Positions 1-64,000 of a DNA stretch of 64,000 nt are shown here, one piece after another (the first letter of the stretch is position 1; each line of letters opens with the position of its first letter). The translations under genes were made by a program, and so were the position numbers. Below the pieces are notes generated by a model, which searched no databases, had not been told where the DNA came from, and saw only the letters and a program-made list of their open reading frames with translations. The DNA comes from Selenomonas ruminantium subsp. ruminantium ATCC 12561. Lineage in GTDB: Bacteria > Bacillota > Negativicutes > Selenomonadales > Selenomonadaceae. Location of the stretch: contig NZ_AUJE01000001.1 in the NCBI RefSeq assembly GCF_000424065.1, forward strand, positions 1 through 64,000, in the 5' to 3' direction.

Positions 1-2
1 AT

Positions 3-251
3 CACAAATTGGAAAAACAGGGAATGACCCAAAGTATGTCCCGTGTAGCCCACTGCATTGACAACGGGCCTATGGAAGGATTCTGGGGCATCCTAAAGCG
101 AGAGATGTACTACGGCAAACGATTTACCAGCAAACAGAATCTAATAGATTCGATTGAAAACTACATTCAGTATTACAACTACAAGCGTGTGCAACGTAAT
201 CTCGGAATCCTAACACCGATAGAGAAACACACCTTGTATTTAGCCGCATAA
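3..251 (+). pseudogene. IS3-family transposase (OrfB), C-terminal part, cut by window edge
   Basis: This is the C-terminal end of an integrase-type (DDE) transposase of the IS3 family. The frame is open to the left edge, so the gene starts outside the window. The visible part carries the family signature: a QSMSR stretch, then CIDNGPMEGFWGILKREM, which holds the last catalytic Glu region (family form DNAPMESFFGxLK), then the conserved N-Y-I-x-Y-Y-N tail and a LGxLTPIE-like end. About 83 residues are visible. Whether the complete element is intact cannot be judged from here. Confidence 0.9.
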
Positions 252-300
252 AAAGACCGGCAGACGAATCTACCGGCCTAAGAAATCTTATAATTTTTTA

Positions 301-326
301 TTGTCCTCTTGACGGGGAGCGGTTCA
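301..326. repeat. Probable right terminal end of the IS3-family element
   Basis: About 50 bases after the transposase stop lies a GC-rich stretch (TTGACGGGGAGCGGTTCA) ending in CA. IS3-family ends read TG...CA with a GC-rich inner part. The left end is outside the window, so the inverted repeat could not be compared. A small hairpin (ACCGGCAGACG...CTACCGG) sits between the stop and this end. Confidence 0.5.
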
Positions 327-352
327 TACAGCCCGTGTAATGGTTGTGATTC

Positions 353-715
353 TTATTGAATCAGATTGTCAGCCTGACCGATGTCTGCTGACCAGTGGCG
401 GCGTGGTGGTGGATAGTGGCGGCGTGGTGGTGGTGGTGGCGGCCGATGGTAGCGGCGGCGTTCCATTTCCCGGCGGCGGCGTTCTCTTTCCCACCGTTCA
501 CGTTCAATGCGGCGGCGTTCAGCCGGGGAGAGTTTCTCATCAATGGCAAAATCCTCAATGCCAATGGAGAAATCATAGGTTTGCATCTGCCCCGGAATCG
601 TTACGGAGAAATCGGCGGCTTGTGGTGCTGTAGCTGCTTCTGTGGTTCCCGGCATAAAGCCGAAAGCGCTGCAAATCATGGCAGCTATAGCCAGTTTTTT
701 CCATAGGTTCGGCAT
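353..715 (-). CDS. Exported Arg/Pro-rich small protein, unknown function
   Basis: A predicted exported protein of 120 residues. The start at 715 is chosen because an AGGAAGGGG Shine-Dalgarno lies just upstream; a longer frame to 748 would swallow it. Residues 1-28 form a signal peptide (PNLWKKLAIAAMICSAFGFMP, then a TEA-A cleavage-like site). A short ordered stretch follows (FSVTIPGQMQTYDFSIGIEDFAI). The last 50 residues are extremely basic: alternating Arg/Glu (ERRRIERERWERERRRR), then a proline run and RRH/RRHW motifs. This resembles an acid/base zipper or wall-binding tail, but I recognise no family. It lies next to an IS end and is transcribed towards it. Confidence 0.7.
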   Translation of the reverse strand: MPNLWKKLAIAAMICSAFGFMPGTTEAATAPQAADFSVTIPGQMQTYDFSIGIEDFAIDEKLSPAERRRIERERWERERRRREMERRRYHRPPPPPPRRHYPPPRRHWSADIGQADNLIQ

Positions 716-966
716 AATGTTCAACCCCTTCCTAGGTAATGAAGACATTGTGCTAAAACGGTTGATTTTTCATAAGACAAATCCTTATGGTACTATTATA
801 ATAAATAAAATAGAATAGTGCAATAATTTACATTGTTCCAATAATGTATACTTGAAATGTACATTGTTTTTCTGTGAAAAATCATAACTGCAGCAGGGAA
901 AAGTGTTATCGGGGGAGAATTTACAGCAATACAGAGCAGGTGCGGAACTGAGGAAGGGGTATAACT

Positions 967-2175
967 ATGAAATTCCGAGAAGTAGCGGCTGCTGGTTTGG
1001 CAGTCTTGCTTGTGTTGATTGCCTGGAATGGAGAGGCTTCCCGCCATCAATACGCTGAACGGCCGCTCAGCAGTCATTTGATGAAACCATGGCCGGTGGA
1101 AACACAGGATTCTGGTGGTGTGCTGCTCTTTTCCGACAGTCCGGAATATGTGAAGGAACATGGTATTTTGTATCGCGATGTGGTGCAGGGGGAGGCACGG
1201 ATATTTTATTATCATGTCAATATGACTGCACAGCCTGGTAGATTGGCTGTGGTACTGGAGAATCTGGGGGCGAAAAGCACAACAGTAGTCATTACCCGGG
1301 GGGCGATGTCGATACCGAGTACGACGTATTTTGAAGTTGGCAAGGGGGTGGAAATTGGCTATATGCGCATGCCGCAGCCGGAGAAGAAGGTTTTTTTGGA
1401 AGCAGCAAGTGGTAAGCTTCTTCATCCGGGCATGGACGATTTGCTGGAGCCACGGAATCTGATGTCGGGTATGTATGATTTTAGAACCAGTGAGCGTGTG
1501 CAGGTGTCTGTTGTATTTTGCCCCGCTAATGCGGATCCGGTGAGTTTTGTCCGTAATGCCAAGGTACTGCCCAAGGATAAGGAAGCATTGCGGGGGACTT
1601 TTACGGGAATGAATCGCACGGTAAAAGCCAAGCGACCGTATGACCCGGAAAAAGATGGCATGGTGTATATCTCGATTGGGGATAATCGGTATGATGCCTA
1701 TAAACAGGGGGTTGATGCTACCGATGGCAGCACGGCGCTTAACTATGGCAATTACGGCATTCTTTATCGTTATGAACTGCCGCTGCGGGGAAAAAATCCG
1801 ACCTGCATGATGCTTACTCCCTTGGGAGGGCCCTATAGCGGGGCTGTGCGGGTAGAAACGGGCAGGAAGGAAGATCGTCTGGTACATACGCCTCGGGGGC
1901 AATTGTTCTTTGGCGAGGTTACGCCACCGGATTTAGAGGCAGATATTGGCCGCGATATACTGTTGACGGAGAATTTCGAACTGACGAATATTGGCAATTT
2001 CAATGCCTATAAGCGGTTTGCTCTGGAGTATTCACCACCGGGCGCATCGAATATGCCTGTACTGCTTATTTTGGCACCGAGCAGGGCGCGGCGCAGTATG
2101 TTTGACCGGCAGCGGCGTGGCACCATTGTCCATCGAGAAAGGTCTTTACACCGTAATAGAAGTGGGCTATACTAA
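967..2175 (+). CDS. Exported protein of unknown function, 3' end possibly frameshifted
   Basis: A 402-residue predicted exported protein with a strong AGGAAGGGG ribosome site 9 bases before the ATG. Residues 1-24 form a signal peptide (AAAGLAVLLVLIAW). The body is a beta-rich sequence without a family I know. The last 30 residues (from about 367) are unusually basic (SRARRSMFDRQRRG) and look out of frame. Adding one T in the run at 2069-2072 gives FGTEQGAAQYV, and adding one T at 2101-2103 then gives TGSGVAPLSIEKGLYTVIEV, both natural-looking protein. The gene may therefore be a recent pseudogene or carry homopolymer sequence errors. Confidence 0.7.
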   Translation: MKFREVAAAGLAVLLVLIAWNGEASRHQYAERPLSSHLMKPWPVETQDSGGVLLFSDSPEYVKEHGILYRDVVQGEARIFYYHVNMTAQPGRLAVVLENLGAKSTTVVITRGAMSIPSTTYFEVGKGVEIGYMRMPQPEKKVFLEAASGKLLHPGMDDLLEPRNLMSGMYDFRTSERVQVSVVFCPANADPVSFVRNAKVLPKDKEALRGTFTGMNRTVKAKRPYDPEKDGMVYISIGDNRYDAYKQGVDATDGSTALNYGNYGILYRYELPLRGKNPTCMMLTPLGGPYSGAVRVETGRKEDRLVHTPRGQLFFGEVTPPDLEADIGRDILLTENFELTNIGNFNAYKRFALEYSPPGASNMPVLLILAPSRARRSMFDRQRRGTIVHRERSLHRNRSGLY

Positions 2176-2234
2176 TCTAAAGAGTCTGATATTTCAGTTT
2201 TTGTTTTGGCAGTTTGTTCGTGAGGAGGGATTTT

Positions 2235-2849
2235 ATGTTTCGCAAGTTGTTTTCCGCACTGGTGCTGGGCTTGATTATGATCTTGTCCGTGAATGCCTGT
2301 CAGGCGGGTACTTTCCAGAAGCTGTACGAGATACGGCTTTCGTCGGCCAAGTTGGGTTCAGACCAAGCTTGGTCCAGGACGTTTAACACTATGGACGGGG
2401 ATTTGAAGCTGCAATTTCGGCGTCTGGCCGGGGAGGGCGATGCCAAGCGCTTCCATCTTACGGTAAAGCTGGGGAAAAAATACGTGTTTAAGAAACATTT
2501 CCCGGAGGTTGAGGGCGGTTACTCCATTATGGTCATTAAGGATACGTCTACCAGTCGTATGTTCTATGCCGTGCAGTCCATTGATCAGGCCTATCTGTAT
2601 GGTTATGAAGGAGAAACGGCCAAGTTTGAAACCTATATCGACAGCGATAACTACTTGAATAAATATAATGGTGATTCGATTATTGCGGTGACGAAGGGGG
2701 GCGACTTGATTCTGGCCTTTGAACCGCCTTATGCCTCCCGTGTAGCACCAAATCAGCGCTATAGCTTCTTCTGGGATAATAATACAATCTGGTTTGCTTA
2801 TCGTGATTTGGGAACCGGCTATGGCCCCATCTATAACGAAAGCCAGTGA
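2235..2849 (+). CDS. Exported protein of unknown function
   Basis: A 204-residue predicted exported protein. The start at 2235 follows a GAGGAGGG Shine-Dalgarno at the proper distance; a TTG 21 bases earlier would overlap it. Residues 1-25 form a signal peptide (KLFSALVLGLIMILSVNACQA). The mature part is rich in aromatic and charged residues and looks like a compact beta domain (YSFFWDNNTIWFAYRDLGTGYGP near the end). It follows the previous exported protein by about 60 bases and is probably co-transcribed with it. Function unknown. Confidence 0.75.
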   Translation: MFRKLFSALVLGLIMILSVNACQAGTFQKLYEIRLSSAKLGSDQAWSRTFNTMDGDLKLQFRRLAGEGDAKRFHLTVKLGKKYVFKKHFPEVEGGYSIMVIKDTSTSRMFYAVQSIDQAYLYGYEGETAKFETYIDSDNYLNKYNGDSIIAVTKGGDLILAFEPPYASRVAPNQRYSFFWDNNTIWFAYRDLGTGYGPIYNESQ

Positions 2850-2890
2850 TGAAGACTTGAGGCTGGGGGCAATAGTATGTTGAACAAGAA

Positions 2891-2934
2891 AGTCCTGTAT
2901 GAATCTTTTGACGGTGGAAGATTCATACAGGGCT
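2891..2934 (+). terminator. Intrinsic terminator after the exported-protein genes
   Basis: A 14-bp perfect stem (CCTGTATGAATCTT at 2894-2907 with its complement at 2918-2931), extended by a few more pairs on both sides. It is followed by a moderately T-rich stretch. Confidence 0.75.
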
Positions 2935-3010
2935 TTATCAATTTTGGGTAGGCTTTTTAGGCTTATTGTGCTAAAATGGAATCTAGTATGTAAGAAAGGC
3001 GGGAATCCTG

Positions 3011-3451
3011 ATGAAAATAACGATTGGCAGCGATCATGGTGCTGTCCAGCTCAAAGAAGAAGTGAAAATGGTTCTGAAGGAATACGGCGACGTTGAGGTA
3101 AAAGACGTGGGCACCTTCGGTACGGATTCGGTTGATTATCCCGATATTGCCGAAAAGGTCTGCGGCGATGTGGTAAGCGGCAAGGCGGATCGCGGCATTG
3201 TGCTCTGCGGCACGGGCATTGGCATTTCCATTGCCGCCAACAAGATTAAAGGCATTCGCTGCGCACTTTGCAACGATGTGTTCTCGGCCAAGATGTGCCG
3301 TCAGCACAATGATGCCAATGTTCTGGCTATGGGCGGCCGCGTAATGGGCTTTGGCCCTGCCGGCGAAATCGTCCGGGCCTTTGTGGAAGGCAAGTTTGAA
3401 GGCGGCCGTCATGAACGCCGGGTAAATAAAATCATGGCATTGGAAAAATAA
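3011..3451 (+). CDS. rpiB: Ribose-5-phosphate isomerase B
   Basis: Interconverts ribose 5-phosphate and ribulose 5-phosphate in the pentose phosphate pathway. Length (146 residues) and sequence match the RpiB/LacAB family: the N-terminal IGSDHGA phosphate-binding motif (Asp8, His9), the catalytic Cys66 in VLCGTGIGISIAANK, and the conserved RxxHNDANVLAMGGR block. It heads a probable run rpiB-glyA-upp-ychF, a grouping common in Firmicutes and Negativicutes. Confidence 0.96.
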   Translation: MKITIGSDHGAVQLKEEVKMVLKEYGDVEVKDVGTFGTDSVDYPDIAEKVCGDVVSGKADRGIVLCGTGIGISIAANKIKGIRCALCNDVFSAKMCRQHNDANVLAMGGRVMGFGPAGEIVRAFVEGKFEGGRHERRVNKIMALEK

Positions 3452-3533
3452 AAGCCAGGATTAAAGCAAGTAAGGTAGTGAAAGTTAGGTAAAGTTTTTT
3501 GGTCTGAGCTAATGGCTCAAAGGAGGTCTCTAC

Positions 3534-4787
3534 ATGAATCTAAAGGAAGTTCTGCAGCAGTCTGATCCGGAAATCGCCAAGTATGTCAATAGTGAGTTGA
3601 ACCGCCAGCGGGAGAAACTGGAGCTTATCGCTTCGGAAAATATTGTCAGTCCTGCTGTGCTCGCTGCTCAGGGCAGTGTGCTCACGAACAAGTATGCCGA
3701 AGGTTATCCCGGCAAAAGATATTATGGCGGCTGTGAATTCGTGGATGAAGTAGAGACGCTGGCCATTGAACGGGCGAAAAAACTCTTTGGTGCAGAGTAC
3801 GCCAATGTGCAGCCGCATTCCGGTGCCCAGGCCAACATGGCGGTGTTCTTTGCCCTGTTGCAGCCCGGTGACACGGTGATGGGCATGAACCTCAACGATG
3901 GCGGTCATCTGACTCATGGCTCGCCGGTCAATATGTCCGGCAAGTACTTCAAGATTGTGCCCTATGGCGTGGACAAGGAAACGGAAACCATCGACTATGA
4001 TGCGTTGGAGGCCCAGGCAAAGGAATGCAAGCCGAAGCTCATTGTGGCAGGAGCGTCTGCCTATGCACGTACGCTTGATTTCCCGCGACTGGCAGAAATC
4101 GCCCATGGTGTTGGCGCATACCTGATGGTGGATATCGCCCATATTGCCGGCCTTGTGGCGGCAGGTGAGCACCCAAGCCCGATTCCCTATGCCGATGTGG
4201 TCACGACAACGACCCACAAGACCCTGCGCGGCCCGCGTGGCGGCATGATTCTCTGTAAAGATGCAGAGTTTGGCAAGCAGTTCAATAAGGCGGTATTCCC
4301 CGGCATTCAGGGCGGGCCTTTGATGCACGTTATCGCTGCTAAGGCGGTGGCTTTGGGCGAAGCGTTGAAACCTGAGTTCAAGGAATATGCCAAACAGGTG
4401 GTTAAAAATGCGGCAGTTCTGGCCAAGACTTTGCAGGAGGAAGGCTTCCGCATCGTGTCCGGTGGTACGGACAATCATCTGATGCTGGTTGACCTTACGA
4501 ATAAGGGGATTACGGGTAAGACAGCACAGACGGTGCTCGATGAAGTGAACATCACCGCCAACCGCAATACCATTCCGTTCGAACCATTGTCGCCCTTTGT
4601 GACCAGTGGCCTGCGCCTGGGGACACCTGCCCTCACTACCCGGGGCTTTAAGGAAGCCGACTTGCAGGAAGTCGGCAAAATCATCGCTCTTGTTCTGAGC
4701 GATGCAGAAAATGAGGAAAAGAAAGCCGAAGCACGGGAGCGTGTAGCTGCCCTGTGCAAGAAATATCCGCTCTATGCAGAGATGTAA
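3534..4787 (+). CDS. glyA: Serine hydroxymethyltransferase
   Basis: PLP enzyme that converts serine and tetrahydrofolate to glycine and methylene-tetrahydrofolate, the main source of one-carbon units. It is 417 residues, normal for the family. Signatures are [11 protein letters not shown] near the N-terminus, the cofactor-binding Lys229 in [14 protein letters not shown], and the [12 protein letters not shown] block. An AAAGGAGG site precedes the ATG. A short hairpin (TGAGC/GCTCA) sits just before the ribosome site. Upp starts 12 bases after the stop. Confidence 0.97.
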
Positions 4788-4799
4788 AGGAGAATGAAC

Positions 4800-5438
4800 A
4801 TGTCTGACAAGCTTAATGTAAATGTAATTGACCATCCTCTGATTCAGCATAAACTCACCATGATGCGCCAGAAGGACACGGGCACGAAAGACTTCCGCGA
4901 ACTCTTAGAAGAAATCGCTATGCTCATGACCTACGAGATTACCCGGGATTTTCCGCTCAAAGACATCGAAATCGAAACCCCGGTGGCTAAATGTACCGCA
5001 AAGGTGCTGGCTGGCAAGAAAGTGGGCGTTGTACCCATTCTGCGTGCTGGACTGGGCATGCTGAACGGCGTGGTCAATATGATTCCTGCTGCCCGTGTGG
5101 GTCATGTAGGCATGTACCGTGACCCCAAGACTCTGAAGCCGGTGGAATACTACTGCAAGCTGCCCGGTGATGTGGAAGAACGCACCCTGATTGTGGTTGA
5201 CCCCATGCTGGCAACGGGCGGCAGTGCCTCCGCAGCCCTGTCCCTCCTGAAGGAAAAAGGTGCAACGAGTCTGACGCTGATGTGCCTCGTAGCTGCGCCT
5301 GAGGGCATTAAGGTTATCAATGAAGACCATCCCGATGTACCGGTTTATGTAGCTGCTATTGATGAAAAGCTCAATGAAAAAGGCTATATCGTACCAGGCC
5401 TCGGCGATGCTGGCGACCGTATTTTCGGTACGCTGTAA
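4800..5438 (+). CDS. upp: Uracil phosphoribosyltransferase
   Basis: Salvages uracil to UMP using PRPP. 212 residues, normal for Upp. The PRPP-binding loop is [12 protein letters not shown], and the uracil-binding C-terminal region [12 protein letters not shown] is present. Of two ATGs six bases apart, the second (4800) is preferred because it lies 7 bases from the AAAGGAG site, while the first lies only 1 base away. Just downstream of glyA, in the same transcription unit. Confidence 0.96.
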
Positions 5439-5460
5439 TTATGATGAGGTGTTTTAGAAA

Positions 5461-6567
5461 TTGAGTAATTTAGAAGTCGGTATTGTGGGCCTGCCCAACG
5501 TGGGCAAGAGCACCCTTTTTAATGCCATCACCAAGGCCGGAGCAGAAGCGGCCAACTTCCCCTTCTGCACCATCGAACCCAATGTGGGCGTAGTAGCTGT
5601 TCCCGATGAACGCTTGAACGTGCTGCATAAGATGTATGATTCCAAGAAGACTACGCCGGCATCTGTCCGTTTCGTGGACATTGCAGGCCTCGTTAAAGGC
5701 GCTGCCAATGGCGAAGGCCTGGGCAACAAGTTCCTCGAACATATCCGTCAGGTAGATGCTGTGGCCCATGTGGTGCGCTGCTTTGACGATGCCAACATCA
5801 CCCATGTGGAAGGCGGCGTTGACCCGCTGCGCGATATCGACATCATTCAGACGGAATTGTGCCTTGCTGACCTCGAAGTCGTGGAAAAGCGCATCATGCG
5901 TTTGGCCAAGATTGCCAAATCCGGCAACAAGGAAGCCAAGGTGGAAGACGAAATCCTGCGCCGTGTCAAGGAAAGCCTCGATAACGGCAAACCGGCCCGT
6001 CAGGTGGAACTCACTGCAGATGAGCTCGAAATGATTAAGGACATCAACCTGCTGACCTTGAAGCCGACCCTCTATGTCACCAATGTGGCTGAAGACGAAG
6101 TGGCTACGGCTTATGAGGAAAATGCCTACGTGCAGAAGGTCAAGGAATTTGCCAAGGCCGAAAATGCTGAGGTGGTGGCTATCTCTGCCCGCGTAGAGGC
6201 AGAAATCGCTGAACTCGATGCCGAAGAAGCCAAGGCGTTCTTAGAGGATTTGGGCGAAACGGAAAGCGGCCTTGACCGTCTGATTAAAGCGGCCTTTGAC
6301 CTCTTGGGCCTGCAGACCTTCCTGACCGCTGGCCCGGACGAATGCCGTGCCTGGACGATTACCAAGGGAACAACGGCACCGAAGGCTGCCGGCAAGATTC
6401 ACACGGACTTCGAACGCGGCTTTATCCGCGCCGAAATCGTCAATTACGATGACCTCGTAGCCAATGGCAGTGTAGCTGCTGCCCGAGAAAAAGGTCAGGT
6501 TCGCGTCGAAGGCAAGGACTATGTGATGCAGGACGGCGATGTGGTAAACTTCCGTTTCAACGTATAA
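5461..6567 (+). CDS. ychF: YchF/Obg-like ATPase
   Basis: Ribosome-associated P-loop ATPase of the Obg-HflX group, linked in other bacteria to translation and oxidative stress control. 368 residues. The P-loop is GLPNVGKST (10-18), the switch region contains DIAGLVKGA, and a C-terminal TGS domain ends with VNFRFNV. It starts with TTG; a GAGGTG site lies upstream and no ATG is better placed. Last gene of the rpiB-glyA-upp run. Confidence 0.95.
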   Translation: MSNLEVGIVGLPNVGKSTLFNAITKAGAEAANFPFCTIEPNVGVVAVPDERLNVLHKMYDSKKTTPASVRFVDIAGLVKGAANGEGLGNKFLEHIRQVDAVAHVVRCFDDANITHVEGGVDPLRDIDIIQTELCLADLEVVEKRIMRLAKIAKSGNKEAKVEDEILRRVKESLDNGKPARQVELTADELEMIKDINLLTLKPTLYVTNVAEDEVATAYEENAYVQKVKEFAKAENAEVVAISARVEAEIAELDAEEAKAFLEDLGETESGLDRLIKAAFDLLGLQTFLTAGPDECRAWTITKGTTAPKAAGKIHTDFERGFIRAEIVNYDDLVANGSVAAAREKGQVRVEGKDYVMQDGDVVNFRFNV

Positions 6568-6580
6568 TATCAGCATATAA

Positions 6581-6605
6581 AAAAGCTCCCTTAATGGGAG
6601 CTTTT
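6581..6605. terminator. Bidirectional terminator, overlapping the stop of the convergent gene
   Basis: A perfect 10-bp stem (AAAAGCTCCC / GGGAGCTTTT) with a 5-base loop. It can end ychF on the plus strand and the amidase gene on the minus strand. The amidase stop codon (6591-6593) lies in the loop, so the hairpin is partly coding. Confidence 0.9.
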
Positions 6606-7385
6606 CTCATAAAGTTTAGGGCGTCTGTCGCCAAAGACATTCATGGATTCTTTGATTTGTGCTTGTATGGCCAGCCGCAGATTGCCCTGCAGGATAGTTT
6701 CTTCCTCGTTGGCTTCGGCCAGGATTTCTCCCCAGGGGTCAATGATGGCGGAATGCCCTGCCAGTTTTTGGTCACTGCCGTCAGTGCCGGAAGCATTGCA
6801 GGCGACAATAAAAAGTTGATTTTCGATAGCTCTTGACCGAATAAGGGTCTGCCAGTGTATCAGCCGCTTCAGCGGCCAGGCTGCAGGGATAAAGAGTACG
6901 GAGATACCCGCAAGGGACAGCGCTCGTGCTGCTTCGGGGAAGCGTACATCATAACAGACCAGAATGCCGCATTTTATTCCGTCCAGCGTGAAGGTCACGA
7001 GCTTATCACCGGGAATAAAATCAGCAGACTCTCCGCTGGGAGAGAACAGATGCGTCTTATGATAAGTGGAAACAAGATGTCCCAAACGGTCAAAGATATA
7101 GCTGGTGTTAAATACCTTATCACCGATAGCATTAGCCACTGTGCCGCCCACCACATTGACCTGATACTTTTGGGCAATGGCCGCAAGCGCCTCGCGGGTT
7201 TGGCGGCCATCGGCATCAGCGTAAGAAAGTACAGGCCGTGGGTAAAAGCCCAACCGCCAAAGTTCTGGCAGGAGCAGTACATCAGGACGCTGCTCCATGG
7301 CCTGCGCTGCCATGCGGTAGAGATTGTCGATATTTTTTTCCGGCTCACCTAAAGCCACCTGCATCTGTAAAATCGCGGCTTTCAC
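6591..7385 (-). CDS. Carbon-nitrogen hydrolase (omega-amidase/nitrilase family)
   Basis: A 264-residue member of the nitrilase superfamily, in the Nit2/YafV-like branch that hydrolyses alpha-keto-acid amides in metabolite repair. The Glu-Lys-Cys triad is visible as Glu41 (LLPELW), Lys109 (TYHKTHLF) and Cys143 (GILVCYDVRFPEAAR). The GTG at 7385 is preferred: a GAGG site lies 8 bases before it, whereas a GTG three codons earlier overlaps that site. The substrate is an inference from family resemblance. Confidence 0.88.
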   Translation of the reverse strand: MKAAILQMQVALGEPEKNIDNLYRMAAQAMEQRPDVLLLPELWRLGFYPRPVLSYADADGRQTREALAAIAQKYQVNVVGGTVANAIGDKVFNTSYIFDRLGHLVSTYHKTHLFSPSGESADFIPGDKLVTFTLDGIKCGILVCYDVRFPEAARALSLAGISVLFIPAAWPLKRLIHWQTLIRSRAIENQLFIVACNASGTDGSDQKLAGHSAIIDPWGEILAEANEEETILQGNLRLAIQAQIKESMNVFGDRRPKLYEKSSH

Positions 7386-7419
7386 AAAAAACACCTCAAC
7401 AGCAGAAAGGATAAATATT

Positions 7420-7620
7420 ATGGAAAAGATAACCTACGCTTTAGGCGATATTGTCCGTCTGAAAAAGAAGCACCCCTGTGGCAGTTTCAATTGGGAAATC
7501 CTGCGCACAGGCATGGATTTCCGTTTGAAATGCCAGGGGTGTGGTCATCTTATCCTCATTCCCCGCACCAAATTTGAAAAGATGGTTAAGGGTAAAGTGG
7601 AAAATCAGCCGAAGAACTGA
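7420..7620 (+). CDS. DUF951 family protein
   Basis: A 66-residue cytoplasmic protein of the DUF951 family, recognised by its start (ALGDIVRLKKKHPCGSFNWEI), then GMDFRLKCQGCGH, with three cysteines that may form a small metal site. In other Firmicutes it is a short conserved gene of unknown role, often near ychF. The ATG at 7420 follows an AGAAAGG site. It diverges from the amidase gene and its 3' end overlaps the next, convergent gene by 16 bases. Confidence 0.85.
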   Translation: MEKITYALGDIVRLKKKHPCGSFNWEILRTGMDFRLKCQGCGHLILIPRTKFEKMVKGKVENQPKN

Positions 7621-7931
7621 TAGTAGAGATTGATTAAGAACAAAGCCACAGCAAGACCGATGGAACCCATACTGGCGGCGTTGACATAAGCTTTGACCTT
7701 ATCGGAAAAGCCGGCGTGGCGGTAGAGATACGTAAGGGTAAGGGAAAGTGTCAGCAGGAAGTACATCGCCCTGTTGGTATTATCAAAATGCTCCCAGCCG
7801 ATGAAAGTCAGGACAAAGGTCAGACCAATCATAATCAGCAGGAAATAATCCTTGCCTACTTTTGGCTGAGGTTCCTGCTTTACTGCTTTGGGATGCAGCT
7901 TGTTCTGCAATTTCTTATATTGTTTGGACAT
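7605..7931 (-). CDS. Small membrane protein, unknown function
   Basis: A 108-residue protein with a basic cytoplasmic head (KQYKKLQNKLHPKAVKQ) and about three membrane segments (FLLIMIGLTFVLTFIGW; AMYFLLTLSLTLTYLY; SIGLAVALFLINLYYQFF). An AGGAGC site precedes the ATG. I recognise no family. Confidence 0.75.
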   Translation of the reverse strand: MSKQYKKLQNKLHPKAVKQEPQPKVGKDYFLLIMIGLTFVLTFIGWEHFDNTNRAMYFLLTLSLTLTYLYRHAGFSDKVKAYVNAASMGSIGLAVALFLINLYYQFFG

Positions 7932-7960
7932 ATTTATAGCTCCTATCTAATGAAATAATA

Positions 7961-7995
7961 AAAACCTGCTCTTAGTATACCATAGAGCAGGTTTT
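7961..7995. terminator. Stem-loop terminator at the head of the small membrane gene
   Basis: A 12-bp stem (AAAACCTGCTCT / AGAGCAGGTTTT) followed by a T run on the plus strand. It lies upstream of the minus-strand membrane gene and just before the truncated receiver gene. Its loop contains TATACT on the minus strand, which could serve as the -10 of the membrane gene. Confidence 0.75.
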
Positions 7996-8025
7996 TTGGC
8001 TATTGTGGCGAAGTAAGAAAACATA

Positions 8026-8976
8026 GTGACGCAATTAAAACAGACGCAGGTGCAGGTGGAAACCGTACTCAGCGGCTATGAATGTCTGGCCAGGGCGGAA
8101 AAGGAGCATTTTGATTTAATCTTCCTCGACCATCGCATGCCGGGGCTGGATGGCATTGAAACCTTGCATCGTCTGCAGAAGCTGAACCAAGAGGAAAATG
8201 CCCTGAACGTGCATACTCCGGTGGTGGCACTTACGGCCAATGCGGTCAGCGGAGCGCGGGAGGAATACATTGCGGCAGGTTTTGACGATTACCTGACCAA
8301 GCCCATTGACAGTCGTAAGCTGGAGGATTTGCTGCGCAGTATGCTGCCCAAAGAGAAAGTGCGGGCGGCAGGTGTGTTAGCCGTACCCGCAGAGGAAAAA
8401 CTGCCCGACTGGCTGGAATACGTCAGCGGTCTGGAACCGTATAAGGGCGTGGAGCATTGCGGCTCGGTGGCCGCCTATCTCGATGCCCTGCGCGTCTTTG
8501 CCGAATCCATTGAGAGCAACGCTGCTGAGATACAGCGTTACTTTGAAACGGAGGACTGCCGGAACTACACGACCAAAGTCCATGCGCTCAAAAGTACGGC
8601 CAGGGTTATCGGGGCCACGGAACTATCCGAAAAAGCCCGCCGGCTGGAAGATGCCGGCAACAATGGCTATGCGGAGGAAATCAAGGCAAATACCTTGCCG
8701 CTGCTGGAACTATACCGCAGCTTTGCCGTGAGTCTTTCACCGATAATTCCTGAGGATAATGCCGGGGAAAAATCGCCCATTAGTCCGGAGGAACTATCTG
8801 AAGCCTGGGAAGCTATGGGCGAGATTGCTGCAAGCTTTGACTATGACAGCCTGATGTATATGTTAGGGGAACTATCCGCTTATCAGCTGCCCGCTGCGGA
8901 GGCAGAAAAACTGGCCAAAATCCAAAGGGCCGCGGCAGTTCCTGATTGGGCAGCATTACAGAAGATTCTTAGCTAA
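8026..8976 (+). pseudogene. Truncated receiver-Hpt protein (remnant of a hybrid two-component kinase)
   Basis: The reading frame opens inside a receiver domain. The phospho-acceptor Asp35 (LIFLDHRMPG) and Lys92 (YLTKPID) are present, but the first beta strand and the acidic pair that bind Mg are missing; about 20 residues are lost. An Hpt domain follows with an intact phospho-histidine, His186 (HALKSTARVIGA). The last 65 residues form a tail module that resembles the tail of the FIST-domain kinase at 20.4-22.7 kb. The only possible start is a GTG with no ribosome site, three codons after an in-frame stop. It is best read as a 5'-deleted gene, possibly still expressed. Confidence 0.75.
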
Positions 8977-9033
8977 TTGGATTGTGAATAAATTGTACAC
9001 ATTGTAATATTTAGATAATTATGCTAAAATAAG

Positions 9034-9063
9034 CGAGGCAGTATATACTGCCTCGTATTTTTT
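9034..9063 (+). terminator. Perfect palindrome plus T run in the leader of the PTS gene
   Basis: A 22-bp perfect palindrome (CGAGGCAGTA joined to its complement) at 9034-9055 with TATTTTTT after it. It lies between a -10-like TGCTAAAAT and the PTS ribosome site. It may end the upstream remnant gene or act as an attenuator for the PTS gene. Confidence 0.65.
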
Positions 9064-9079
9064 ATAGGGAGTGAATATT

Positions 9080-10456
9080 ATGAGTAATTGGTTTACCAAG
9101 CTGCAAAGCATTGGCAAGGCCTTGATGCTGCCCATCGCCGTTTTACCGGCGGCGGCTTTGCTGCTGCGTCTCGGTGCGCCGGATGTGCTGAACATCCCGT
9201 TTATCACTAAGGCCGGTGGAGCGGTCTTTGATAATCTGGCACTGATTTTTTCCATTGGTATTGGCGTAGGATTGGCCAAGGATAACAATGGTGCGGCAGG
9301 TCTTGCGGGTGCTATCGGCTATCTGATTCTGACTTCGGCACTAAAGACGATTGATGAAACGCTCAATATGAGTGTTCTGGCCGGTATCGTCAGCGGCCTT
9401 GAGGCCGGTATTCTCTACAACCGCTATCATACGGTGAAACTGCCGGAATATCTGGGCTTTTTCGGCGGACGTCGTTTTGTGCTGATTATCACAGCGGCGG
9501 TATCTATTGTGTTAGCTGCTATCTTCGGTGTAGTTTGGGGGCCGTGTCAGGCGGTTATCCATGCCGTAGGCGAATGGATTATCGGTGCTGGCGCATTGGG
9601 AACCTTTGTCTATGGTGTGCTCAACCGCCTGTTGATTCCGGTGGGGCTGCACCATATCCTCAACAGCTTTATCTGGTTTGTGTTCGGTGAGTATACCAAT
9701 CCTGTGACCGGGGCAGTGGCTACCGGTGACCTCAACCGCTTCTTTGCGGGCGATCCCACGGCGGGCATGTTTATGGCGGGCTTCTTCCCGATGATGATGT
9801 TTGGTATGCCGGCTGTGGCCTTGGCCATGTACCATGCGGCCAAGCCGGAGAACCGCGCTAAAATCGGCGGGATGCTGGCATCAGTGGCCTTTACGGCCTT
9901 CCTGACAGGCATTACGGAACCAATTGAGTTCATGTTCATGTTTCTGGCGCCGGCACTCTATGCGGTGCATGCTGTGCTCACTGGTCTTTCGCTGGCGGTA
10001 ACGTATTCGCTAGGCGTGCTGGACGGCTTTGGCTTCTCGGCAGGCTTTATCGACTATGTGATTGACTGGGGCCTGGCGACCAAGCCGGAACTCATTATCG
10101 CCATCGGTATTGGCGTGTTTATCCTGTATTATGGTATTTTTAGCTGGGCTATCCGCCAGTTCGATATCCCGACCATTGGCCGTTATGATGAAGATCTGCC
10201 GGTCAGCAGCGGGGAAGTCACCATGAGTGAACTTTCCCAGCAGGTACTCGCGGCTCTGGGGGGCAAGGACAATCTGGAGGAAATCTCCAACTGTGCTACG
10301 CGTCTACGCTGCACGGTAAAGGACGTCAACAAGATGGATTTGGAGCGCGTCAAAAAGGTAAATGGCGTGCGCGGCGCTTTTGCTACGGGCAATGCGGTGC
10401 AGGTTGTCATCGGCACTAATGCTGAGCATGTGGCCAACGAAATTATCGCGCAATAA
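9080..10456 (+). CDS. nagE: PTS transporter EIICB, N-acetylglucosamine type
   Basis: Membrane permease of the glucose-superfamily PTS that imports and phosphorylates a sugar, most likely N-acetylglucosamine. 458 residues: an EIIC domain of about ten membrane segments (residues 1-370; GLHHILNSFIW and GITEPIEFMFMF are family blocks), then an EIIB domain with the phospho-cysteine in ISNCATRLRCTV. No EIIA domain is attached, so an EIIA from elsewhere must serve it. The ATG at 9080 is preferred over a GTG nine bases earlier, which overlaps the GGGAGTG site. NagE versus a glucose permease cannot be fully settled. Confidence 0.88.
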   Translation: MSNWFTKLQSIGKALMLPIAVLPAAALLLRLGAPDVLNIPFITKAGGAVFDNLALIFSIGIGVGLAKDNNGAAGLAGAIGYLILTSALKTIDETLNMSVLAGIVSGLEAGILYNRYHTVKLPEYLGFFGGRRFVLIITAAVSIVLAAIFGVVWGPCQAVIHAVGEWIIGAGALGTFVYGVLNRLLIPVGLHHILNSFIWFVFGEYTNPVTGAVATGDLNRFFAGDPTAGMFMAGFFPMMMFGMPAVALAMYHAAKPENRAKIGGMLASVAFTAFLTGITEPIEFMFMFLAPALYAVHAVLTGLSLAVTYSLGVLDGFGFSAGFIDYVIDWGLATKPELIIAIGIGVFILYYGIFSWAIRQFDIPTIGRYDEDLPVSSGEVTMSELSQQVLAALGGKDNLEEISNCATRLRCTVKDVNKMDLERVKKVNGVRGAFATGNAVQVVIGTNAEHVANEIIAQ

Positions 10457-10466
10457 TAAGTGCAAG

Positions 10467-10502
10467 AAAAAACCTTCCCGCGAAATAAGGGAAGGTTTTT
10501 CT
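10467..10502. terminator. Intrinsic terminator between the PTS gene and the HTH gene
   Basis: A 12-bp stem (AAAAACCTTCCC / GGGAAGGTTTTT) with flanking A and T runs. It can work in both directions for the convergent PTS and HTH genes. Confidence 0.9.
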
Positions 10503-10702
10503 TATACCGTAGCAATATCCAGACGGCCGAGAGCGGCCAGAATTTTTTCGTAGCTTTCGCGGCAAATGGGGCGTTTGCCTTGTTCAAATTCGATAATCAG
10601 GGAAGGGCGCATACCGCACATGAGGGCCAGGCGGCTGCAGGACAGGCCCTGGTCTAAGCGGGCACTGCGCACGAGGGAAATGGACTTAAATGATTTAACC
10701 AT
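10502..10702 (-). CDS. Small XRE-family HTH regulator
   Basis: A 66-residue protein made almost entirely of a Cro/CI-type helix-turn-helix: ARLDQGLSCSRLALMCGMRPSLIIEFEQGKRPI, then a C-terminal helix (YEKILAALGRLDI). The ATG at 10702 lies 7 bases from an AGGAG site; a GTG two codons upstream is too close. It sits downstream of rpmF with a terminator between. Target unknown. Confidence 0.75.
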   Translation of the reverse strand: MVKSFKSISLVRSARLDQGLSCSRLALMCGMRPSLIIEFEQGKRPICRESYEKILAALGRLDIATV

Positions 10703-10729
10703 ACACACACTCCTGGATAAAAATAAAAT

Positions 10730-10757
10730 AACCGGACAATCGTAAGATTATCCGGTT
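10730..10757 (-). terminator. Terminator after rpmF
   Basis: A 12-bp stem with one mismatch (AACCGGACAATC / GATTATCCGGTT, loop GTAA), followed on the minus strand by TTATTTTATTTTT. It separates rpmF from the HTH gene. Confidence 0.85.
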
Positions 10758-10769
10758 ACGAGGTACTGC

Positions 10770-10949
10770 TTATTCAGCAGCGGCAACAACTTCCTTGCCG
10801 TCATAGTAGCCGCATTCAGGGCATACATGATGAGGCATTTTCGGTTCGTGGCACTGGGGGCAGGAAACAAAACCCGGTGCTTCTAACTTCCAATTAGCAC
10901 GGCGCTGGTCGCGGCGGGCCTTGGACATTTTTCTCTTTGGTACTGCCAT
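10770..10949 (-). CDS. rpmF: 50S ribosomal protein L32
   Basis: Large-subunit ribosomal protein of 59 residues, found by translating the minus strand. It begins [19 protein letters not shown] and carries the zinc-ribbon pairs CPQC and CPEC, giving the four-cysteine form of L32. A GGAGGTG site precedes the ATG. The usual DUF177 (yceD) neighbour is not present upstream here. Confidence 0.96.
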
Positions 10950-11199
10950 TTGGTTTCACCTCCGGAACAATCCGACTTACTGTTTAGTGAAATCCATACA
11001 TAGCTAGGGTTGATGCTGAATGGATTCATTTCACAATTGGTATGTGCATTGACACATGATAGTATTTTACCCTTTTTAGAACAGGATTGCAAGCTTTTTT
11101 TTCTTTTGCCTGGTTGAAATGCTAAGAGGAAGTTTTGTCTGTGGTAAAACTGGAACAGCGGCGTTATAATGAAGAAAATTGATATGAGGGAGGATTGTT

Positions 11200-12105
11200 G
11201 TGGGAGCACGATTAAAAGGCAATATAATGCTGCTCATGACGGCGATGATTTGGGGCGGCGGCTTTGTGGCGCAGAGTGCGGGCATGGATTATATCGGCCC
11301 GTTTACCTTTTGTGCGGCCCGTTATGTGCTGGCTATGCTTGCGCTGATTCCGGTGATTTTCCTGTTCAGCGTGCAGGCGCGGAAAAATCCGCAGGCCGGC
11401 TTGTGGGAAAAGTTTGCGCCTGACCGGCCAACGCTTTGGGGTGGCTTGTACTGCGGGCTGACCTTGGGTGTGGCCGATGCCTTGCAGCAGGTGGGCATCT
11501 GCTATACTACGGCAGGCAAGGCCGGCTTTATCACGGCGCTGTACATCATCATGGTGCCGCTGATGGAGCGGGTATTGGGCAAGCGGATTCCGAAAGTGCT
11601 GGCCTTTTGCGTGCTGCTGGCCATTGTGGGCTTTTATTTCCTCTGCGTCAATGAGGAATTGTCCGTGGGCTATGGCGATTTTCTGACGCTTTGCTGTGCG
11701 GTGTTCTTTTCGCTGCATATTCTCGTCATCGACCATTTTATGAAGAAAAAGGCAGATGGAATCAAATTGTCATGGGTGCAGTTTGCGGTGTCCTTTGTCT
11801 TTGCCAGTATGCTGACGGCGGTTTTTGAGACGGTAACCTGGGAAATGCTGTGGGCGGCACGCTATCCGCTGCTCTTTGCGGGGATAATTTCGAGCGGCAT
11901 TGCCTATACCCTGCAGATTTTGGGGCAGAAGTATACCGACCCTACGATTGCGACTTTGTTGATGAGTCTGGAATCCGTCTTTGCGGTGTTGGCTGGCTGG
12001 GCTGTGCTGGGCGAAGTGATGAGCGGGCGCGAGATTTTTGGCTGTGGGCTGGTGTTTGTGGCGGTGCTGTTAGCACAGCTGCCGTTGCCGGTGTTGAAAA
12101 GGTAG
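11200..12105 (+). CDS. EamA/DMT-family transporter
   Basis: A 301-residue inner-membrane protein of the drug/metabolite transporter superfamily with about ten membrane helices in two EamA repeats (about residues 5-145 and 155-295). The family block SLESVFAVLAGWAVLGE is near the end. It probably exports an amino acid or another small metabolite; the substrate is not visible. It starts with GTG after a GGGAGGA site; a TATAAT -10 lies at 11165-11170. Confidence 0.88.
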   Translation: MGARLKGNIMLLMTAMIWGGGFVAQSAGMDYIGPFTFCAARYVLAMLALIPVIFLFSVQARKNPQAGLWEKFAPDRPTLWGGLYCGLTLGVADALQQVGICYTTAGKAGFITALYIIMVPLMERVLGKRIPKVLAFCVLLAIVGFYFLCVNEELSVGYGDFLTLCCAVFFSLHILVIDHFMKKKADGIKLSWVQFAVSFVFASMLTAVFETVTWEMLWAARYPLLFAGIISSGIAYTLQILGQKYTDPTIATLLMSLESVFAVLAGWAVLGEVMSGREIFGCGLVFVAVLLAQLPLPVLKR

Positions 12106-12378
12106 ATTGCACTAAATGATCGGAACGGCACTGGAGAGGGGCTTGATTTGCAGATTGCGCTAAATGTCTGGCATGGAAGACCGTGGTGTCTAGCAGCTTG
12201 CGCCGGTTACCACGGCGCGAGTTTTTCTTTGCTTCTAGTGGTGTTTGGTTTGCCAGCCAGCGGAGCAGTCGTTCCGTCCGCAAAACAAGCACCTCGGCCC
12301 AAGAAATTTTGCAGGAAATTTGCTTTGTGGAGCGAAGTCTTTCTATGTCTGGAGTTATCTGTGGAAAGGAAGATGAAT
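12106..12378. other. 273-base intergenic stretch without recognised content
   Basis: Contains a short imperfect direct repeat (AGATTGCACTAAATG at about 12104 and AGATTGCGCTAAATG at about 12152) and a weak hairpin with CCGTGGT/ACCACGG arms. The frame of the next gene is open through this stretch, but its ribosome site and homology both begin at 12379. No RNA family recognised. Confidence 0.4.
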
Positions 12379-13251
12379 ATGGGCATTAAGAATATCGGTT
12401 TTATTGGTACGGGCATTATGGGCGCGGCTATGGCTGGGCATTTGCTGGAGGCGGGTTTTAACGTGAGTGTTTATAACCGTACCAAAGCCAAGGCGGAAGG
12501 CCTGCTCGCCAAAGGGGCACAGTGGTGTGAGAGCCCTGGTGCCTGTGCCAAGGGACAGGATGTGGTCATTACGATTGTGGGCTATCCTAAGGACGTGGAG
12601 GAAGTTTATCTCGGTGAAGATGGGATTTTGGCCAATGCCAAGGCTGGTGCCTATGTGGTGGATATGACGACTTCGTCGCCGATACTGGCGGAAAAAATCT
12701 TTGCCTGTGCGCAGGAAAAGGGGATTCATGCGGTAGATGCGCCCGTCACCGGTGGGGATACCGGGGCGAAAAATGCCACCCTGTCCATTTTAGTGGGCGG
12801 GGAGGAAAGTGCCTTTGCGGCCTTAAAACCGGTATTTTCGGCCATGGGAACAAATCTTGTCTATATGGGGACAGCCGGTGCCGGACAGAAGGCCAAAGCC
12901 TGCAATCAGATTGCCATTGCCGGAGCTTTGGCCGGGGCTTGTGAGGCCTATGCCTATGCCAAGGTTTCGGGCATTGACTTGGAGAAAACCTATCAGGCGA
13001 TTTCAGCGGGGGCTGCAGGCAGCTTCCAAATGAGCAATGTCGTGCGCCGAGGGCTGGACGGTGACTTTGAACCGGGCTTTATGCTGAAGCATTTTGGCAA
13101 GGATTTGGCCATCGGCACGGAGACCTCGGCGGCCTACGGTACGGCACTGCCTGTTTTGGCACAGGTGCTCGGTGAGGTGCGGCAGATGGAACGGCTGGGT
13201 GAAGGTAATAAGGGCACGCAGGCGCTGTTGCAGTATTATGGGCTTAAGTAA
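12379..13251 (+). CDS. Beta-hydroxyacid dehydrogenase (tartronate semialdehyde reductase/3-hydroxyisobutyrate type)
   Basis: NAD(P)-dependent dehydrogenase of 290 residues. The Rossmann motif is IGFIGTGIMGAAMAGHL, the substrate-binding DAPVTGGDTGAKNATLSI block follows, and the catalytic Lys lies in AGAGQKAKACNQI. It resembles GarR/GlxR and HIBADH; which substrate is used cannot be told from sequence. The second of two close ATGs (12379) is used because it lies 8 bases from the AAAGGA site. Confidence 0.88.
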   Translation: MGIKNIGFIGTGIMGAAMAGHLLEAGFNVSVYNRTKAKAEGLLAKGAQWCESPGACAKGQDVVITIVGYPKDVEEVYLGEDGILANAKAGAYVVDMTTSSPILAEKIFACAQEKGIHAVDAPVTGGDTGAKNATLSILVGGEESAFAALKPVFSAMGTNLVYMGTAGAGQKAKACNQIAIAGALAGACEAYAYAKVSGIDLEKTYQAISAGAAGSFQMSNVVRRGLDGDFEPGFMLKHFGKDLAIGTETSAAYGTALPVLAQVLGEVRQMERLGEGNKGTQALLQYYGLK

Positions 13252-13326
13252 CTGCTTGAACTGGTGATGGGGATTGGTAATACATAGAGGAAAACGCAGC
13301 ATGGAAGAAGGGAAAGTTGTGGTATG

Positions 13327-13369
13327 AAAAGACCGTCAGGCAAGTGCAGTGCTTGCTTGACGGTCTTTT
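13327..13369. terminator. Strong bidirectional terminator
   Basis: An 18-bp stem with one wobble pair (AAAAGACCGTCAGGCAAG / CTTGCTTGACGGTCTTTT). Lies between the convergent dehydrogenase and FtsA-like genes. Confidence 0.93.
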
Positions 13370-13375
13370 GGCGTT

Positions 13376-15943
13376 TTAATCCCGCCGGATAAAATCGGCG
13401 ATGGATTTCCGGACTGGTTTATCCGGTTGTGCAGAAGTTTGGCTTTGACCAATCGCTTCAGCCAGCCCAGGGATATGCTTTGCTGGTTCAGCGTGGTGCA
13501 TGGGGGTGGCATTAGCGGCATTGATGGTGCTGAGGGTGGGCACGCCATGTACGGCAGTGGGGGGCGCAGTATTGGGCGTATTGGCAGCCATTGCCGTTGT
13601 GCCGGACATAGCCGACAGTGACGGCGTGATGGGGACATCACGGCTGGTGAGTTTTACTTCCAATGTATCGCCATTTTTCACTGGGTCAACGAAGTCTACA
13701 GGCTGACCGTTTACCAAAATCGTAAAGTTTACCCGGCTGGTGGCTGCAGGGGGTTGGAAATTTACGGCCAGCAGGGCATCGCTGACGGTCGTGGTTATGC
13801 GTTCGCTGGTATGGTAGGTTACTTCGCAGCCGTCATCGATAATGGTGCCGGGGCTGGCTGTGCGGCCGTTGACCATCAGTTCTACATTAGCAGAAGGAAT
13901 GGCATATTCCTTGTTTTCATAGTAAATCAATACGTTCGTATCGGCGTTTTTGATATTCAGGATATCGCCCAGTTTCGGGTCTTCATCGGCAATGTATTCC
14001 ACATGATCGCCTTCATGTATGGGCATGGAAATGCTGGCCGGGGCATCGTTAAGGAGAATTTCCGGTGTGCAGCTGTAGGTGGTTTCCTTGCCGTTCAGGG
14101 TATAGTGAATCTTGCGTCCTGTGGGAGGGTAGCCGGCGGCAAGCAGGGCCTCACCAAGGCTCTTGAATTCGCGGCTTTCAATGACATCGCCGTCTGCTAA
14201 AAGCTGATCGGCTTCGGCTTCTTTGCCGTTGACGGTGACGCGCTGGCGGATATGTTTTTCCCGGCCGTTGATGTAGATGGTGTATTCCTGACCGGCTGTT
14301 ACCAAATCGCCCAGACGTACTGTAGGCGTAGTGCCGTTTTCACCGGGGATAACGGTAATCCTGGAACCGTCACGAATCACGGTATCGAGACTGGCTTCTT
14401 CGTCACCCAGCATGATTTTGGCAAAGGTGCCCAAAGTGCCGGGGAAGAATTTTTTCTCGGTGCCGATATTGACCATAAGGCCTAAGCCGGGGTGCCCGTT
14501 ATACTTGCGCATATTGATGCCTGCATTCAGCAGGGCATCGGCAACGGTAAGTTCCCGGAAGTTAAAAAGACTGTATTCTTCTTCGTTGACGTAGACGGAA
14601 AGAAAGTGCAGGGTGTTTAACGAAGCGATTTTGAGGATACCCAATGGTGTTACCGCATCGGGATAGTGAAGTGCTTCGGGAATGTCTACGATTCCGTCCA
14701 CCATATCGGGGGTGCGTACAGCTACGCGTGTTTCCGGCATACCCAGAGCATCAGCCACAAAATGGGCGAGTCCGGGTGTCTGAGAGCCGCCACCAACCAG
14801 CATGACGGCCTGCGGGGTGTCGCCGTTGAGCTCGAAAATCTGTTTGGCAATGGCATTGGCCAGGTTTTCGATATTGGGCATAACCGGGTCGAGGATATCG
14901 ACCGCAGACAGATTGTATTCTGTACCCAAAATATCGGTGAAGGTTACATCTTGTCCGGCAGCAGCTTCTCGTTTTATGCGTTCAGCAATGTTGAAATCCA
15001 GCAGGAAACGCTGGCTGATGGCTTCGGTTACTTCGTCACCGGCCAGTGGTACCATGCCGTAAGCGATGACGGAGCCATTCTTGGTGATGGCTACGTCGGA
15101 GGTGCCGGCGCCGATATCGACCAGCACCAGATTGAGGTGGCGCATGGTGGGCGGAATCAGCACGTTGATAGCGGCAATCGGCTCCAGGGTCAGGGCACGC
15201 ATTTCCAAATTGGTCGCATGGAGGGCACTCTGCATGGAGTCAATGACCTGCCGGGGCAGGAAGGTGGCAATGACGACGGCTTTGGCCTTTTTGCCCCGCT
15301 GGCCAATCAGCATCTTTAACTGGATATCGTCCAGTACATAGCGAATGGTGCTGTAACCTACGCAGTAATAGCGGCTGGGGTCATCTACCGTATGGCTTTC
15401 GGCCAGGGCTGCCTGAGCTGCCTGCACGCCGGCAAAGTCCAGATTGCGCTGCTGCTCGGCAGTGATGAGGCCGTTTACTTCCATTTCCGCCTCGGCAGTC
15501 ATGGTGTAGAGGGCACGTCCGGCGGCAGCCACAGCGGCGGTTTTGATGGGGCCGGTCTTTTCAATCAGGGAATTTTTGACTTTTTCTACGATGGCGGCCA
15601 CCTGCGGCACATCGTGAATCTGGCCGTCCAGCATGGCACGGGTCTTGTGTTCCATTCTGTCGGTAGCAATTACGTGCAGGTTTTCATCATCACCCTCCTC
15701 AGCAACGATGCCGATAACGCTGCGGGTGCCGATGTCCAAAGCAAAAATCCGTTCATGCTCCTTGACAGCCTTGGGCGGTGGTGTTTTAATGACATTGATG
15801 GCTTCGACTATCTCGGGACGCAATTCTTCTGCTGATTCTTCCACCGGCATTGCTTCCGGTGCGGGGCGGAAGGCAGTTGTTTTCGGAGCAGCGGCTTTTT
15901 CCGCTGACTTTATATCAGTGGTGTTTTTCTTGATAGTTGGCAT
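13376..15943 (-). CDS. FtsA-like actin-fold ATPase with long C-terminal extension
   Basis: An 855-residue protein, twice the length of FtsA. After a disordered head (residues 1-65) comes an actin/Hsp70-type ATPase: the first phosphate loop ALDIGTRSVIGIV, an SHS2-like segment (AVAAAGRALYTMTAEAEMEV), the second loop LVDIGAGTSDVAI, and the nucleotide loop MLVGGGSQTPGL. The C-terminal 400 residues contain at least three copies of a small beta module around V-NG...LL-DGD (VTVNGKEAEADQLLADGD; LMVNGRTASPGTIIDDG; ILVNGQPVDFVDPVKNGD). This suggests a wall- or partner-binding role in division or envelope work. The ATG at 15943 has a GAGGAG site at the right spacing. Confidence 0.8.
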   Translation of the reverse strand: MPTIKKNTTDIKSAEKAAAPKTTAFRPAPEAMPVEESAEELRPEIVEAINVIKTPPPKAVKEHERIFALDIGTRSVIGIVAEEGDDENLHVIATDRMEHKTRAMLDGQIHDVPQVAAIVEKVKNSLIEKTGPIKTAAVAAAGRALYTMTAEAEMEVNGLITAEQQRNLDFAGVQAAQAALAESHTVDDPSRYYCVGYSTIRYVLDDIQLKMLIGQRGKKAKAVVIATFLPRQVIDSMQSALHATNLEMRALTLEPIAAINVLIPPTMRHLNLVLVDIGAGTSDVAITKNGSVIAYGMVPLAGDEVTEAISQRFLLDFNIAERIKREAAAGQDVTFTDILGTEYNLSAVDILDPVMPNIENLANAIAKQIFELNGDTPQAVMLVGGGSQTPGLAHFVADALGMPETRVAVRTPDMVDGIVDIPEALHYPDAVTPLGILKIASLNTLHFLSVYVNEEEYSLFNFRELTVADALLNAGINMRKYNGHPGLGLMVNIGTEKKFFPGTLGTFAKIMLGDEEASLDTVIRDGSRITVIPGENGTTPTVRLGDLVTAGQEYTIYINGREKHIRQRVTVNGKEAEADQLLADGDVIESREFKSLGEALLAAGYPPTGRKIHYTLNGKETTYSCTPEILLNDAPASISMPIHEGDHVEYIADEDPKLGDILNIKNADTNVLIYYENKEYAIPSANVELMVNGRTASPGTIIDDGCEVTYHTSERITTTVSDALLAVNFQPPAATSRVNFTILVNGQPVDFVDPVKNGDTLEVKLTSRDVPITPSLSAMSGTTAMAANTPNTAPPTAVHGVPTLSTINAANATPMHHAEPAKHIPGLAEAIGQSQTSAQPDKPVRKSIADFIRRD

Positions 15944-15986
15944 AAAAAAACTCCTCACTTTGCATAAAATAAAAGGTTATTTGTAT

Positions 15987-16000
15987 TATTTCGCGAAATA
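15987..16000. promoter_or_regulatory. Palindrome between divergent genes
   Basis: TATTTCGCGAAATA, a perfect 14-bp palindrome, lies in the 124-base gap between the divergent FtsA-like and FakA-like genes, just upstream of a TTATAAT. It is a candidate operator for one or both genes. No family recognised. Confidence 0.35.
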
Positions 16001-16067
16001 TACATTATAATCCTGTTTTTACGAGGAAAATCTTATAATTAGCTGTTACAGAAATGAGTGTGATACT

Positions 16068-17324
16068 ATGACAGGAAATCGTGAAGTTATTACCGGCAGT
16101 GATTTTAAGCGCATGGTGGCAGGTGCTTATAGTGAATTTTTGTTGGAATATGAAGAGATAAACCGCATGTCCGGTGCGGGGACAATGCCGGGCACCCATG
16201 TCCTGCGGACTATCGGTGCGGCAGTTATGACGCTAAAAGATACCAAAGATGACAGTATTGGCGGTCTTTCACGCCGCGTGGCCGCAGGTGCGATCTTTGG
16301 TGCCCGTGGCAGTGCCGGCGTGGTTCTGGCACAGATGTTCCGCGGTCTGGGCAAGGGGCTTTTGGGCAAGCACAATGCGACTTCCTCGGAGTTTGGCAAG
16401 GCCTTCCAGTATGGTATACTCTATGCGCAGCGTGTGATTCCGGAAAAGCCGGAGCGGCCGATTATCACGATGGCCAAGGAAGTGGCCAAAGGGGCTTATC
16501 ATGCGGTGCGGGCCAATAAGCCGATTTCGGAAATCCTGGAAACGGCTATTGCTGCCGGCGAAAAAGCCCTGGTGAAAATTGGTGAGGAAGATGCCGGAGC
16601 GCGGATTATGTTTGCGTTCCTGCAGGGGTGCCTGAAAGGGCTTGATGGTAACTTTGTATCTCCTGCGGTGAGCCTGTCTTTGGGGCTGGAAGCTCAGCAG
16701 GTTGGGCTGCCTGACCCGCGTAATGATGTTGTCCGTCCGTATTGCGTACGTTTTTCTGTGAAAAATGTACAAGTGGATATGCAGGAACTGGAAGCCCATC
16801 TGCGGGAGTTTTCCACCTTTGCACTGGTGGAGCGGGCAGCAACGGGCGTAGATGTACATTTGCATACGGATCAGCCCGGCAAGGTCATCGAACAGGCTAT
16901 TGGCTGGGGGCCAATCAAAGGGATTCATGTGACCAATATGAGTGAACCGCATAGTCTGTCGCCGCATGATGCCATTATGAAGGTTGCACTTCTGGCTGTG
17001 TCCGAAAATAAGGTACAGGCCAAGGAAATGCAGGATCAGGGGGTACAGATTCTGGTTACGGGCAGTGCTGTAGAAAGTCCTTCGGTGGCAGAGCTTATCA
17101 ATGCTGCGCATAGCGATTTGGCCTTTGCTTATGTGCTGGTGGCTTGGAACCGGGATTTCTGGCAGGCCTTCCGGCAGGCCAAACGTTTGCTCGGGGAACG
17201 CGTTGAACTGGTGCTCTGTGAAAACAAGCAGCAGCAGGCTGCGGCTATCCGTGCGTTTGACCCGAATCTGACGGCAGTAGAGAATGCTATCGTTATGCGG
17301 GAAGCTGCAGAAGAAGCAAAATAA
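16068..17324 (+). CDS. FakA/DAK2-like protein with a degenerate kinase loop
   Basis: 418 residues with the layout of the FakA (fatty acid kinase)/DhaL family, where full-length members are about 550. The GARGNSGVILSQ block is present as GARGSAGVVLAQ (78-89), and the middle and C-terminal parts match the FakA core (VSENKVQAKEMQDQGVQILVTG). The Mg/ATP loop, normally VPDGDTGTNM, reads GTMPGTHVLRT at about 38-48 and has no aspartates. Kinase activity is therefore unlikely. The ribosome site is weak. A FakB partner is not in the window. Confidence 0.75.
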   Translation: MTGNREVITGSDFKRMVAGAYSEFLLEYEEINRMSGAGTMPGTHVLRTIGAAVMTLKDTKDDSIGGLSRRVAAGAIFGARGSAGVVLAQMFRGLGKGLLGKHNATSSEFGKAFQYGILYAQRVIPEKPERPIITMAKEVAKGAYHAVRANKPISEILETAIAAGEKALVKIGEEDAGARIMFAFLQGCLKGLDGNFVSPAVSLSLGLEAQQVGLPDPRNDVVRPYCVRFSVKNVQVDMQELEAHLREFSTFALVERAATGVDVHLHTDQPGKVIEQAIGWGPIKGIHVTNMSEPHSLSPHDAIMKVALLAVSENKVQAKEMQDQGVQILVTGSAVESPSVAELINAAHSDLAFAYVLVAWNRDFWQAFRQAKRLLGERVELVLCENKQQQAAAIRAFDPNLTAVENAIVMREAAEEAK

Positions 17325-17348
17325 GCAATATCGTTCGAGGTAAAAGGC

Positions 17349-17427
17349 GCGAGCCACAGTATAATACTTTTTCTTCGCTGAGACAAGCTTGTCAAACGCT
17401 GCGAAAAAGCATCATACTGTGGCTCGC
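17349..17427. repeat. Hairpin element A1
   Basis: First of three tandem elements. The outer arms are a perfect 14-bp pair (GCGAGCCACAGTAT / ATACTGTGGCTCGC). Inside are a CTTTTTC/GAAAAAG pair, then TTCGC/GCGAA around a perfect inner palindrome GACAAGCTTGTC. CTTAGT follows immediately. The outer arms differ from those of A2 and A3, while the core is shared. Confidence 0.9.
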
Positions 17428-17482
17428 TTAGTGTGCGTTTATATGCGTGCTTGGCGATGGGTGAAGTTCGCTATATAAAGAC

Positions 17483-17561
17483 GCCGGGGGTACTGGTAAT
17501 ATTTTCCTTCGCTGAGACAGGCTTGTCAAACGCTGCGGAAAACATCACCAGTACCCCCGGC
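17483..17561. repeat. Hairpin element A2
   Basis: Second element. The outer arms are a perfect 15-bp pair (GCCGGGGGTACTGGT / ACCAGTACCCCCGGC). The inner core is nearly identical to A1 (TTCGCTGAGACAGGCTTG, then TCAAACGCTGCGGAAAA), and CTTAGT follows the right arm. Confidence 0.9.
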
Positions 17562-17594
17562 TTAGTGCTTAGATTACAGCAGATATGCTAAGAC

Positions 17595-17676
17595 GCCCGC
17601 GGGACTGGTAATATTTTTCCTTCGCCATAGACAGGCTTGTCAAAAGCTGCGGAAAAACATCACCAGTCCCACGGGC
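17595..17676. repeat. Hairpin element A3
   Basis: Third element. The outer arms are 15 bp with one mismatch (GCCCGCGGGACTGGT / ACCAGTCCCACGGGC). The core is again shared (CCTTCGCCATAGACAGG..TTGTCAAAAGCTGCGGAAAAA), and CTTAGT follows. It ends 20 bases before the stop of the convergent transporter gene. Confidence 0.9.
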
Positions 17677-17696
17677 TTAGTTCGTCTTATGCGAGA

Positions 17697-18977
17697 TTAC
17701 GGGAGCAGGTAGCGTATGTAGACGTAGACGGTGGAGGTGATGATGGTCAGAATCATCAAGGGGAAGCCGATTTTGAGGTAGTTGATGAAGGTGATTTTTA
17801 CCCCGCGTTCGGCGGCCATGCCGGCTACAATCAGGTTGGCGGAGGCGCCGACGAGGGTGCCGTTGCCGCCAAGGCAGGCGCCTAAGGCCAGGCTCCACCA
17901 GATGGGTTCGAGGTTGTCGATGCCCATGGCACCCATGTTCTGAATCAGAGGAATCATGGTGGCGACAAATGGAATGTTATCCAGCACCGCCGATACGAGA
18001 GCACTGAGCCAGAGTACCAAGAGAGAGGTGGCGGTTACATCACCGCCGGTGAGTTCTACGGCTTTGCCAGCCAGGCTGCCGATGATGCCGGTTTCGATAA
18101 GGCCGCCAACGGCGATAAAGAGACCGATGAAGAAGAAAATCGTGGCCCATTCCACGGCTTTCATGGAGCTTTCCACCAGATGATGGCTGCCGCCAGCCAA
18201 GAGCAGCAGCAGGAAGCCGCCGGCCAAAGCAATCATGGAGGATTCAATATGGGTGAGAGCATGGGTGAAGAAACCGAGAATTACGAGAGTTAATACGAAC
18301 AGGGATTTTTTCAGCAGATTGTGGTCTTTTAAGGATTTTTTCTCGTTCATGGCCATGAGTTCTGCCTGCAGTTCCGGCGTGGTATGGAGGCCTTTTTTAT
18401 AGATGACTTCCATAATCAGAATGACTAGTATCAGATTCAAAATGGCGATGGGGGCCAGATTGTCGATAAAGGCGACAAAGGTCAGTTCCTTCACCGCACT
18501 GCCAATCATGATGTTTGGTGGGTCACCAATCAGAGTGGCGGTGCCGCCGATATTCGACGCAATAATCTGCGTCAGCAGGAAGGGCATGACCTTCAGATGC
18601 AGTTTCTGCGTGATGCTGAAGGTTACAGGTACCATCAGAAGTACCGTGGTCACGTTGTCCAAAAATGCGGAGAACACGGCAGTAATGAGTGCCAGATAAA
18701 TGAGTATCCGTTTGGGCTCAGCCTTTGCCACTTTGGCAGCTTTGATGGCCACATAGTCAAAGAGTCCGGTGTGACTTGTGACTCCGACCAGCACCATCAT
18801 GCCGACCAGCAGTCCCAAGGTGTTGAAATCCACATGGTGCAGAGCGGTTTCCTGCGAGAGAATGCCCAACAGTACCATGGATACGGCACCGAGCATAGCG
18901 GCTACAGTGCGGTGGATTTTCTCCGACACGATGACCATGTACATGAAGATAAAGATAATTCCAGCGATAACGTCCAT
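17697..18977 (-). CDS. ArsB/NhaD-family ion transporter
   Basis: A 426-residue membrane protein of the ion transporter superfamily (ArsB/NhaD/P-permease type) with about eleven membrane helices. Family blocks are NIGGTATLIGDPPNIMIG in the first half and GNGTLVGASANLIVAG in the second, which form the paired substrate/Na loops. It probably moves Na+ or an oxyanion; the substrate is unresolved. The ATG at 18977 follows an AGGAGG site; a longer frame to 19127 runs through a structured leader and is not used. Confidence 0.88.
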   Translation of the reverse strand: MDVIAGIIFIFMYMVIVSEKIHRTVAAMLGAVSMVLLGILSQETALHHVDFNTLGLLVGMMVLVGVTSHTGLFDYVAIKAAKVAKAEPKRILIYLALITAVFSAFLDNVTTVLLMVPVTFSITQKLHLKVMPFLLTQIIASNIGGTATLIGDPPNIMIGSAVKELTFVAFIDNLAPIAILNLILVILIMEVIYKKGLHTTPELQAELMAMNEKKSLKDHNLLKKSLFVLTLVILGFFTHALTHIESSMIALAGGFLLLLLAGGSHHLVESSMKAVEWATIFFFIGLFIAVGGLIETGIIGSLAGKAVELTGGDVTATSLLVLWLSALVSAVLDNIPFVATMIPLIQNMGAMGIDNLEPIWWSLALGACLGGNGTLVGASANLIVAGMAAERGVKITFINYLKIGFPLMILTIITSTVYVYIRYLLP

Positions 18978-19205
18978 TGTAAGACCTCCTTCATAAATAT
19001 ACACAAAGCAAGATGAAAAATCTCTCGATTTTTCATCAGCCCTTACACGAAATCTAAGCGATTCTGCGTCTATTGGCGCCTGTGCCCTTTGGGTATGACT
19101 CGCAAAGATTTCATAGCAAAAAAGCACAGAAAAAGCCTTAAGCTGAACAGACTCCTCCTGTGCCTACGAATATCCCATAAGCGATTTGCTATTAATCTGA
19201 TTCCA
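18978..19205 (-). promoter_or_regulatory. Structured leader upstream of the ion transporter
   Basis: About 230 bases without a gene. On the minus strand I see a hairpin with arms GCACAG/CTGTGC enclosing AGGAGGAGTCTG; a long-range pairing GAAATCTTTGCGA with TCGCTTAGATTTC (11 of 13); and, just before the ribosome site, a perfect 11-bp hairpin with a GAGA loop (19012-19037). The arrangement suggests a riboswitch or attenuator, possibly sensing an ion. I could not match it to a known class. Confidence 0.4.
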
Positions 19206-19294
19206 TGATAGCATAAAAAAATAGGGATTGACAAGTCAATTTTTGGAAAATGTGTTGACTGTATGTTTACTGTGTATTGTAGAGGTGGAAGTTT

Positions 19295-20287
19295 ATGCGA
19301 AAAAGAATACATATTTTGGCTATGGGGGGCACGATTGCAGGCAAAGCGGGCGATAGTGCGGCGACAACGGGCTATCAGGCAGGGGCTGTAGGCGTGGAGG
19401 AACTTATCGCGGCAGTGCCGCAGATAAAAGATGTGGCAGAAGTTACCGGTGAGTCAATTGCGGCCATTGACAGCAAGGACATCACGGCAGAAGAACAGCT
19501 GAGGTTGGCAGGCCGGGTGCGGGAACTGTTGCTCAAAGGCGAAGTCGATGGCATTGTCGTTACGCATGGTACCGACACAATGGAAGAAAGTGCCTATCTA
19601 TTGGATTTACTGCATTTTGCCGATAAGCCGGTGGTGTTCACGGGCGCTATGCGTCCCGCTACGGCGCTGAGTGCGGATGGCCCATTGAATCTTTTGGACG
19701 CTGTGCGGGTGGCGGCAAGCGATAATGCTCGTGACCGGGGCGTACTCGTAGTGCTCAACAATGCGATTCACAGTGCCCGGCTCGTGACGAAAATTTCCAC
19801 CACGGCGGTGGAAACCTTTCAATCCCCAAATGGCGGGGCAATCGGCGCTGTAAATGATGGTGCGGTGGTATTCTATCATAGTGCGGAACTGCACCATCTT
19901 CCGGGTGCGTTGAGTATCAGTGAAAAATTGACCAGTCAGCGGGAACTGCCCTATGTGCCGATTCTCTACGGTCATAGCGATGATGATGGACGCCTGATCA
20001 AATGGGCAGTCGAAAACGGGGCCAAAGGCATGGTTTATGCCGGCATGGGCAATGGAAGTATTCCTGCGCGCGTGGAAACTAAACTGGCTGTTGCCGTACA
20101 GCAGGGCATACCGGTCATTCGCGCCAGCAGCAGTGCTTGCGGTATGGTGACACAGGCGGAAGCGTCCTATGAGCAGGCCGGTTTTATCGCCAGCGGCTGG
20201 TTGAATCCCCGCAAGGCGCGGCTTTTATTGCAGGTTTCCATAAGCTGCAGCATTTCTCCTGCTGATTGGCAAAAATTTCTTGCGTAA
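19295..20287 (+). CDS. L-asparaginase
   Basis: Hydrolyses asparagine to aspartate and ammonia. 330 residues. The two active-site threonine motifs are present: MGGTIAGK near the N-terminus and VVTHGTDTMEESAYLLDLL around residue 88. GAMRPATALSADGPLNLLDAV is also a family block. No clear signal peptide, so a cytoplasmic form is likely. The promoter region contains TTGACT but no confident -10. A terminator follows at 20346. Confidence 0.92.
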   Translation: MRKRIHILAMGGTIAGKAGDSAATTGYQAGAVGVEELIAAVPQIKDVAEVTGESIAAIDSKDITAEEQLRLAGRVRELLLKGEVDGIVVTHGTDTMEESAYLLDLLHFADKPVVFTGAMRPATALSADGPLNLLDAVRVAASDNARDRGVLVVLNNAIHSARLVTKISTTAVETFQSPNGGAIGAVNDGAVVFYHSAELHHLPGALSISEKLTSQRELPYVPILYGHSDDDGRLIKWAVENGAKGMVYAGMGNGSIPARVETKLAVAVQQGIPVIRASSSACGMVTQAEASYEQAGFIASGWLNPRKARLLLQVSISCSISPADWQKFLA

Positions 20288-20345
20288 GCAAACAGGAAAA
20301 TCTTCCTTCATGGCGAATAGTACAAGCAAATAACGATAGTCTTGT

Positions 20346-20378
20346 AAAATCCCTTGCGTTTTCCCGTAAGGGATTTTT
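20346..20378 (+). terminator. Terminator after the asparaginase gene
   Basis: A perfect 10-bp stem (AAAATCCCTT / AAGGGATTTT) with a 12-base loop and TTTTT at the end of the right arm. Lies just upstream of the ribosome site of the next gene. Confidence 0.85.
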
Positions 20379-20397
20379 GCCACAAGGAGGATGGGGA

Positions 20398-22713
20398 ATG
20401 ATTCAATATAACTACAAGTTAAATTGGACAGCAGGAGATCAGGGATTTGAAAGCAAGCTGAACAAGATTTTACAGGCACTTTGCATGCGTCCGGCCAGCA
20501 AGCAGGCCAATGCGATTTTTATTCAGCTATCGTTCCATAATATGGGGATGGAAATGGCAGAAAAAATCCGGGAAAAGATTCGGGAATTTTTGCCGCGAGC
20601 AGTCGTGGCAGGCATGACGGAAATGCTGTTCAATCCGGAGGGAACGACCAGTTATGTGAGTATCAACTGTGCGTTTTTTCAGAAGGCCAAAGTGCGGCTG
20701 CTGGAATATGATGGTGTGCCGGAGGATTTTGGCAGACTGGGTTTGGAAATGGGGCAGAAAGTTGCGGCTATGCACGATGTGCGGGCGGCGATGATTCTTG
20801 GCGTCATGGCACCGAAACTGAGTAAGTTTATCGACAATTTTGTAGTGGGCAATGAAAATGTGGTGGTTTTTGGCGGCATAGCAGGTATGTATGAGGATGC
20901 TATTGAAGATGCTGCACTGAACAGTACATTGTTTTCTCTGGACCCCGGCAATAAAGAGGCCAATCAGTTTGTTTATGGCAGCAGACCGATGAGACGGGGG
21001 ATTGTGGTTGTTGTGTTCAGCGGGGAAAGCCTGAGTGTCCGCGGAGATTATACTTTGGGTTGGAAGCCTTTGGGGAAGGAAATGACCATTACGGAAACGG
21101 TGGGCTACAGTGGGATCAGCAAGCTGGACGGTATGCCGGCTGTGGATATTTATCGGCATTACCTGAAGGTTAAACCCGATGATCATTTTTTGCAGAACAT
21201 TGTTGAATTCCCCTTGGTCATTGACCGGAACGGCTGCCTGATTGCCCGTGTACCGCCGGGATTTGATGAGGAAGGGCGGATTTTCTTTACCGGTGATGTG
21301 CGGGTAGGAGAACGGGTACGCCTGTCTTATGCTGTGCAGGAGGATTTCCTGCATGAGACGGAATTGGCTAGTGAGAAAATGAGTCAGTTTGCTCCCGAGG
21401 CATTGTATCTCAATATCTGCGGTACGCGCAGTATATTCCTGCAGGACAAGGCTCAGCTGGAAAACATCTATTATCATCGCAGCGCCAGCCAGCTGAATGC
21501 TTGCAGCGGCACGGGTGAGATTTATTACTATCAGGGACAGGGCGGCATTTTAAACTGTGCTCTGGTGGCTGTGGGCTTCCGTGAGGGCAACAGCAAATCG
21601 GCGCTTACAATTTATGAGATGCCGACAGAGGCGGAAGATAATGCGCCGGTACTGCTGTCGGTAAGAATGGCAGCTTTTTTGGATGCTGTGACGCAGGAAT
21701 TGGAGGAAACGAATCGGGAACTTCGGCAAATGGCTATGGAGGCTGAAAAAGCCAGTATTGATAAATACCGTTTCCTGTCCAGTGCGAGCCGGGATATTGC
21801 GGAACCATTGCAAAAAGTTATGGAGATGGAACGCCGCGTGCTGCAGGAAAGCAATGAGCCGCACATCAAGGCGTATGCGGCGGAAGGACGCAAGGCAGGC
21901 GAAGTCGTCCATGGCATCATTCAGCGTTTATTTGACTTTTTGGAAATGGAAGCGGGCAATTTCAAGCTCAATGAAGGGGAGTACCGTTTGGACCATCTGC
22001 TGGATTCCCTGCGGGAAGAACTGGCAGAAGGGGCTGTGGAAAAGGGCATATCCTTGAATCTGGAACTGGAGGGCAAAGTGCCCAGCGTGCTCTATGGTGA
22101 TGAATTGCGTCTGCGCCAGATATTGTTGAACCTTTTAGGCAATGGGCTGAAATATACTTTGCAGGGCGCGGTGACATTGCAGATCAAAGCAGAAAAAATT
22201 GGGGCAGCAGAAACTATGCTGACAGTTCGTGTCAAGGATACAGGGATTGGCATGACCGAAGAACAGCAGGCTGAACTGCAAAATATTTTGGCGATGAATG
22301 TGGATAAAAAAGCCAGCACACTGGACGATACCGGTATCGGCATCAGCGTGAGTCAGCGTCTGCTCAACCTGATGGGCAGCAGTCTGGAAATTTCCAGTAA
22401 ACTGGGTGTGGGTTCGGAGGTATCTTTCGTTCTGCACCAACGCGTGCTCAGCTGGATTCCCCTGCGTCGGGGAGAATCGGTTACGGCTAAAGTACAGCAG
22501 GAAGAAAAGGAAACCATTAGCTTAGAGGAACTGGCAGAAACCTGGGACGCTCTGCGGGAAATCGCCGATGCCTGTGAGCGGGAAAGTCTTGACTATATGT
22601 TGGAAAACCTTGAGGCCTATGTGCTGCCGGAGCGCGAAGCTGGTTTGCTGCTGGAACTGCGTACGGCGGCACAGGAAGAAAACTGGGGATTAATCCAAAA
22701 ACTTTTACAATAA
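20398..22713 (+). CDS. FIST-domain sensor protein with HATPase, lacking the H-box histidine
   Basis: 771 residues. Residues about 1-385 look like FIST_N plus FIST_C, a cytoplasmic small-molecule (amino acid) sensing module. A DHp-like coiled segment follows: the usual SHEIRTP reads SRDIAEP (464-470), so Arg465 replaces the phospho-acceptor His. The HATPase domain is complete (RQILLNLLGNGLKYT; DTGIGMTEEQ; DTGIGISVSQRLL). The C-terminal 65 residues match the tail of the truncated receiver-Hpt gene at 8.0-9.0 kb. The ATG at 20398 follows AAGGAGG. It probably signals without autophosphorylation or has decayed. Confidence 0.82.
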   Translation: MIQYNYKLNWTAGDQGFESKLNKILQALCMRPASKQANAIFIQLSFHNMGMEMAEKIREKIREFLPRAVVAGMTEMLFNPEGTTSYVSINCAFFQKAKVRLLEYDGVPEDFGRLGLEMGQKVAAMHDVRAAMILGVMAPKLSKFIDNFVVGNENVVVFGGIAGMYEDAIEDAALNSTLFSLDPGNKEANQFVYGSRPMRRGIVVVVFSGESLSVRGDYTLGWKPLGKEMTITETVGYSGISKLDGMPAVDIYRHYLKVKPDDHFLQNIVEFPLVIDRNGCLIARVPPGFDEEGRIFFTGDVRVGERVRLSYAVQEDFLHETELASEKMSQFAPEALYLNICGTRSIFLQDKAQLENIYYHRSASQLNACSGTGEIYYYQGQGGILNCALVAVGFREGNSKSALTIYEMPTEAEDNAPVLLSVRMAAFLDAVTQELEETNRELRQMAMEAEKASIDKYRFLSSASRDIAEPLQKVMEMERRVLQESNEPHIKAYAAEGRKAGEVVHGIIQRLFDFLEMEAGNFKLNEGEYRLDHLLDSLREELAEGAVEKGISLNLELEGKVPSVLYGDELRLRQILLNLLGNGLKYTLQGAVTLQIKAEKIGAAETMLTVRVKDTGIGMTEEQQAELQNILAMNVDKKASTLDDTGIGISVSQRLLNLMGSSLEISSKLGVGSEVSFVLHQRVLSWIPLRRGESVTAKVQQEEKETISLEELAETWDALREIADACERESLDYMLENLEAYVLPEREAGLLLELRTAAQEENWGLIQKLLQ

Positions 22714-22737
22714 GATAATTTTTTTCTTTTTGACCTA

Positions 22738-22765
22738 TTGACTTTTTGACTATTTGAGCTATAAT
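22738..22765 (+). promoter_or_regulatory. Sigma-A promoter of hsp20 with 8-bp tandem repeats
   Basis: TTGACT (22738-22743), 16 bases, then TATAAT (22760-22765). The -35 region lies within a run of four 8-bp units (TTTTGACC, TATTGACT, TTTTGACT, ATTTGAGC). These resemble CtsR heptads, but the period is 8, not 10. Confidence 0.7.
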
Positions 22766-22882
22766 AAAATTGTAATCAGGAAAGAGAAAAGAAAGACCGG
22801 ATTACAGAAACGTTACAAATAGTCAAGAGAGGCACAGCAAGCTCCCTTGGCCGGTATAGATTTTAGAAAGGGGTTGCTGATT

Positions 22883-23344
22883 ATGTTTGGTTTGGTTCCG
22901 TTTGGTACGCGTAAGGATTTGGCATCTGGCAATGCTCCGCAGAGCATTTGGGACGTTTTCAATGAGCCATTCTTCAATGATGATTTCTTCCCCACCATGT
23001 CAGGTTTTAATTCCAATGGCGGCATGCGGGTGGATGTCAAGGACAATGGCGACAGCTACGAGCTGACCGCCGACCTTCCCGGTATGAAGAAAGAAGATGT
23101 GAAGCTCAGTTATCAGAATGGTTATCTCACCATCGCTGCTCAGCAGCAGGCTGAGAACAACCAGCAGGATGACAAGGGCAATTACATTCGCCGTGAGCGC
23201 CGCATGGGCTCGGTAAGCCGTTCCTTCTACATCGATAATATCGATGAAAGCCGTATTGATGCGGAATTCAAAGATGGTGTACTCCATGTGAAGATGCCAA
23301 AGGCAGCAGAAGTTGAACATACGACAACGATTCATATTCGGTAA
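22883..23344 (+). CDS. Hsp20/alpha-crystallin small heat shock protein
   Basis: ATP-independent holdase chaperone, 153 residues. An N-terminal FNEPFFNDDFFP segment is followed by the alpha-crystallin domain (RVDVKDNGDSYELTADLPGM; LTIAAQQ; ERRMGSVSRSFYI; AEFKDGVLHVKMPK) and a short C-terminal tail. The ATG at 22883 follows AAAGGGG. Transcribed alone, from the promoter at 22738 to the terminator at 23356. Confidence 0.94.
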   Translation: MFGLVPFGTRKDLASGNAPQSIWDVFNEPFFNDDFFPTMSGFNSNGGMRVDVKDNGDSYELTADLPGMKKEDVKLSYQNGYLTIAAQQQAENNQQDDKGNYIRRERRMGSVSRSFYIDNIDESRIDAEFKDGVLHVKMPKAAEVEHTTTIHIR

Positions 23345-23355
23345 ATGACACGGAA

Positions 23356-23405
23356 GGTTGTAAAAAATATGTTGCACATTTAGACATATTTTTTACAGCC
23401 TTTTT
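23356..23405 (+). terminator. Strong terminator after hsp20
   Basis: A 17-bp perfect stem (GGTTGTAAAAAATATGT paired at 23356-23372 and 23384-23400, one G-T-type exception at most) followed by TTTTTATTTT. Confidence 0.9.
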
Positions 23406-23729
23406 ATTTTATGTAATTATAAATATAAATTATTATACTGACTATTTTACACTTGTTTCTAATTATTCCTTGCCTTTTAATAATAATTTGCCTATAATAG
23501 TCATTGTGACAAAATAAGATAAAAGTGGATTATTGATTTATCGTAATATAAATATTAATAATTTCGCTAGAAAAAGCGCATAAATGATTCTTTCAGGGCA
23601 GGCAAAAAATATGCAAAAAAGTTCATAAATTTTTCTGGTAAAAAAGGATATTGGACTTTTATGTTGAATTGTTAAAGATGGGCAATAGCCTAATATTCAA
23701 CTTACAGGCGTTTTTGCCGGAGGAGGAAT
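23403..23729 (+). promoter_or_regulatory. AT-rich upstream region and promoter of the atp operon
   Basis: A gene-free, very AT-rich stretch. A good promoter is visible: TTGCCT (23470-23475), 17 bases, TATAAT (23493-23498). The transcript would have a leader of about 225 bases before atpI. No riboswitch class recognised in it. Confidence 0.7.
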
Positions 23730-24101
23730 ATGAAAGAAGTTTTGCCGATATTCATGAAAAGGCTTATAATGGGGTTGGGGGTTATCACCTTGGCGGTAGG
23801 CAGTATGCTCGTGGCAAACGGGCAGACAGAGCTTATCGGGGCGCTGATCATCGGCTTTGTGACGGGCCTGGTATTCTTGGGGAATATGTCCTTGCGGCTG
23901 TGGAGAGCCGCGCACGCTGCTGCGAGCAATGCGAAAAGGCAGATGCTTTGGGGGCTGGTTTTGCGTTTGCTGGTATTATTTATAGTACTCTTCGCAGCCG
24001 TCCAGATTTCTACGCAGGTGTTTTGCATAGTAGCGTTGGGGTTTGTCCTATGTTATGCTTGGGCGATGGTTCTCATGATCCGCATGAATAGCGCGAAATA
24101 A
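23730..24101 (+). CDS. atpI: ATP synthase accessory protein AtpI
   Basis: A 123-residue membrane protein with four predicted helices, first gene of the atp operon. In other bacteria AtpI helps assemble the c-ring. It begins MKEVLPIFMKRLIMGLG and has an LVFLGNMSLRLWR loop between hairpins. A GGAGGAGG site precedes the ATG. Identification rests mainly on operon position, size and topology. Confidence 0.85.
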   Translation: MKEVLPIFMKRLIMGLGVITLAVGSMLVANGQTELIGALIIGFVTGLVFLGNMSLRLWRAAHAAASNAKRQMLWGLVLRLLVLFIVLFAAVQISTQVFCIVALGFVLCYAWAMVLMIRMNSAK

Positions 24102-24136
24102 GTAACTCAGGAATTCCTGGGAGGAGGTTGAGGTAT

Positions 24137-24811
24137 ATGCATGAAATCGGTGTTCGCGAAGTAGTGCAGTTTGCCGGCTTTACCTTCAATTGGGAGACTC
24201 TGGTTATGACCTGGATTACGATGGCCATTGTGCTGCTCATTGCAGTGCTGGCAACCCGCAATCTGCAGATGGTGCCGCAAGGCTGGCAGAATGTGGTGGA
24301 GGCAATCGTGGTCTGGCTTCATGAACAGATTGATGCGACCATGGGCAAGAATGGACGCTTTTTGGCGCCGTTTGTCGTGTCGCTCTTTATGTTCCTGCTG
24401 GTTTCCAACTGGCTGGGGCTTATCCCAAAGATGGCATCGCCGACAAATGACTTGAACACCACGTTAGGCCTTGCACTCTTGGTCATTGTGATGGTGCACG
24501 GTTTGGGACTTTATATGAAGGGCGGTCATTACATCGCACATTTCTTCCAGCCCACGCCGGTCTTTGTCATCATCAACGCCATAGAGGAAGTCGCTAAGCC
24601 CATTACGCTGGCCTTCCGTCTATTCGGCAACATTCTGGCAGGTGAAATTCTTATTATCATCCTGCTGCAGCTCATGCCAATTTGGATGCCCATACCGTCA
24701 GTTATCTGGCTGGCGTTCAGTATCTTTATCGGCGGGGTACAGGCGTTCATCTTCACCATGCTGTCGATGGCATATCTTGCCAATGCAGTAAAGAGTGAGG
24801 AAGAAGGCTAA
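24137..24811 (+). CDS. atpB: ATP synthase Fo subunit a
   Basis: Membrane stator subunit that carries the ion half-channels. 224 residues, five to six helices. The essential arginine lies in ITLAFRLFGNILAGE, and the SNWLGLIPK block marks the earlier helix. The ATG at 24137 is about 9 bases from AGGAGG; a TTG at 24128 touches that site and is rejected. Confidence 0.95.
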   Translation: MHEIGVREVVQFAGFTFNWETLVMTWITMAIVLLIAVLATRNLQMVPQGWQNVVEAIVVWLHEQIDATMGKNGRFLAPFVVSLFMFLLVSNWLGLIPKMASPTNDLNTTLGLALLVIVMVHGLGLYMKGGHYIAHFFQPTPVFVIINAIEEVAKPITLAFRLFGNILAGEILIIILLQLMPIWMPIPSVIWLAFSIFIGGVQAFIFTMLSMAYLANAVKSEEEG

Positions 24812-24858
24812 GACAAACTGGGAATTTTTTAGTTAAAGGTTTTAAGGAGGATTTTTTC

Positions 24859-25110
24859 ATGGAAAACGCAATTATGGTAGCCGCTGCTCTCGTTGGCGCA
24901 GGTATTACGATGGGTCTTGCCGCAATCGGCGCAGGTATCGGTGATGGTCTTGTAACGAGCCGTTTCATCGAAGGTATCACCCGCCAGCCGGAAGCAAAGA
25001 GCACGCTCTTCACCAACACCCTTATCTCCGTTGGTCTGATCGAGTCCATGGCTATCATCGCAACCGTTGTTGCCCTCATCATGCTCTATGCAAACCCGCT
25101 CATCAAATAA
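24859..25110 (+). CDS. atpE: ATP synthase Fo subunit c
   Basis: Proteolipid of the rotor ring, 83 residues, two helices joined by the RQPE loop. The ion-binding carboxylate is Glu62 (GLIESMAII), followed by Ser63. Asp29 in GAGIGDG occupies the position of Gln32 of the Na+-type Ilyobacter subunit. The site thus has two acidic side chains, but the Thr67 and Tyr70 positions of the Na+ type are Met64 and Ile67. The coupling ion (H+ or Na+) is open. Confidence 0.96.
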   Translation: MENAIMVAAALVGAGITMGLAAIGAGIGDGLVTSRFIEGITRQPEAKSTLFTNTLISVGLIESMAIIATVVALIMLYANPLIK

Positions 25111-25149
25111 TTTCTTTTGATGTAGTTGATAAAAAAGGGGGCATAGGAA

Positions 25150-25653
25150 TTGATCGAGTTAAATGGGACGTTTTTTGCGCAGATCATCAACTTCCTGATT
25201 CTGGTTGTTTTGCTCCGCGCATTCGCGTATAAACCCGTAGTCAACATGCTCAAAGCCCGTCAGGATAAGATTCAGGAAAGCCTTGATAAAGCCGATGCCG
25301 ATGCGGCAGAAGCAGACAAGCTGCTGGCGCAGTACAAGGCGAAACTGGCTGCCGCTACCGCAAAAGCTGAAGAAATTCAGAAGAATGCTGAAAAGCGTGC
25401 TGCCGAGTTCCGCGAGGCAGAGGAGCAGAAGGTTAAAGCCGATATTGAGCAGATGAAGAAATCTGCTCAGGCCGATATTGAGCGTGACCGCGCAAAAGCT
25501 GTTGAAAAACTGCGCACCGAAATGGTGGCGCTTTCCATGGCTGCTGCCAGCAAAATCATCGCCAAGAATATGGATTCGGCTGAAAATGAAGCGCTTATCG
25601 CGGAATTTGTGGATAAGCTGGACAAGGACAAGATTGGTGATTTGCCATGCTAA
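25150..25653 (+). CDS. atpF: ATP synthase Fo subunit b
   Basis: Peripheral stalk subunit, 167 residues. One N-terminal membrane helix (FFAQIINFLILVVLLRAFAY), then a long charged coiled coil (SLDKADADAAEADKLL and onwards). TTG start; the upstream stretch is G-rich. Its stop overlaps the atpH start by 7 bases (ATGCTAA), which suggests translational coupling. Confidence 0.94.
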   Translation: MIELNGTFFAQIINFLILVVLLRAFAYKPVVNMLKARQDKIQESLDKADADAAEADKLLAQYKAKLAAATAKAEEIQKNAEKRAAEFREAEEQKVKADIEQMKKSAQADIERDRAKAVEKLRTEMVALSMAAASKIIAKNMDSAENEALIAEFVDKLDKDKIGDLPC

Positions 25654-26189
25654 ACTTACAGCTTGCACATAAATATTCCCGGGCGATTTTTGAACTGGCG
25701 CAGGAAGAAGGTAAATTAGCCCAGTACGGCAAGGAACTTCTGCAGGTCAAAAAAGACCTCGAAACAGTACCGGCTGCGGTATCCTTCTTTGCTAACCCAC
25801 AGGTGGAGCGCAAAGCGAAAAAGGAACTGGTTAAGAAGATGTATGAAGGGGAACTTTCCCAGAGCATCTACCACTTCCTGCTTCTTCTGGTGGACAAGCG
25901 CCGCTTTGCCCTGCTGTCCGTTATTGCGGAACAGTTCAGGGAAATGGCTAATGCCGCCCAAGGCATTGTCATTGCCGATGTGACCACGGCTCAGCCGGCA
26001 ACGGAAGCACAGCAGAAGAAAATCGCCGCTAAACTTGAAGCAGTTACGGGGAAAAAGGTGGAACTCCGCCTCCACGAAAACAAGGCCCTTTTGGGCGGTG
26101 TCGTGGTCAAAATCGGTGACCGCCGTATCGACGGCAGTGTGGCCGGACGCCTCCAGGCGCTGCAAAAAGAATTACTGACGAGCAAGTGA
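25647..26189 (+). CDS. atpH: ATP synthase F1 subunit delta
   Basis: Joins the peripheral stalk to the top of the alpha/beta hexamer. 180 residues: an N-terminal helical domain (AHKYSRAIFELAQEEGKL) and the family C-terminal signature LLGGVVVKIGDRRIDGSVAGRL. Overlaps atpF by 7 bases. Confidence 0.94.
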   Translation: MLNLQLAHKYSRAIFELAQEEGKLAQYGKELLQVKKDLETVPAAVSFFANPQVERKAKKELVKKMYEGELSQSIYHFLLLLVDKRRFALLSVIAEQFREMANAAQGIVIADVTTAQPATEAQQKKIAAKLEAVTGKKVELRLHENKALLGGVVVKIGDRRIDGSVAGRLQALQKELLTSK

Positions 26190-26212
26190 GAAACTGGGGT
26201 GACAGCTAAGTT

Positions 26213-27730
26213 ATGAAAATGAATCCGGAAGAAATAACGGCCATCATCAAAGACCAAATCAAGAACTACGAAGTAGACTTGAACGTCGATGAGGTTGGCA
26301 CGGTTATCGAAATCGGTGACGGTATCGCCCATATTCATGGCCTCGAAAAAGCCATGGCCGGTGAGCTGTTGGATTTTGGTAATGATATATTTGGTTTGGT
26401 CCTGAACCTTGAACAGGACAATGTAGGTGCCGTTATCCTGGGCGGCGAAACCCAGATTAAGGAAGGCGCACAGGTTAAGCGTACGGGCAAGATTATGCAG
26501 GTTCCCGTAGGCGAAGCCATGATTGGCCGCGTTGTTGACGCTATCGGCCGTCCTATCGATGGCAAGGGCGACATCAAAGCCGACACGTTCCGTCCGGTTG
26601 AGTACCGCGCACCGGGTATTGCTGACCGCAAGTCCGTACATGAACCGCTGCAGACAGGTCTCAAGGCTATCGATGCCCTCGTACCTATCGGCCGCGGCCA
26701 GCGCGAACTCATCATCGGTGACCGTGGTATCGGTAAGACGGCAATCGCTGTTGATACCATCCTCAACCAAAAGGGCCAGGATTGTATCTGTGTCTATGTA
26801 GCCATCGGTCAGAAGGCTTCCACGGTAGCCCGTGTGGTGAAAACGCTCGAAGAAGCCGGCGCTATGAAGTACACCATCGTCGTAGCCGCTACGGCTGCTG
26901 ACAGCGCTCCGCTGCAGTACCTGGCTCCGTATGCCGGTGTTGCCATGGCTGAACACTTCATGTATCAGGGCAAGGCCTGCCTCTGCGTATACGATGATTT
27001 GACGAAGCATGCAGCTGCATACCGTGCTATGTCCCTGCTGCTCAGAAGACCGCCCGGACGTGAAGCATATCCAGGTGATGTATTCTATCTGCATTCTCGT
27101 CTTTTGGAACGTGCTGCAAAACTCAGTGACGAACTGGGCGGCGGTTCGATTACGGCTCTGCCGATTATCGAAACGCAGGCTGGTGACGTTTCTGCGTACA
27201 TTCCGACCAACGTTATCTCCATCACCGATGGACAGATCATGCTGGAATCCGATGCCTTCTATTCCGGTATCCGTCCGGCTATCAACGTGGGTCTGTCCGT
27301 ATCCCGTGTAGGTGGTTCGGCACAGATTAAAGCCATGAAGCAGGTTGCTGGTACCATGCGTCTTGACCTTGCACAGTACCGCGAACTGGCCGCTTTTGCC
27401 CAGTTTGCATCTGATCTCGATAAAGCCACCAAGGCACAGCTCGACCGTGGTGCCCGCATGGTTGAAACCCTGAAACAGGCACAGTACAGCCCGCTCCTCG
27501 TACAGGAACAGGTTATGGTGATTTTCACCGCTGTCCGCGGTTTCCTGGCCGATATTCCGGTAGAGCGTGTGGTTGAGTTCCACAATGACTTCCTGAAGTT
27601 CATGCGTGCGCAGCATCCGGATATCGGGGCTAAGATTGCCGAACAGAAGAAACTTGATGATGCCATTGAGGCAGATCTTTCGAAAGCTATCGAAGAATTC
27701 AAGGAAACTGTAACATACAAAATGGCATAA
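26213..27730 (+). CDS. atpA: ATP synthase F1 subunit alpha
   Basis: Non-catalytic nucleotide-binding subunit, 505 residues, normal length. P-loop [14 protein letters not shown]; family signature [17 protein letters not shown]. The start follows a GGGGTGA site at somewhat long spacing; a second ATG two codons later is also possible. Confidence 0.97.
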
Positions 27731-27750
27731 GGTTAGCGAGGTGATTCTTT

Positions 27751-28602
27751 TTGGCTAGTTTACAGGACATCCGCCATCGCATTAAGAGCGTAAAGAGTAC
27801 CAAGCAGATAACCAGTGCCATGAACATGGTGGCGACTTCGCGTCTCCGTCATGCCAAAGAGGCAGCACTTGCCAACAAACCTTATGCAGAAAAGGTCGTG
27901 CAGGTGGTACAGCAGATTGCTGCTACCGCGGGAAATGATTTTTCTCATCCCCTGCTGACTAAGCATGAGGACGGCAAAAAGCTCATTTTGCTTGTCACCA
28001 GTGACAAGGGCCTTGCCGGTGCTTATTCGTCCAATGCCTGCAAGGCAGCGGAAGCACTGGTGGAGGACAAGAAAAATACCCCGATGGTCATTGTGGGCCG
28101 CAAGGGTAGCAGCCACTTCAAGAATCGTGGTTACGATGTGGTAAAGAGCGTTATCGGCGTCAGCGAACGCCCCAACTTTGATTTGGCCAAGAAACTGGCC
28201 GATGATTTGGTGGAACGCTTTAAGACCGGAGAAATCCGGGAAGTGCAGATGGTTTATACGAAGTTTATCTCGGCAATCAACTGCGAGCCGCAGGTGCTCA
28301 AGCTCCTGCCCTTTGAGGCGGAAGAAGGCACGGAAGGCCCGGTTACCGAGTACATCTATGAACCGGATGCCGCCACGGTACTCGGAAGCCTGCTTCCGCA
28401 GTATCTCTATACCACCATCTATGCAGCGCTCCTGCAGTCTGCGGCCAGCGAACTCAGCTCCCGCATGAACGCCATGAGCAATGCAACGGACAATGCAGAA
28501 GAGCTTATCAGCAAACTGGACCTCTACTACAACAAGGTACGTCAGGCAGGTATCACCAACGAAATCACCGAGATCGTTGGCGGTGCCGAAGCTCTGAAAT
28601 AA
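27751..28602 (+). CDS. atpG: ATP synthase F1 subunit gamma
   Basis: Central rotor shaft, 283 residues. The N-terminal helix signature (LQDIRHRIKSVKSTKQITSA, MNMVATSRL) and the C-terminal block with ELSSRMNAMSNATDNAEE are intact. TTG start with a GAGGTG site upstream. Confidence 0.96.
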   Translation: MASLQDIRHRIKSVKSTKQITSAMNMVATSRLRHAKEAALANKPYAEKVVQVVQQIAATAGNDFSHPLLTKHEDGKKLILLVTSDKGLAGAYSSNACKAAEALVEDKKNTPMVIVGRKGSSHFKNRGYDVVKSVIGVSERPNFDLAKKLADDLVERFKTGEIREVQMVYTKFISAINCEPQVLKLLPFEAEEGTEGPVTEYIYEPDAATVLGSLLPQYLYTTIYAALLQSAASELSSRMNAMSNATDNAEELISKLDLYYNKVRQAGITNEITEIVGGAEALK

Positions 28603-28613
28603 GGGCATCGTAA

Positions 28614-30038
<1,425 letters not shown>

Positions 30039-30041
30039 TCT

Positions 30042-30485
30042 ATGGCTACGATCCAGCTAGAGATTGTCTCCCCGGATAAAGTGGTTTATGCCGAGGACAT
30101 CAGTATGCTTATCGTCCGTTCCACGGGCGGCGAGCTGGGTATCCTCCCCAAACACGCTCCTCTGGTAACGGGGCTTTTGCCTCATGCCATGCGTGTGCGT
30201 CTCAATGGTTCCGACAGGGACGAACAGCTTATCGCTGTGTCCGGCGGCTTCATGGAAGTCACTCCGGAAAAAATCACGGTGCTGGCCACGGCAGCTGAAC
30301 AGCCGATTGATATCGACATCAATCGTGCCCAGCGTGCCATGGACCGCGCCAAAGAGCGTATCGCTGCTTTCCATCAGGGAGGCGACGAGGCCAGAAACAT
30401 CGATATCGAACGTGCCCAGCTGGCCCTGCGGCGTGCAATTGCCCGCCTGCGTGCTACGGGAACGGAAATCGAGAATCTGAAATAA
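30042..30485 (+). CDS. atpC: ATP synthase F1 subunit epsilon
   Basis: Central stalk and regulatory subunit, 147 residues. N-terminal beta sandwich (IQLEIVSPDKVVYAEDI; GELGILPKHAPLVTGLLP) and a C-terminal helical hairpin with the RAQRAMDRAKERI and IERAQLALRRAIARL helices. Three bases after atpD; last gene of the operon. Confidence 0.95.
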   Translation: MATIQLEIVSPDKVVYAEDISMLIVRSTGGELGILPKHAPLVTGLLPHAMRVRLNGSDRDEQLIAVSGGFMEVTPEKITVLATAAEQPIDIDINRAQRAMDRAKERIAAFHQGGDEARNIDIERAQLALRRAIARLRATGTEIENLK

Positions 30486-30495
30486 GCAATGAAAG

Positions 30496-30531
30496 ACGGC
30501 TTGCAGTTACAAAGAACTGCAAGCCGTTTTC
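30496..30531. terminator. Terminator of the atp operon
   Basis: A perfect 13-bp stem (ACGGCTTGCAGTT / AACTGCAAGCCGT) with a 6-base loop, then TTT. May also serve the convergent symporter gene. Confidence 0.92.
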
Positions 30532-30548
30532 ATGTATATACGAAATGG

Positions 30549-32105
30549 TTAACTTTGGTTCTCCTTTATTACGTGTAAAGCTGATGATGCAGTGCATTCG
30601 TCCCAAACTGGAACAGGCGTACCAAATGTTTCCGAATTGAATTTTTCATTTTGGTCTTCGAAATTAGCGAAGGCCTTTTTCACTTGGCCAAAGCCCAGAT
30701 AGAGCAGCGGCAAGTTGCAGCAGACCATGACGATATTGGCAAAGTCGCTGAGGTTCCAGAGGGCGCTGAGGTCAAAGCCGGCAATGTTGGTGACCATGCC
30801 GAAAGCCAGCACCGTCAAATTCACCAGACGGACGGAGGCAATGAACATCTTGTTATGGGAAATCTGCCGGGCGCATATCTCGGAGAAGGATAGGAAGCCC
30901 AACAGGCAGGTGAAGGCGAAGATGCCAAAGCAAATGCTGATGACGAGTGTAGCCAGACCATAACCGGTACCACTGCCCAGCAGCTGCGCGCAGGAAGCGA
31001 GGAATTTTTCCAGACGGCCTAGTTCCATCCAGGCCGCAGAGCCATTGCCCATCCAGGCCTGTCCCATGATGAGGACGAAACCCGTCAGCGTGCAGATGAC
31101 CATGGTGTCGAGGAAGACGCCGATAGCCTGAATGATGCCTTGGTCGCAGGGATGTTTGGCATGGGAGACCGCAGCGGGCATGGAAAGCGTGCCCTGTCCG
31201 GCTTCGTTGCTCATGAGACCGCGTTTGATACCCTGTGAGAGGGCAATACCCAAAGCGCCGCCGAAGATTGGCTCGGGGTGGAAGGCTTCGGTTACGACCG
31301 CATAGAAGAACCAGGGCAGGCGGTCAAGATTCAGGGCAACCATAATCACAACGGCGGCCACATAGATAACGGCCATGATGGGCACAAGTACATCGGTGAT
31401 TTGGGTAATACGGCGCAGTCCACCGAAGATGGAGAACGTGGTCACGCCCATCAGCAGCAGGAAGAAAATCCAGACAAGCGTGCTGTCAGCGGCCAGCTTC
31501 ATGCCTGTTATATTCTGCGTAATGGCCGTCATGGCCGATATGGTATTGAAGCCTTGGGCTGGAATGCAGAGCAGGGCATAGACGATATACAGCAGGCTCA
31601 AAGTCCCGCCGATGATGGCCGCACCACCCAAAAGTTTGCGGCCATAGCAGGGGAGGCCGCCGACATATTCATCTCCCTGTTTGTCCTTGTAAATCTGCGA
31701 TAGGGTGGATTCCACAAAAGCTGTAGCCATGCCGAAGAAGGCGGAGAACCACATCCAGAACAGGGCACCTGGCCCGCCGGTGGAAACGGCCCCGGTCACG
31801 CCCAGGATATTTCCGGGGCCTACGCGCATCGCCGTAGAGAGAAGGAATGAGGCCAAAGGGCTGATGCCCTGCTCCGTCTTTTGGCTATGTATCAGGGTGT
31901 TCAGACCATAGCGGAAATATTTGACCTGCACAAAACCCAACTGCAGGGTGAAATAAATGCCAGTTCCCACTAAGAGAATGATGACCAATGGCAATTCACC
32001 GATAATAGGGATCTGGGCGTACCAATTCAAGTTGGTCGGGAACCCCCAGACCAAATCGGCAAGATTTTGGAAGACAGCACATATACTGCTGATTAGTTCA
32101 TACAT
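30549..32105 (-). CDS. Sodium:alanine symporter (AGCS family)
   Basis: Cation-coupled alanine/glycine uptake carrier, 518 residues with about eleven helices. Family marks: PGNILGVTGAVSTGGPGALFWM, GLMSNEAGQGTLSMPAAVSHAKHP, and VFLDTMVICTLTGFVLI. The ATG follows an AGGAGG site. Na+ coupling is the family norm. Confidence 0.94.
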   Translation of the reverse strand: MYELISSICAVFQNLADLVWGFPTNLNWYAQIPIIGELPLVIILLVGTGIYFTLQLGFVQVKYFRYGLNTLIHSQKTEQGISPLASFLLSTAMRVGPGNILGVTGAVSTGGPGALFWMWFSAFFGMATAFVESTLSQIYKDKQGDEYVGGLPCYGRKLLGGAAIIGGTLSLLYIVYALLCIPAQGFNTISAMTAITQNITGMKLAADSTLVWIFFLLLMGVTTFSIFGGLRRITQITDVLVPIMAVIYVAAVVIMVALNLDRLPWFFYAVVTEAFHPEPIFGGALGIALSQGIKRGLMSNEAGQGTLSMPAAVSHAKHPCDQGIIQAIGVFLDTMVICTLTGFVLIMGQAWMGNGSAAWMELGRLEKFLASCAQLLGSGTGYGLATLVISICFGIFAFTCLLGFLSFSEICARQISHNKMFIASVRLVNLTVLAFGMVTNIAGFDLSALWNLSDFANIVMVCCNLPLLYLGFGQVKKAFANFEDQNEKFNSETFGTPVPVWDECTASSALHVIKENQS

Positions 32106-32263
32106 GAATAAAGACCTCCTGTGACATGTTTAGATAAGCAGGCGTCTGACTGCCGGAATTGCTATCTAAATTGTAGCATACCCAATATAATATGGATATT
32201 GGTGTTTGTGCTGTGTATTTTGTAGTCTGTGCGCATGTTGATTGATGGCATTTATGGTGTGAA

Positions 32264-32434
32264 ATGGTGGAAAAAGACTTAGTAGATTTTGTATATATGA
32301 GCAGGAAAAATAAACGTTCTGACGAATTATTAATAAAAGATTATGGGATGCTGGCGGCTGGTTTGCTGGCTGTGGCAGTGATACAGATACAAAATGCACA
32401 GGAGTATGCGGAAAGAAAAGTCGGCGTATCATGA
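32264..32434 (+). CDS. Possible small membrane protein
   Basis: A 56-codon frame in the 550-base gap after the symporter promoter. It has a charged head (SRKNKRSDELLIKDYG) and one hydrophobic stretch (MLAAGLLAVAVIQIQ), which looks like a single-pass membrane protein. No clear ribosome site at either ATG (codons 1 and 12). May be chance. Confidence 0.3.
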   Translation: MVEKDLVDFVYMSRKNKRSDELLIKDYGMLAAGLLAVAVIQIQNAQEYAERKVGVS

Positions 32435-32504
32435 AGTCTTATTTATGAAGATTTGACTGTGCGTGTAAAGCAGAAGAAGCAGGTATTTGCTCATGGTAAA
32501 TGGA

Positions 32505-32546
32505 AATACGCCCGTTGTCGATGGAATGGCTGTCAGCGGGCGTATT
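32505..32546. repeat. Inverted repeat in the gap before the EAL gene
   Basis: A perfect 10-bp pair, AATACGCCCG / CGGGCGTATT, with a 22-base loop and no T run. Possible factor-dependent terminator or regulator site for the EAL gene. The rest of the 32106-32659 gap shows only a -10-like ATATACT before the EAL gene. Confidence 0.45.
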
Positions 32547-32659
32547 GTTACTTTCGTAATTGTATCACTTTGGTGCCAAGGAAAATTTTCAGGCACATTT
32601 TTGAGAATGGATATGATATACTAATGCTAGTAAGATTATCCTGAAAGGGACGATGGTGA

Positions 32660-34474
32660 ATGGAGCGCAGTGAAATTACGAGGCTGGTAAACAAGTTTAT
32701 CCGGGATTATTACGAGTCTGGCAGTACCACGGGAATTTATGACTTGCTGGCCGAGGACGCCATCGCCTTTGGTGTGGGGTCATTAAGTTACGTTCAAGGG
32801 CGGGACGGGGTCATGGAGTTCCTGGCGGCTAACCGGAATAAATTATCCATGGTCAAGGTGCGTAAACTTGCCTGTGGAGAGGTAGGTACTGCCCAAGGCT
32901 TTACGATACGGGCAGCGGTAGAATTTTCTACCCATAACCGCAGACATGTCACACACCGCCTGCTGATGATGTTCCGGGATACGGAAAACGGCTGTTTGCT
33001 TTGCGGCATCAATGTGCAGCGTGGCTTTGCCAGTTTTTTGTATAACCTGCATTATGACCGGCTGACCAATCTTTACAATAAAAAAGCCTTTTGCCGGAAT
33101 GTCGCTGATGTGCTGGCGCAATATCCTGATACGGAATTTGAGATTATGCGCTTTAACATTGCCCGCTTTAAGGTCATCAATGACTTGTTCGGTGAAGAGA
33201 TGGGGGATAAACTACTGCGGTATGTGGCGCAGTTTCTGTCCAGCATTCAGCTCACGCCCTGTGTTTATGGGCGGCTATATGCGGATAATTTCTTGTTGTG
33301 TTATCCAACGCGGGGCAATCTGCGGGAGCATCTGATTCATTCGTTGCAGATGCTGGCGGTGTCCTTTGCCTTGGATTATCGCATTGATTTTTATTTTGGT
33401 GTGTATACGGTCAAGGACAGGAATCTGTCTGTTAATTCCATGCTGGACAGGGCAGCGATGGCGCTCTTTAAGGCTTCTCGTAATGGCTTGGCGGTCTGTG
33501 GCGTGTATGAAGAAGACATGCGGGCCAATATCGTCAATGAGCAGGTCATCGTCAACAATATGAACGGCTCCCTGGAGCGGGAGGAGTTTATTGTCTACTA
33601 TCAGCCTAAGTACGATTTGCTTACGGAAACGATTGTGGGGGCTGAGGCCCTGGTGCGCTGGGCACACCCCAAGCTGGGCTTTATTTCCCCCGCCAGGTTT
33701 GTGCCGATATTTGAGCAGAATGGCTTTATCTATCAACTGGATAAATACGTCTGGGAGAAGGTTTGTCAGCAGCTGCGTGCGGATATTGATGAGGGGCGTA
33801 CGGTTTTGCCGGTATCCATCAACGTATCCCGGGTGGATTTTTATAGCCCCAATTTGGTACAGGTGTTTGAGGATTTGACGAAAAAATACAATCTTGACCC
33901 GCGCCTGTTGGAATTGGAACTTACGGAAAGTGCCTATGTGGAAAATCCCCAGCAGATTATTGAAATCATCGGCGAGCTGCAGGCTAAAGGCTTTGTCATT
34001 TTAATGGACGATTTTGGCAGCGGTTATTCTTCATTGAATATGTTGAAGGATTTGCCGGTGAATGTGCTGAAAATCGATTTGCGGTTCTTGTCGGATTCCA
34101 AGGGCGTAGAAAATGGCCGGGCGGACAATATTTTGGATTCCATCGTGCGTATGGGCAAAAGGCTGGATTTGCTGGTGATTGCCGAAGGGGTGGAAACCCA
34201 AAAGCAGGTAGATTTTTTGCGGTTGATTGGCTGTGAGTTTGTCCAGGGATATTTTTTCTCAGAACCAGTGCCTGGTGAAGATTACCGGGAGCTCATTAAA
34301 AACGATTTTGTGGTGGAACGCCGGGAAGTTCTTTATTCGGAGTCTGATAGTGGAACGGTGCTTACGCTTTCCAGTCAATTGAGTATGCTGATGGAGGAAC
34401 TTCGGGAAATTGCACCGGAGCGGGTTGCTGCAATTGAGAAAAAAATAAAGGAAGAAGCCGCTGCTCTTTGGTGA
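32660..34474 (+). CDS. EAL-domain c-di-GMP phosphodiesterase with degenerate GGDEF
   Basis: 604 residues, soluble. Residues 1-125 look like an NTF2/SnoaL-like sensory domain. A GGDEF domain follows (HYDRLTNLYNKKAF start), but its active site reads YADNF, so it should not make c-di-GMP. The EAL domain (about 305-550) keeps the catalytic set: EALVRW, INVS, ELTES, DDFGSGYSS, LKIDLRF, AEGVET, VQGYFF. It should therefore degrade c-di-GMP, possibly with the dead GGDEF as a GTP-binding regulator. Convergent with the next gene. Confidence 0.88.
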   Translation: MERSEITRLVNKFIRDYYESGSTTGIYDLLAEDAIAFGVGSLSYVQGRDGVMEFLAANRNKLSMVKVRKLACGEVGTAQGFTIRAAVEFSTHNRRHVTHRLLMMFRDTENGCLLCGINVQRGFASFLYNLHYDRLTNLYNKKAFCRNVADVLAQYPDTEFEIMRFNIARFKVINDLFGEEMGDKLLRYVAQFLSSIQLTPCVYGRLYADNFLLCYPTRGNLREHLIHSLQMLAVSFALDYRIDFYFGVYTVKDRNLSVNSMLDRAAMALFKASRNGLAVCGVYEEDMRANIVNEQVIVNNMNGSLEREEFIVYYQPKYDLLTETIVGAEALVRWAHPKLGFISPARFVPIFEQNGFIYQLDKYVWEKVCQQLRADIDEGRTVLPVSINVSRVDFYSPNLVQVFEDLTKKYNLDPRLLELELTESAYVENPQQIIEIIGELQAKGFVILMDDFGSGYSSLNMLKDLPVNVLKIDLRFLSDSKGVENGRADNILDSIVRMGKRLDLLVIAEGVETQKQVDFLRLIGCEFVQGYFFSEPVPGEDYRELIKNDFVVERREVLYSESDSGTVLTLSSQLSMLMEELREIAPERVAAIEKKIKEEAAALW

Positions 34475-34484
34475 GCAGCGGCTT
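34455..34484. terminator. Terminator overlapping the end of the EAL gene
   Basis: A perfect 12-bp stem (AAGCCGCTGCTC / GAGCAGCGGCTT) that includes the last codons and the TGA stop of the EAL gene. Confidence 0.85.
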
Positions 34485-34486
34485 TG

Positions 34487-34924
34487 TCAATTTTTGGTGA
34501 TGTTCATGTCGGCATGGTCGGCTTCGGCCTTTTGAATCATGATTTTGAGCCGTTCGATATTTTTCTTGTGGCGCTCGATGGCAAAACCTATGCGAACGTG
34601 TTCTTCTTCGGTGAAGTCGGGATTCTCATAGGATTTTTTGATGCGTTCCAAACGTTCCTCGACATCGCGCAGCTCGTCTTTCATGGGTTTTACATGTTCT
34701 AAAGCGAAACCGTAGACGGCGCGTATCTGGTCTTCTACATACTGGGCATAACCCGGTTCGCCGGAGGATTTTTCCAGCCGCTTGGCGATATGGTAGATGA
34801 TGTCAAAGGGGGATTCCCCGCTGTGAATCATATGGACAATTTCCATCTTGGCTTGCTGTTCCACGCCGTGGGGCTGGGTAATCAGCGGGTCAAGTTCTTT
34901 TTTTTCTGCGTTATCTTCGGCCAT
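34487..34924 (-). CDS. Hypothetical coiled-coil protein
   Basis: 145 residues, soluble, highly charged and mostly helical: KDELRDVEERLERIKKSY and RHKKNIERLKIMIQKAEAD are likely coiled coils. An AAGGAGG site precedes the ATG. No family recognised; likely a genus- or family-level conserved protein. Confidence 0.75.
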   Translation of the reverse strand: MAEDNAEKKELDPLITQPHGVEQQAKMEIVHMIHSGESPFDIIYHIAKRLEKSSGEPGYAQYVEDQIRAVYGFALEHVKPMKDELRDVEERLERIKKSYENPDFTEEEHVRIGFAIERHKKNIERLKIMIQKAEADHADMNITKN

Positions 34925-35038
34925 TTTGCATTTCCTCCTTAAATCTATGTATTTTCGTGGACAATTTTGTTTACAGTATAACAGATATATCTAGGAAATA
35001 AAAGTTTACGAGTTTACACTGAAAATACAAAAAGGCTC

Positions 35039-35068
35039 TTGCAATGTCTTTTGTCTTTGTGCTATAAT
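35039..35068 (+). promoter_or_regulatory. Promoter of the brnQ unit
   Basis: TTGCAA (35039-35044), 18 bases, TATAAT (35063-35068). A leader of about 125 bases follows before brnQ. Confidence 0.75.
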
Positions 35069-35102
35069 ACACCTATCCTAAAACGAAGGTGAACCTTGGA
35101 GT

Positions 35103-35137
35103 TCATGTCCGGGAAAGTGGGACATGGGCTTTTTATA
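35103..35137 (+). terminator. Terminator-like hairpin in the brnQ leader
   Basis: TCATGTCC pairs with GGACATGG, followed by GCTTTTTA. It lies between the promoter and brnQ, and it overlaps the start of a small upstream frame. Candidate attenuator. Confidence 0.55.
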
Positions 35138-35200
35138 TGTTCACTTGCGTGCATTGTGAGTGGACAAAAGGTGTATTTTGTAAGAAAAGAGTGTGAGTAA
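35105..35200 (+). CDS. Possible leader peptide upstream of brnQ
   Basis: A 31-codon frame (MSGKVGHGLFICSLACIV and onwards) with a GGAG site 3 bases upstream. Its stop ends 2 bases before the brnQ ATG, and brnQ has only a weak ribosome site of its own, so translational coupling is possible. It contains Leu, Ile and Val codons but no run of them. Confidence 0.35.
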   Translation: MSGKVGHGLFICSLACIVSGQKVYFVRKECE

Positions 35201-35202
35201 GT

Positions 35203-36549
35203 ATGAAGCGAATGAGCAAAGGCGAAATCCTGACCGTCGGCCTGATGATGTTTTCTATCTTTTTTGGGGCGGGCAATCTGATTTTTCCGCCTGCCTTGGG
35301 GCAGGCTGCCGGCTCAAACAGCATTATTGCCATGATGGGCTTTTTGGTAACAGGCGTAGGACTGCCGCTTTTGGGTATTACCGCCATTGCCATGCAGGGC
35401 GGTAAATATGTGGAGTTTATGAACCGCAAAACCTATCCGTGGCTGGCTACGGCACTGCTCGTTATCCTCTATCTGACCATTGGCCCTGTGTTTGCAGTAC
35501 CGCGTACTGGGGCAGTATCCTTTGAAATCGGTATTCGTCCCTTCCTGGCTGCAGAAGATTTGACTCTGGGCCAGTTCATCTACACGATGTTCTTCTTTGG
35601 CGCTACCTATTATCTGGCCATGACGCCGAACAAACTCATTGACCGTGTAGGCAAGATGCTGACGCCAGCACTCTTGATTTTCCTGGTTATTCTGTTTGTG
35701 AAGTCCTTTGTAACGCCGCTGGGCGAAGTGCTCGATGCAACGGGCGCTTATATCACGGCTCCGTTCTCCCAGGGATTCCAGGACGGCTATCAGACGATGG
35801 ACCTTTTGGCGTCCTTGTCCATTGGTACCATTGTGGTTAATGCCATCCGCATGCGCGGCACGACGGATAACAAATCCGTCAGCAAAATCTGCATCATCTC
35901 CGGTTTTATCACGGTAGCTTTGATGACTTTGGTTTATGGTTCACTTGCTTACATCGGCGCATCGAGCGCCAGCGTACTGGGCGGTGTGGAAAACGGCGGC
36001 CAGCTCTTGGCTGGGGCTGTAGGCATATTCTTTGGTCCGGCAGGCAACCTGCTGGTGGCGTTCATCATTGCTCTGGCTTGTCTGACGACCTCCTGCGGTA
36101 TGATTTCCGGTACGGCCTGGTACTTTAACAAGCTGTCGAACAATCGCATTTCCTATGCCCGTCTCGTGCAGGTGTCCACGGCGTTCAGCTTTGTGGTATC
36201 CAATGTGGGGCTGACGCAGATTATCTCCCTTTCGGTACCTTTCCTCGTAGCGATTTATCCGCTGGTTATCGTATTCGTGGTACTTTCCCTCTTTGATGGC
36301 ATTATCGGCTGGCGTTACAGCATTTATCGTCTGGCCATCAATGTGACCTTGTTCTTTGCTGTGCTGGACGGTCTGGCTGCGGCTGGCATCAAGTTCCCGG
36401 CATTGACGGACGTGCTGACCGCGTATGTTCCGTTCTATGATATCGGTATGGGCTGGTTTGTACCGGCTGTAGTGGCAGCTGGTTTGGGCTGGGTTGTGTC
36501 TTCTTTCCGTGATGCCCGCGATAATGATGCATTGACGGCAGAACAGTAA
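35203..36549 (+). CDS. brnQ: Branched-chain amino acid carrier BrnQ
   Basis: Cation-coupled uptake of Leu, Ile and Val (LIVCS family). 448 residues, twelve helices. Family blocks: MMFSIFFGAGNLIFPPALG at the N-terminus, GPVFAVPRTGAVSFEIG and LTTSCGMISGTAWYF. The ATG at 35203 follows the stop of a small leader frame. Confidence 0.95.
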   Translation: MKRMSKGEILTVGLMMFSIFFGAGNLIFPPALGQAAGSNSIIAMMGFLVTGVGLPLLGITAIAMQGGKYVEFMNRKTYPWLATALLVILYLTIGPVFAVPRTGAVSFEIGIRPFLAAEDLTLGQFIYTMFFFGATYYLAMTPNKLIDRVGKMLTPALLIFLVILFVKSFVTPLGEVLDATGAYITAPFSQGFQDGYQTMDLLASLSIGTIVVNAIRMRGTTDNKSVSKICIISGFITVALMTLVYGSLAYIGASSASVLGGVENGGQLLAGAVGIFFGPAGNLLVAFIIALACLTTSCGMISGTAWYFNKLSNNRISYARLVQVSTAFSFVVSNVGLTQIISLSVPFLVAIYPLVIVFVVLSLFDGIIGWRYSIYRLAINVTLFFAVLDGLAAAGIKFPALTDVLTAYVPFYDIGMGWFVPAVVAAGLGWVVSSFRDARDNDALTAEQ

Positions 36550-36579
36550 AAATTATATACAATTAAGCTGTGTCTTATA

Positions 36580-36616
36580 AAAAGGCGTTGTTTCCCAAGT
36601 GGAAATGACGCCTTTT
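36580..36616 (+). terminator. Terminator after brnQ
   Basis: A 16-bp stem with two mismatches (AAAAGGCGTTGTTTCC / GGAAATGACGCCTTTT). Confidence 0.85.
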
Positions 36617-36681
36617 GCTGTTAAATTGTGCAATGTATACACACATACATTACAAAATGTCTGCTTTTTGCAGAATCAGGC

Positions 36682-36710
36682 TTGTCAGTGTATACTCTCT
36701 ATGCTATAAT
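36682..36710 (+). promoter_or_regulatory. Promoter of the TAXI-TRAP operon
   Basis: TTGTCA (36682-36687), 17 bases, TATAAT (36705-36710), 65 bases before the first gene. Confidence 0.8.
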
Positions 36711-36775
36711 GATATACGAGATATATAACTATTGTTTTAATTATATGGTCAAATGACACAATAGGAGGGGTAAGT

Positions 36776-37744
36776 ATGAAGTTTGCAAAATGGAAAAAAG
36801 CCCTGATGGCAGGGCTGGCGGTTGTGGCTATGGCAGCGGTGCTGACAGGCTGTGGCGGCGGTGACAATACCGCGGAGAAGAAGTTCTTGAACATCGGTAC
36901 TGGTGGTACGGCAGGTACATACTACCCCATCGGTGGTGCCATGGCAGAAGTGCTCAACAAGGACATTGCCGGTATGAACGCTAGTGCGCAGAGCACTGGG
37001 GCGTCTGTTGCGAATATCAATATGCTGAAGGATGGTTCTGTGGACTTGGCCATTGTTCAGAATGATATTACCTATTATGCCGTGAACGGCACGGAGATGT
37101 TTAAGGAAAAGAAAGTGGATGGCCTGAAGGGCATAGCCACGCTTTATCCGGAAACCTGTCAGGCAGTAACGCTTGATAGCTCCGGCATTAAGACGATTGC
37201 GGAGCTGAAGGGCAAGAAGGTGGCCGTAGGTGCTGCAGGCTCTGGTGTAGAGGCAAATGCCCGTCAGATTCTGGAAGCCTATGGTGTGACTTATAATGAT
37301 ATTCAGCCGCAGTATCTTTCCTTTGCGGAAGCCGCCAATGCATTGAAGGACGGCAATATTGATGCTGCATTCCTCACGGCTGGTTATCCGACCTCTGCTG
37401 TACAGGATATCGCTTCCCAGCATAAGGTTCGTCTGCTGCCAGTAGATGCAGACAAGGCTGATGCTTTGATTGCCAAATATCCCTTCTATACCAAGACGGT
37501 GATTCCGGCTGGTACTTATGCAGGCTTTAATGAAGAAGTTCCGGCTGTATCGGTTATGGCTATGCTGGTTGCCAATGACAAGGTAGATGACAGCTTGGGG
37601 TATGAGATTGCTAAAGCAATCTTTAAGAACATTGACCGCATTCATGCTGCGCATTCTGCAGCTAAGGCTATCTTGAAGGAAAAGGCTCTGGAAGGTATGC
37701 CGCTGCCGGTCAATGCTGGTGCAGAGAAGTTCTTTAAGGAATAA
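36776..37744 (+). CDS. TRAP transporter solute receptor, TAXI family (lipoprotein)
   Basis: Extracytoplasmic binding protein for a TRAP carrier. 322 residues; a lipoprotein signal peptide ends in VLTGCGGG. Family marks: the LNIGTGGTAGTYYPIGGAMAEVLNK start and SVDLAIVQNDITYYA. TAXI receptors bind small organic acids such as dicarboxylates or glutamate. First gene of the cassette with the DUF1850 and 4TM-12TM genes. Confidence 0.94.
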   Translation: MKFAKWKKALMAGLAVVAMAAVLTGCGGGDNTAEKKFLNIGTGGTAGTYYPIGGAMAEVLNKDIAGMNASAQSTGASVANINMLKDGSVDLAIVQNDITYYAVNGTEMFKEKKVDGLKGIATLYPETCQAVTLDSSGIKTIAELKGKKVAVGAAGSGVEANARQILEAYGVTYNDIQPQYLSFAEAANALKDGNIDAAFLTAGYPTSAVQDIASQHKVRLLPVDADKADALIAKYPFYTKTVIPAGTYAGFNEEVPAVSVMAMLVANDKVDDSLGYEIAKAIFKNIDRIHAAHSAAKAILKEKALEGMPLPVNAGAEKFFKE

Positions 37745-37803
37745 GAGGGGATTTGTGGGGCTGTTGCACGTTGTGTGACAGCCCTTTTGGTAAGGTGAAT
37801 GTT

Positions 37804-38283
37804 TTGCAGAAGGAATTTTTGCTTTGTGTTTTAGGGGTGTTATTAGCCCTGTGGCAGGTGCTTACCCTGCCCTGTCTGGTGCTGCGGGCAGGCGGAGACA
37901 GGCTTTATATCGGTGAAGTGGCAGTTGGTTTTCCGCTCTCCCTGCGCTTTATTCACTCTGTCCAAAAGACGCCTGTGGAGGAGTTTTTGGCGGTGAAAGA
38001 AGGCTGCCGCAGCTTTGTCCTGAATGCGACGAAATACCAGTCCTTTGGTGTGGGGCTTCCCTTTGATAAAAGAGAGGGGGAGTTCCATCAGGAAGGGGAT
38101 TTTTATTGGCTGCGGGGGCAGAATCGGAAATTTGACCGACTGGATTTGCGTACAGGTGTGGGAACTGAACTCACGATAAATATTGGCGGGCGTAGTTTTC
38201 CTCTTTATGAGCAATATAAGCCGGGGACGCTGGTCACAGTGGAATTGATGCCTTTATGGAAAGGATTGGTTATGCATGAATGA
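37804..38283 (+). CDS. DUF1850 protein of the TAXI-TRAP cassette
   Basis: A 159-residue protein with one N-terminal membrane helix (FLLCVLGVLLALWQVLTLP) and an outside domain with the DUF1850 pattern (FIHSVQKTPVEEFL). This family almost always sits between a TAXI receptor and its fused permease, as here. A TTG start at 37804 with AAGGTG 6 bases before is preferred; a longer frame lacks a ribosome site. Overlaps the next gene by 8 bases. Confidence 0.82.
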   Translation: MQKEFLLCVLGVLLALWQVLTLPCLVLRAGGDRLYIGEVAVGFPLSLRFIHSVQKTPVEEFLAVKEGCRSFVLNATKYQSFGVGLPFDKREGEFHQEGDFYWLRGQNRKFDRLDLRTGVGTELTINIGGRSFPLYEQYKPGTLVTVELMPLWKGLVMHE

Positions 38284-40201
38284 ACATGATGTGAAGACCG
38301 CTAATGCGGTTCTCAAGGAGTTCGATAAAGAATCGGACACGATGGAATACACAGGGCTGATGAAGAAAATCGTGGCGTTTATTGCCATCTGTTTTTCTGT
38401 ATTTCAGCTCTATACGGCAACTTTTGGGGTGTTGGATGCCCAGCTGCAGCGTGGCGTGCATTTGGGCTTTGGCCTGACTTTGGTGTTTTTGCTTTATCCG
38501 ACGCGGAAAAGCTGGTCACGGCACAAGATTCACCCGCTGGATTTAGTGCTGGCTATTTTAGGTGCGGCGGCACCGGCGTATATCATCTATGAGTATCAGC
38601 ATTTGGTGCTGCGGGCCGGGCTGGTATCGGATACGGATTTAGTCGTCGGTGCTATCGGCATTTTGCTCGTGATTGAAGCGGCCCGCCGCGTGGTCGGGCT
38701 GCCGATGGTCTGCGTGGTGCTGGTATTTTTGGCCTATGCTTTTGCCGGTCCCTATATGCCAGGGGTTCTTGCCCATCGCGGCTTGACGGTCGGGCAGCTG
38801 GTCGGTCATCTTTACTACACGACCGAGGGTATCTTTGGTATTCCTTTGGGCGTGTCTTCGACCTTTATCTTCCTGTTCATTCTCTTTGGGGCCTATTTGG
38901 AGTCCACGGGGCTGGGCAAATTCTTCATTGATTTGGCAAACTCCATTGCCGGCTGGGCTAGCGGCGGCCCCGCAAAAGTTGCGGTACTGTCCTCAGGCCT
39001 TATGGGAACCGTATCCGGCAGTTCCGTAGCAAATGTGGTGGGAACAGGTTCGCTGACCATTCCTATGATGAAAAAACTGGGTTATCACAAGAACTTTGCC
39101 GGTGCAGTAGAGGCGGCAGCGTCTACTGGCGGACAGCTCATGCCGCCGGTAATGGGGGCAGCGGCTTTCCTGATGGCAGAATTTGTCGGTGTTCCCTATA
39201 TTGATATTGTAAAAGCTGCTGTTGTTCCGGCGCTCTTATACTTTGCCGGCGTCTGGCTTGGCGTGCATTTTGAAGCTAAGCGGGGCAAGCTCAAGGGGAT
39301 TCCCCGCGAGCAGCTGCCGCATTTCTTCACGCTCTTAAAAGAGCGCGGCCATCTGGCACTGCCGCTGATTATCATCGTCTATCTGCTGGTATCGGGGTAT
39401 ACCCCCATGCGGGCAGCCTTGGTAGCGATTGTGCTGGCCATTCTCTGTTCGGCGCTCAGAAAGTCTACCCGTATGAAGCCCATCGAAGTCATCAATGGTT
39501 TGGAAAAAGGTGCCCGCAATGTGCTTGGCGTACTGGTTGCCTGCGCGGCGGCCGGTATCATCATCGGTGTGGTAACGAAAACCGGTGTGGGCCTGAAATT
39601 GGCTTCAGGGTTGTTGACCCTTTCGGGCGGATTGCTTTTGCCGACCATGTTCTTTACGATGATTACGGCGATTATCTTAGGCATGGGCGTGCCGACCACG
39701 GCGAACTATGTCATCACCTCCACGATTGCGGCACCGGCTTTAGTGCAGATGGGCGTGCCGGTACTGGCGGCGCATATGTTCGTATTCTACTTCGGCATTA
39801 TCGCGGACGTTACCCCGCCGGTGGCACTGGCAGCTTACGCTGGGGCAGGTATCAGCGGCGGCAACGCACTCAAAACCGGGGTCAATGCGTCCAAGCTGGC
39901 AATTGCCGCCTTTATCATTCCCTATATCTTCGTCATGTCGCCTGTGCTCCTGATGATGAGCGGTACCATGGGCGAACTTATCCTGTCTACGGTGACGGCA
40001 CTTTGCGGCATGGTGGCGATAAGCTCCGCGCTGATTGGCTATCTGGCTGTGGACTGCAAGGGCTATGAGCGGCTGGTACTCATTGTGGCTGGCATGCTGA
40101 TGATTCAGCCGGGACTCGTTACCGATGGTATCGGTTTGGCTATTTTTATGCTGATTATCTTTGGCCAATGGAAACGCCGTCCGCATTTGGTGACGGATTA
40201 A
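38276..40201 (+). CDS. TRAP transporter permease, 4TM/12TM fusion (TAXI type)
   Basis: 641 residues, fusing the small (about residues 25-150) and large (150-641) TRAP membrane subunits. Family blocks: GLMGTVSGSSVANVVGTGSLTIPMMKKLGY, GGQLMPPVMGAAAFLMAEF and PTTANYVITSTIAAPALVQMG. Works with the TAXI receptor to import an organic acid driven by the Na+ gradient. Confidence 0.95.
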   Translation: MNEHDVKTANAVLKEFDKESDTMEYTGLMKKIVAFIAICFSVFQLYTATFGVLDAQLQRGVHLGFGLTLVFLLYPTRKSWSRHKIHPLDLVLAILGAAAPAYIIYEYQHLVLRAGLVSDTDLVVGAIGILLVIEAARRVVGLPMVCVVLVFLAYAFAGPYMPGVLAHRGLTVGQLVGHLYYTTEGIFGIPLGVSSTFIFLFILFGAYLESTGLGKFFIDLANSIAGWASGGPAKVAVLSSGLMGTVSGSSVANVVGTGSLTIPMMKKLGYHKNFAGAVEAAASTGGQLMPPVMGAAAFLMAEFVGVPYIDIVKAAVVPALLYFAGVWLGVHFEAKRGKLKGIPREQLPHFFTLLKERGHLALPLIIIVYLLVSGYTPMRAALVAIVLAILCSALRKSTRMKPIEVINGLEKGARNVLGVLVACAAAGIIIGVVTKTGVGLKLASGLLTLSGGLLLPTMFFTMITAIILGMGVPTTANYVITSTIAAPALVQMGVPVLAAHMFVFYFGIIADVTPPVALAAYAGAGISGGNALKTGVNASKLAIAAFIIPYIFVMSPVLLMMSGTMGELILSTVTALCGMVAISSALIGYLAVDCKGYERLVLIVAGMLMIQPGLVTDGIGLAIFMLIIFGQWKRRPHLVTD

Positions 40202-40207
40202 AAGTAA

Positions 40208-40246
40208 AAAACTGGCGTATGGTATCGCACCATACGCCAGTTTTTA
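40208..40246. terminator. Terminator between the TRAP operon and ald
   Basis: A perfect 16-bp stem (AAAAACTGGCGTATGG / CCATACGCCAGTTTTT) with a 7-base loop. Confidence 0.93.
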
Positions 40247-40288
40247 TGCTGTTTTTCTAATTGGTTTGTTGGCTTGTATAACGGGATT

Positions 40289-41413
40289 TTAGGGGAGCAG
40301 GAATTCCTGCTTATCCGTGAATGCCAGTCCCAGAGCATCGGCCACAGGACGATTGACCAGCTTGCCGGCTACGGTATTCAATCCTTCTGCCAGGCCGGCA
40401 TCTTCTCTGCAGGCGGCTTTCCAGCCTTTGCTGGCAATTTTCAGGGCGTAGGGCAGAGTGGCATTCGTTAGTGCCAGGGTAGAAGTGCGGGAGACAGCAC
40501 CGGGAATATTGGCTACCGAATAATGCACTACGCCGTGTTTGGTAAAGGTGGGATTCTCGTGTGTAGTCACCCGGTCACAGGTCGCAATGCTGCCGCCCTG
40601 GTCGATGGCCACGTCCACAATTACGGAACCTTTTTTCATAGTCTTGACCATATCTTCCGTAACGAGCTGCGGGGTCTTGGCACCGGGCACTAAGACCGCG
40701 CCAATGAGCAGGTCGGCACGTGCCACCCATTCAGCAATGTTGAAACTGTTGGACATTACCGTGGCCACCCGGCCGCCAAAAACATCATCTAAATAGCGCA
40801 GACGGTCAATGGACAGGTCAATCACCGTCACACGGGCACCCAATCCTGCGGCAACTTTGGCCGCATTGGTGCCGACTACACCGCCGCCGATGATAACCAC
40901 CTGTCCCGGTGCCACGCCGCTGACACCGCCCAAGAGGACACCTGCACCGCCATAACGGCTTTCCAAAAACTGTGCACCGATTTGTACGGCCATGCGTCCG
41001 GCAATTTCACTCATGGGAGCCAGCAGCGGAAGCGAACGGCCATCTCTGCCCACTACGGTTTCATAGGCAATTCCCGTCACATTATGTTTCAGCAGGGCCG
41101 CAGTGAGTTCTGGTTCCGGTGCTAAATGAAGGTAGGTAAAGAGAATCTGTCCCTCATGAAAAAGGTCATATTCCTCCGGCAGAGGTTCCTTTACCTTGAT
41201 AATCATTTCGGCATCAGCAAATAACTGTTTTTTATCCGCTGTGATAGACGCTCCCACGGAAACATAATCCTCATCGGTAAAGCCGCTGCCCAGACCGCCG
41301 CCTTGTTCCACGAAAACCGTATGGCCTGCCTTTACCAGTGCTTCTGCGCCAGCAGGGGTAAGTCCAACACGATTTTCATTATTCTTAATTTCCTTAGGTA
41401 CACCAATCCGCAT
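40289..41413 (-). CDS. ald: Alanine dehydrogenase
   Basis: NAD-dependent interconversion of alanine with pyruvate and ammonia. 374 residues. Marks: [20 protein letters not shown], the catalytic His in [14 protein letters not shown], the Rossmann motif [21 protein letters not shown], and [15 protein letters not shown]. The ATG at 41413 follows GGAGG; a longer frame includes that site. Confidence 0.96.
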
Positions 41414-41523
41414 GATATCGCCTCCATAACATGATAACACTAAATCGATATTGATTTTCCTAAGTAGTTCTTCACTAAAGCCATATTTTCCTTCAAGCAG
41501 TTTTTGGTTTCTACAAAAAAGCG

Positions 41524-41551
41524 GCCCGCAGGCACTTTCGAGCCTGCGGGC
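41524..41551 (-). terminator. Terminator after the small hypothetical gene
   Basis: A 10-bp stem (GCCCGCAGGC / GCCTGCGGGC), with CTTTTTTG downstream on the minus strand. Confidence 0.85.
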
Positions 41552-41596
41552 TGTTTGGGGTTGCTGAAGCAGTTGTTTTCCTGCTCCATTTTGCCG

Positions 41597-41815
41597 TCAG
41601 TTTTTAGATTGCAGAGTCGTCCACAACATCTGCGAACTGAGGGAAGTGACGGCATGTTGTTCAAACGCTTCCTGCATTTTTTTTCCCAGACCAATCGTGT
41701 CCAGGAGCACTGCGTCCGTGGCTTCTTTTAGGAGGAGAATCTGTTCCTCCAACGTAGAAAAGCTGATGCCGGGTTCCAAAACGTCCGAACCTCCTGTGGA
41801 ATTATATTTGGTCAT
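41597..41815 (-). CDS. Small hypothetical protein
   Basis: A 72-residue helical protein (TLEEQILLLKEATDAVLL; IGLGKKMQEAFEQHA). The ATG at 41815 lies only about 13 bases after a TATAAT on the minus strand and has no clear ribosome site, so the mRNA could be nearly leaderless. It is followed by a proper terminator, which supports a real gene. Divergent from the DUF896 gene. Confidence 0.5.
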   Translation of the reverse strand: MTKYNSTGGSDVLEPGISFSTLEEQILLLKEATDAVLLDTIGLGKKMQEAFEQHAVTSLSSQMLWTTLQSKN

Positions 41816-41944
41816 AAGACCGTGTACTATTATACTAGATGAAAATATTGCTTGGCAATGGGGAACGGAATTTTTTGACAAGGGCAAAGACGAAAGGTAT
41901 AATATTTGCATTGTATTAAAGCTGTTAGAGAAAGTGAGGCTTTT

Positions 41945-42208
41945 ATGATAACCAAAGAATTAATTGCTCGGATAAATGAACTGTCCCGCAAACAACGTTC
42001 TGTGGGCTTGAATGATGAGGAAAAGCAGGAGCAGAAGAACCTGCGGGAAATCTATTTGGAAGGTATCCGCGGCCAGATGCGGCAGATGCTCGACAATATC
42101 GAAATCGTGGACGCCCCGGTAAATGCTCCAGTAAATAAAATGGGGCAGAATCCGAAGATTACCCATATCAATGAGGTAGCCATCAATCTGCGCCCTTACT
42201 TGCATTGA
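41945..42208 (+). CDS. DUF896 (YnzC/UPF0291) family protein
   Basis: An 87-residue protein of the DUF896 family, recognised by ITKELIARINELSRKQRSVG, LNDEEKQEQKNLREIYLEGI and RGQMRQMLDNIEIVD. Bacillus relatives are small helical-hairpin proteins, some linked to the SOS response. The ATG follows a GTGAGG site. The C-terminal 25 residues extend beyond the usual domain. Confidence 0.88.
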   Translation: MITKELIARINELSRKQRSVGLNDEEKQEQKNLREIYLEGIRGQMRQMLDNIEIVDAPVNAPVNKMGQNPKITHINEVAINLRPYLH

Positions 42209-42213
42209 TTTAT

Positions 42214-42262
42214 CTGTAAATGCGTGAAAAGGGACTGCCACCCATGGATAGCAATCCCTTTT
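42214..42262. terminator. Bidirectional terminator between the DUF896 gene and 6S RNA
   Basis: GAAAAGGGACTGC pairs with GCAATCCCTTTTC (one mismatch) around a 14-base loop. Placed just after the 3' end of the 6S RNA and after the DUF896 gene. Confidence 0.75.
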
Positions 42263-42263
42263 C

Positions 42264-42448
42264 AAAGAAGGGGTCCAAACTGCCGCTGCCTTAAATGCCC
42301 AAAACCTGCGATCAGCAGGTGGGTGCCCTAAGTTTAGCTTCCGCGAGACGCCGAGGCGAACTTCCACTAAAATCAAATCAGGCTCCCTGTAAAAAATGTA
42401 GGTTGGACATTTCAAAAGCCCGCGCACACCCCAGGCTTATCCTTCTTT
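42264..42448 (-). ncRNA. ssrS: 6S RNA
   Basis: A long, rod-like RNA of about 185 nt that binds RNA polymerase holoenzyme and adjusts transcription in stationary phase. Evidence: an exact closing stem (AAAGAAGG at the 5' end, CCTTCTTT at the 3' end); the family-like 5' stretch CCTGGGGTGTGCGCGGG; a 3' half with CACCTGCTGATCGCAGGTTT and AAGGCAGCGGCA; and a TATACT -10 (42452-42457 on the minus strand) placed to start at the 5' end. Identified from memory of the family pattern; a covariance search would confirm it. Confidence 0.8.
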
Positions 42449-42608
42449 GTAAGTATAGTAGCACAAAAAAAATGCAAGTGCAAGACTTGACAAATACAAA
42501 CTTTTGAAAATATTTACTTAATTTGGTTATTTTGGCAAAAATTTGTAAAAAGAGCCTGAATCATATATAATTAAGGGCAGATAATGATGTCGAAAAGGAG
42601 AACTTGCC

Positions 42609-42923
42609 ATGGAAAATAAATTCAGTGTAGCCATAAGCTTTGGCCGCGATTTGGGTTGGATAGATTATGATGGAGAGAGCAAAACGGCAACGGTCAATAT
42701 TAATAATGAAGAGGCCAAGAGCCTGACGGAAAAATATTTGGCAGAGACGCACAGCATCAATGTGCCTCATGAAACCCTCATGGACTTTACGCCGGAAGAA
42801 ATCGACCCGCTGGCCGATGTAAAAAGCTTCAAACTGGCACTGACCCGTCTGTGGAACAACACGAAGGTGCATGTGGATTGGAGCAGACCGGTAGATTACG
42901 TAAAAAAGCATCCCAGCTACTAA
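42609..42923 (+). CDS. Conserved hypothetical protein
   Basis: 104 residues, soluble, with a GGAG-type site (AAAAGGAGAA) before the ATG. The sequence (SVAISFGRDLGWIDYDGESK; WNNTKVHVDWSRPVDYVKKH) looks like a compact alpha/beta domain. No family recognised. A weak hairpin with TCTTTTG follows at about 42941-42972. Confidence 0.75.
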   Translation: MENKFSVAISFGRDLGWIDYDGESKTATVNINNEEAKSLTEKYLAETHSINVPHETLMDFTPEEIDPLADVKSFKLALTRLWNNTKVHVDWSRPVDYVKKHPSY

Positions 42924-43016
42924 GAAAATCGCATAAATCGTGACCGGCTCACTTTACGGTGGGGCGGTCTTTTGTTATGTTTAGGACAGAAAATTTTGGT
43001 CGAGGGAGTGTTGTTT

Positions 43017-43889
43017 ATGGGGAAAGTGGTAATCATCGGCTCTGGGCCGGCGGGGGTGTCGGCAGCGCTTTATGCCCGGCGGGGCGGGGCAGAGGTGACG
43101 GTATTCAGCAAGGGGCTGTCCCTTAGCGGGCTGGAGAAAGCGGAGAAGATTGAAAACTATTATGGGCTCGCTGAGCCGATTTCGGGAGCCGAACTGCATG
43201 CGCGGGGAATTGACGGAGCAAAAAAGATTGGCGTGGAGTTTGTGGAAGATGAACTTCTAAGCTTGATGTTCAATGATACCTTTACCGGCTTTAAGATTAC
43301 GGGTAAAGACCATATGCTGACCGCGGACAGCGTAATTGTGGCAACGGGGGCGTACAGGCAGTCACTCAATGTACCGGGTGTGAAAGAATTTGCGGGCAAG
43401 GGCATAAGCTATTGTGCAACCTGTGATGCGTTCTTTTACCGTGGCAAGACAGTGGCTGTGGTCGGCGCTGGCGTTTATGCCCTGCATGAAGCGCAGGCGC
43501 TATTACCGCATGCGGCACAGGTATTTATGTTGACGAATGGTACAGAACCTGTCGCAGAAGTTCCGCAGGCAATCCGCGTCTGCACGGCAAAAATCGCCGC
43601 TATAGAAGGCGGCGAACGGGTGGAGAAGGTGCTCTTTGCCGATGGCACGCAGTTAAAGCTGGACGGCGTATTTATGGCTTTGGGGACGGCAGGCAGTACC
43701 GCCATCGCCAAAAAAATTGGTGCTCAGCTGGATGGGAATCATATCCAAATTGATGCCCATGGTGCTACAAATGTTCCGGGGCTATTTGCAGCTGGCGACT
43801 GTACCGGCGGGCTTTTGCAGATTGCCAAGGCGGTATATCAGGGCGCTGAGGCAGGACTTTCTGCCGTAAAGTACCTGCGAACTAAATAG
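43017..43889 (+). CDS. Thioredoxin reductase-like flavoprotein
   Basis: A 290-residue FAD/NAD(P) oxidoreductase. FAD motif VVIIGSGPAGVSAALYARRGG, redox pair CATC (ISYCATCDAFFYRG), second Rossmann motif VAVVGAGVYALHEAQALL, and FAD loop GLFAAGDCTGG. The pyridine-nucleotide loop departs from TrxB's GGGNSAxEEA, so the partner may not be classical thioredoxin/NADPH. The ATG at 43017 follows GAGGGAG. Its 3' end overlaps thiD by 8 bases on the other strand. Confidence 0.88.
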   Translation: MGKVVIIGSGPAGVSAALYARRGGAEVTVFSKGLSLSGLEKAEKIENYYGLAEPISGAELHARGIDGAKKIGVEFVEDELLSLMFNDTFTGFKITGKDHMLTADSVIVATGAYRQSLNVPGVKEFAGKGISYCATCDAFFYRGKTVAVVGAGVYALHEAQALLPHAAQVFMLTNGTEPVAEVPQAIRVCTAKIAAIEGGERVEKVLFADGTQLKLDGVFMALGTAGSTAIAKKIGAQLDGNHIQIDAHGATNVPGLFAAGDCTGGLLQIAKAVYQGAEAGLSAVKYLRTK

Positions 43890-44679
43890 CCCAGCCGTGA
43901 TGCAGCGGCCCTGCGCCATGCCCCAGATTGAGGCCGGCCTGCAGAGCGCCTGTGATATAGGTCTTGGCGTTCTTTACGGCCGTTGTTAATTCTTCCCCTT
44001 TTGCCAGATTGCTGGCAATGGCAGAGGACAGGGTACAGCCGGTGCCGTGGGTGTTGGGATTGTCGATATGTTCGCCTTTCAGCCACAGGGGGCCGTCTAT
44101 GGTATAGAGCAGGTCGTCGGCATCCTGCAAACGGTGGCCGCCTTTGCAGAGCACATTGCAGCCGTAAGTTTCGTAAAGTTTTTGGGCGGCTAGTATCATA
44201 TCTTCGTGGCTCTTGATTTCCATATCGGCCAAAACCTCGGCTTCCATGAGATTGGGGGTAATGACTGTGGCCAGCGGCAGGAGTTGTTCTTTCAATGCTG
44301 AGATGGCGTCTTCATTCAGCAGCCTTGCTCCGCTGGTGGCCACCATTACGGGGTCGACCACGATGTTTTTTGCGTGATACTGGGTGAGTTTAGCGGTGAT
44401 AACCTCAATCAGTTCGCTGTCAAAGACCATGCCGGTCTTGATGGCATCCGGGAAAATATCGGTAAAGACGCTGTCCAATTGTGCGGCAAGAAAATCAGGG
44501 GCCGTTCTAGCTACGGCGATTACGCCTGTGGTATTTTGCGCAGTCAGGGCGGTGATGGCGCTCATGCCGTAGACGCCGCTTGCAAGCATGGTCTTGAGGT
44601 CAGCCTGAATGCCTGCTCCGCCGCTGGAGTCGCTGCCCGCAATGGTCAGAACGGTTTTGAGTTCGCATTTTTTTTCCAT
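43882..44679 (-). CDS. thiD: Hydroxymethylpyrimidine (phosphate) kinase
   Basis: Phosphorylates HMP and HMP-P to HMP-PP for thiamine synthesis. 265 residues. Marks: TIAGSDSSGGAGIQADLKTM, VVDPVMVATSG, and the anion hole with catalytic Asp/Cys region NPNTHGTGCTLSSAIASNL. The ATG at 44679 follows AAAGGAG. Third gene of thiM-thiE-thiD, only 2 bases after thiE. Confidence 0.96.
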   Translation of the reverse strand: MEKKCELKTVLTIAGSDSSGGAGIQADLKTMLASGVYGMSAITALTAQNTTGVIAVARTAPDFLAAQLDSVFTDIFPDAIKTGMVFDSELIEVITAKLTQYHAKNIVVDPVMVATSGARLLNEDAISALKEQLLPLATVITPNLMEAEVLADMEIKSHEDMILAAQKLYETYGCNVLCKGGHRLQDADDLLYTIDGPLWLKGEHIDNPNTHGTGCTLSSAIASNLAKGEELTTAVKNAKTYITGALQAGLNLGHGAGPLHHGWAI

Positions 44680-44681
44680 AA

Positions 44682-45326
44682 TCAAAGCTCCTTTGCAATA
44701 AGCTGTCGCAGGTTTGCGGCGGCTTTTTTTATGTCCTCTTGGGCAAAGATGGCCGATACCACGGCGGCGCCGGCAATGCCCGTGTCGGAAAGCTGGGCGA
44801 TATTATCTGCGCCAATGCCGCCGATGGCCACCACGGGGATATCCACGGCAGCCGTGATGGCTTTCAGTGTATTCAGGGGGACTTCGACGGCATCGGTCTT
44901 CGTGCCGGTGGGAAAGACGGCGCCTACGCCTAAATAATCGGCGCCGTCCCTGCAGGCGGTAACAGCCTGCTCGATAGTCTGCGCGGATACGCCCAGAATT
45001 TTATCCGGCCCTAAAAGTTCGCGTGCTTTAGCGGCCTTCATATCGTGCTGGCCGATATGAAGGCCGTCTGCATCACAGGCCAGCGCAATGTCCAGATTAT
45101 CGTCCACGATAAAGGGAACATGGTAGTTTTGGCAGAGGGTCTTTATTTCCTTGGCGGTACGCAGAAATTCGTCAAAGGACAGGTGCTTTTCCCGCAGCTG
45201 TACACAGGTCACGCCGCCGGCCAGGGCTTTTTCTACCGCTGCGGCAAGGGATGCGCCATTGAGCCAGCGGCTGTCGGTGACGGCGTAGAGCTGTAAAGCG
45301 GCAGCGGTAATATTAGCGGATTTCAT
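44682..45326 (-). CDS. thiE: Thiamine-phosphate synthase
   Basis: Joins HMP-PP and thiazole phosphate to thiamine phosphate. 214 residues. Marks: GVTCVQLREKHLS, FIVDDNLDIALACDADGLHIGQ, DYLGVGAVFPTGTKTDA, VVAIGGIGADN. Overlaps the 3' end of thiM by 14 bases, implying coupled translation. Confidence 0.96.
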   Translation of the reverse strand: MKSANITAAALQLYAVTDSRWLNGASLAAAVEKALAGGVTCVQLREKHLSFDEFLRTAKEIKTLCQNYHVPFIVDDNLDIALACDADGLHIGQHDMKAAKARELLGPDKILGVSAQTIEQAVTACRDGADYLGVGAVFPTGTKTDAVEVPLNTLKAITAAVDIPVVAIGGIGADNIAQLSDTGIAGAAVVSAIFAQEDIKKAAANLRQLIAKEL

Positions 45327-46131
45327 ATTTTACCCCCTTATTTAGTTCTGCAGCCGTCAGGTGACAGATGGTGTCGATTATGCGGTTGCGGTAGGTGGCA
45401 TTGCCTTCATGGGGAAGAAGGTGCTTATGGGCAATCTCGCCGGCCAACCCCATAGCCATTACGGCGGCAGCGGAGGCTTCCAAAGGCTTTGCGGGACTTG
45501 CGGCAATGCAGGCGGCAACAAGGGCGGAGCATTGACAGCCGGTGCCCGTGATACGGCTCATTTCCGGATGGCCGTTGCGGATGATATAGCAGTTTTTCGT
45601 GTCGGCAACCAAATCAATGGCGCCGGTAATGGCCACAATGGTGTTTAACTGCTGGGCGGCCTGCTTGGCAAATTCGCAGGAATTTGCGAGGTTTTCCTCG
45701 GTGATGCTGTCCACGGCGGCGGCATCTACGCCCTTAGTATTGCCTGTGCCATGAATCAGGGTCTTGATTTCCGAGATATTGCCCCGCACGCAGGTTATGC
45801 TGCCGGTCTGTAAAATATCCAGCGCGGTTTGCGTCCGCAGCGTGGTGGCGCCAGCCCCTACCGGGTCGAGCACAACCGGATGGTTTAATTCCTTTGCTTT
45901 GCGGGCGGCGCTCAGCATGGCCGGGATGGTGCGCTCGTTGAGCGTACCGATATTCAGGCAGAGCCCTGTGGCAAGCTGCGTGATTTCCGCCGCTTCGGCT
46001 GCATCATCGGCCATGACGGGGCTGGCCCCACAGGCCAGCGTGATATTGGCCACATCATTTACCGTCACATAGTTGGTGATGTGGTGAATCAGCGGCGCAG
46101 TCTTGCGGATGTTTTCCCATGTGTTAAACAA
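45313..46131 (-). CDS. thiM: Hydroxyethylthiazole kinase
   Basis: Salvages the thiazole alcohol by phosphorylation. 272 residues. Marks: PLIHHITNYVTVNDVANITLA, VLDPVGAGATTLR, and the anion hole ITGTGCQCSALVAAC. TTG start after GGAGGA. First gene of the salvage operon under a TPP riboswitch. Confidence 0.96.
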   Translation of the reverse strand: MFNTWENIRKTAPLIHHITNYVTVNDVANITLACGASPVMADDAAEAAEITQLATGLCLNIGTLNERTIPAMLSAARKAKELNHPVVLDPVGAGATTLRTQTALDILQTGSITCVRGNISEIKTLIHGTGNTKGVDAAAVDSITEENLANSCEFAKQAAQQLNTIVAITGAIDLVADTKNCYIIRNGHPEMSRITGTGCQCSALVAACIAASPAKPLEASAAAVMAMGLAGEIAHKHLLPHEGNATYRNRIIDTICHLTAAELNKGVKYEIR

Positions 46132-46173
46132 GTTGATTCCTCCTTCAGTTGGAGGGAAAAGGGCAAACGAAAA

Positions 46174-46198
46174 GGACTATCCAATTTTTGGATAGTCC
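46174..46198 (-). terminator. Riboswitch terminator upstream of thiM
   Basis: A perfect 10-bp stem (GGACTATCCA / TGGATAGTCC), followed on the minus strand by TTTTCGTTTG. It lies between the TPP aptamer and the thiM ribosome site, so it is the likely expression platform for transcription termination. Confidence 0.85.
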
Positions 46199-46214
46199 CG
46201 AAAAAACGTTATTC

Positions 46215-46297
46215 CTACTTCCCTACGTTGGCATTATCCAAATCAGGTGCGGTCGAAGTGCATAACTTCCTCTCAGCCCGTCTGCGAGCTCCCGTGT
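46215..46297 (-). promoter_or_regulatory. TPP riboswitch (thiM operon)
   Basis: Thi-box aptamer with the conserved blocks ACGGGCTGAGAGGAAG and CACTTCGACCGCACCTGA, TTTGGATAATGCCAACG and TAGGGAAG. Nearly the same sequence as the thiC aptamer at 57376-57456; the variable loop differs (TTATG versus TTGGG). Confidence 0.95.
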
Positions 46298-46494
46298 ATG
46301 TGATTATATCTTTAGTTTAGCGGTCAAGGATAGTTTTGTCAAATAAATGTGGTTATTAATAAAGTAAATATCTTCTGTTTTGCTTGTCTTGATAATATTG
46401 CCTTTCGGTGCTATAATCGGGGCATAGAGAAGCGTATGACAAGGGGAAACGCCATTCAGGTCGTTGCCCCTTTGTCGTTTGTGGAGGGATATTT

Positions 46495-48255
46495 TTGTCG
46501 GGGAAAATTTTTACGATTGAGGAGAAGTGCAAGGCCTGCAACAAATGTATTGCAGTCTGCCCCGTAGATGCAGCCAATCAGGTTTATCGGGCGTATGACC
46601 GGGAACGTAAGGTAGCGGTAGGTGAACGGTACTGCATTTCCTGCGGCGCGTGTATTAAGGCCTGCGACCATGGCGCCAGAGACTATCGGGATGATACGGA
46701 GCGTTTTTTCGAGGACTTGGCGGCAGGGGAAACGATTCATCTGGTGGCAGCACCTGCAGCTCAGGTAAATTTTCCGCAGCTTTTTCGCCTGTTTGGCTGG
46801 CTGAAATCCTTAGGCGTAGGCAATATTTATGATGTGTCGTTGGGGGCAGATATTGCGACCTGGGCATATTTGCAGGCGAAAAAAGCCTTGCATTTGGACT
46901 CCATGATTGCTCAGCCCTGTCCATCTATTGTGAATTACTGTGAACGTTATCTGCCGGAGCTTCTGCCGTCGTTGGCGCCGATTCAAAGCCCGTTAATCTG
47001 TCTGGCCATTTATTTGCGGCAGGTTGAGCATTTAGAGGGGAAGATTGCTTTTTTGTCGCCCTGTATTGCCAAAGCGGATGAAATAGAAGACCCCAATACG
47101 GGCCAGCAGGTAGCCTACAATGTCACATTTGACAAATTAAAACAGAAACTATTGGCGGAAAATATTGCCCTGGACCAGTTTCCTGAAGTGGGATTTGCAG
47201 GAAAAAATTCCGGGATTGGCCATGTTTACAGTCGGCCGGGCGGGTTGAGCGAAACGGTTCGGCTGACGAATAAGGATATGTGGATTCGTCAGCTGGATTC
47301 TGTGCGCGTTTCCTATCCGTATCTGCGCGAATACCATAACCGTCAAAAGGAGCATAAAACTGTTCCGGAACTGGTGGAGATCCTGAATTGCAGGGGCGGC
47401 TGTAATTTTGGTACGGGGACAGACCACTGTACAGCGCTGGATGATGTGGATTACAAGATTAATGCCCGCAAGCGGGACAAGATAGCCGAGCAGGTTACGG
47501 AAAAGGATGAAGGGACAATCTACGCCATTGAACAGTATTTTGCTGAAACACTGGCTTGGCAGGATTTCCGGCGCGAATATACGAACCGAAAAATTAAAAA
47601 TGGCTTCTTTGAAGATGAAGATTTGGAAGAAATCTATATTCATCTGCGTAAGTATACGCCGGAATCCCGTGAAATCAACTGCCATGCCTGTGGTTATGGC
47701 AGCTGCAAGCGATTCGCTCAGGCCGTGAAACTGGGGATTAACGTAGTCGAAAACTGCATCAGTTATGAGCGCAGCGGCCTGCTGCACGATACGCTGACGC
47801 CGCTTTTGAATCATGCCGGCCTGGAAGATGCTTTGGAGCATTTCCTTTGGAAGTATCAGATAAACGAACTGGAGAATGTATGTGTGTTGATGATGGATGT
47901 GGATGATTTCAAGCAGGTCAACGATTCCTTTGGGCATGATGTCGGGGATGAGGCATTACGGGCCGTGGCCCAGTCTATTCTTGAACATATAAGCCGCAAG
48001 GATGCTGCCGGTCGCTGGGGCGGTGATGAATTTATGATTATCCTGTCCAATACGGAATTTGAACGAGCACAGGAAATCGCCGAGAGCATCCGTGAATCCG
48101 TCAGAAAGGCGAATGTTCTGCCGGGAGGAGCGATTTTTACTTCCAGCATTGGCATAGCAGAAGCCAGAAAAGATGATACCCCGCTGACCGTTTTTCAGCG
48201 GGGTGACAGAGCCTTGTATAATGCCAAGAAGTTCAAGAAAACACAGGCTAAATAA
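46495..48255 (+). CDS. FeFe-hydrogenase-like sensor fused to a GGDEF diguanylate cyclase
   Basis: 586 residues, no membrane helix. Residues 1-60: 2[4Fe-4S] ferredoxin (cysteines 12, 15, 18, 22 and 47, 50, 53, 57). About 70-370: the H-cluster domain of FeFe hydrogenases with all four cluster cysteines, Cys142 (QPCPS), Cys190 (LSPCIAK), Cys299 and Cys303 (NCRGGCNFGTG). The proton-transfer Cys before Cys142 is Pro, as in non-catalytic sensory forms. About 395-425: a further Fe-S motif (INCHACGYGSCKRF). About 430-586: GGDEF with an intact GGDEF (509-513). Predicted to couple H2 or redox state to c-di-GMP. TTG start after GGAGGG. Confidence 0.85.
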   Translation: MSGKIFTIEEKCKACNKCIAVCPVDAANQVYRAYDRERKVAVGERYCISCGACIKACDHGARDYRDDTERFFEDLAAGETIHLVAAPAAQVNFPQLFRLFGWLKSLGVGNIYDVSLGADIATWAYLQAKKALHLDSMIAQPCPSIVNYCERYLPELLPSLAPIQSPLICLAIYLRQVEHLEGKIAFLSPCIAKADEIEDPNTGQQVAYNVTFDKLKQKLLAENIALDQFPEVGFAGKNSGIGHVYSRPGGLSETVRLTNKDMWIRQLDSVRVSYPYLREYHNRQKEHKTVPELVEILNCRGGCNFGTGTDHCTALDDVDYKINARKRDKIAEQVTEKDEGTIYAIEQYFAETLAWQDFRREYTNRKIKNGFFEDEDLEEIYIHLRKYTPESREINCHACGYGSCKRFAQAVKLGINVVENCISYERSGLLHDTLTPLLNHAGLEDALEHFLWKYQINELENVCVLMMDVDDFKQVNDSFGHDVGDEALRAVAQSILEHISRKDAAGRWGGDEFMIILSNTEFERAQEIAESIRESVRKANVLPGGAIFTSSIGIAEARKDDTPLTVFQRGDRALYNAKKFKKTQAK

Positions 48256-48267
48256 TATTTGCATGAA

Positions 48268-48311
48268 AAAAATAGTCAATACACCATGTGCGTGATGTAT
48301 TGACTATTTTT
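48268..48311. terminator. Bidirectional terminator
   Basis: A perfect 16-bp stem (AAAAATAGTCAATACA / TGTATTGACTATTTTT) between the convergent sensor and carrier genes. Confidence 0.93.
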
Positions 48312-48315
48312 GTGT

Positions 48316-49701
48316 TTAAAAGAATAAAATCAATGTTACCGCGATGTTGACTATAGTAGCCACAGCTACAGGGATAAAGGTGCGTTTAGCCAAATCCATC
48401 GGCGAAAGGCCGGCGGCACCAGCCACAACAATCATGACGGCGGCGATTGGGGAAAGGGAACGTGCCAGGTTGGACACGAAGTTCATGGGCAGTACCAAAA
48501 GCACCGGAGCGATGCCGGACAGGGCGGCCACTTTCGGGGCCAGCGGCACAAAGGCGAAGAACGTGGCGTTGCCGCTGCCGGTAATCAGCGTGGCGGCGAT
48601 GATGATGGCGACGAAGACGAACATCATGCCGATACCGCCAAGACCGGCGTTTTGGGCGCTGGTAATCAAGGTATCAATGGCGCCCAGAGAGATAAGGCCC
48701 TTAGAGAATGTTTCAGCGGCAACAACGAGGGTGACAACCGTGGCCATCTGCAGGCCCATGCCGTTCCAGAAAGCGCCGATATCCTTGCAGGCTTTGAGCC
48801 CGTCGCGATGGCGCAAAAATTCAATGAGCATGGTCAGGAAAATACTGATTAACGTAGCCAGGCTGATATCCATTTTGATGCCCGTGTGTTCGTTGAGCCC
48901 GAAGAACAGTACCAACAGCAGCGGCAGCATGGGCAAAAGCGCATAGAAGGACGGCACAGCGGGTGTTTCCTGCGCTTTTGCCTGTTCTGCGGTTACGGCA
49001 GCGGATACGTCCTTACCTGCCATTTCGTCCGGATTTTTGACGTCAAGATGTTTCTGCACGAAGAAGTGGGCAATGGCGAGCGCGCCAATGGTGCAAAGGC
49101 CGACCGGCACCTGATACTGCATGAAGTAAGGCACGATTTCCATGCCGATGAGTTCCGCGGCAAAGATGTTGTCAGCGCCAGCCGGGCCCCAGCCGGGGGC
49201 AGAAGTGGTCGCGATAACGGCGCAGGCGGCGATGCGGCTGACGCCTAAGCGCACCAGTACCGGATACATGGTCACCATGAGCAAGAGTCCGAAGCCGGAG
49301 GCAGAACTGATGAACATGGCGAGAAAGTTGCCGAGTACAGAAGTAAGAGCCAGTACCACATAGGGATGGCCGAGTTTTTTCAAGGGCTTGATGGCGATGC
49401 GTACCAAAGCGGTGCTGGCGCCAATGCTGTCCATATATTTGGAAAAACCGCCAATCAGCATGATGATCATGCCGAGTTTTGCCGCACGGCTGCTAAAGGC
49501 CAGGCTGATGGACTGAATGATATCCAGCCAAGGCGAACCGGTTGACTGCTTGGCTGGGAGAATTTCACCCAGACCGAAGACGAGTGTCAGCACCATCATC
49601 ACGATGCCGGCGGTAAAAAGTACAGGCTGCGCCGGGTACTTTTTGAGTACGAAGCGGGCAACCCAGGCCACCACAACGATGGCAATGAGAAGACCTAACA
49701 T
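48316..49701 (-). CDS. DcuC-family C4-dicarboxylate carrier
   Basis: A 461-residue inner-membrane carrier with about twelve helices. It resembles DcuC, which exchanges or exports fumarate and succinate in anaerobes (SSASGFGLLLMVTMYPVLVRLG; TSAPGWGPAGADNIFAAEL; ITGSGNATFFAFVPLAPK). The ATG at 49701 has GGAGG about 11 bases upstream; a TTG nine codons earlier spans that site. Succinate handling would fit a Selenomonas-like metabolism. Confidence 0.85.
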   Translation of the reverse strand: MLGLLIAIVVVAWVARFVLKKYPAQPVLFTAGIVMMVLTLVFGLGEILPAKQSTGSPWLDIIQSISLAFSSRAAKLGMIIMLIGGFSKYMDSIGASTALVRIAIKPLKKLGHPYVVLALTSVLGNFLAMFISSASGFGLLLMVTMYPVLVRLGVSRIAACAVIATTSAPGWGPAGADNIFAAELIGMEIVPYFMQYQVPVGLCTIGALAIAHFFVQKHLDVKNPDEMAGKDVSAAVTAEQAKAQETPAVPSFYALLPMLPLLLVLFFGLNEHTGIKMDISLATLISIFLTMLIEFLRHRDGLKACKDIGAFWNGMGLQMATVVTLVVAAETFSKGLISLGAIDTLITSAQNAGLGGIGMMFVFVAIIIAATLITGSGNATFFAFVPLAPKVAALSGIAPVLLVLPMNFVSNLARSLSPIAAVMIVVAGAAGLSPMDLAKRTFIPVAVATIVNIAVTLILFF

Positions 49702-49926
49702 AAAAAATAATACCTCCGTAATTAGCAATGTTACATTCTTTTATCTGCTGTTGTGCATTGCTAATGCAATATTGTATTAGTGAAAATTATTGTGAAATAA
49801 TATCAGATAATACTTACTTATCATATAATAACTTGCGGTTGACTGCAAGGAGCGTTTTTGCGATTGCGTCTCGTTATAAAAATGAATCAAATTCATTTTT
49901 TTCTTTTCAGCAGCGTTTTTTTTCGA

Positions 49927-49932
49927 TATAAT
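49927..49932 (+). promoter_or_regulatory. -10 element before the TetR gene
   Basis: A TATAAT 42 bases before the tetR-type ATG; the -35 is unclear. The rest of the 49702-49973 gap holds nothing else that I recognise. Confidence 0.45.
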
Positions 49933-49973
49933 AGAAAACAGAATGAAATACATATGAACGGGGCGATGCGGTT

Positions 49974-50582
49974 ATGGAAGAAAAAATGGGCCGCCGGGAG
50001 CGGAAGAAGATGTTATCCCGGCAGGCGATATTGGATGCGGCGGTAGTGGTATTCAGCAAAAAGGGCTTTCGTGAAGCGTCCATTGCGGATATTATGAACG
50101 GTGCGGATTTGGGCACGGGAACGTTTTACAATTACTTTCAGTCCAAGGAAGAGCTGCTGGTGCATCTTTTGGGGCGTTTTGTTGCCGAAGTGAATACTGC
50201 GATTGAGGAATTGCGGGGTGAGGGCCGGCCTGCTTGTGAGCTTCTGTCCGTTGCTTGTATGATGACGGCGAAGTTCCTGGACGAAAATCGCTATGTTCTG
50301 CCGTTGTTCTTAGCGGCGGCTGACCATTCAGGGCTGCCGGAAGATGCCGAGGAACGCAAAAAAGTGCCCACGCCGGGCTTTAAGCCGCTGTATGAGCGGA
50401 TTTTGCGTGAAGGGCAGGAAGCTGGCGAGGTGCGTGATGATGTGCCCGCTGAACTCATCACGGAGATGTTTCATTCCATTTATCAGGCGACGGCGTTCAG
50501 CAAACTCTCGATTTCCTTTCAGGAAAACGTGGCGATGAAGATGCGGCTGCTCTTGGATGGGATTAAGAAGCAGCCGAAATAA
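49974..50582 (+). CDS. TetR-family transcriptional regulator
   Basis: 202 residues. N-terminal HTH (RQAILDAAVVVFSKKGFREASIADI; GTGTFYNYFQSKEELL) and a ligand-binding helical domain. The ribosome site is weak. It starts 31 bases upstream of nirJ1 and probably forms a unit with it, so it may regulate heme-related genes; its ligand is unknown. Confidence 0.9.
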   Translation: MEEKMGRRERKKMLSRQAILDAAVVVFSKKGFREASIADIMNGADLGTGTFYNYFQSKEELLVHLLGRFVAEVNTAIEELRGEGRPACELLSVACMMTAKFLDENRYVLPLFLAAADHSGLPEDAEERKKVPTPGFKPLYERILREGQEAGEVRDDVPAELITEMFHSIYQATAFSKLSISFQENVAMKMRLLLDGIKKQPK

Positions 50583-50612
50583 TGTGTATTGTGTTTTTAG
50601 GAGAAGGATTAG

Positions 50613-51794
50613 ATGATTAGTGTAACGAAGCTGTTATTTGCGCGGGAATATTATGGGGATAATCTGCGCTATACGAAAAATGCCCACACGATGCGAAATG
50701 GGGCGGCCGAAGGCATGGGGCCGGTGGTGGTCTGGAACTCCACGAAAACCTGCAATCTCAAATGCATGCACTGCTATATGCAGTCGGATGCGCAGAAATA
50801 CAAAGACGAGTTGACAACGGAAGAAGCCAAAAAGTTTATCGACGATTTGGCTGATTTTCATGTGCCGGTGCTGTTGTTCTCCGGCGGGGAGCCGTTGATT
50901 CGTCCGGACTTCTTTGAGCTGGCGGAATACGCGCAGAAAAAGGGCGTACGGCCGACCCTTTCCACGAATGGCACCCTGATTACGCGGGAAGTTGCCCAAC
51001 GCATCAAGGATATCGGCGTGGGCTATGTGGGCATCTCTTTGGACGGCCTCAAAGACGTCAACGATAAGTTCCGTGGCGTGGAAGGCGCTTATGAAAAGGC
51101 CATGCAGGGCATTGAAAACTGCGTGGCTGTAGGCCAGCGTGTGGGCCTGCGCTTTACCATCAATCACCATAATATTGAGGAACTCGACAATATCTTTGAT
51201 TTTATCGAGGAAAAGGGCATCAATCGCGTATGCTTCTACCATCTCGTGTATTCCGGCCGTGGGGAAAAGATGGTCAATCAGGACGTAACGCCAGAACAGT
51301 CCCGCAAGGCGATGGACACGATTATCCGCCGTACCCGCGATTTTGAGGAACGGGGCCTCGAAAAGGAAATCCTCACGGTGGATAATCACTGTGATGGTGT
51401 TTATATGTATTTGAAGGCGTTGGCTGAAGGCCGTGATGAAACGGCAGAGCAGATTAAGAAGTACATTTCCATGAACGGCGGCAACCGCTCCGGCATTGCC
51501 TTTGGCGAGGTTGACCCGCTAGGATATGTGCACCCGGACCAGTTCACCCAGCATCATACATTTGGTAATGTGCGGGAGAGAAAGTTCGGCGATATTTGGA
51601 CGGATGTTTCGGCAAGTCCGATTCTGGCCGGCTTAAAGGATAGAAAGCCTCTGCTCAAAGGCCGCTGCGCCAAATGCAAGTTCCTCGACAACTGCAACGG
51701 CAACTTCCGTACGCGTGCTGAAGCGGTGACGGGGGACTTCTGGGAATCTGACCCATCCTGCTATCTGACCGATGAAGAAATCGGCATCAAGTGA
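50613..51794 (+). CDS. nirJ1: Radical SAM/SPASM protein NirJ1 (AhbC-like)
   Basis: 393 residues. Radical SAM cluster motif CNLKCMHC, LLFSGGEPLIRPDFF and STNGTLIT are intact. The C-terminal SPASM part has CAKCKFLDNCNGNFRTRA and a last Cys in DPSCYL. It matches the NirJ1/AhbC family, which removes acetate side chains from didecarboxysiroheme in the siroheme-dependent heme route. Followed after 12 bases by nirJ2. Confidence 0.85.
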   Translation: MISVTKLLFAREYYGDNLRYTKNAHTMRNGAAEGMGPVVVWNSTKTCNLKCMHCYMQSDAQKYKDELTTEEAKKFIDDLADFHVPVLLFSGGEPLIRPDFFELAEYAQKKGVRPTLSTNGTLITREVAQRIKDIGVGYVGISLDGLKDVNDKFRGVEGAYEKAMQGIENCVAVGQRVGLRFTINHHNIEELDNIFDFIEEKGINRVCFYHLVYSGRGEKMVNQDVTPEQSRKAMDTIIRRTRDFEERGLEKEILTVDNHCDGVYMYLKALAEGRDETAEQIKKYISMNGGNRSGIAFGEVDPLGYVHPDQFTQHHTFGNVRERKFGDIWTDVSASPILAGLKDRKPLLKGRCAKCKFLDNCNGNFRTRAEAVTGDFWESDPSCYLTDEEIGIK

Positions 51795-51806
51795 GGAGGG
51801 CGCAAA

Positions 51807-52805
51807 ATGAAAATTGTATCCTGGAATACGACCAACAATTGCAATATGTACTGCGCCCATTGCTACCGTGATGCAGGCTGCAAGGCAGAAGATGAACTCT
51901 CCACGAAGGAGGCGAAAAAGCTCCTGCGGGAAATTGCCAAGGCCGGTTTCAAAATCATGATTTTTTCCGGCGGCGAACCATTGACCCGTCCGGATATTGT
52001 GGAGCTTGTGAAATATGCTTCTGATTTGGGGCTTTTCCCGGTGTTCGGCACCAACGGCACGCTGATTACGCTCGAAATGGCCAAAGCCTTGAAAGAGGCT
52101 GGAGCTCGCGGCATGGGCATTTCGCTGGATTCGCTGGACAAGGAAAAGCACGACAAATTCCGCGCCTTCCCCGGTGGCTGGGATGGCGCGGTACAGGGCA
52201 TGAAGAACTGCCGCGAAGTGGGGCTGCCCTTCCAGATTCATACGACGGTGATGGATTGGAATCAGCAGGAATTGGAAGCGATGACGGATTTTGCCGTGGA
52301 AATCGGTGCCAAAGCCCACCATTTCTTCTTCCTGGTGCCGACCGGCAGAGCCGCGACGATTGAGGAAGAATCCCTGCGGGCGGAGCAGTATGAAGATGTG
52401 CTGACCCGCATTATGAAGAAACAGCAGGAAGTGGATATTGAATTAAAGCCGACCTGTGCGCCACAGTTCTTGCGCATTGCTGACCAGTTGGGCATCAAGA
52501 CGCGATTCCATCGTGGCTGTCTGGCAGGCATTAGCTATTGCATCATCAGCCCGCGGGGTAAGGTACAGCCCTGTGCTTACCTCAATATGGAATTGGGCGA
52601 TGTGCATGATACGCCCTTTGATGAAATCTGGAATAACAGCGAAGTGCTGAAGAAACTGCGTACGCTGGAGTATAGCGGTGGGTGCGGCAGCTGCAATTAC
52701 AAAGGTGTCTGCGGCGGGTGCCGGGCCAGAGCGGCTTATTACCATGGCGGGGACTATATGGCGGAGGAGCCTTGGTGTCTCTATCATGGACGCAGAGGCG
52801 AATAA
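51807..52805 (+). CDS. nirJ2: Radical SAM/SPASM protein NirJ2 (AhbD-like)
   Basis: 332 residues. Radical SAM motif CNMYCAHC, IMIFSGGEPLTRPDIV and GTNGTLIT are present, with a SPASM domain (CLAGISYCIISPRGKVQPC; CGSCNYKGVCGGCRARA). It matches NirJ2/AhbD, which converts the two propionates of Fe-coproporphyrin III to vinyls to make heme. Together with nirJ1 this suggests an alternative, oxygen-independent heme pathway; the siroheme genes are not in the window. Confidence 0.85.
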   Translation: MKIVSWNTTNNCNMYCAHCYRDAGCKAEDELSTKEAKKLLREIAKAGFKIMIFSGGEPLTRPDIVELVKYASDLGLFPVFGTNGTLITLEMAKALKEAGARGMGISLDSLDKEKHDKFRAFPGGWDGAVQGMKNCREVGLPFQIHTTVMDWNQQELEAMTDFAVEIGAKAHHFFFLVPTGRAATIEEESLRAEQYEDVLTRIMKKQQEVDIELKPTCAPQFLRIADQLGIKTRFHRGCLAGISYCIISPRGKVQPCAYLNMELGDVHDTPFDEIWNNSEVLKKLRTLEYSGGCGSCNYKGVCGGCRARAAYYHGGDYMAEEPWCLYHGRRGE

Positions 52806-52836
52806 GAAGGATTACCACCGTGGGTTCGTGGTAGTC

Positions 52837-53037
52837 GGGCGGGGCCGTCAGCATTGCCACGATTCCGCTTAGCCCCTTTGCTAAAATATTTTTTTGCCTT
52901 TTATATAACGGGAAACGTCTAAACTCACTGCGTTCAAACAAAGACGTTTCCCGTTATTTTTAGTGGTATGGGCAAAAAAATATTTCTTAACGCCAAGGGG
53001 CGAACGCTCCACTGCGGCAATGCTGACGGCCCCGCCC
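52837..53037. repeat. Nested palindrome B1
   Basis: A 201-base element of nested pairs. The outer arms are 22 bp and perfect (52837-52858 with 53016-53037); the middle arms are 15 bp and perfect (AAATATTTTTTTGCC at 52884-52898 with 52971-52985); the inner arms are 14 bp and perfect (AACGGGAAACGTCT at 52907-52920 with 52942-52955). The core contains AACTCACTGCGTTCAAACA. A small TACCAC/GTGGTA hairpin precedes it at 52813. No frame here looks like a gene. Confidence 0.92.
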
Positions 53038-53193
53038 TGAGTTACTTACGCATCGGTGCCCTCGCGCTGGTTGACATCGGCGTGGTGGAGCGTGCCTATT
53101 TATAAATGTGTGGACAAATGAAGAAAATGTCAGTAGGTTGCAGGATTGCAATGTTGAGGGGGTGAACCCAAAATCAGCAGAGCAGCAGGCACT

Positions 53194-53402
53194 AAGGCGG
53201 AGCGGCCGGGAACTGGCCACAGCGAAGCGTATGGCCGCTGGCGTAAAGAAAATCATTTTTGCCCACCACAAGAAAAAACGCATAGCATCTACTGTTTGAA
53301 CGCAGTGAGTTTAGATGCTATGCGTTTTATAAGAGGCAAAAATGATTTTTAGCCAGCGGTCTTAGCGTAGTCGTGGCCAGTTCCCGGCCGCTCCGCCGCC
53401 TT
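53194..53402. repeat. Nested palindrome B2, core inverted relative to B1
   Basis: A 209-base element with the same plan as B1. Outer arms of 25 bp, perfect (53196-53220 with 53373-53397); middle arms CCGCTGGC and AAAATCATTTTTGCC (53235-53263 with 53335-53359); inner arms of 17 bp, perfect (53275-53291 with 53312-53328). The core holds the same 19 bases as B1 on the opposite strand. Arm sequences differ from B1. The 156-base spacer between B1 and B2 holds nothing recognised. Confidence 0.92.
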
Positions 53403-53442
53403 CCCTGATGATTTGTATCCTTTAATAATGCACTAGGCGCGG

Positions 53443-54225
53443 TTACGTATTCATAATCGCATCAACGGACTTAATGCACGCATTGCGCAATCCGTATTCT
53501 TCGAGTGCCGTAACCCCGCGGATGGTAGTCCCCGCCGGACTGCAAACATTATCTTTGAGCACGCCGGGATGGGTGCCAGTTGCGAGCTGGAGTTTGGCCG
53601 AGCCGAGCACCATTTGGGAAATCAGCTTATAGGCATCTTCGCGTTTTAAGCCGTATTTTACTGCCGCATCCCCATAGGCCTCGATAAAGAGGTCTACAAA
53701 GGCCGGGCCGCAGCCGGTGACGGTGCCGCCGATGCCCATGAGGTGACTGGGCAGTTCCTGTACCAAACCCACGGCGGCAAATAGTTTCTTGACTTCTGCG
53801 TGTTCCTCTGGCGTAAGGGTATTGCGCTCCTCAAAGAGCAGTACCCCTTCACCGACCATAGCCGGGGTGTTGGGCATGATGAATTGCAGGCGGACACCTG
53901 CGGGCAGGGCCTTTTCATAGCGGGCAAAGTCCCAGCCGGCGGCGATGGAGATTAGGGCTTTGCCCTTTAATTTATCGCCAAGCTTTGCCAGGACGCTTTC
54001 AATCTGGTAGGGTTTGCAGGCCATTACCAATGTATCACAGGTATCTGCCAGTTCCTGTACGGTCTTTACTGCGGTAAAGCCGATAGCGGCGGCGTTTTTG
54101 GCCAGTTTTTCCTGGTTGGGGGCAAAGGCATAGACGTTATCCTTGGCGATGGCGCCTGCGTTAATAAAACCTGCGGCGAGTGCCTGTGCCATATTTCCCA
54201 TGCCGATAAATCCGAGTTTTTCCAT
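53443..54225 (-). CDS. proC: Pyrroline-5-carboxylate reductase
   Basis: Last step of proline synthesis, NAD(P)H-dependent. 260 residues. Marks: LGFIGMGNMAQALAAGFI, the VMACKPYQIESVL block, FIMPNTPAMVGEG, and the C-terminal signature with HPGVLKDNVCSPAGTTIRG. The start at 54225 (ATGATG) follows AGGAGG; a longer frame is not supported. Confidence 0.96.
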   Translation of the reverse strand: MEKLGFIGMGNMAQALAAGFINAGAIAKDNVYAFAPNQEKLAKNAAAIGFTAVKTVQELADTCDTLVMACKPYQIESVLAKLGDKLKGKALISIAAGWDFARYEKALPAGVRLQFIMPNTPAMVGEGVLLFEERNTLTPEEHAEVKKLFAAVGLVQELPSHLMGIGGTVTGCGPAFVDLFIEAYGDAAVKYGLKREDAYKLISQMVLGSAKLQLATGTHPGVLKDNVCSPAGTTIRGVTALEEYGLRNACIKSVDAIMNT

Positions 54226-54406
54226 CATGTACCTCCTGCAATATATATTGAAGTTTTGACGTAAATCACTGCCCCTATTGTAACATAAAATCAGAACAGA
54301 CAACGCGATTGCAGAAAAAATTTCTGGCAGGTGTTGTTTATTTTTGGCGGTGCGTTATAATAAGATAGCATTTTGACTTTGGCGTAAGTATATTGAGGTG
54401 AATAGA

Positions 54407-55753
54407 ATGTTAAACACAAGGGACATGGATATGCTTCATGGCTCTTTTTGGGATAAGCTGATTATTTTTGCGATTCCGTTGGCGCTTACCGGCGTTTTGC
54501 AGCAGCTCTTCAATGCGGCGGATGTGGCCGTTCTGGGGCAGTTTGTGGGCAAGAATGCCATGGCGGCCGTGGGGAATAATATCTCCGTTATCGGCATCTT
54601 GGTCAATCTGTTTATGGGATTGTCCTTAGGCTCGAATGTGGTGATTGCCCGCTTTATCGGGGCGAAGAAGCCGGAAAGAGTGGGCACAGCGGTGCAGACG
54701 TCCTTTGCCCTGGCGGTGGCAACAGGCTTTGCTCTGCTTGCATTTGGTGAGCTGATGGCTGCGCCGATTATCAACTGGCTGGAGGTGCCGGCCGAAGTTG
54801 AGGAGATGGCGGAAACGTATCTGCGGGTGTATCTTTTGGGCCTGCCCTTTATCGGCATGTATAACTTTGAAGCGGCTATCCTGCGCGCCCGCGGGGATAC
54901 GCGCACGCCGCTTTTGGCTTTGGCTGTGGCCAGTGTGGTCAATATCGCGCTGGATCTGCTCTTTGTCCTTTGGGGCTGGGGCGTTATGGGCGTGGCGCTC
55001 GCTACGGTTGTGGCTACCGGCGTCAGCGCCTTTATTCTGTTCTGGTTCCTGACGCATTCGCAGGATATTTTGCGCCTGCATTTTGACGGCTTTGCGCTGG
55101 ACGGCCATCTGCTGCGGGATATTGTCGCCATTGGCCTGCCTGCGGGCATTCAGGGCATGGTCTTTTCGTTCTCGAACATTTTGATTCAGGCAGCGGTAAA
55201 CAGCCTGGGGCCGGATGCCATGGCGGCTTCGGCGGCCGCGTTTGCCATTGAGGTCAATGTTTACTGCGTGCTCAACGCCTTTGCGCAGGCTACGACCACT
55301 TTTGTGAGTCAGAACTATGGTGCGGGCAATCTTCCACGCTGTTTCCAGATTACCAAAGTGGGCATGGGGCTGGATATTGCCTTTACCGTGGCGATGGGCG
55401 TTATCGTGATTGGCTTTGCGCGGGAATTCCTGTCCTTGTTCAATGCCGATGAAACGGTAGTGGAGCTGGGCATTATCCGCTTTTGGTACATTGTGGCGCC
55501 GCAGTTTTTGCAGGTCTTTATCGATGTGTTGTCCGGTGCTCTGCGTGGCTATGGCTTTTCCCTGCCGCCGGCACTGCTGGCACTTGTGGGCATCTGCGGG
55601 GTGCGTATTACCTGGCTTTATACGCTTTTCCCTGCCAGTCCCGACTATGGCACGCTGATGGCCTGCTATCCCGTGAGCTGGCTGATTACGGGGATTTTTA
55701 TCGGAATTCTTTATCGTTATTGCCGGGGGCATATTAAGCTGATTCGGGTGTAA
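54407..55753 (+). CDS. MATE-family efflux transporter
   Basis: 448 residues, twelve helices, multidrug and toxin extrusion family (NorM/DinF type). Marks: IPLALTGVLQQLFNAADVAVLGQF, FIGAKKPERVGTAVQTS, and the mirrored FVSQNYGAGNLPRCFQITK in the second half. The ATG at 54407 lies 6 bases from GAGGTG. Exports cationic drugs or metabolites using Na+ or H+. Confidence 0.92.
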   Translation: MLNTRDMDMLHGSFWDKLIIFAIPLALTGVLQQLFNAADVAVLGQFVGKNAMAAVGNNISVIGILVNLFMGLSLGSNVVIARFIGAKKPERVGTAVQTSFALAVATGFALLAFGELMAAPIINWLEVPAEVEEMAETYLRVYLLGLPFIGMYNFEAAILRARGDTRTPLLALAVASVVNIALDLLFVLWGWGVMGVALATVVATGVSAFILFWFLTHSQDILRLHFDGFALDGHLLRDIVAIGLPAGIQGMVFSFSNILIQAAVNSLGPDAMAASAAAFAIEVNVYCVLNAFAQATTTFVSQNYGAGNLPRCFQITKVGMGLDIAFTVAMGVIVIGFAREFLSLFNADETVVELGIIRFWYIVAPQFLQVFIDVLSGALRGYGFSLPPALLALVGICGVRITWLYTLFPASPDYGTLMACYPVSWLITGIFIGILYRYCRGHIKLIRV

Positions 55754-55839
55754 ACAGGATAAAACACGAAAATTAATTATCATGAATATGGGGATTGTGC
55801 TATACTAATGGTTAGAGAGCTTTTGTAAGCGAAAGGAAG

Positions 55840-57297
55840 ATGACCATTATGATAGAATACAATCCCCATTCTTTGCGTGCCGAAGAATTTATCAATGATG
55901 CAGAAATCCGCGAGACATTGGACTATGCGGAAGCGAACAAGGATAATTTTGCCCTGATTGATGAAATATTGGAAAAAGCCCGCCCGGTCAAGACGGGGAC
56001 GGGCTATACCTGCAAGGGGCTGAGCCATCGGGAGGCCTCGGTACTGCTGGCCTGTGAAGACCCGGAACGGGTTGCCCGCATGTACACGATTGCCGAGGAA
56101 ATCAAGCAGGCGTTTTACGGCAACCGCATTGTGCTGTTTGCGCCGCTGTATTTATCCAATTACTGTGTAAATGGCTGTGTCTACTGTCCTTATCATGGAC
56201 AAAACAAACATATTCCCCGCAAGAAACTCACACAGGAGGAAGTGCGGGCCGAGGTTATGGCGTTGCAGGATATGGGACATAAACGTCTGGCCATTGAAGC
56301 CGGCGAAGACCCCTTCAATAATCCGTTGGAATATATTTTGGAATGTATTCATACGATTTACAGCATTAAGCATAAAAACGGTGCTATCCGTCGCGTGAAT
56401 GTGAATATCGCGGCTACCACGGTGGAAAACTACCGCAAGCTCAAAGAGGCAGGCATTGGCACCTATATTCTTTTTCAGGAAACCTACCATAAGGAAAGCT
56501 ACGAGCGACTCCATCCCACGGGGCCGAAGCACGATTATGCTTACCATACCGAGGCCATGGACAGGGCGATGGAAGGCGGCATAGATGATGTGGGCCTGGG
56601 CGTGCTCTTTGGTCTGGAAGGTTATAAGTATGAGTTTGCCGGTCTGCTCATGCACGCAGAGCATCTTGAGGCTGTGCATGGCGTCGGCCCGCATACCATT
56701 TCCGTACCGCGTGTGAAAAAGGCCGATGATATCGACCCGGAAGCCTTTGACAACTCCATCAGCGATGAAATCTTCACGAAAATCGCTGCCTGCATTCGTT
56801 TGGCCGTACCGTATACCGGCATGATTATCTCCACCCGCGAATCTGAGCAGGTGCGCGAGCGCATGCTGCAGGTGGGTATCAGCCAGGTCAGCGGGGCCAG
56901 CCGTACCAGTGTGGGCGGCTACACGGAAAAGGAACGGCCCACGGATACGGAACAGTTCAATGTGTCCGACCAGCGCACTCTTGATGAAGTAATCAAGTGG
57001 CTGATGGAAACGGGACATATTCCTTCCTTCTGCACGGCCTGCTATCGGGAAGGGCGTACGGGGGACCGCTTTATGAGTTTGTGCAAGAGCGGGCAGATTG
57101 TCAACTGCTGCCATCCCAATGCCTTGATGACCTTAACGGAGTATTTGACGGACTATGCCAGCGAGGAAACCAGAGAACTGGGGTATAAGCTTGTAGAAGA
57201 AGAACTCAAGAAAATCCCTAAGGAAAAAGTGCGTCAGATTGCCGCCGAGCATATCGAAGCCATCAAACATTCGGATAAGCGGGATTTCCGCTTCTGA
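55840..57297 (+). CDS. hydG: FeFe-hydrogenase maturase HydG
   Basis: Radical SAM tyrosine lyase that makes the CO and CN ligands of the H-cluster. 485 residues. Radical SAM motif CVNGCVYC (CX3CX2C) and the HydG-specific C-terminal cluster motif CTAC...CC (CX2CX22C), which ThiH lacks. The ATG at 55849 (fourth codon) is an equally likely start, because AAAGGA is very close to the first ATG. HydE and HydF are not next to it. A TATACT -10 lies near 55800. Confidence 0.93.
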   Translation: MTIMIEYNPHSLRAEEFINDAEIRETLDYAEANKDNFALIDEILEKARPVKTGTGYTCKGLSHREASVLLACEDPERVARMYTIAEEIKQAFYGNRIVLFAPLYLSNYCVNGCVYCPYHGQNKHIPRKKLTQEEVRAEVMALQDMGHKRLAIEAGEDPFNNPLEYILECIHTIYSIKHKNGAIRRVNVNIAATTVENYRKLKEAGIGTYILFQETYHKESYERLHPTGPKHDYAYHTEAMDRAMEGGIDDVGLGVLFGLEGYKYEFAGLLMHAEHLEAVHGVGPHTISVPRVKKADDIDPEAFDNSISDEIFTKIAACIRLAVPYTGMIISTRESEQVRERMLQVGISQVSGASRTSVGGYTEKERPTDTEQFNVSDQRTLDEVIKWLMETGHIPSFCTACYREGRTGDRFMSLCKSGQIVNCCHPNALMTLTEYLTDYASEETRELGYKLVEEELKKIPKEKVRQIAAEHIEAIKHSDKRDFRF

Positions 57298-57305
57298 GGA
57301 AGTGC

Positions 57306-57334
57306 TTGTATTTGCTGGGCAAACCTGCTAGAAT
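57306..57334 (+). promoter_or_regulatory. Promoter of the thiC unit
   Basis: TTGTAT (57306-57311), 17 bases, TAGAAT (57329-57334), about 35 bases before the TPP aptamer. Confidence 0.7.
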
Positions 57335-57375
57335 GGACATTGGATTTCCCTCGTGGGACAAAACAAATAAATAGA

Positions 57376-57456
57376 ACGGGAGCTCGCAGACGGGCTGAGA
57401 GGAAGTTGGGCACTTCGACCGCACCTGATTTGGATAATGCCAACGTAGGGAAGATT
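57376..57456 (+). promoter_or_regulatory. TPP riboswitch (thiC)
   Basis: Thi-box aptamer: GGGCTGAGAGGAAG, CACTTCGACCGCACCTGA, TTTGGATAATGCCAACG, TAGGGAAG. Followed by a terminator hairpin before the thiC ribosome site. Confidence 0.96.
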
Positions 57457-57462
57457 TTATAG

Positions 57463-57503
57463 ACCGGGAAGGACTTTATTCAAAGTTCTTCCTGGTTTTT
57501 ATT
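57463..57503 (+). terminator. Riboswitch terminator upstream of thiC
   Basis: A 15-bp imperfect stem (ACCGGGAAGGACTTT / AAAGTTCTTCCTGGT) followed by TTTTATTTT. Expression platform of the TPP switch. Confidence 0.88.
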
Positions 57504-57520
57504 TTGCAGGAGGGAAGAAA

Positions 57521-58834
57521 ATGAGCAAGACTTACACAACACAGATGGATGCAGCCCGCAAGGGGATTATTACGCAGGAGATGGAAATTGTCGCCCGTAA
57601 GGAAAAGATGGCATCCGAAAAACTGCGTCAGCTATTAGCAATGGGACAGGTGGTTATTTGTGCCAATAAGCGGCATAAGGCGTTAGACCCTGAGGGCGTA
57701 GGCAGTATGCTGCGAACCAAAATCAATGTGAATCTGGGGGTATCCAGGGATTGTAAGGACTATGATTTGGAAATGCAGAAGGTCATGAGTGCCGTGGATT
57801 TGGGCGCCGAATCCATTATGGATTTATCCAGTCATGGTAACACCCAGCCCTTCCGAAAAAAATTGGTGGTCGAATGTCCCGCGATGATTGGTACAGTGCC
57901 CATCTACGATAGTGTCATACACTATCAGCGGGATTTGGCAGAACTTACGGCGCAGGATTTTCTTGATGTCATTCGTCTGCATGCCGAGGATGGTGTAGAC
58001 TTTGTGACCTTGCATTGCGGCATTACGCGGGACACGGTGCGGCAGATTCGGAATCAGTCGCGCAAGATGAATATCGTCAGCCGTGGAGGAAGTCTGGTTT
58101 TTGCCTGGATGAGTATGACCGGGGAGGAAAATCCCTTCTATGAATATTTCGATGCGATATTGGATATTTGCGCAGAATATGATGTGACGATATCATTAGG
58201 TGATGCCTGTCGTCCCGGATGTCTGGCTGATGCCACGGATAACTGTCAGATTGATGAACTCTCTCGTCTCGGAGAACTTGTGGAGCGGGCTTGGAAGCGC
58301 AATGTGCAGGTGATGGTAGAAGGTCCGGGGCATGTGCCGCTCCATCAGATTGCTGCGAATATGGAAATCCAAAAGACACTTTGTCATGGTGCGCCGTTCT
58401 ATGTGCTAGGGCCGTTGGTTACCGATATTGCACCGGGCTATGACCATATTACCGCAGCCATTGGCGGGGCGGTGGCCGCTATGCATGGCGCGGCCTTCCT
58501 TTGTTATGTGACGCCAGCAGAACACTTGGCACTGCCCAATCTTGAGGATGTGCGGCAGGGGATTATCGCCAGCAAAATTGCCGCCCATGCTGCCGATATT
58601 GCCAAAGGCTTGCCGGGGGCCAGAGAACAGGATGACAAAATGGCAGCTGCCCGCCGGAGACTGGATTGGGAGGCGCAGTTTGCCTGTGCGTTGGATGTGG
58701 AAACCGCACAACACATTCGTCAGAGTCGTCTGCCGGAGGAGGGGCATAGCGAAACCTGCAGCATGTGTGGCAAGTTCTGTGCTGTCCGCAGTATGAACAA
58801 AGCGCTAAACCATGAGTATATTGATATACTGTGA
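57521..58834 (+). CDS. thiC: Phosphomethylpyrimidine synthase ThiC
   Basis: Radical SAM enzyme that rearranges AIR to HMP-P, the pyrimidine of thiamine. 437 residues, the short anaerobic form. Marks: [24 protein letters not shown], and the C-terminal cluster motif CSMCGKFC. The spacing is CX2CX3C, one shorter than the CX2CX4C of E. coli-type ThiC, as I recall for anaerobe and archaeal forms. Controlled by the TPP riboswitch just upstream. Confidence 0.95.
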
Positions 58835-58957
58835 TGTGTACTTTTCAATATAGTAAGTTACAATTGCGAAAAACTGTAATGACGGCAGGATTTTTTCTCG
58901 TAGTTAGCGAATTAGTGTTTGTTAATATTGTTTGCGACCCTAAGGGAGGTATTACGC

Positions 58958-59473
58958 ATGGATTTTATTGAACTGGCGAAAAAGCGTTATTCCTGCAAGA
59001 AGTTCCAGTCGGACAAGGCCGTGGAGCAGGAGAAATTGGACAGGATTTTGCTGGCCGGCCAGCTGGCGCCTACAGCCAAGAACAGCCAGCCGCAGCATGT
59101 CTATGTGCTGAAATCGGAAGCTGCTTTGCAGCTTGTGGATGGGCTGACACCTTGCCGCTATGGTGCGCCGGTGGTGCTGGCGGTGACCTATAACAAGACG
59201 CAGTGCTTCAATTATCCCGGTGATAAATACGATTCCGGTGCGGAAGATGCTTCCATTGTGGCCACGCATATGATGCTGGCGGCCGCAGAGGCGGGCTTGG
59301 ACAGCTGCTGGCTGAACTACTTTGACCCGGATAAGGCCGCAGAGGCCTTGGAATTGCCTGCAGAGGAAACGCTTGTGATGCTTTTGGATGTGGGCTATGG
59401 TGCAGAGGGGGTACGTCCGCTGCCAAACCATGAAAAGACGAAAGCAATGGAAGAATTAGTTACTTACTGCTAA
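58958..59473 (+). CDS. Nitroreductase-family protein
   Basis: A 171-residue FMN enzyme of the nitroreductase family. FMN-binding start (KKRYSCKKFQSDKAVEQEKLDRIL; LAPTAKNSQPQHVYVLKSEA) and the C-terminal MLLDVGYGAEGVRPLPNHEKTK. The ATG at 58958 follows GGGAGG. Substrate unknown; members reduce quinones, flavins or nitro compounds. Confidence 0.9.
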   Translation: MDFIELAKKRYSCKKFQSDKAVEQEKLDRILLAGQLAPTAKNSQPQHVYVLKSEAALQLVDGLTPCRYGAPVVLAVTYNKTQCFNYPGDKYDSGAEDASIVATHMMLAAAEAGLDSCWLNYFDPDKAAEALELPAEETLVMLLDVGYGAEGVRPLPNHEKTKAMEELVTYC

Positions 59474-59578
59474 TCTTCATTTTGTTTTCAGAGTCAATCA
59501 TCATATTTTCATTTATTTCTGTTATACTTTGTCTTGTTCAAAGGTTTGCAAGTTTGCAAGACTGGAGGAAACAAGATA

Positions 59579-60265
59579 ATGAATCAGATGAAGAAGATTA
59601 GCAAGAACATTAGCAGTAATATGATGAACAAAATGCGTCTGCAGCAGGTTAAGGCCTCGTTGACCAAGCTCACTGCTGTGATGGTTGTGACCATGACCGT
59701 ACTGGCGCAGAGCCTGATTGCCGAAGCGCAGGAGGCAGAGCCGGACATAACCAGAGATATGCGTGCGCTAGAGCAAAAAGGTGCGTATCTCACTGGCCTA
59801 AAACATCGTATCAAGGCTGAGGACAGCCTGATGCAGAAGATTTTGGCCGATGCAGTGAAGGATAATGTGAATCTAGGACAGGCCGCTGACGGTATCAGCG
59901 ATGTTCTGCGCTATACCCTGGTCATCAAGGACAAGGATTACAGCCGCCGAGTGCCGCAGGCGATGAAGAAACTCACGGACAGCGGTTATGAAGTGGTGAA
60001 ATTTCATAATGCCTGGGGTGGTAAATTCTATCAGGGGATTAATGTGCAGCTGTTAAGCCCCACGGGCGTCAAGACGGAATTGCAGTTCCACACGCCGCAG
60101 TCCTATGCGATTAAGCAGGCATCCCATGGCGTATACGAAATCCGTAGAAATCCCGAATCTACGCCGGAGGAAGTGGCTGATGCTACGGTCAAGAGCATTG
60201 CCTATAACAAGCAGGTAAAAATGCCTGCGGGGGCTAAGGATATTGTTTGGGAAGTAACGAAATAA
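59579..60265 (+). CDS. Exported RelA/SpoT-fold protein
   Basis: 228 residues. A basic head of about 25 residues and a hydrophobic stretch (LTAVMVVTMTVLAQ, then AEA) predict export. The mature domain follows the RelA/SpoT synthetase pattern: R77-x-K79-x3-S83, SDVLRYT with Asp108, a KFYQGINVQL block (family YxSxH), TELQFHT with Glu168 and HT171-172, and His183 in SHGVYE. The Asp and Glu that hold Mg in alarmone synthetases are therefore kept. It may be a pyrophosphokinase-fold effector or a non-catalytic relative. The ATG at 59579 follows GGAGG at 10 bases. Confidence 0.7.
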   Translation: MNQMKKISKNISSNMMNKMRLQQVKASLTKLTAVMVVTMTVLAQSLIAEAQEAEPDITRDMRALEQKGAYLTGLKHRIKAEDSLMQKILADAVKDNVNLGQAADGISDVLRYTLVIKDKDYSRRVPQAMKKLTDSGYEVVKFHNAWGGKFYQGINVQLLSPTGVKTELQFHTPQSYAIKQASHGVYEIRRNPESTPEEVADATVKSIAYNKQVKMPAGAKDIVWEVTK

Positions 60266-60268
60266 ATT

Positions 60269-60308
60269 GCCAAAAGGCTCGCTGGATAAAAACAGCGAGC
60301 CTTTTGGC
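60269..60308. terminator. Bidirectional terminator
   Basis: A perfect 16-bp stem (GCCAAAAGGCTCGCTG / CAGCGAGCCTTTTGGC), between the RelA/SpoT-fold gene and the convergent glnK. Confidence 0.93.
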
Positions 60309-60338
60309 GTATGGTCTTATGTATGGAGCACAGGCCGT

Positions 60339-60719
60339 TTAGGCACTGATGCTTTCTTTTTTCTCTCCCGGAATATCCCGGATGGCGTCGTCACCATGCT
60401 GGCCGGTGCGGATGCGGACGGCATCTTTGAGTTCGGTGACGAAAATCTTGCCGTCACCGAATTGGCCGGTACGCAGGACGCTTTCACAGGTGGCGAGCAC
60501 TGTGGGTACGGGGATTTCGGAAACCACGGTTTCTACTTTTATCTTGGGCACGAGTTTTACATCGTATTTCTTGCCGCGGTAGATTTCCTGATGGCCTTTG
60601 GAGAGACCACAGCCGAAGACCTGACTCACGGTGATGCCCATGACACCGATGCGGTTGAGGGCGCGCAAGAGTTCATCGAGTTTGGAGGAACGGGTGATGA
60701 TTTCGATTTTGGTCAACAT
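60339..60719 (-). CDS. glnK: Nitrogen regulatory protein PII (GlnK type)
   Basis: Trimeric PII signal protein that gates AmtB according to 2-oxoglutarate and ATP/ADP. 126 residues. T-loop with Tyr in YRGKKYDVKLVPKIKVE, and the C-terminal GDGKIFVTELKDAVRIRTG signature. The ATG at 60719 has AAAGGA 9 bases upstream. Five bases after amtB, the usual amtB-glnK pair. Confidence 0.95.
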   Translation of the reverse strand: MLTKIEIITRSSKLDELLRALNRIGVMGITVSQVFGCGLSKGHQEIYRGKKYDVKLVPKIKVETVVSEIPVPTVLATCESVLRTGQFGDGKIFVTELKDAVRIRTGQHGDDAIRDIPGEKKESISA

Positions 60720-60724
60720 GGCAA

Positions 60725-62041
60725 TCATCCTTTCTCAGCCATATTCATCTGCATGACGGTATTGGCCAGCATTTCGCTGGAGGTTTCAAAGGAGCCTAAG
60801 AGCGGGCTGGAGGTCAGCACACCGCGGGTATAGCCGCGCTCGCCGTGCTCGATGATATCAAGGCCGGTGAGTTCTTCGGCTTCGTCGGCGCGGGTTTCCA
60901 TAAAGCTGTGTACCAGCTGGTAGAGGACAAAGGAACCGCCGATAGCCAGTGCATAAGCCACGACAATGGAAATGAGCTGTGCGGTAAAGAGGTGCGTGTC
61001 ACCATAGAACAGGCCGTTGGCACCAGCCGGATTGACTTCCGTGGTGGCCCAAAGCCCCGTGGCAATTGCGCCCCAGGTACCGCCGATGCCATGCACGCCG
61101 AAAGCGTCAAGGGAATCGTCATAGCCGAGTTTTTCTTTGAGAACGGCTACGGCAAAATAGCAGATTACGCCGCCAATCAGACCGATGAGTACAGCGGGCA
61201 TGGGCGTTACGAACCCTGCAGCCGGGGTGATGGCCACAAGACCGGCCACACAGCCGGATACTGCGCCTAAAATGGTGGGCTTGCCATTGAACTTCCATTC
61301 CACGAGTACCCAGGAAACGGCGGCAGCGGCAGCGGCTGCCTGACTGGTGATAAAGGCATTGGCGGCAAGAGCATTAGCGCCAAGAGCACTGCCGGCGTTA
61401 AAGCCGAACCAGCCAAACCAAAGAAGCGTTGCCCCAAGAACGGTCATGGGCAGGTTATGCGGCAGCATGGCCGTGTGCTGATAGCCATGACGCTTGCCCA
61501 AGAGCAGACAGATGGTCAGCCCTGAGACGCCGGAGAGAATATGGATAACAAGACCGCCGGCAAAGTCGAGGGCACCGAGTTCGGCGAGGAAGCCGCCGCC
61601 CCATACCCAATGGGCCATGGGATTGTAGATGAAGATGGCCCACAAGAGGATAAATACGGTAAATGCGGCAAATTTCATGCGTTCAGCAAACGCACCGGTG
61701 ATGAGCGCCGGCGTCAGCGCGGCAAACATGCACTGGAAAGCGACAAACGCCAGTTCGGGGATGGTGCTGCCCTCCAGAACTTTTAACCCAATGCCCGTCA
61801 GGCCGATTTTGTCGAGATTGCCGATAAAGCCGTTTACATCCGGGCCAAAGGCCATCGTGTAGCCGATAAGGATAAATTCAACCGAGATAAGCGCGAGGAC
61901 AAAGAAACTCTGCATAATGGTAGTGAGTACATTCTTGCTCCGCACCATGCCGCCATAGAAGAAGGCAAGACCAGGTGTCATGATAAAAACCAAAGCGGCG
62001 CTGATGAGTACCCATGCGGTATCGCCAGTATCAATCATCAT
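60725..62041 (-). CDS. amtB: Ammonium transporter AmtB
   Basis: Trimeric ammonium channel, 438 residues, eleven helices. The twin pore histidines are in GGLVIHILSGVSGL and DAFGVHGIGGTWGAIATG; AFFYGGMVRSKNVLTTIMQSF is the family start. The start at 62041 (ATGATG) lies 6 bases from AAAGGA. A long C-terminal tail (SFMETRADEAEELTGLDIIEHGERGY) is the GlnK contact region. Confidence 0.96.
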   Translation of the reverse strand: MMIDTGDTAWVLISAALVFIMTPGLAFFYGGMVRSKNVLTTIMQSFFVLALISVEFILIGYTMAFGPDVNGFIGNLDKIGLTGIGLKVLEGSTIPELAFVAFQCMFAALTPALITGAFAERMKFAAFTVFILLWAIFIYNPMAHWVWGGGFLAELGALDFAGGLVIHILSGVSGLTICLLLGKRHGYQHTAMLPHNLPMTVLGATLLWFGWFGFNAGSALGANALAANAFITSQAAAAAAAVSWVLVEWKFNGKPTILGAVSGCVAGLVAITPAAGFVTPMPAVLIGLIGGVICYFAVAVLKEKLGYDDSLDAFGVHGIGGTWGAIATGLWATTEVNPAGANGLFYGDTHLFTAQLISIVVAYALAIGGSFVLYQLVHSFMETRADEAEELTGLDIIEHGERGYTRGVLTSSPLLGSFETSSEMLANTVMQMNMAEKG

Positions 62042-62074
62042 AATCAATCCTTTCCCTAACAACAAGAATAAGTC

Positions 62075-62185
62075 CTGCAAACAGGAAAGGCGCCCATAGC
62101 GCAGTAAACCTGCACTACGGACGCCTTTGTCCAAAACGCTATGAACGCACAAATCCCCCATCACCCGGTACCTGGTGATGGGGGA
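62075..62185 (-). promoter_or_regulatory. Two-hairpin leader of amtB-glnK
   Basis: On the minus strand: first a perfect 12-bp hairpin (TCCCCCATCACC / GGTGATGGGGGA, 62154-62185), then GTGCGTTCATAGCG, then a long imperfect hairpin (AAAGGCGTCCGTAGTGCAG / CTGCGCTATGGGCGCCTTT). This looks like nitrogen-controlled attenuation. It does not contain the full glutamine riboswitch core that I know, and the loops do not clearly fit the ANTAR target rule. Confidence 0.5.
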
Positions 62186-62285
62186 CAACGTTGTCCTGTT
62201 TGCTTATGACGTCATTATAGACGCTGAAAAAGTGGTTGTCAAGAAGTTCAACACGTGTATACAGAATATTTGTAAGGACAAAAAG

Positions 62286-62753
62286 CTATTGTTTCCGCAG
62301 CATACCAATTTCAATAGGAGATTCTCCCGCTATGCAGTAATAGTAACGATGATTGCGAAATTCGACCACGGCTACATTGCGGATTTGTTGCAGGCGTTCC
62401 ATATTCTCGGCAGATATGCCATAGAGCCTGCCAACTTCAGCCAGGGTTTGCTGAGGGAAATCTTTACGTCGTTTTTTGCGATGAAAGCGTAACCAATTGT
62501 AAAATTGCCAGAGAATTATCAGTAAAATTGATGCGATAACAACGAGTGTCATAATTGTGAGTGTGTGTAACAAACTGGCGTTTGTGTTAACATACAATTT
62601 ATTGTATAGAGTGATGATGATAAAAAGCCATAAAACAATAGTAAAAGCAAGCGACAAAATATTTTCGATAATGCGGATGAGCAAATGCCGTTTATTTTTT
62701 GCTTCATATATTGGGGACTGTTGCTCGCTAATATCCATTTTCTTCAAAACCAA
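62286..62753 (-). CDS. pgaD: PgaD-like protein (PNAG biosynthesis)
   Basis: 155 residues with two membrane helices (SLAFTIVLWLFIIITLY; TLTIMTLVVIASILLIILWQFYNWLRF) and a cytoplasmic tail. It lies directly downstream of pgaC. Size, topology and position match PgaD, the partner of PgaC that forms the c-di-GMP-binding synthase pair in E. coli. Sequence identity to PgaD is low, so context carries the call. TTG start after AAAGGAG. Confidence 0.75.
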   Translation of the reverse strand: MVLKKMDISEQQSPIYEAKNKRHLLIRIIENILSLAFTIVLWLFIIITLYNKLYVNTNASLLHTLTIMTLVVIASILLIILWQFYNWLRFHRKKRRKDFPQQTLAEVGRLYGISAENMERLQQIRNVAVVEFRNHRYYYCIAGESPIEIGMLRKQ

Positions 62754-62769
62754 TGAACTCCTTTGGTGG

Positions 62770-64000
62770 TTAATTTTTTATACCCCGGTCAGGGCTGACC
62801 CATACTGCTGTAGTGGTCATGTCGCGTTTTAGCCCCACAGGCGTTGCAACCACAGCGGACAGGGCATTGAATATCCAGTAGATAACGGGGTACCATATTA
62901 CCCAAAAATAAGTTTTGAGCAGCGACCTGTCATAGCGTGAATCAATGAGAATACTGACTAAAAATTGCAACAGACAAGCCAGTGAGATGAGTGATCCCTT
63001 CCAGCTTATCAGGGGATTGCCTAAATCCGGCAGCATGGCGGCATAGCTGCTGCCGGTAAAATCAAAGAGCATACGGGCAAGCCATAGAATCCCGCAGATT
63101 ACAAAGGAATAAGCCCAAAAGATGCCCAAAAAGTAATCCAGATAAATCGGCCAAATACGTCGTTCCTTGTAGTGACGCCATACGTCGATATGGGTGCGGA
63201 TAACCTCGACTCCGCCTTGTGCCCAGCGTTTTCGCTGTACCCATATTCCTTTCAGGGTTTCTGGTACCAGCATCCAGCAGACCATGTTGGGTTCATAGCG
63301 GATATCCCAAAATTTAGTTTCCATTTTCCAGGTCATTTCGATATCATCGGTGATGGCGGTATTGCTCCACATCCCCGCATTGATGATGGCGGTGCGGCGC
63401 CATGCAGCCACTACGCCGGATACGGTCATGACCTTGCCGATAATGCGCTGTGTGCGCTTAATGAGTCCGATAACGCTGGCGTATTCAGCTGTCTGAATTT
63501 TGGCCAGCAGGCTGGTGCGGTTGCGTACCTTGGGATTGCCTGTAACTGCACCAACACGGGGAAAGTTATTGAAGTGCCATACAGCCCATTCAATGGCATG
63601 TTCATCAAGCATGGAATCTGCATCCAGCGTAACAATGATTTCGCCATGGCTCATGGCAAAGGCCAGATTCAGTCCATTGGCCTTGCCGAGGTTTTTTTCC
63701 ATATGCAGTATTTTGAGGCTGGGATATTCATCCATTAGGCTTTCTAATACCTGTTGGGTATTGTCGGTGCTGGCATCGTTTATGACGATGACTTCGAGAT
63801 TTTTGTAGTGGTTGGCAAAGATAGAGTGTACGGCATCGGCAATATCCCGTTCCTCATTATGCGCCGGAATGAAAACGGAGACTAGAGGCTTATGGGTGAG
63901 TATGGGGGGATTTTTATCCCGGCCACGTTCCCGCCGCCAGTAAAAGCAAATACCGCCAATCATCCATACAAAGCTCATAATGATGGGATAGTAGAATACA
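62770..64000 (-). CDS. pgaC: PNAG synthase PgaC (glycosyltransferase family 2), 5' end outside window
   Basis: Membrane glycosyltransferase that polymerises UDP-GlcNAc to poly-beta-1,6-GlcNAc. About 409 residues are visible; the frame stays open to the right edge (VFYYPIIMSFVWMIGG), so the start lies outside. GT2 marks: SVFIPAHNEERDIADAV, INDASTDNT, LDADSM, ITDDIEMTWKM, and the processive QRKRWAQGG motif. C-terminal membrane helices follow. Together with pgaD it makes the biofilm polysaccharide PNAG. Confidence 0.93.
   Translation of the reverse strand, partial: VFYYPIIMSFVWMIGGICFYWRRERGRDKNPPILTHKPLVSVFIPAHNEERDIADAVHSIFANHYKNLEVIVINDASTDNTQQVLESLMDEYPSLKILHMEKNLGKANGLNLAFAMSHGEIIVTLDADSMLDEHAIEWAVWHFNNFPRVGAVTGNPKVRNRTSLLAKIQTAEYASVIGLIKRTQRIIGKVMTVSGVVAAWRRTAIINAGMWSNTAITDDIEMTWKMETKFWDIRYEPNMVCWMLVPETLKGIWVQRKRWAQGGVEVIRTHIDVWRHYKERRIWPIYLDYFLGIFWAYSFVICGILWLARMLFDFTGSSYAAMLPDLGNPLISWKGSLISLACLLQFLVSILIDSRYDRSLLKTYFWVIWYPVIYWIFNALSAVVATPVGLKRDMTTTAVWVSPDRGIKN

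Follow-up and report, generated by a model that had tools for sequence, protein, structure and literature searches.

Two long nested hairpins, inverted relative to each other between nirJ2 and proC of Selenomonas ruminantium subsp. ruminantium ATCC 12561, are copies of a dispersed, non-coding repeat of ~190 nt that is spread within bacterial genomes. The main signal is pairing that is kept between totally different arms. We consider it slightly more probable than otherwise that these hairpins, B1 and B2, represent a non-autonomous mobile palindromic repeat of REPIN- or MITE-like kind, recognised by its structure and often retained at the 3′ ends of genes.

Two inverted hairpins between convergent genes

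Both hairpins lie in the first 64,000 nucleotides of contig NZ_AUJE01000001.1 (the window; Table 1). The original prediction described nested perfect arms, and every arm pair is exact, with two corrections: the inner arm of B1 measures 16 bp rather than 14 bp, and the outer arm of B2 ends at 53397, not at 53402. The 19-base core reported to be identical on opposite strands is so (52922–52940, plus; 53293–53311, minus), beyond chance: 100 dinucleotide shuffles of the window gave no match, even with three mismatches. We call the folding strand, complementary to that core, F and the core strand C. The fold z-scores are −13.6 and −14.0, with none of 200 shuffles equally good, and a covariance model built on 40 copies (R1, from alignment A1) matches B1 at 52835–53023 (minus, 163 bits) and B2 at 53211–53400 (plus, 160 bits). 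On F, the apical loop of B1 comprises an R–Y pair, a C–G pair and a GNA triloop. The stop codon of nirJ2 lies 31 bases ahead of B1, and that of proC 45 bases from the outer arm of B2.

Table 1. Features of the hairpin pair and its surroundings (window positions)
Feature	Position	Strand	Remarks
Neighbour NirJ2-type radical SAM protein (nirJ2)	51807..52805	+	TIGR04055, 616 bits
B1 short outer hairpin/terminal sequence	52812..52833	+	TTACCACC...TTCGTGGTA
Element copy B1, nested hairpin	52837..53037	-	Folding strand F = minus; arms exact
B1 outer arms	52837-52858/53016-53037		22 bp, exact
B1 middle arms	52884-52898/52971-52985		15 bp, exact
B1 inner arms	52905-52920/52942-52957		16 bp, exact
B1 apical loop, core (C) strand	52921..52940	+	On F = TGTTTGAACGCAGTGAGTTT
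Non-coding spacer between the two inverted hairpins	53038..53195
Element copy B2, nested hairpin	53196..53397	+	Folding strand F = plus; arms exact
B2 outer arms	53196-53220/53373-53397		25 bp, exact
B2 middle arms	53249-53263/53335-53349		15 bp, exact
B2 inner arms	53275-53291/53312-53328		17 bp, exact
B2 apical loop	53293..53312	-	Same 20 bases as B1, opposite strand
Neighbour proC, convergent	53443..54303	-	TIGR00112, 253 bits
Three tandem short hairpins	17343..17681	-	Different arms, common core near CGCAGCGTTTGACAAGCYTGTCTCAGCGAAG; between convergent ORFs

A sequence similar to the terminal sequence beside B1 ends the common stretch of two related copies in another genome of the genus (L331 and L333 of G010). 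Far from the pair, the three short hairpins at 17343–17681 look like mini versions of the element with the middle and inner stems deleted; two of the three score 29.6 and 24.1 bits in the covariance model, and two have 25-nt arms that are 92% complementary.

The element was originally said to have no described counterpart, and we found none either. No Rfam family reaches its gathering score at either hairpin of the window, or at any point of 18 loci from other taxa; elsewhere in the window, Rfam identifies 6S RNA (42268–42440, minus) and a TPP riboswitch (46202–46305, minus). In literature outside subscription journals, and judged by titles and abstracts, the papers listed by searches with the core, its complement or the companion-hairpin sequence were unrelated, and those listed by searches by description dealt with REPs and MITEs, none of them with such an element.

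Covariation and conserved loops

Of the 47 consensus pairs in the alignment of 40 copies, 33 show substitutions in both partners that preserve pairing. Paired cells make up 92.1%, against 72.2% in shuffles, and both-side changes number 350, against 101 in shuffles; sliding the partners by 1–3 columns abolishes the signal, with 38–52% of cells paired. None of 500 shuffles matched any of the five observed covariation measures, in a comparison that ignores relatedness and uses a structure derived from the same alignment. We argue that neither relatedness nor the alignment is the cause of the covariation, because many copies have no arm similarity at all.

The predicted layout of F runs from an outer stem through a purine-rich internal loop around GNA, a middle stem, a conserved asymmetric loop (GGCGTTAAGAAA/TTTTAGC) and an inner stem to a final loop that contains a C(GNA)G triloop. 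The core originally singled out, identical in B1 and B2, is not the whole conserved part: besides 5′-TGTYTGARCGNAGYGAGTTT in the apical loop, the conserved unpaired letters of F include AGCGT, which adjoins a GNA-like triplet within the outer internal loop, as well as GGCGTTAAGAAA opposite TTTTAGC. Complementarity between the apical R and Y holds for 257 of 259 copies, collected with search patterns that admitted all four R/Y combinations, while N of the triloop is free and ANA replaces GNA in 7 copies. The sequence d(GCGNAGC) is unusually stable as DNA, and GNA triloops exist in RNA too. As an alternative fold, we considered separate mini-hairpins flanking the outer internal loop and rejected them in favour of cross-strand pairing, since columns 23–24 covary with columns 182–183.

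The complementary strand is kept foldable

Single mismatches within stems, counted with G–U pairing switched off, agree in direction in three groups of copies. Read on the core strand, A·C outnumbers G·T by 93:28 in 82 Selenomonas copies, by 65:19 in 125 copies from wide scans and by 39:9 in 60 copies from other Firmicutes, and T·C outnumbers G·A by 77:6, 77:11 and 18:0, respectively. Conserved positions could inflate such raw counts, so we also capped them at two per position, and the A·C excess persists (60:24, 56:18 and 29:9), as it does when counted per element (45 versus 8, 42 versus 9 and 28 versus 5). Because A·C and T·C on the core strand read G·T and G·A on F, F is the strand kept foldable; p-values for these counts are too small because the copies are related. 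A strand-biased mutation process is a possible source of the A·C excess, but leaves the T·C excess unexplained. Folding energies, too, favour F over the core strand, for 31 of 40 copies with RNA parameters and for 27 of 40 with DNA parameters.

Copies in this genome and in the genus

The original prediction hinged on the core being present elsewhere. The motif AAACTCRCTNCGYTCARAC has 18 exact matches in the whole genome, against 0 for the reversed control. With up to two mismatches, the core has 24 matches, 23 of them within hairpins (at L023 and L024 with the inner stem only; L022 lacks a fold); loose matches alone prove little, because the reversed core pattern matches 11 times at the same threshold. 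Model R1 finds 35 matches, 10 of which are the opposite strand of the same palindromes, and these resolve into 25 distinct sites, 22 of them full length.

Among 22 genomes of the genus, G007 alone gives no match to the model; the other 21 have between 2 and 57 raw matches each. As palindromes can be counted on both strands, the counts for other genomes are upper bounds: 34 in G005, 33 in G009, 51 in G010, 50 in G011, 20 in G017, 48 in G018 and 57 in G019, with no overlapping matches seen in the last two, and with at least one copy in G010 counted twice through an overlap of contig ends. The single contig of G010 overlaps itself there (1–4400 and 2815200–2819500; 99.9% identity over 4.3 kb), and what appeared to be a recent duplication in that genome (L331/L332) is this overlap rather than transposition. 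The exact core looks patchy within the genus, but in most of the species that are negative for it the model detects relatives, in some cases with another loop. An even spacing of elements of ~1.6 kb in L100 and L133, with ordinary genes between them, was taken as coincidence.

Distribution across phyla

Exact copies of the loop motif have a patchy distribution that takes in Bacillota, Bacteroidota, Proteobacteria, Fusobacteria, Patescibacteria and other groups. Within the phylum of the window it is sporadic, occurring in 12 of 398 evenly drawn genomes (reversed control, 0). A scan of a species-genome collection with AAACTCRCTNCGYTCARACA returned at least 116 stretches, and the matches listed include Flavobacteriales, Parabacteroides, Sphingobacterium, Variovorax, Ralstonia, Luteimonas, Desulfuromonadales, Arcobacter, Lachnospiraceae, Fusobacterium, Nitrospirales, Magasanikbacteria and Gastranaerophilales. 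Folding was applied to 25 loci, and the folds listed are mostly long hairpins around the loop. A second sequence, RTAAS.AAA, precedes the motif at 25 of 114 of these sites and follows it at 2; among the cases listed, it usually sits in a short hairpin. Seven stretches with the motif come from viral contigs. Closely similar single hairpins occupy several sites in a Peptococcaceae metagenome assembly and in genome G262 (six copies compared), the latter with 36 motif matches. One Tenacibaculum stretch (L141, 376–998) carries three tandem copies of the whole unit with a period of ~300 bases.

Units with defined ends in a sister clade

In two genomes of a sister clade, G018 and G019, the copies (loop GTTCAAGCGNAGCGCGTTT) form many inverted pairs with spacers of ~90–100 bases, some of ~235, and belong to units that end in a 17-bp inverted repeat, AAATTACAGTTTRYMGG. 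At up to one mismatch there are 62 such ends in G018 and 82 in G019, against 0 and 1 for reversed controls. Matching ends lie ~570 bases apart, or ~330–360 in single-hairpin units, and full units at many sites in G019 and G009 are mostly 94–97% identical to the unit at L361 over ~570 bases. Terminal inverted repeats, one of the marks of a MITE, are thus present in G018 and G019; in the clade of the window, such unit ends are only weakly recognisable.

The flanks of the G018 and G019 units differ between sites or are part of another repeat. At L376, three relatives without the unit have the same left flank up to within 10 bases of where the unit begins (two were read), and at L361, two more distant relatives have both outer flanks with ~97 and 265 bases of other DNA between them. 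By eye, no target-site duplication is evident at unique flanks, and no clean empty site with both flanks was seen; plasmid records searched for empty sites gave partial matches in 3 and 2 records. Nor was any pair of ends seen to enclose a gene, as in a parent element, among the 62 and 82 ends listed in these assemblies, in which many contigs break inside units. Unit ends touch a host terminator at 5 of 24 unique-flank ends, two of which are one site in two genomes, compared with 6 of 159 shifted controls, and a few further, imperfect cases were seen by eye; the effect of insertion next to terminators is modest.

Two observations concern the surroundings of these units. At ~1420–1455 of L376 (G018 C11), a unit adjoins a palindrome, TGTTCCACGTGAAACA, which relatives have without the unit and which we take to resemble a ParB/parS site. 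Many units (L318, L358, L367, L370 and L372) lie inside another repeat that has ends AAAGGGRCTGTG and carries an inner terminator-like hairpin, GCCTCCATAAG; this surrounding repeat may represent the unit in its full form, or a nested MITE.

Gene ends and retention of the pair

In this genome, a gene ends 78–202 bases before the core, in the direction of the core strand, for 17 of 23 copies (by an ORF heuristic). At loci from other phyla, gene ends are enriched on both strands (65 and 55 of 98; random, 126 of 357), with no strong orientation of the element relative to genes.

The pair in the window is common to six species, at the same place and in the same orientation. An assembly artefact through hairpin read-through, raised as a possible refutation, is ruled out because the identical pair sits at the identical place in five other genomes. 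The same observation bears out the view that the long palindromes are maintained and lends no support to the alternative that they were recently made, and the inversion that was to be looked for is absent among the six species. Across the six species, the hairpins are 94.4 and 95.5% identical, comparable to nirJ2 (93.3%) and proC (91.3%), against 83.6% for the spacer (53038–53184) and 57.5% for the right flank. Among 147 pairs, 123 are invariant, 11 have changed on both sides, 4 remain paired after a change in one partner alone, and 9 have lost their pairing in one or more of the species. Blocks of differences affect both arms of the B2 inner stem in two species and of the B1 middle stem in one, as if stems had been exchanged between copies. 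A copy can also be lost: in G016 (L041), most of one hairpin is missing and part of an outer arm is kept.

Among relatives with a readable nirJ2 end and no pair, 13 of 14 have an ordinary terminator-like hairpin there (by eye). T runs directly after the inner stem are present on the core strand of B1, of B2 and of 19 of 40 copies, compared with 10 of 40 on F, and a terminator role is therefore possible for part of the copies. Our terminator scan called no terminator on the hairpins, a result that carries no weight as the scan is blind to loops longer than 8 bases.

Search for a partner enzyme

A search for a partner recombinase or transposase near other copies had been proposed, and none recurs: in an all-against-all comparison of 2065 ORFs near cores at 123 loci, no neighbouring protein is found at more than 6 loci, apart from reading frames of the element itself, which form the largest cluster (16 loci). 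The Y1 transposase domain (PF01797) has 10 matches in this genome, G000, one of them a full-length domain. It was not detected in the copy-rich genomes G005, G009, G010, G011, G017 and G018, where draft assemblies may miss a gene, and G007 has a Y1 match and no model match. None of the 17 stretches around Y1 matches contains the core at up to one mismatch; among the matches listed, one of them (L230) has a four-mismatch core in a fairly stable fold. We rejected a RAYT/Y1 partner on these grounds. In G059, which has a single exact core match, a Y1 fragment lies ~500 bases from it. Reverse transcriptase (PF00078), likewise rejected as a partner, went undetected in 13 of the 22 congeners, among them G000, G018 and G019.

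Alternative explanations

The most serious rival is a terminator role, in which the hairpins would be 3′-end elements made by the host. They would terminate transcription of the upstream genes or protect the 3′ ends of their mRNAs, acting in the sense RNA, which carries the core strand. The sense gene ends just before most copies of this genome, an ordinary terminator-like hairpin is found in nearly all relatives with a readable nirJ2 end and no pair, T runs follow the inner stem on the core strand, and the hairpins are conserved about equally to the neighbouring genes. A structure selected in sense RNA should nevertheless keep the sense strand foldable, and the mismatches, like the folding energies, mark the antisense strand instead; moreover, 21 of 40 copies lack the T run, terminators need no loop conserved across phyla, and closely similar multi-copy units exist. 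On balance we judge this explanation unlikely. Quite improbable, in our estimate, is that F acts as a structured RNA, either antisense or as a small RNA in its own right, and that a reverse transcriptase, for example, amplified it into a repeat. Covariation and tolerance of G·U would suit RNA as well as DNA. Against it, a promoter scan at the window locus performs at chance level (1 match; shuffles, 1.0), many copies in G040 have a terminator-like hairpin just 5′ of F (by eye), and more than half of the congeners gave no reverse transcriptase.

A REP or REPIN proper, typically tagged with GTAG or CGTC at one end and moved by a Y1 transposase of the RAYT or IS200 type, appears less probable still. 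REPs are, according to PMC3733652, dispersed non-coding palindromes, often inverted dimers and mostly behind genes; the element resembles them in all these respects, in its strand-specific fold and lack of coding capacity, and in the presence of Y1 matches in this genome. The same paper defines REPs as palindromes of 20–40 bp, whereas the element measures ~190 nt and has several helices, conserved internal loops and a loop motif found across phyla; six genomes with 20–51 model matches gave no Y1 transposase, G007 has Y1 and no copy, and 0 of 17 Y1 stretches hold the core at up to one mismatch. Very improbable, finally, is a neutral origin in which template switching at replication forks both creates the palindromes and repairs them: the arms are often perfect and change together, as this would predict, yet templated repair would erase the conserved asymmetric internal loops, and the loop motif and internal loops are common to unrelated arms and across species.

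A proposed mobile palindromic repeat at gene ends

Under our preferred reading of a structure-recognised mobile repeat, a unit would consist of one hairpin, or of two inverted hairpins with a short spacer, and would end in a short inverted repeat. It would be copied to sites beside gene 3′ ends, sometimes directly behind an intrinsic terminator, by an enzyme acting in trans that recognises F in its folded state, in which F is most likely single-stranded DNA. After insertion, copies such as the B1/B2 pair would pass on by vertical inheritance, and their persistence probably reflects a benefit of the hairpin to the host as a 3′-end or boundary structure. The analysis establishes the dispersal, the pairing maintained between changing arms, the strand preference, the unit ends with closely similar copies in the sister clade, and the retention in place; action on single-stranded DNA rather than RNA, the enzyme and the host function are inferred. 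Several points weigh against this reading: no partner enzyme was found near the cores or in the domain searches, no clear target-site duplication was seen by eye, the copies here are old and maintained, as those of a purely selfish element need not be, and the T runs on the core strand favour a terminator role in the sense direction. A bolder possibility, which we hold to be less likely than not, is a whole class of mobile elements in many phyla that are read solely through the fold of a single DNA strand built around C(GNA)G triloops. Such elements would be moved by an enzyme family that has so far been connected with no element, and would have been domesticated time and again at gene 3′ ends; their arms would be free to drift, since recognition would depend on nothing but the fold and a few unpaired bases.

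Several known systems offer parallels. Integron attC sites, which belong to cassette arrays with an IntI-type integrase, and the ends of IS200/IS605 elements enter recombination as folded single strands in which the stems vary and unpaired bases are conserved. The element shares this plan with both, but its copies are dispersed singles and inverted pairs, an arrangement that argues against attC. TnpA-REP processes REPs as folded single strands in vitro, according to PMC8266576, a mechanism which may serve as a model for the working of the element rather than as proof of kinship. TIRs, found beside TIRYT (Y1) transposases and described in PMC3733652 as long, inverted, partly self-complementary repeats that occur as singles, dimers and clusters, come close in form; TIRtrons and TIR families are defined by a flanking Y1 gene, of which we found none here, and this description sets them apart with some overlap possible. 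Like the bacterial MITEs RUP, NEMIS, ERIC and Nezha (PMC3733652), the element has no coding capacity, terminal inverted repeats in the range of 15–30 bp and a folding interior. Unlike in MITEs, that interior is a covarying multi-helix structure with a loop motif in many phyla, and we found neither a parent transposon nor a target duplication for the element.

If our reading is true, a family with a common loop motif, extending from Selenomonas to Bacteroidota and Burkholderiales, has been overlooked until now because the arms share no sequence, so that only structure-aware comparison reveals it. It would offer a tractable system for single-strand-directed mobility without a known Y1 enzyme and would be a source of spurious ORF calls, as the frames of the element are open in some genomes. 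The copies also provide natural covariation data on the upkeep of long palindromes in bacterial chromosomes.
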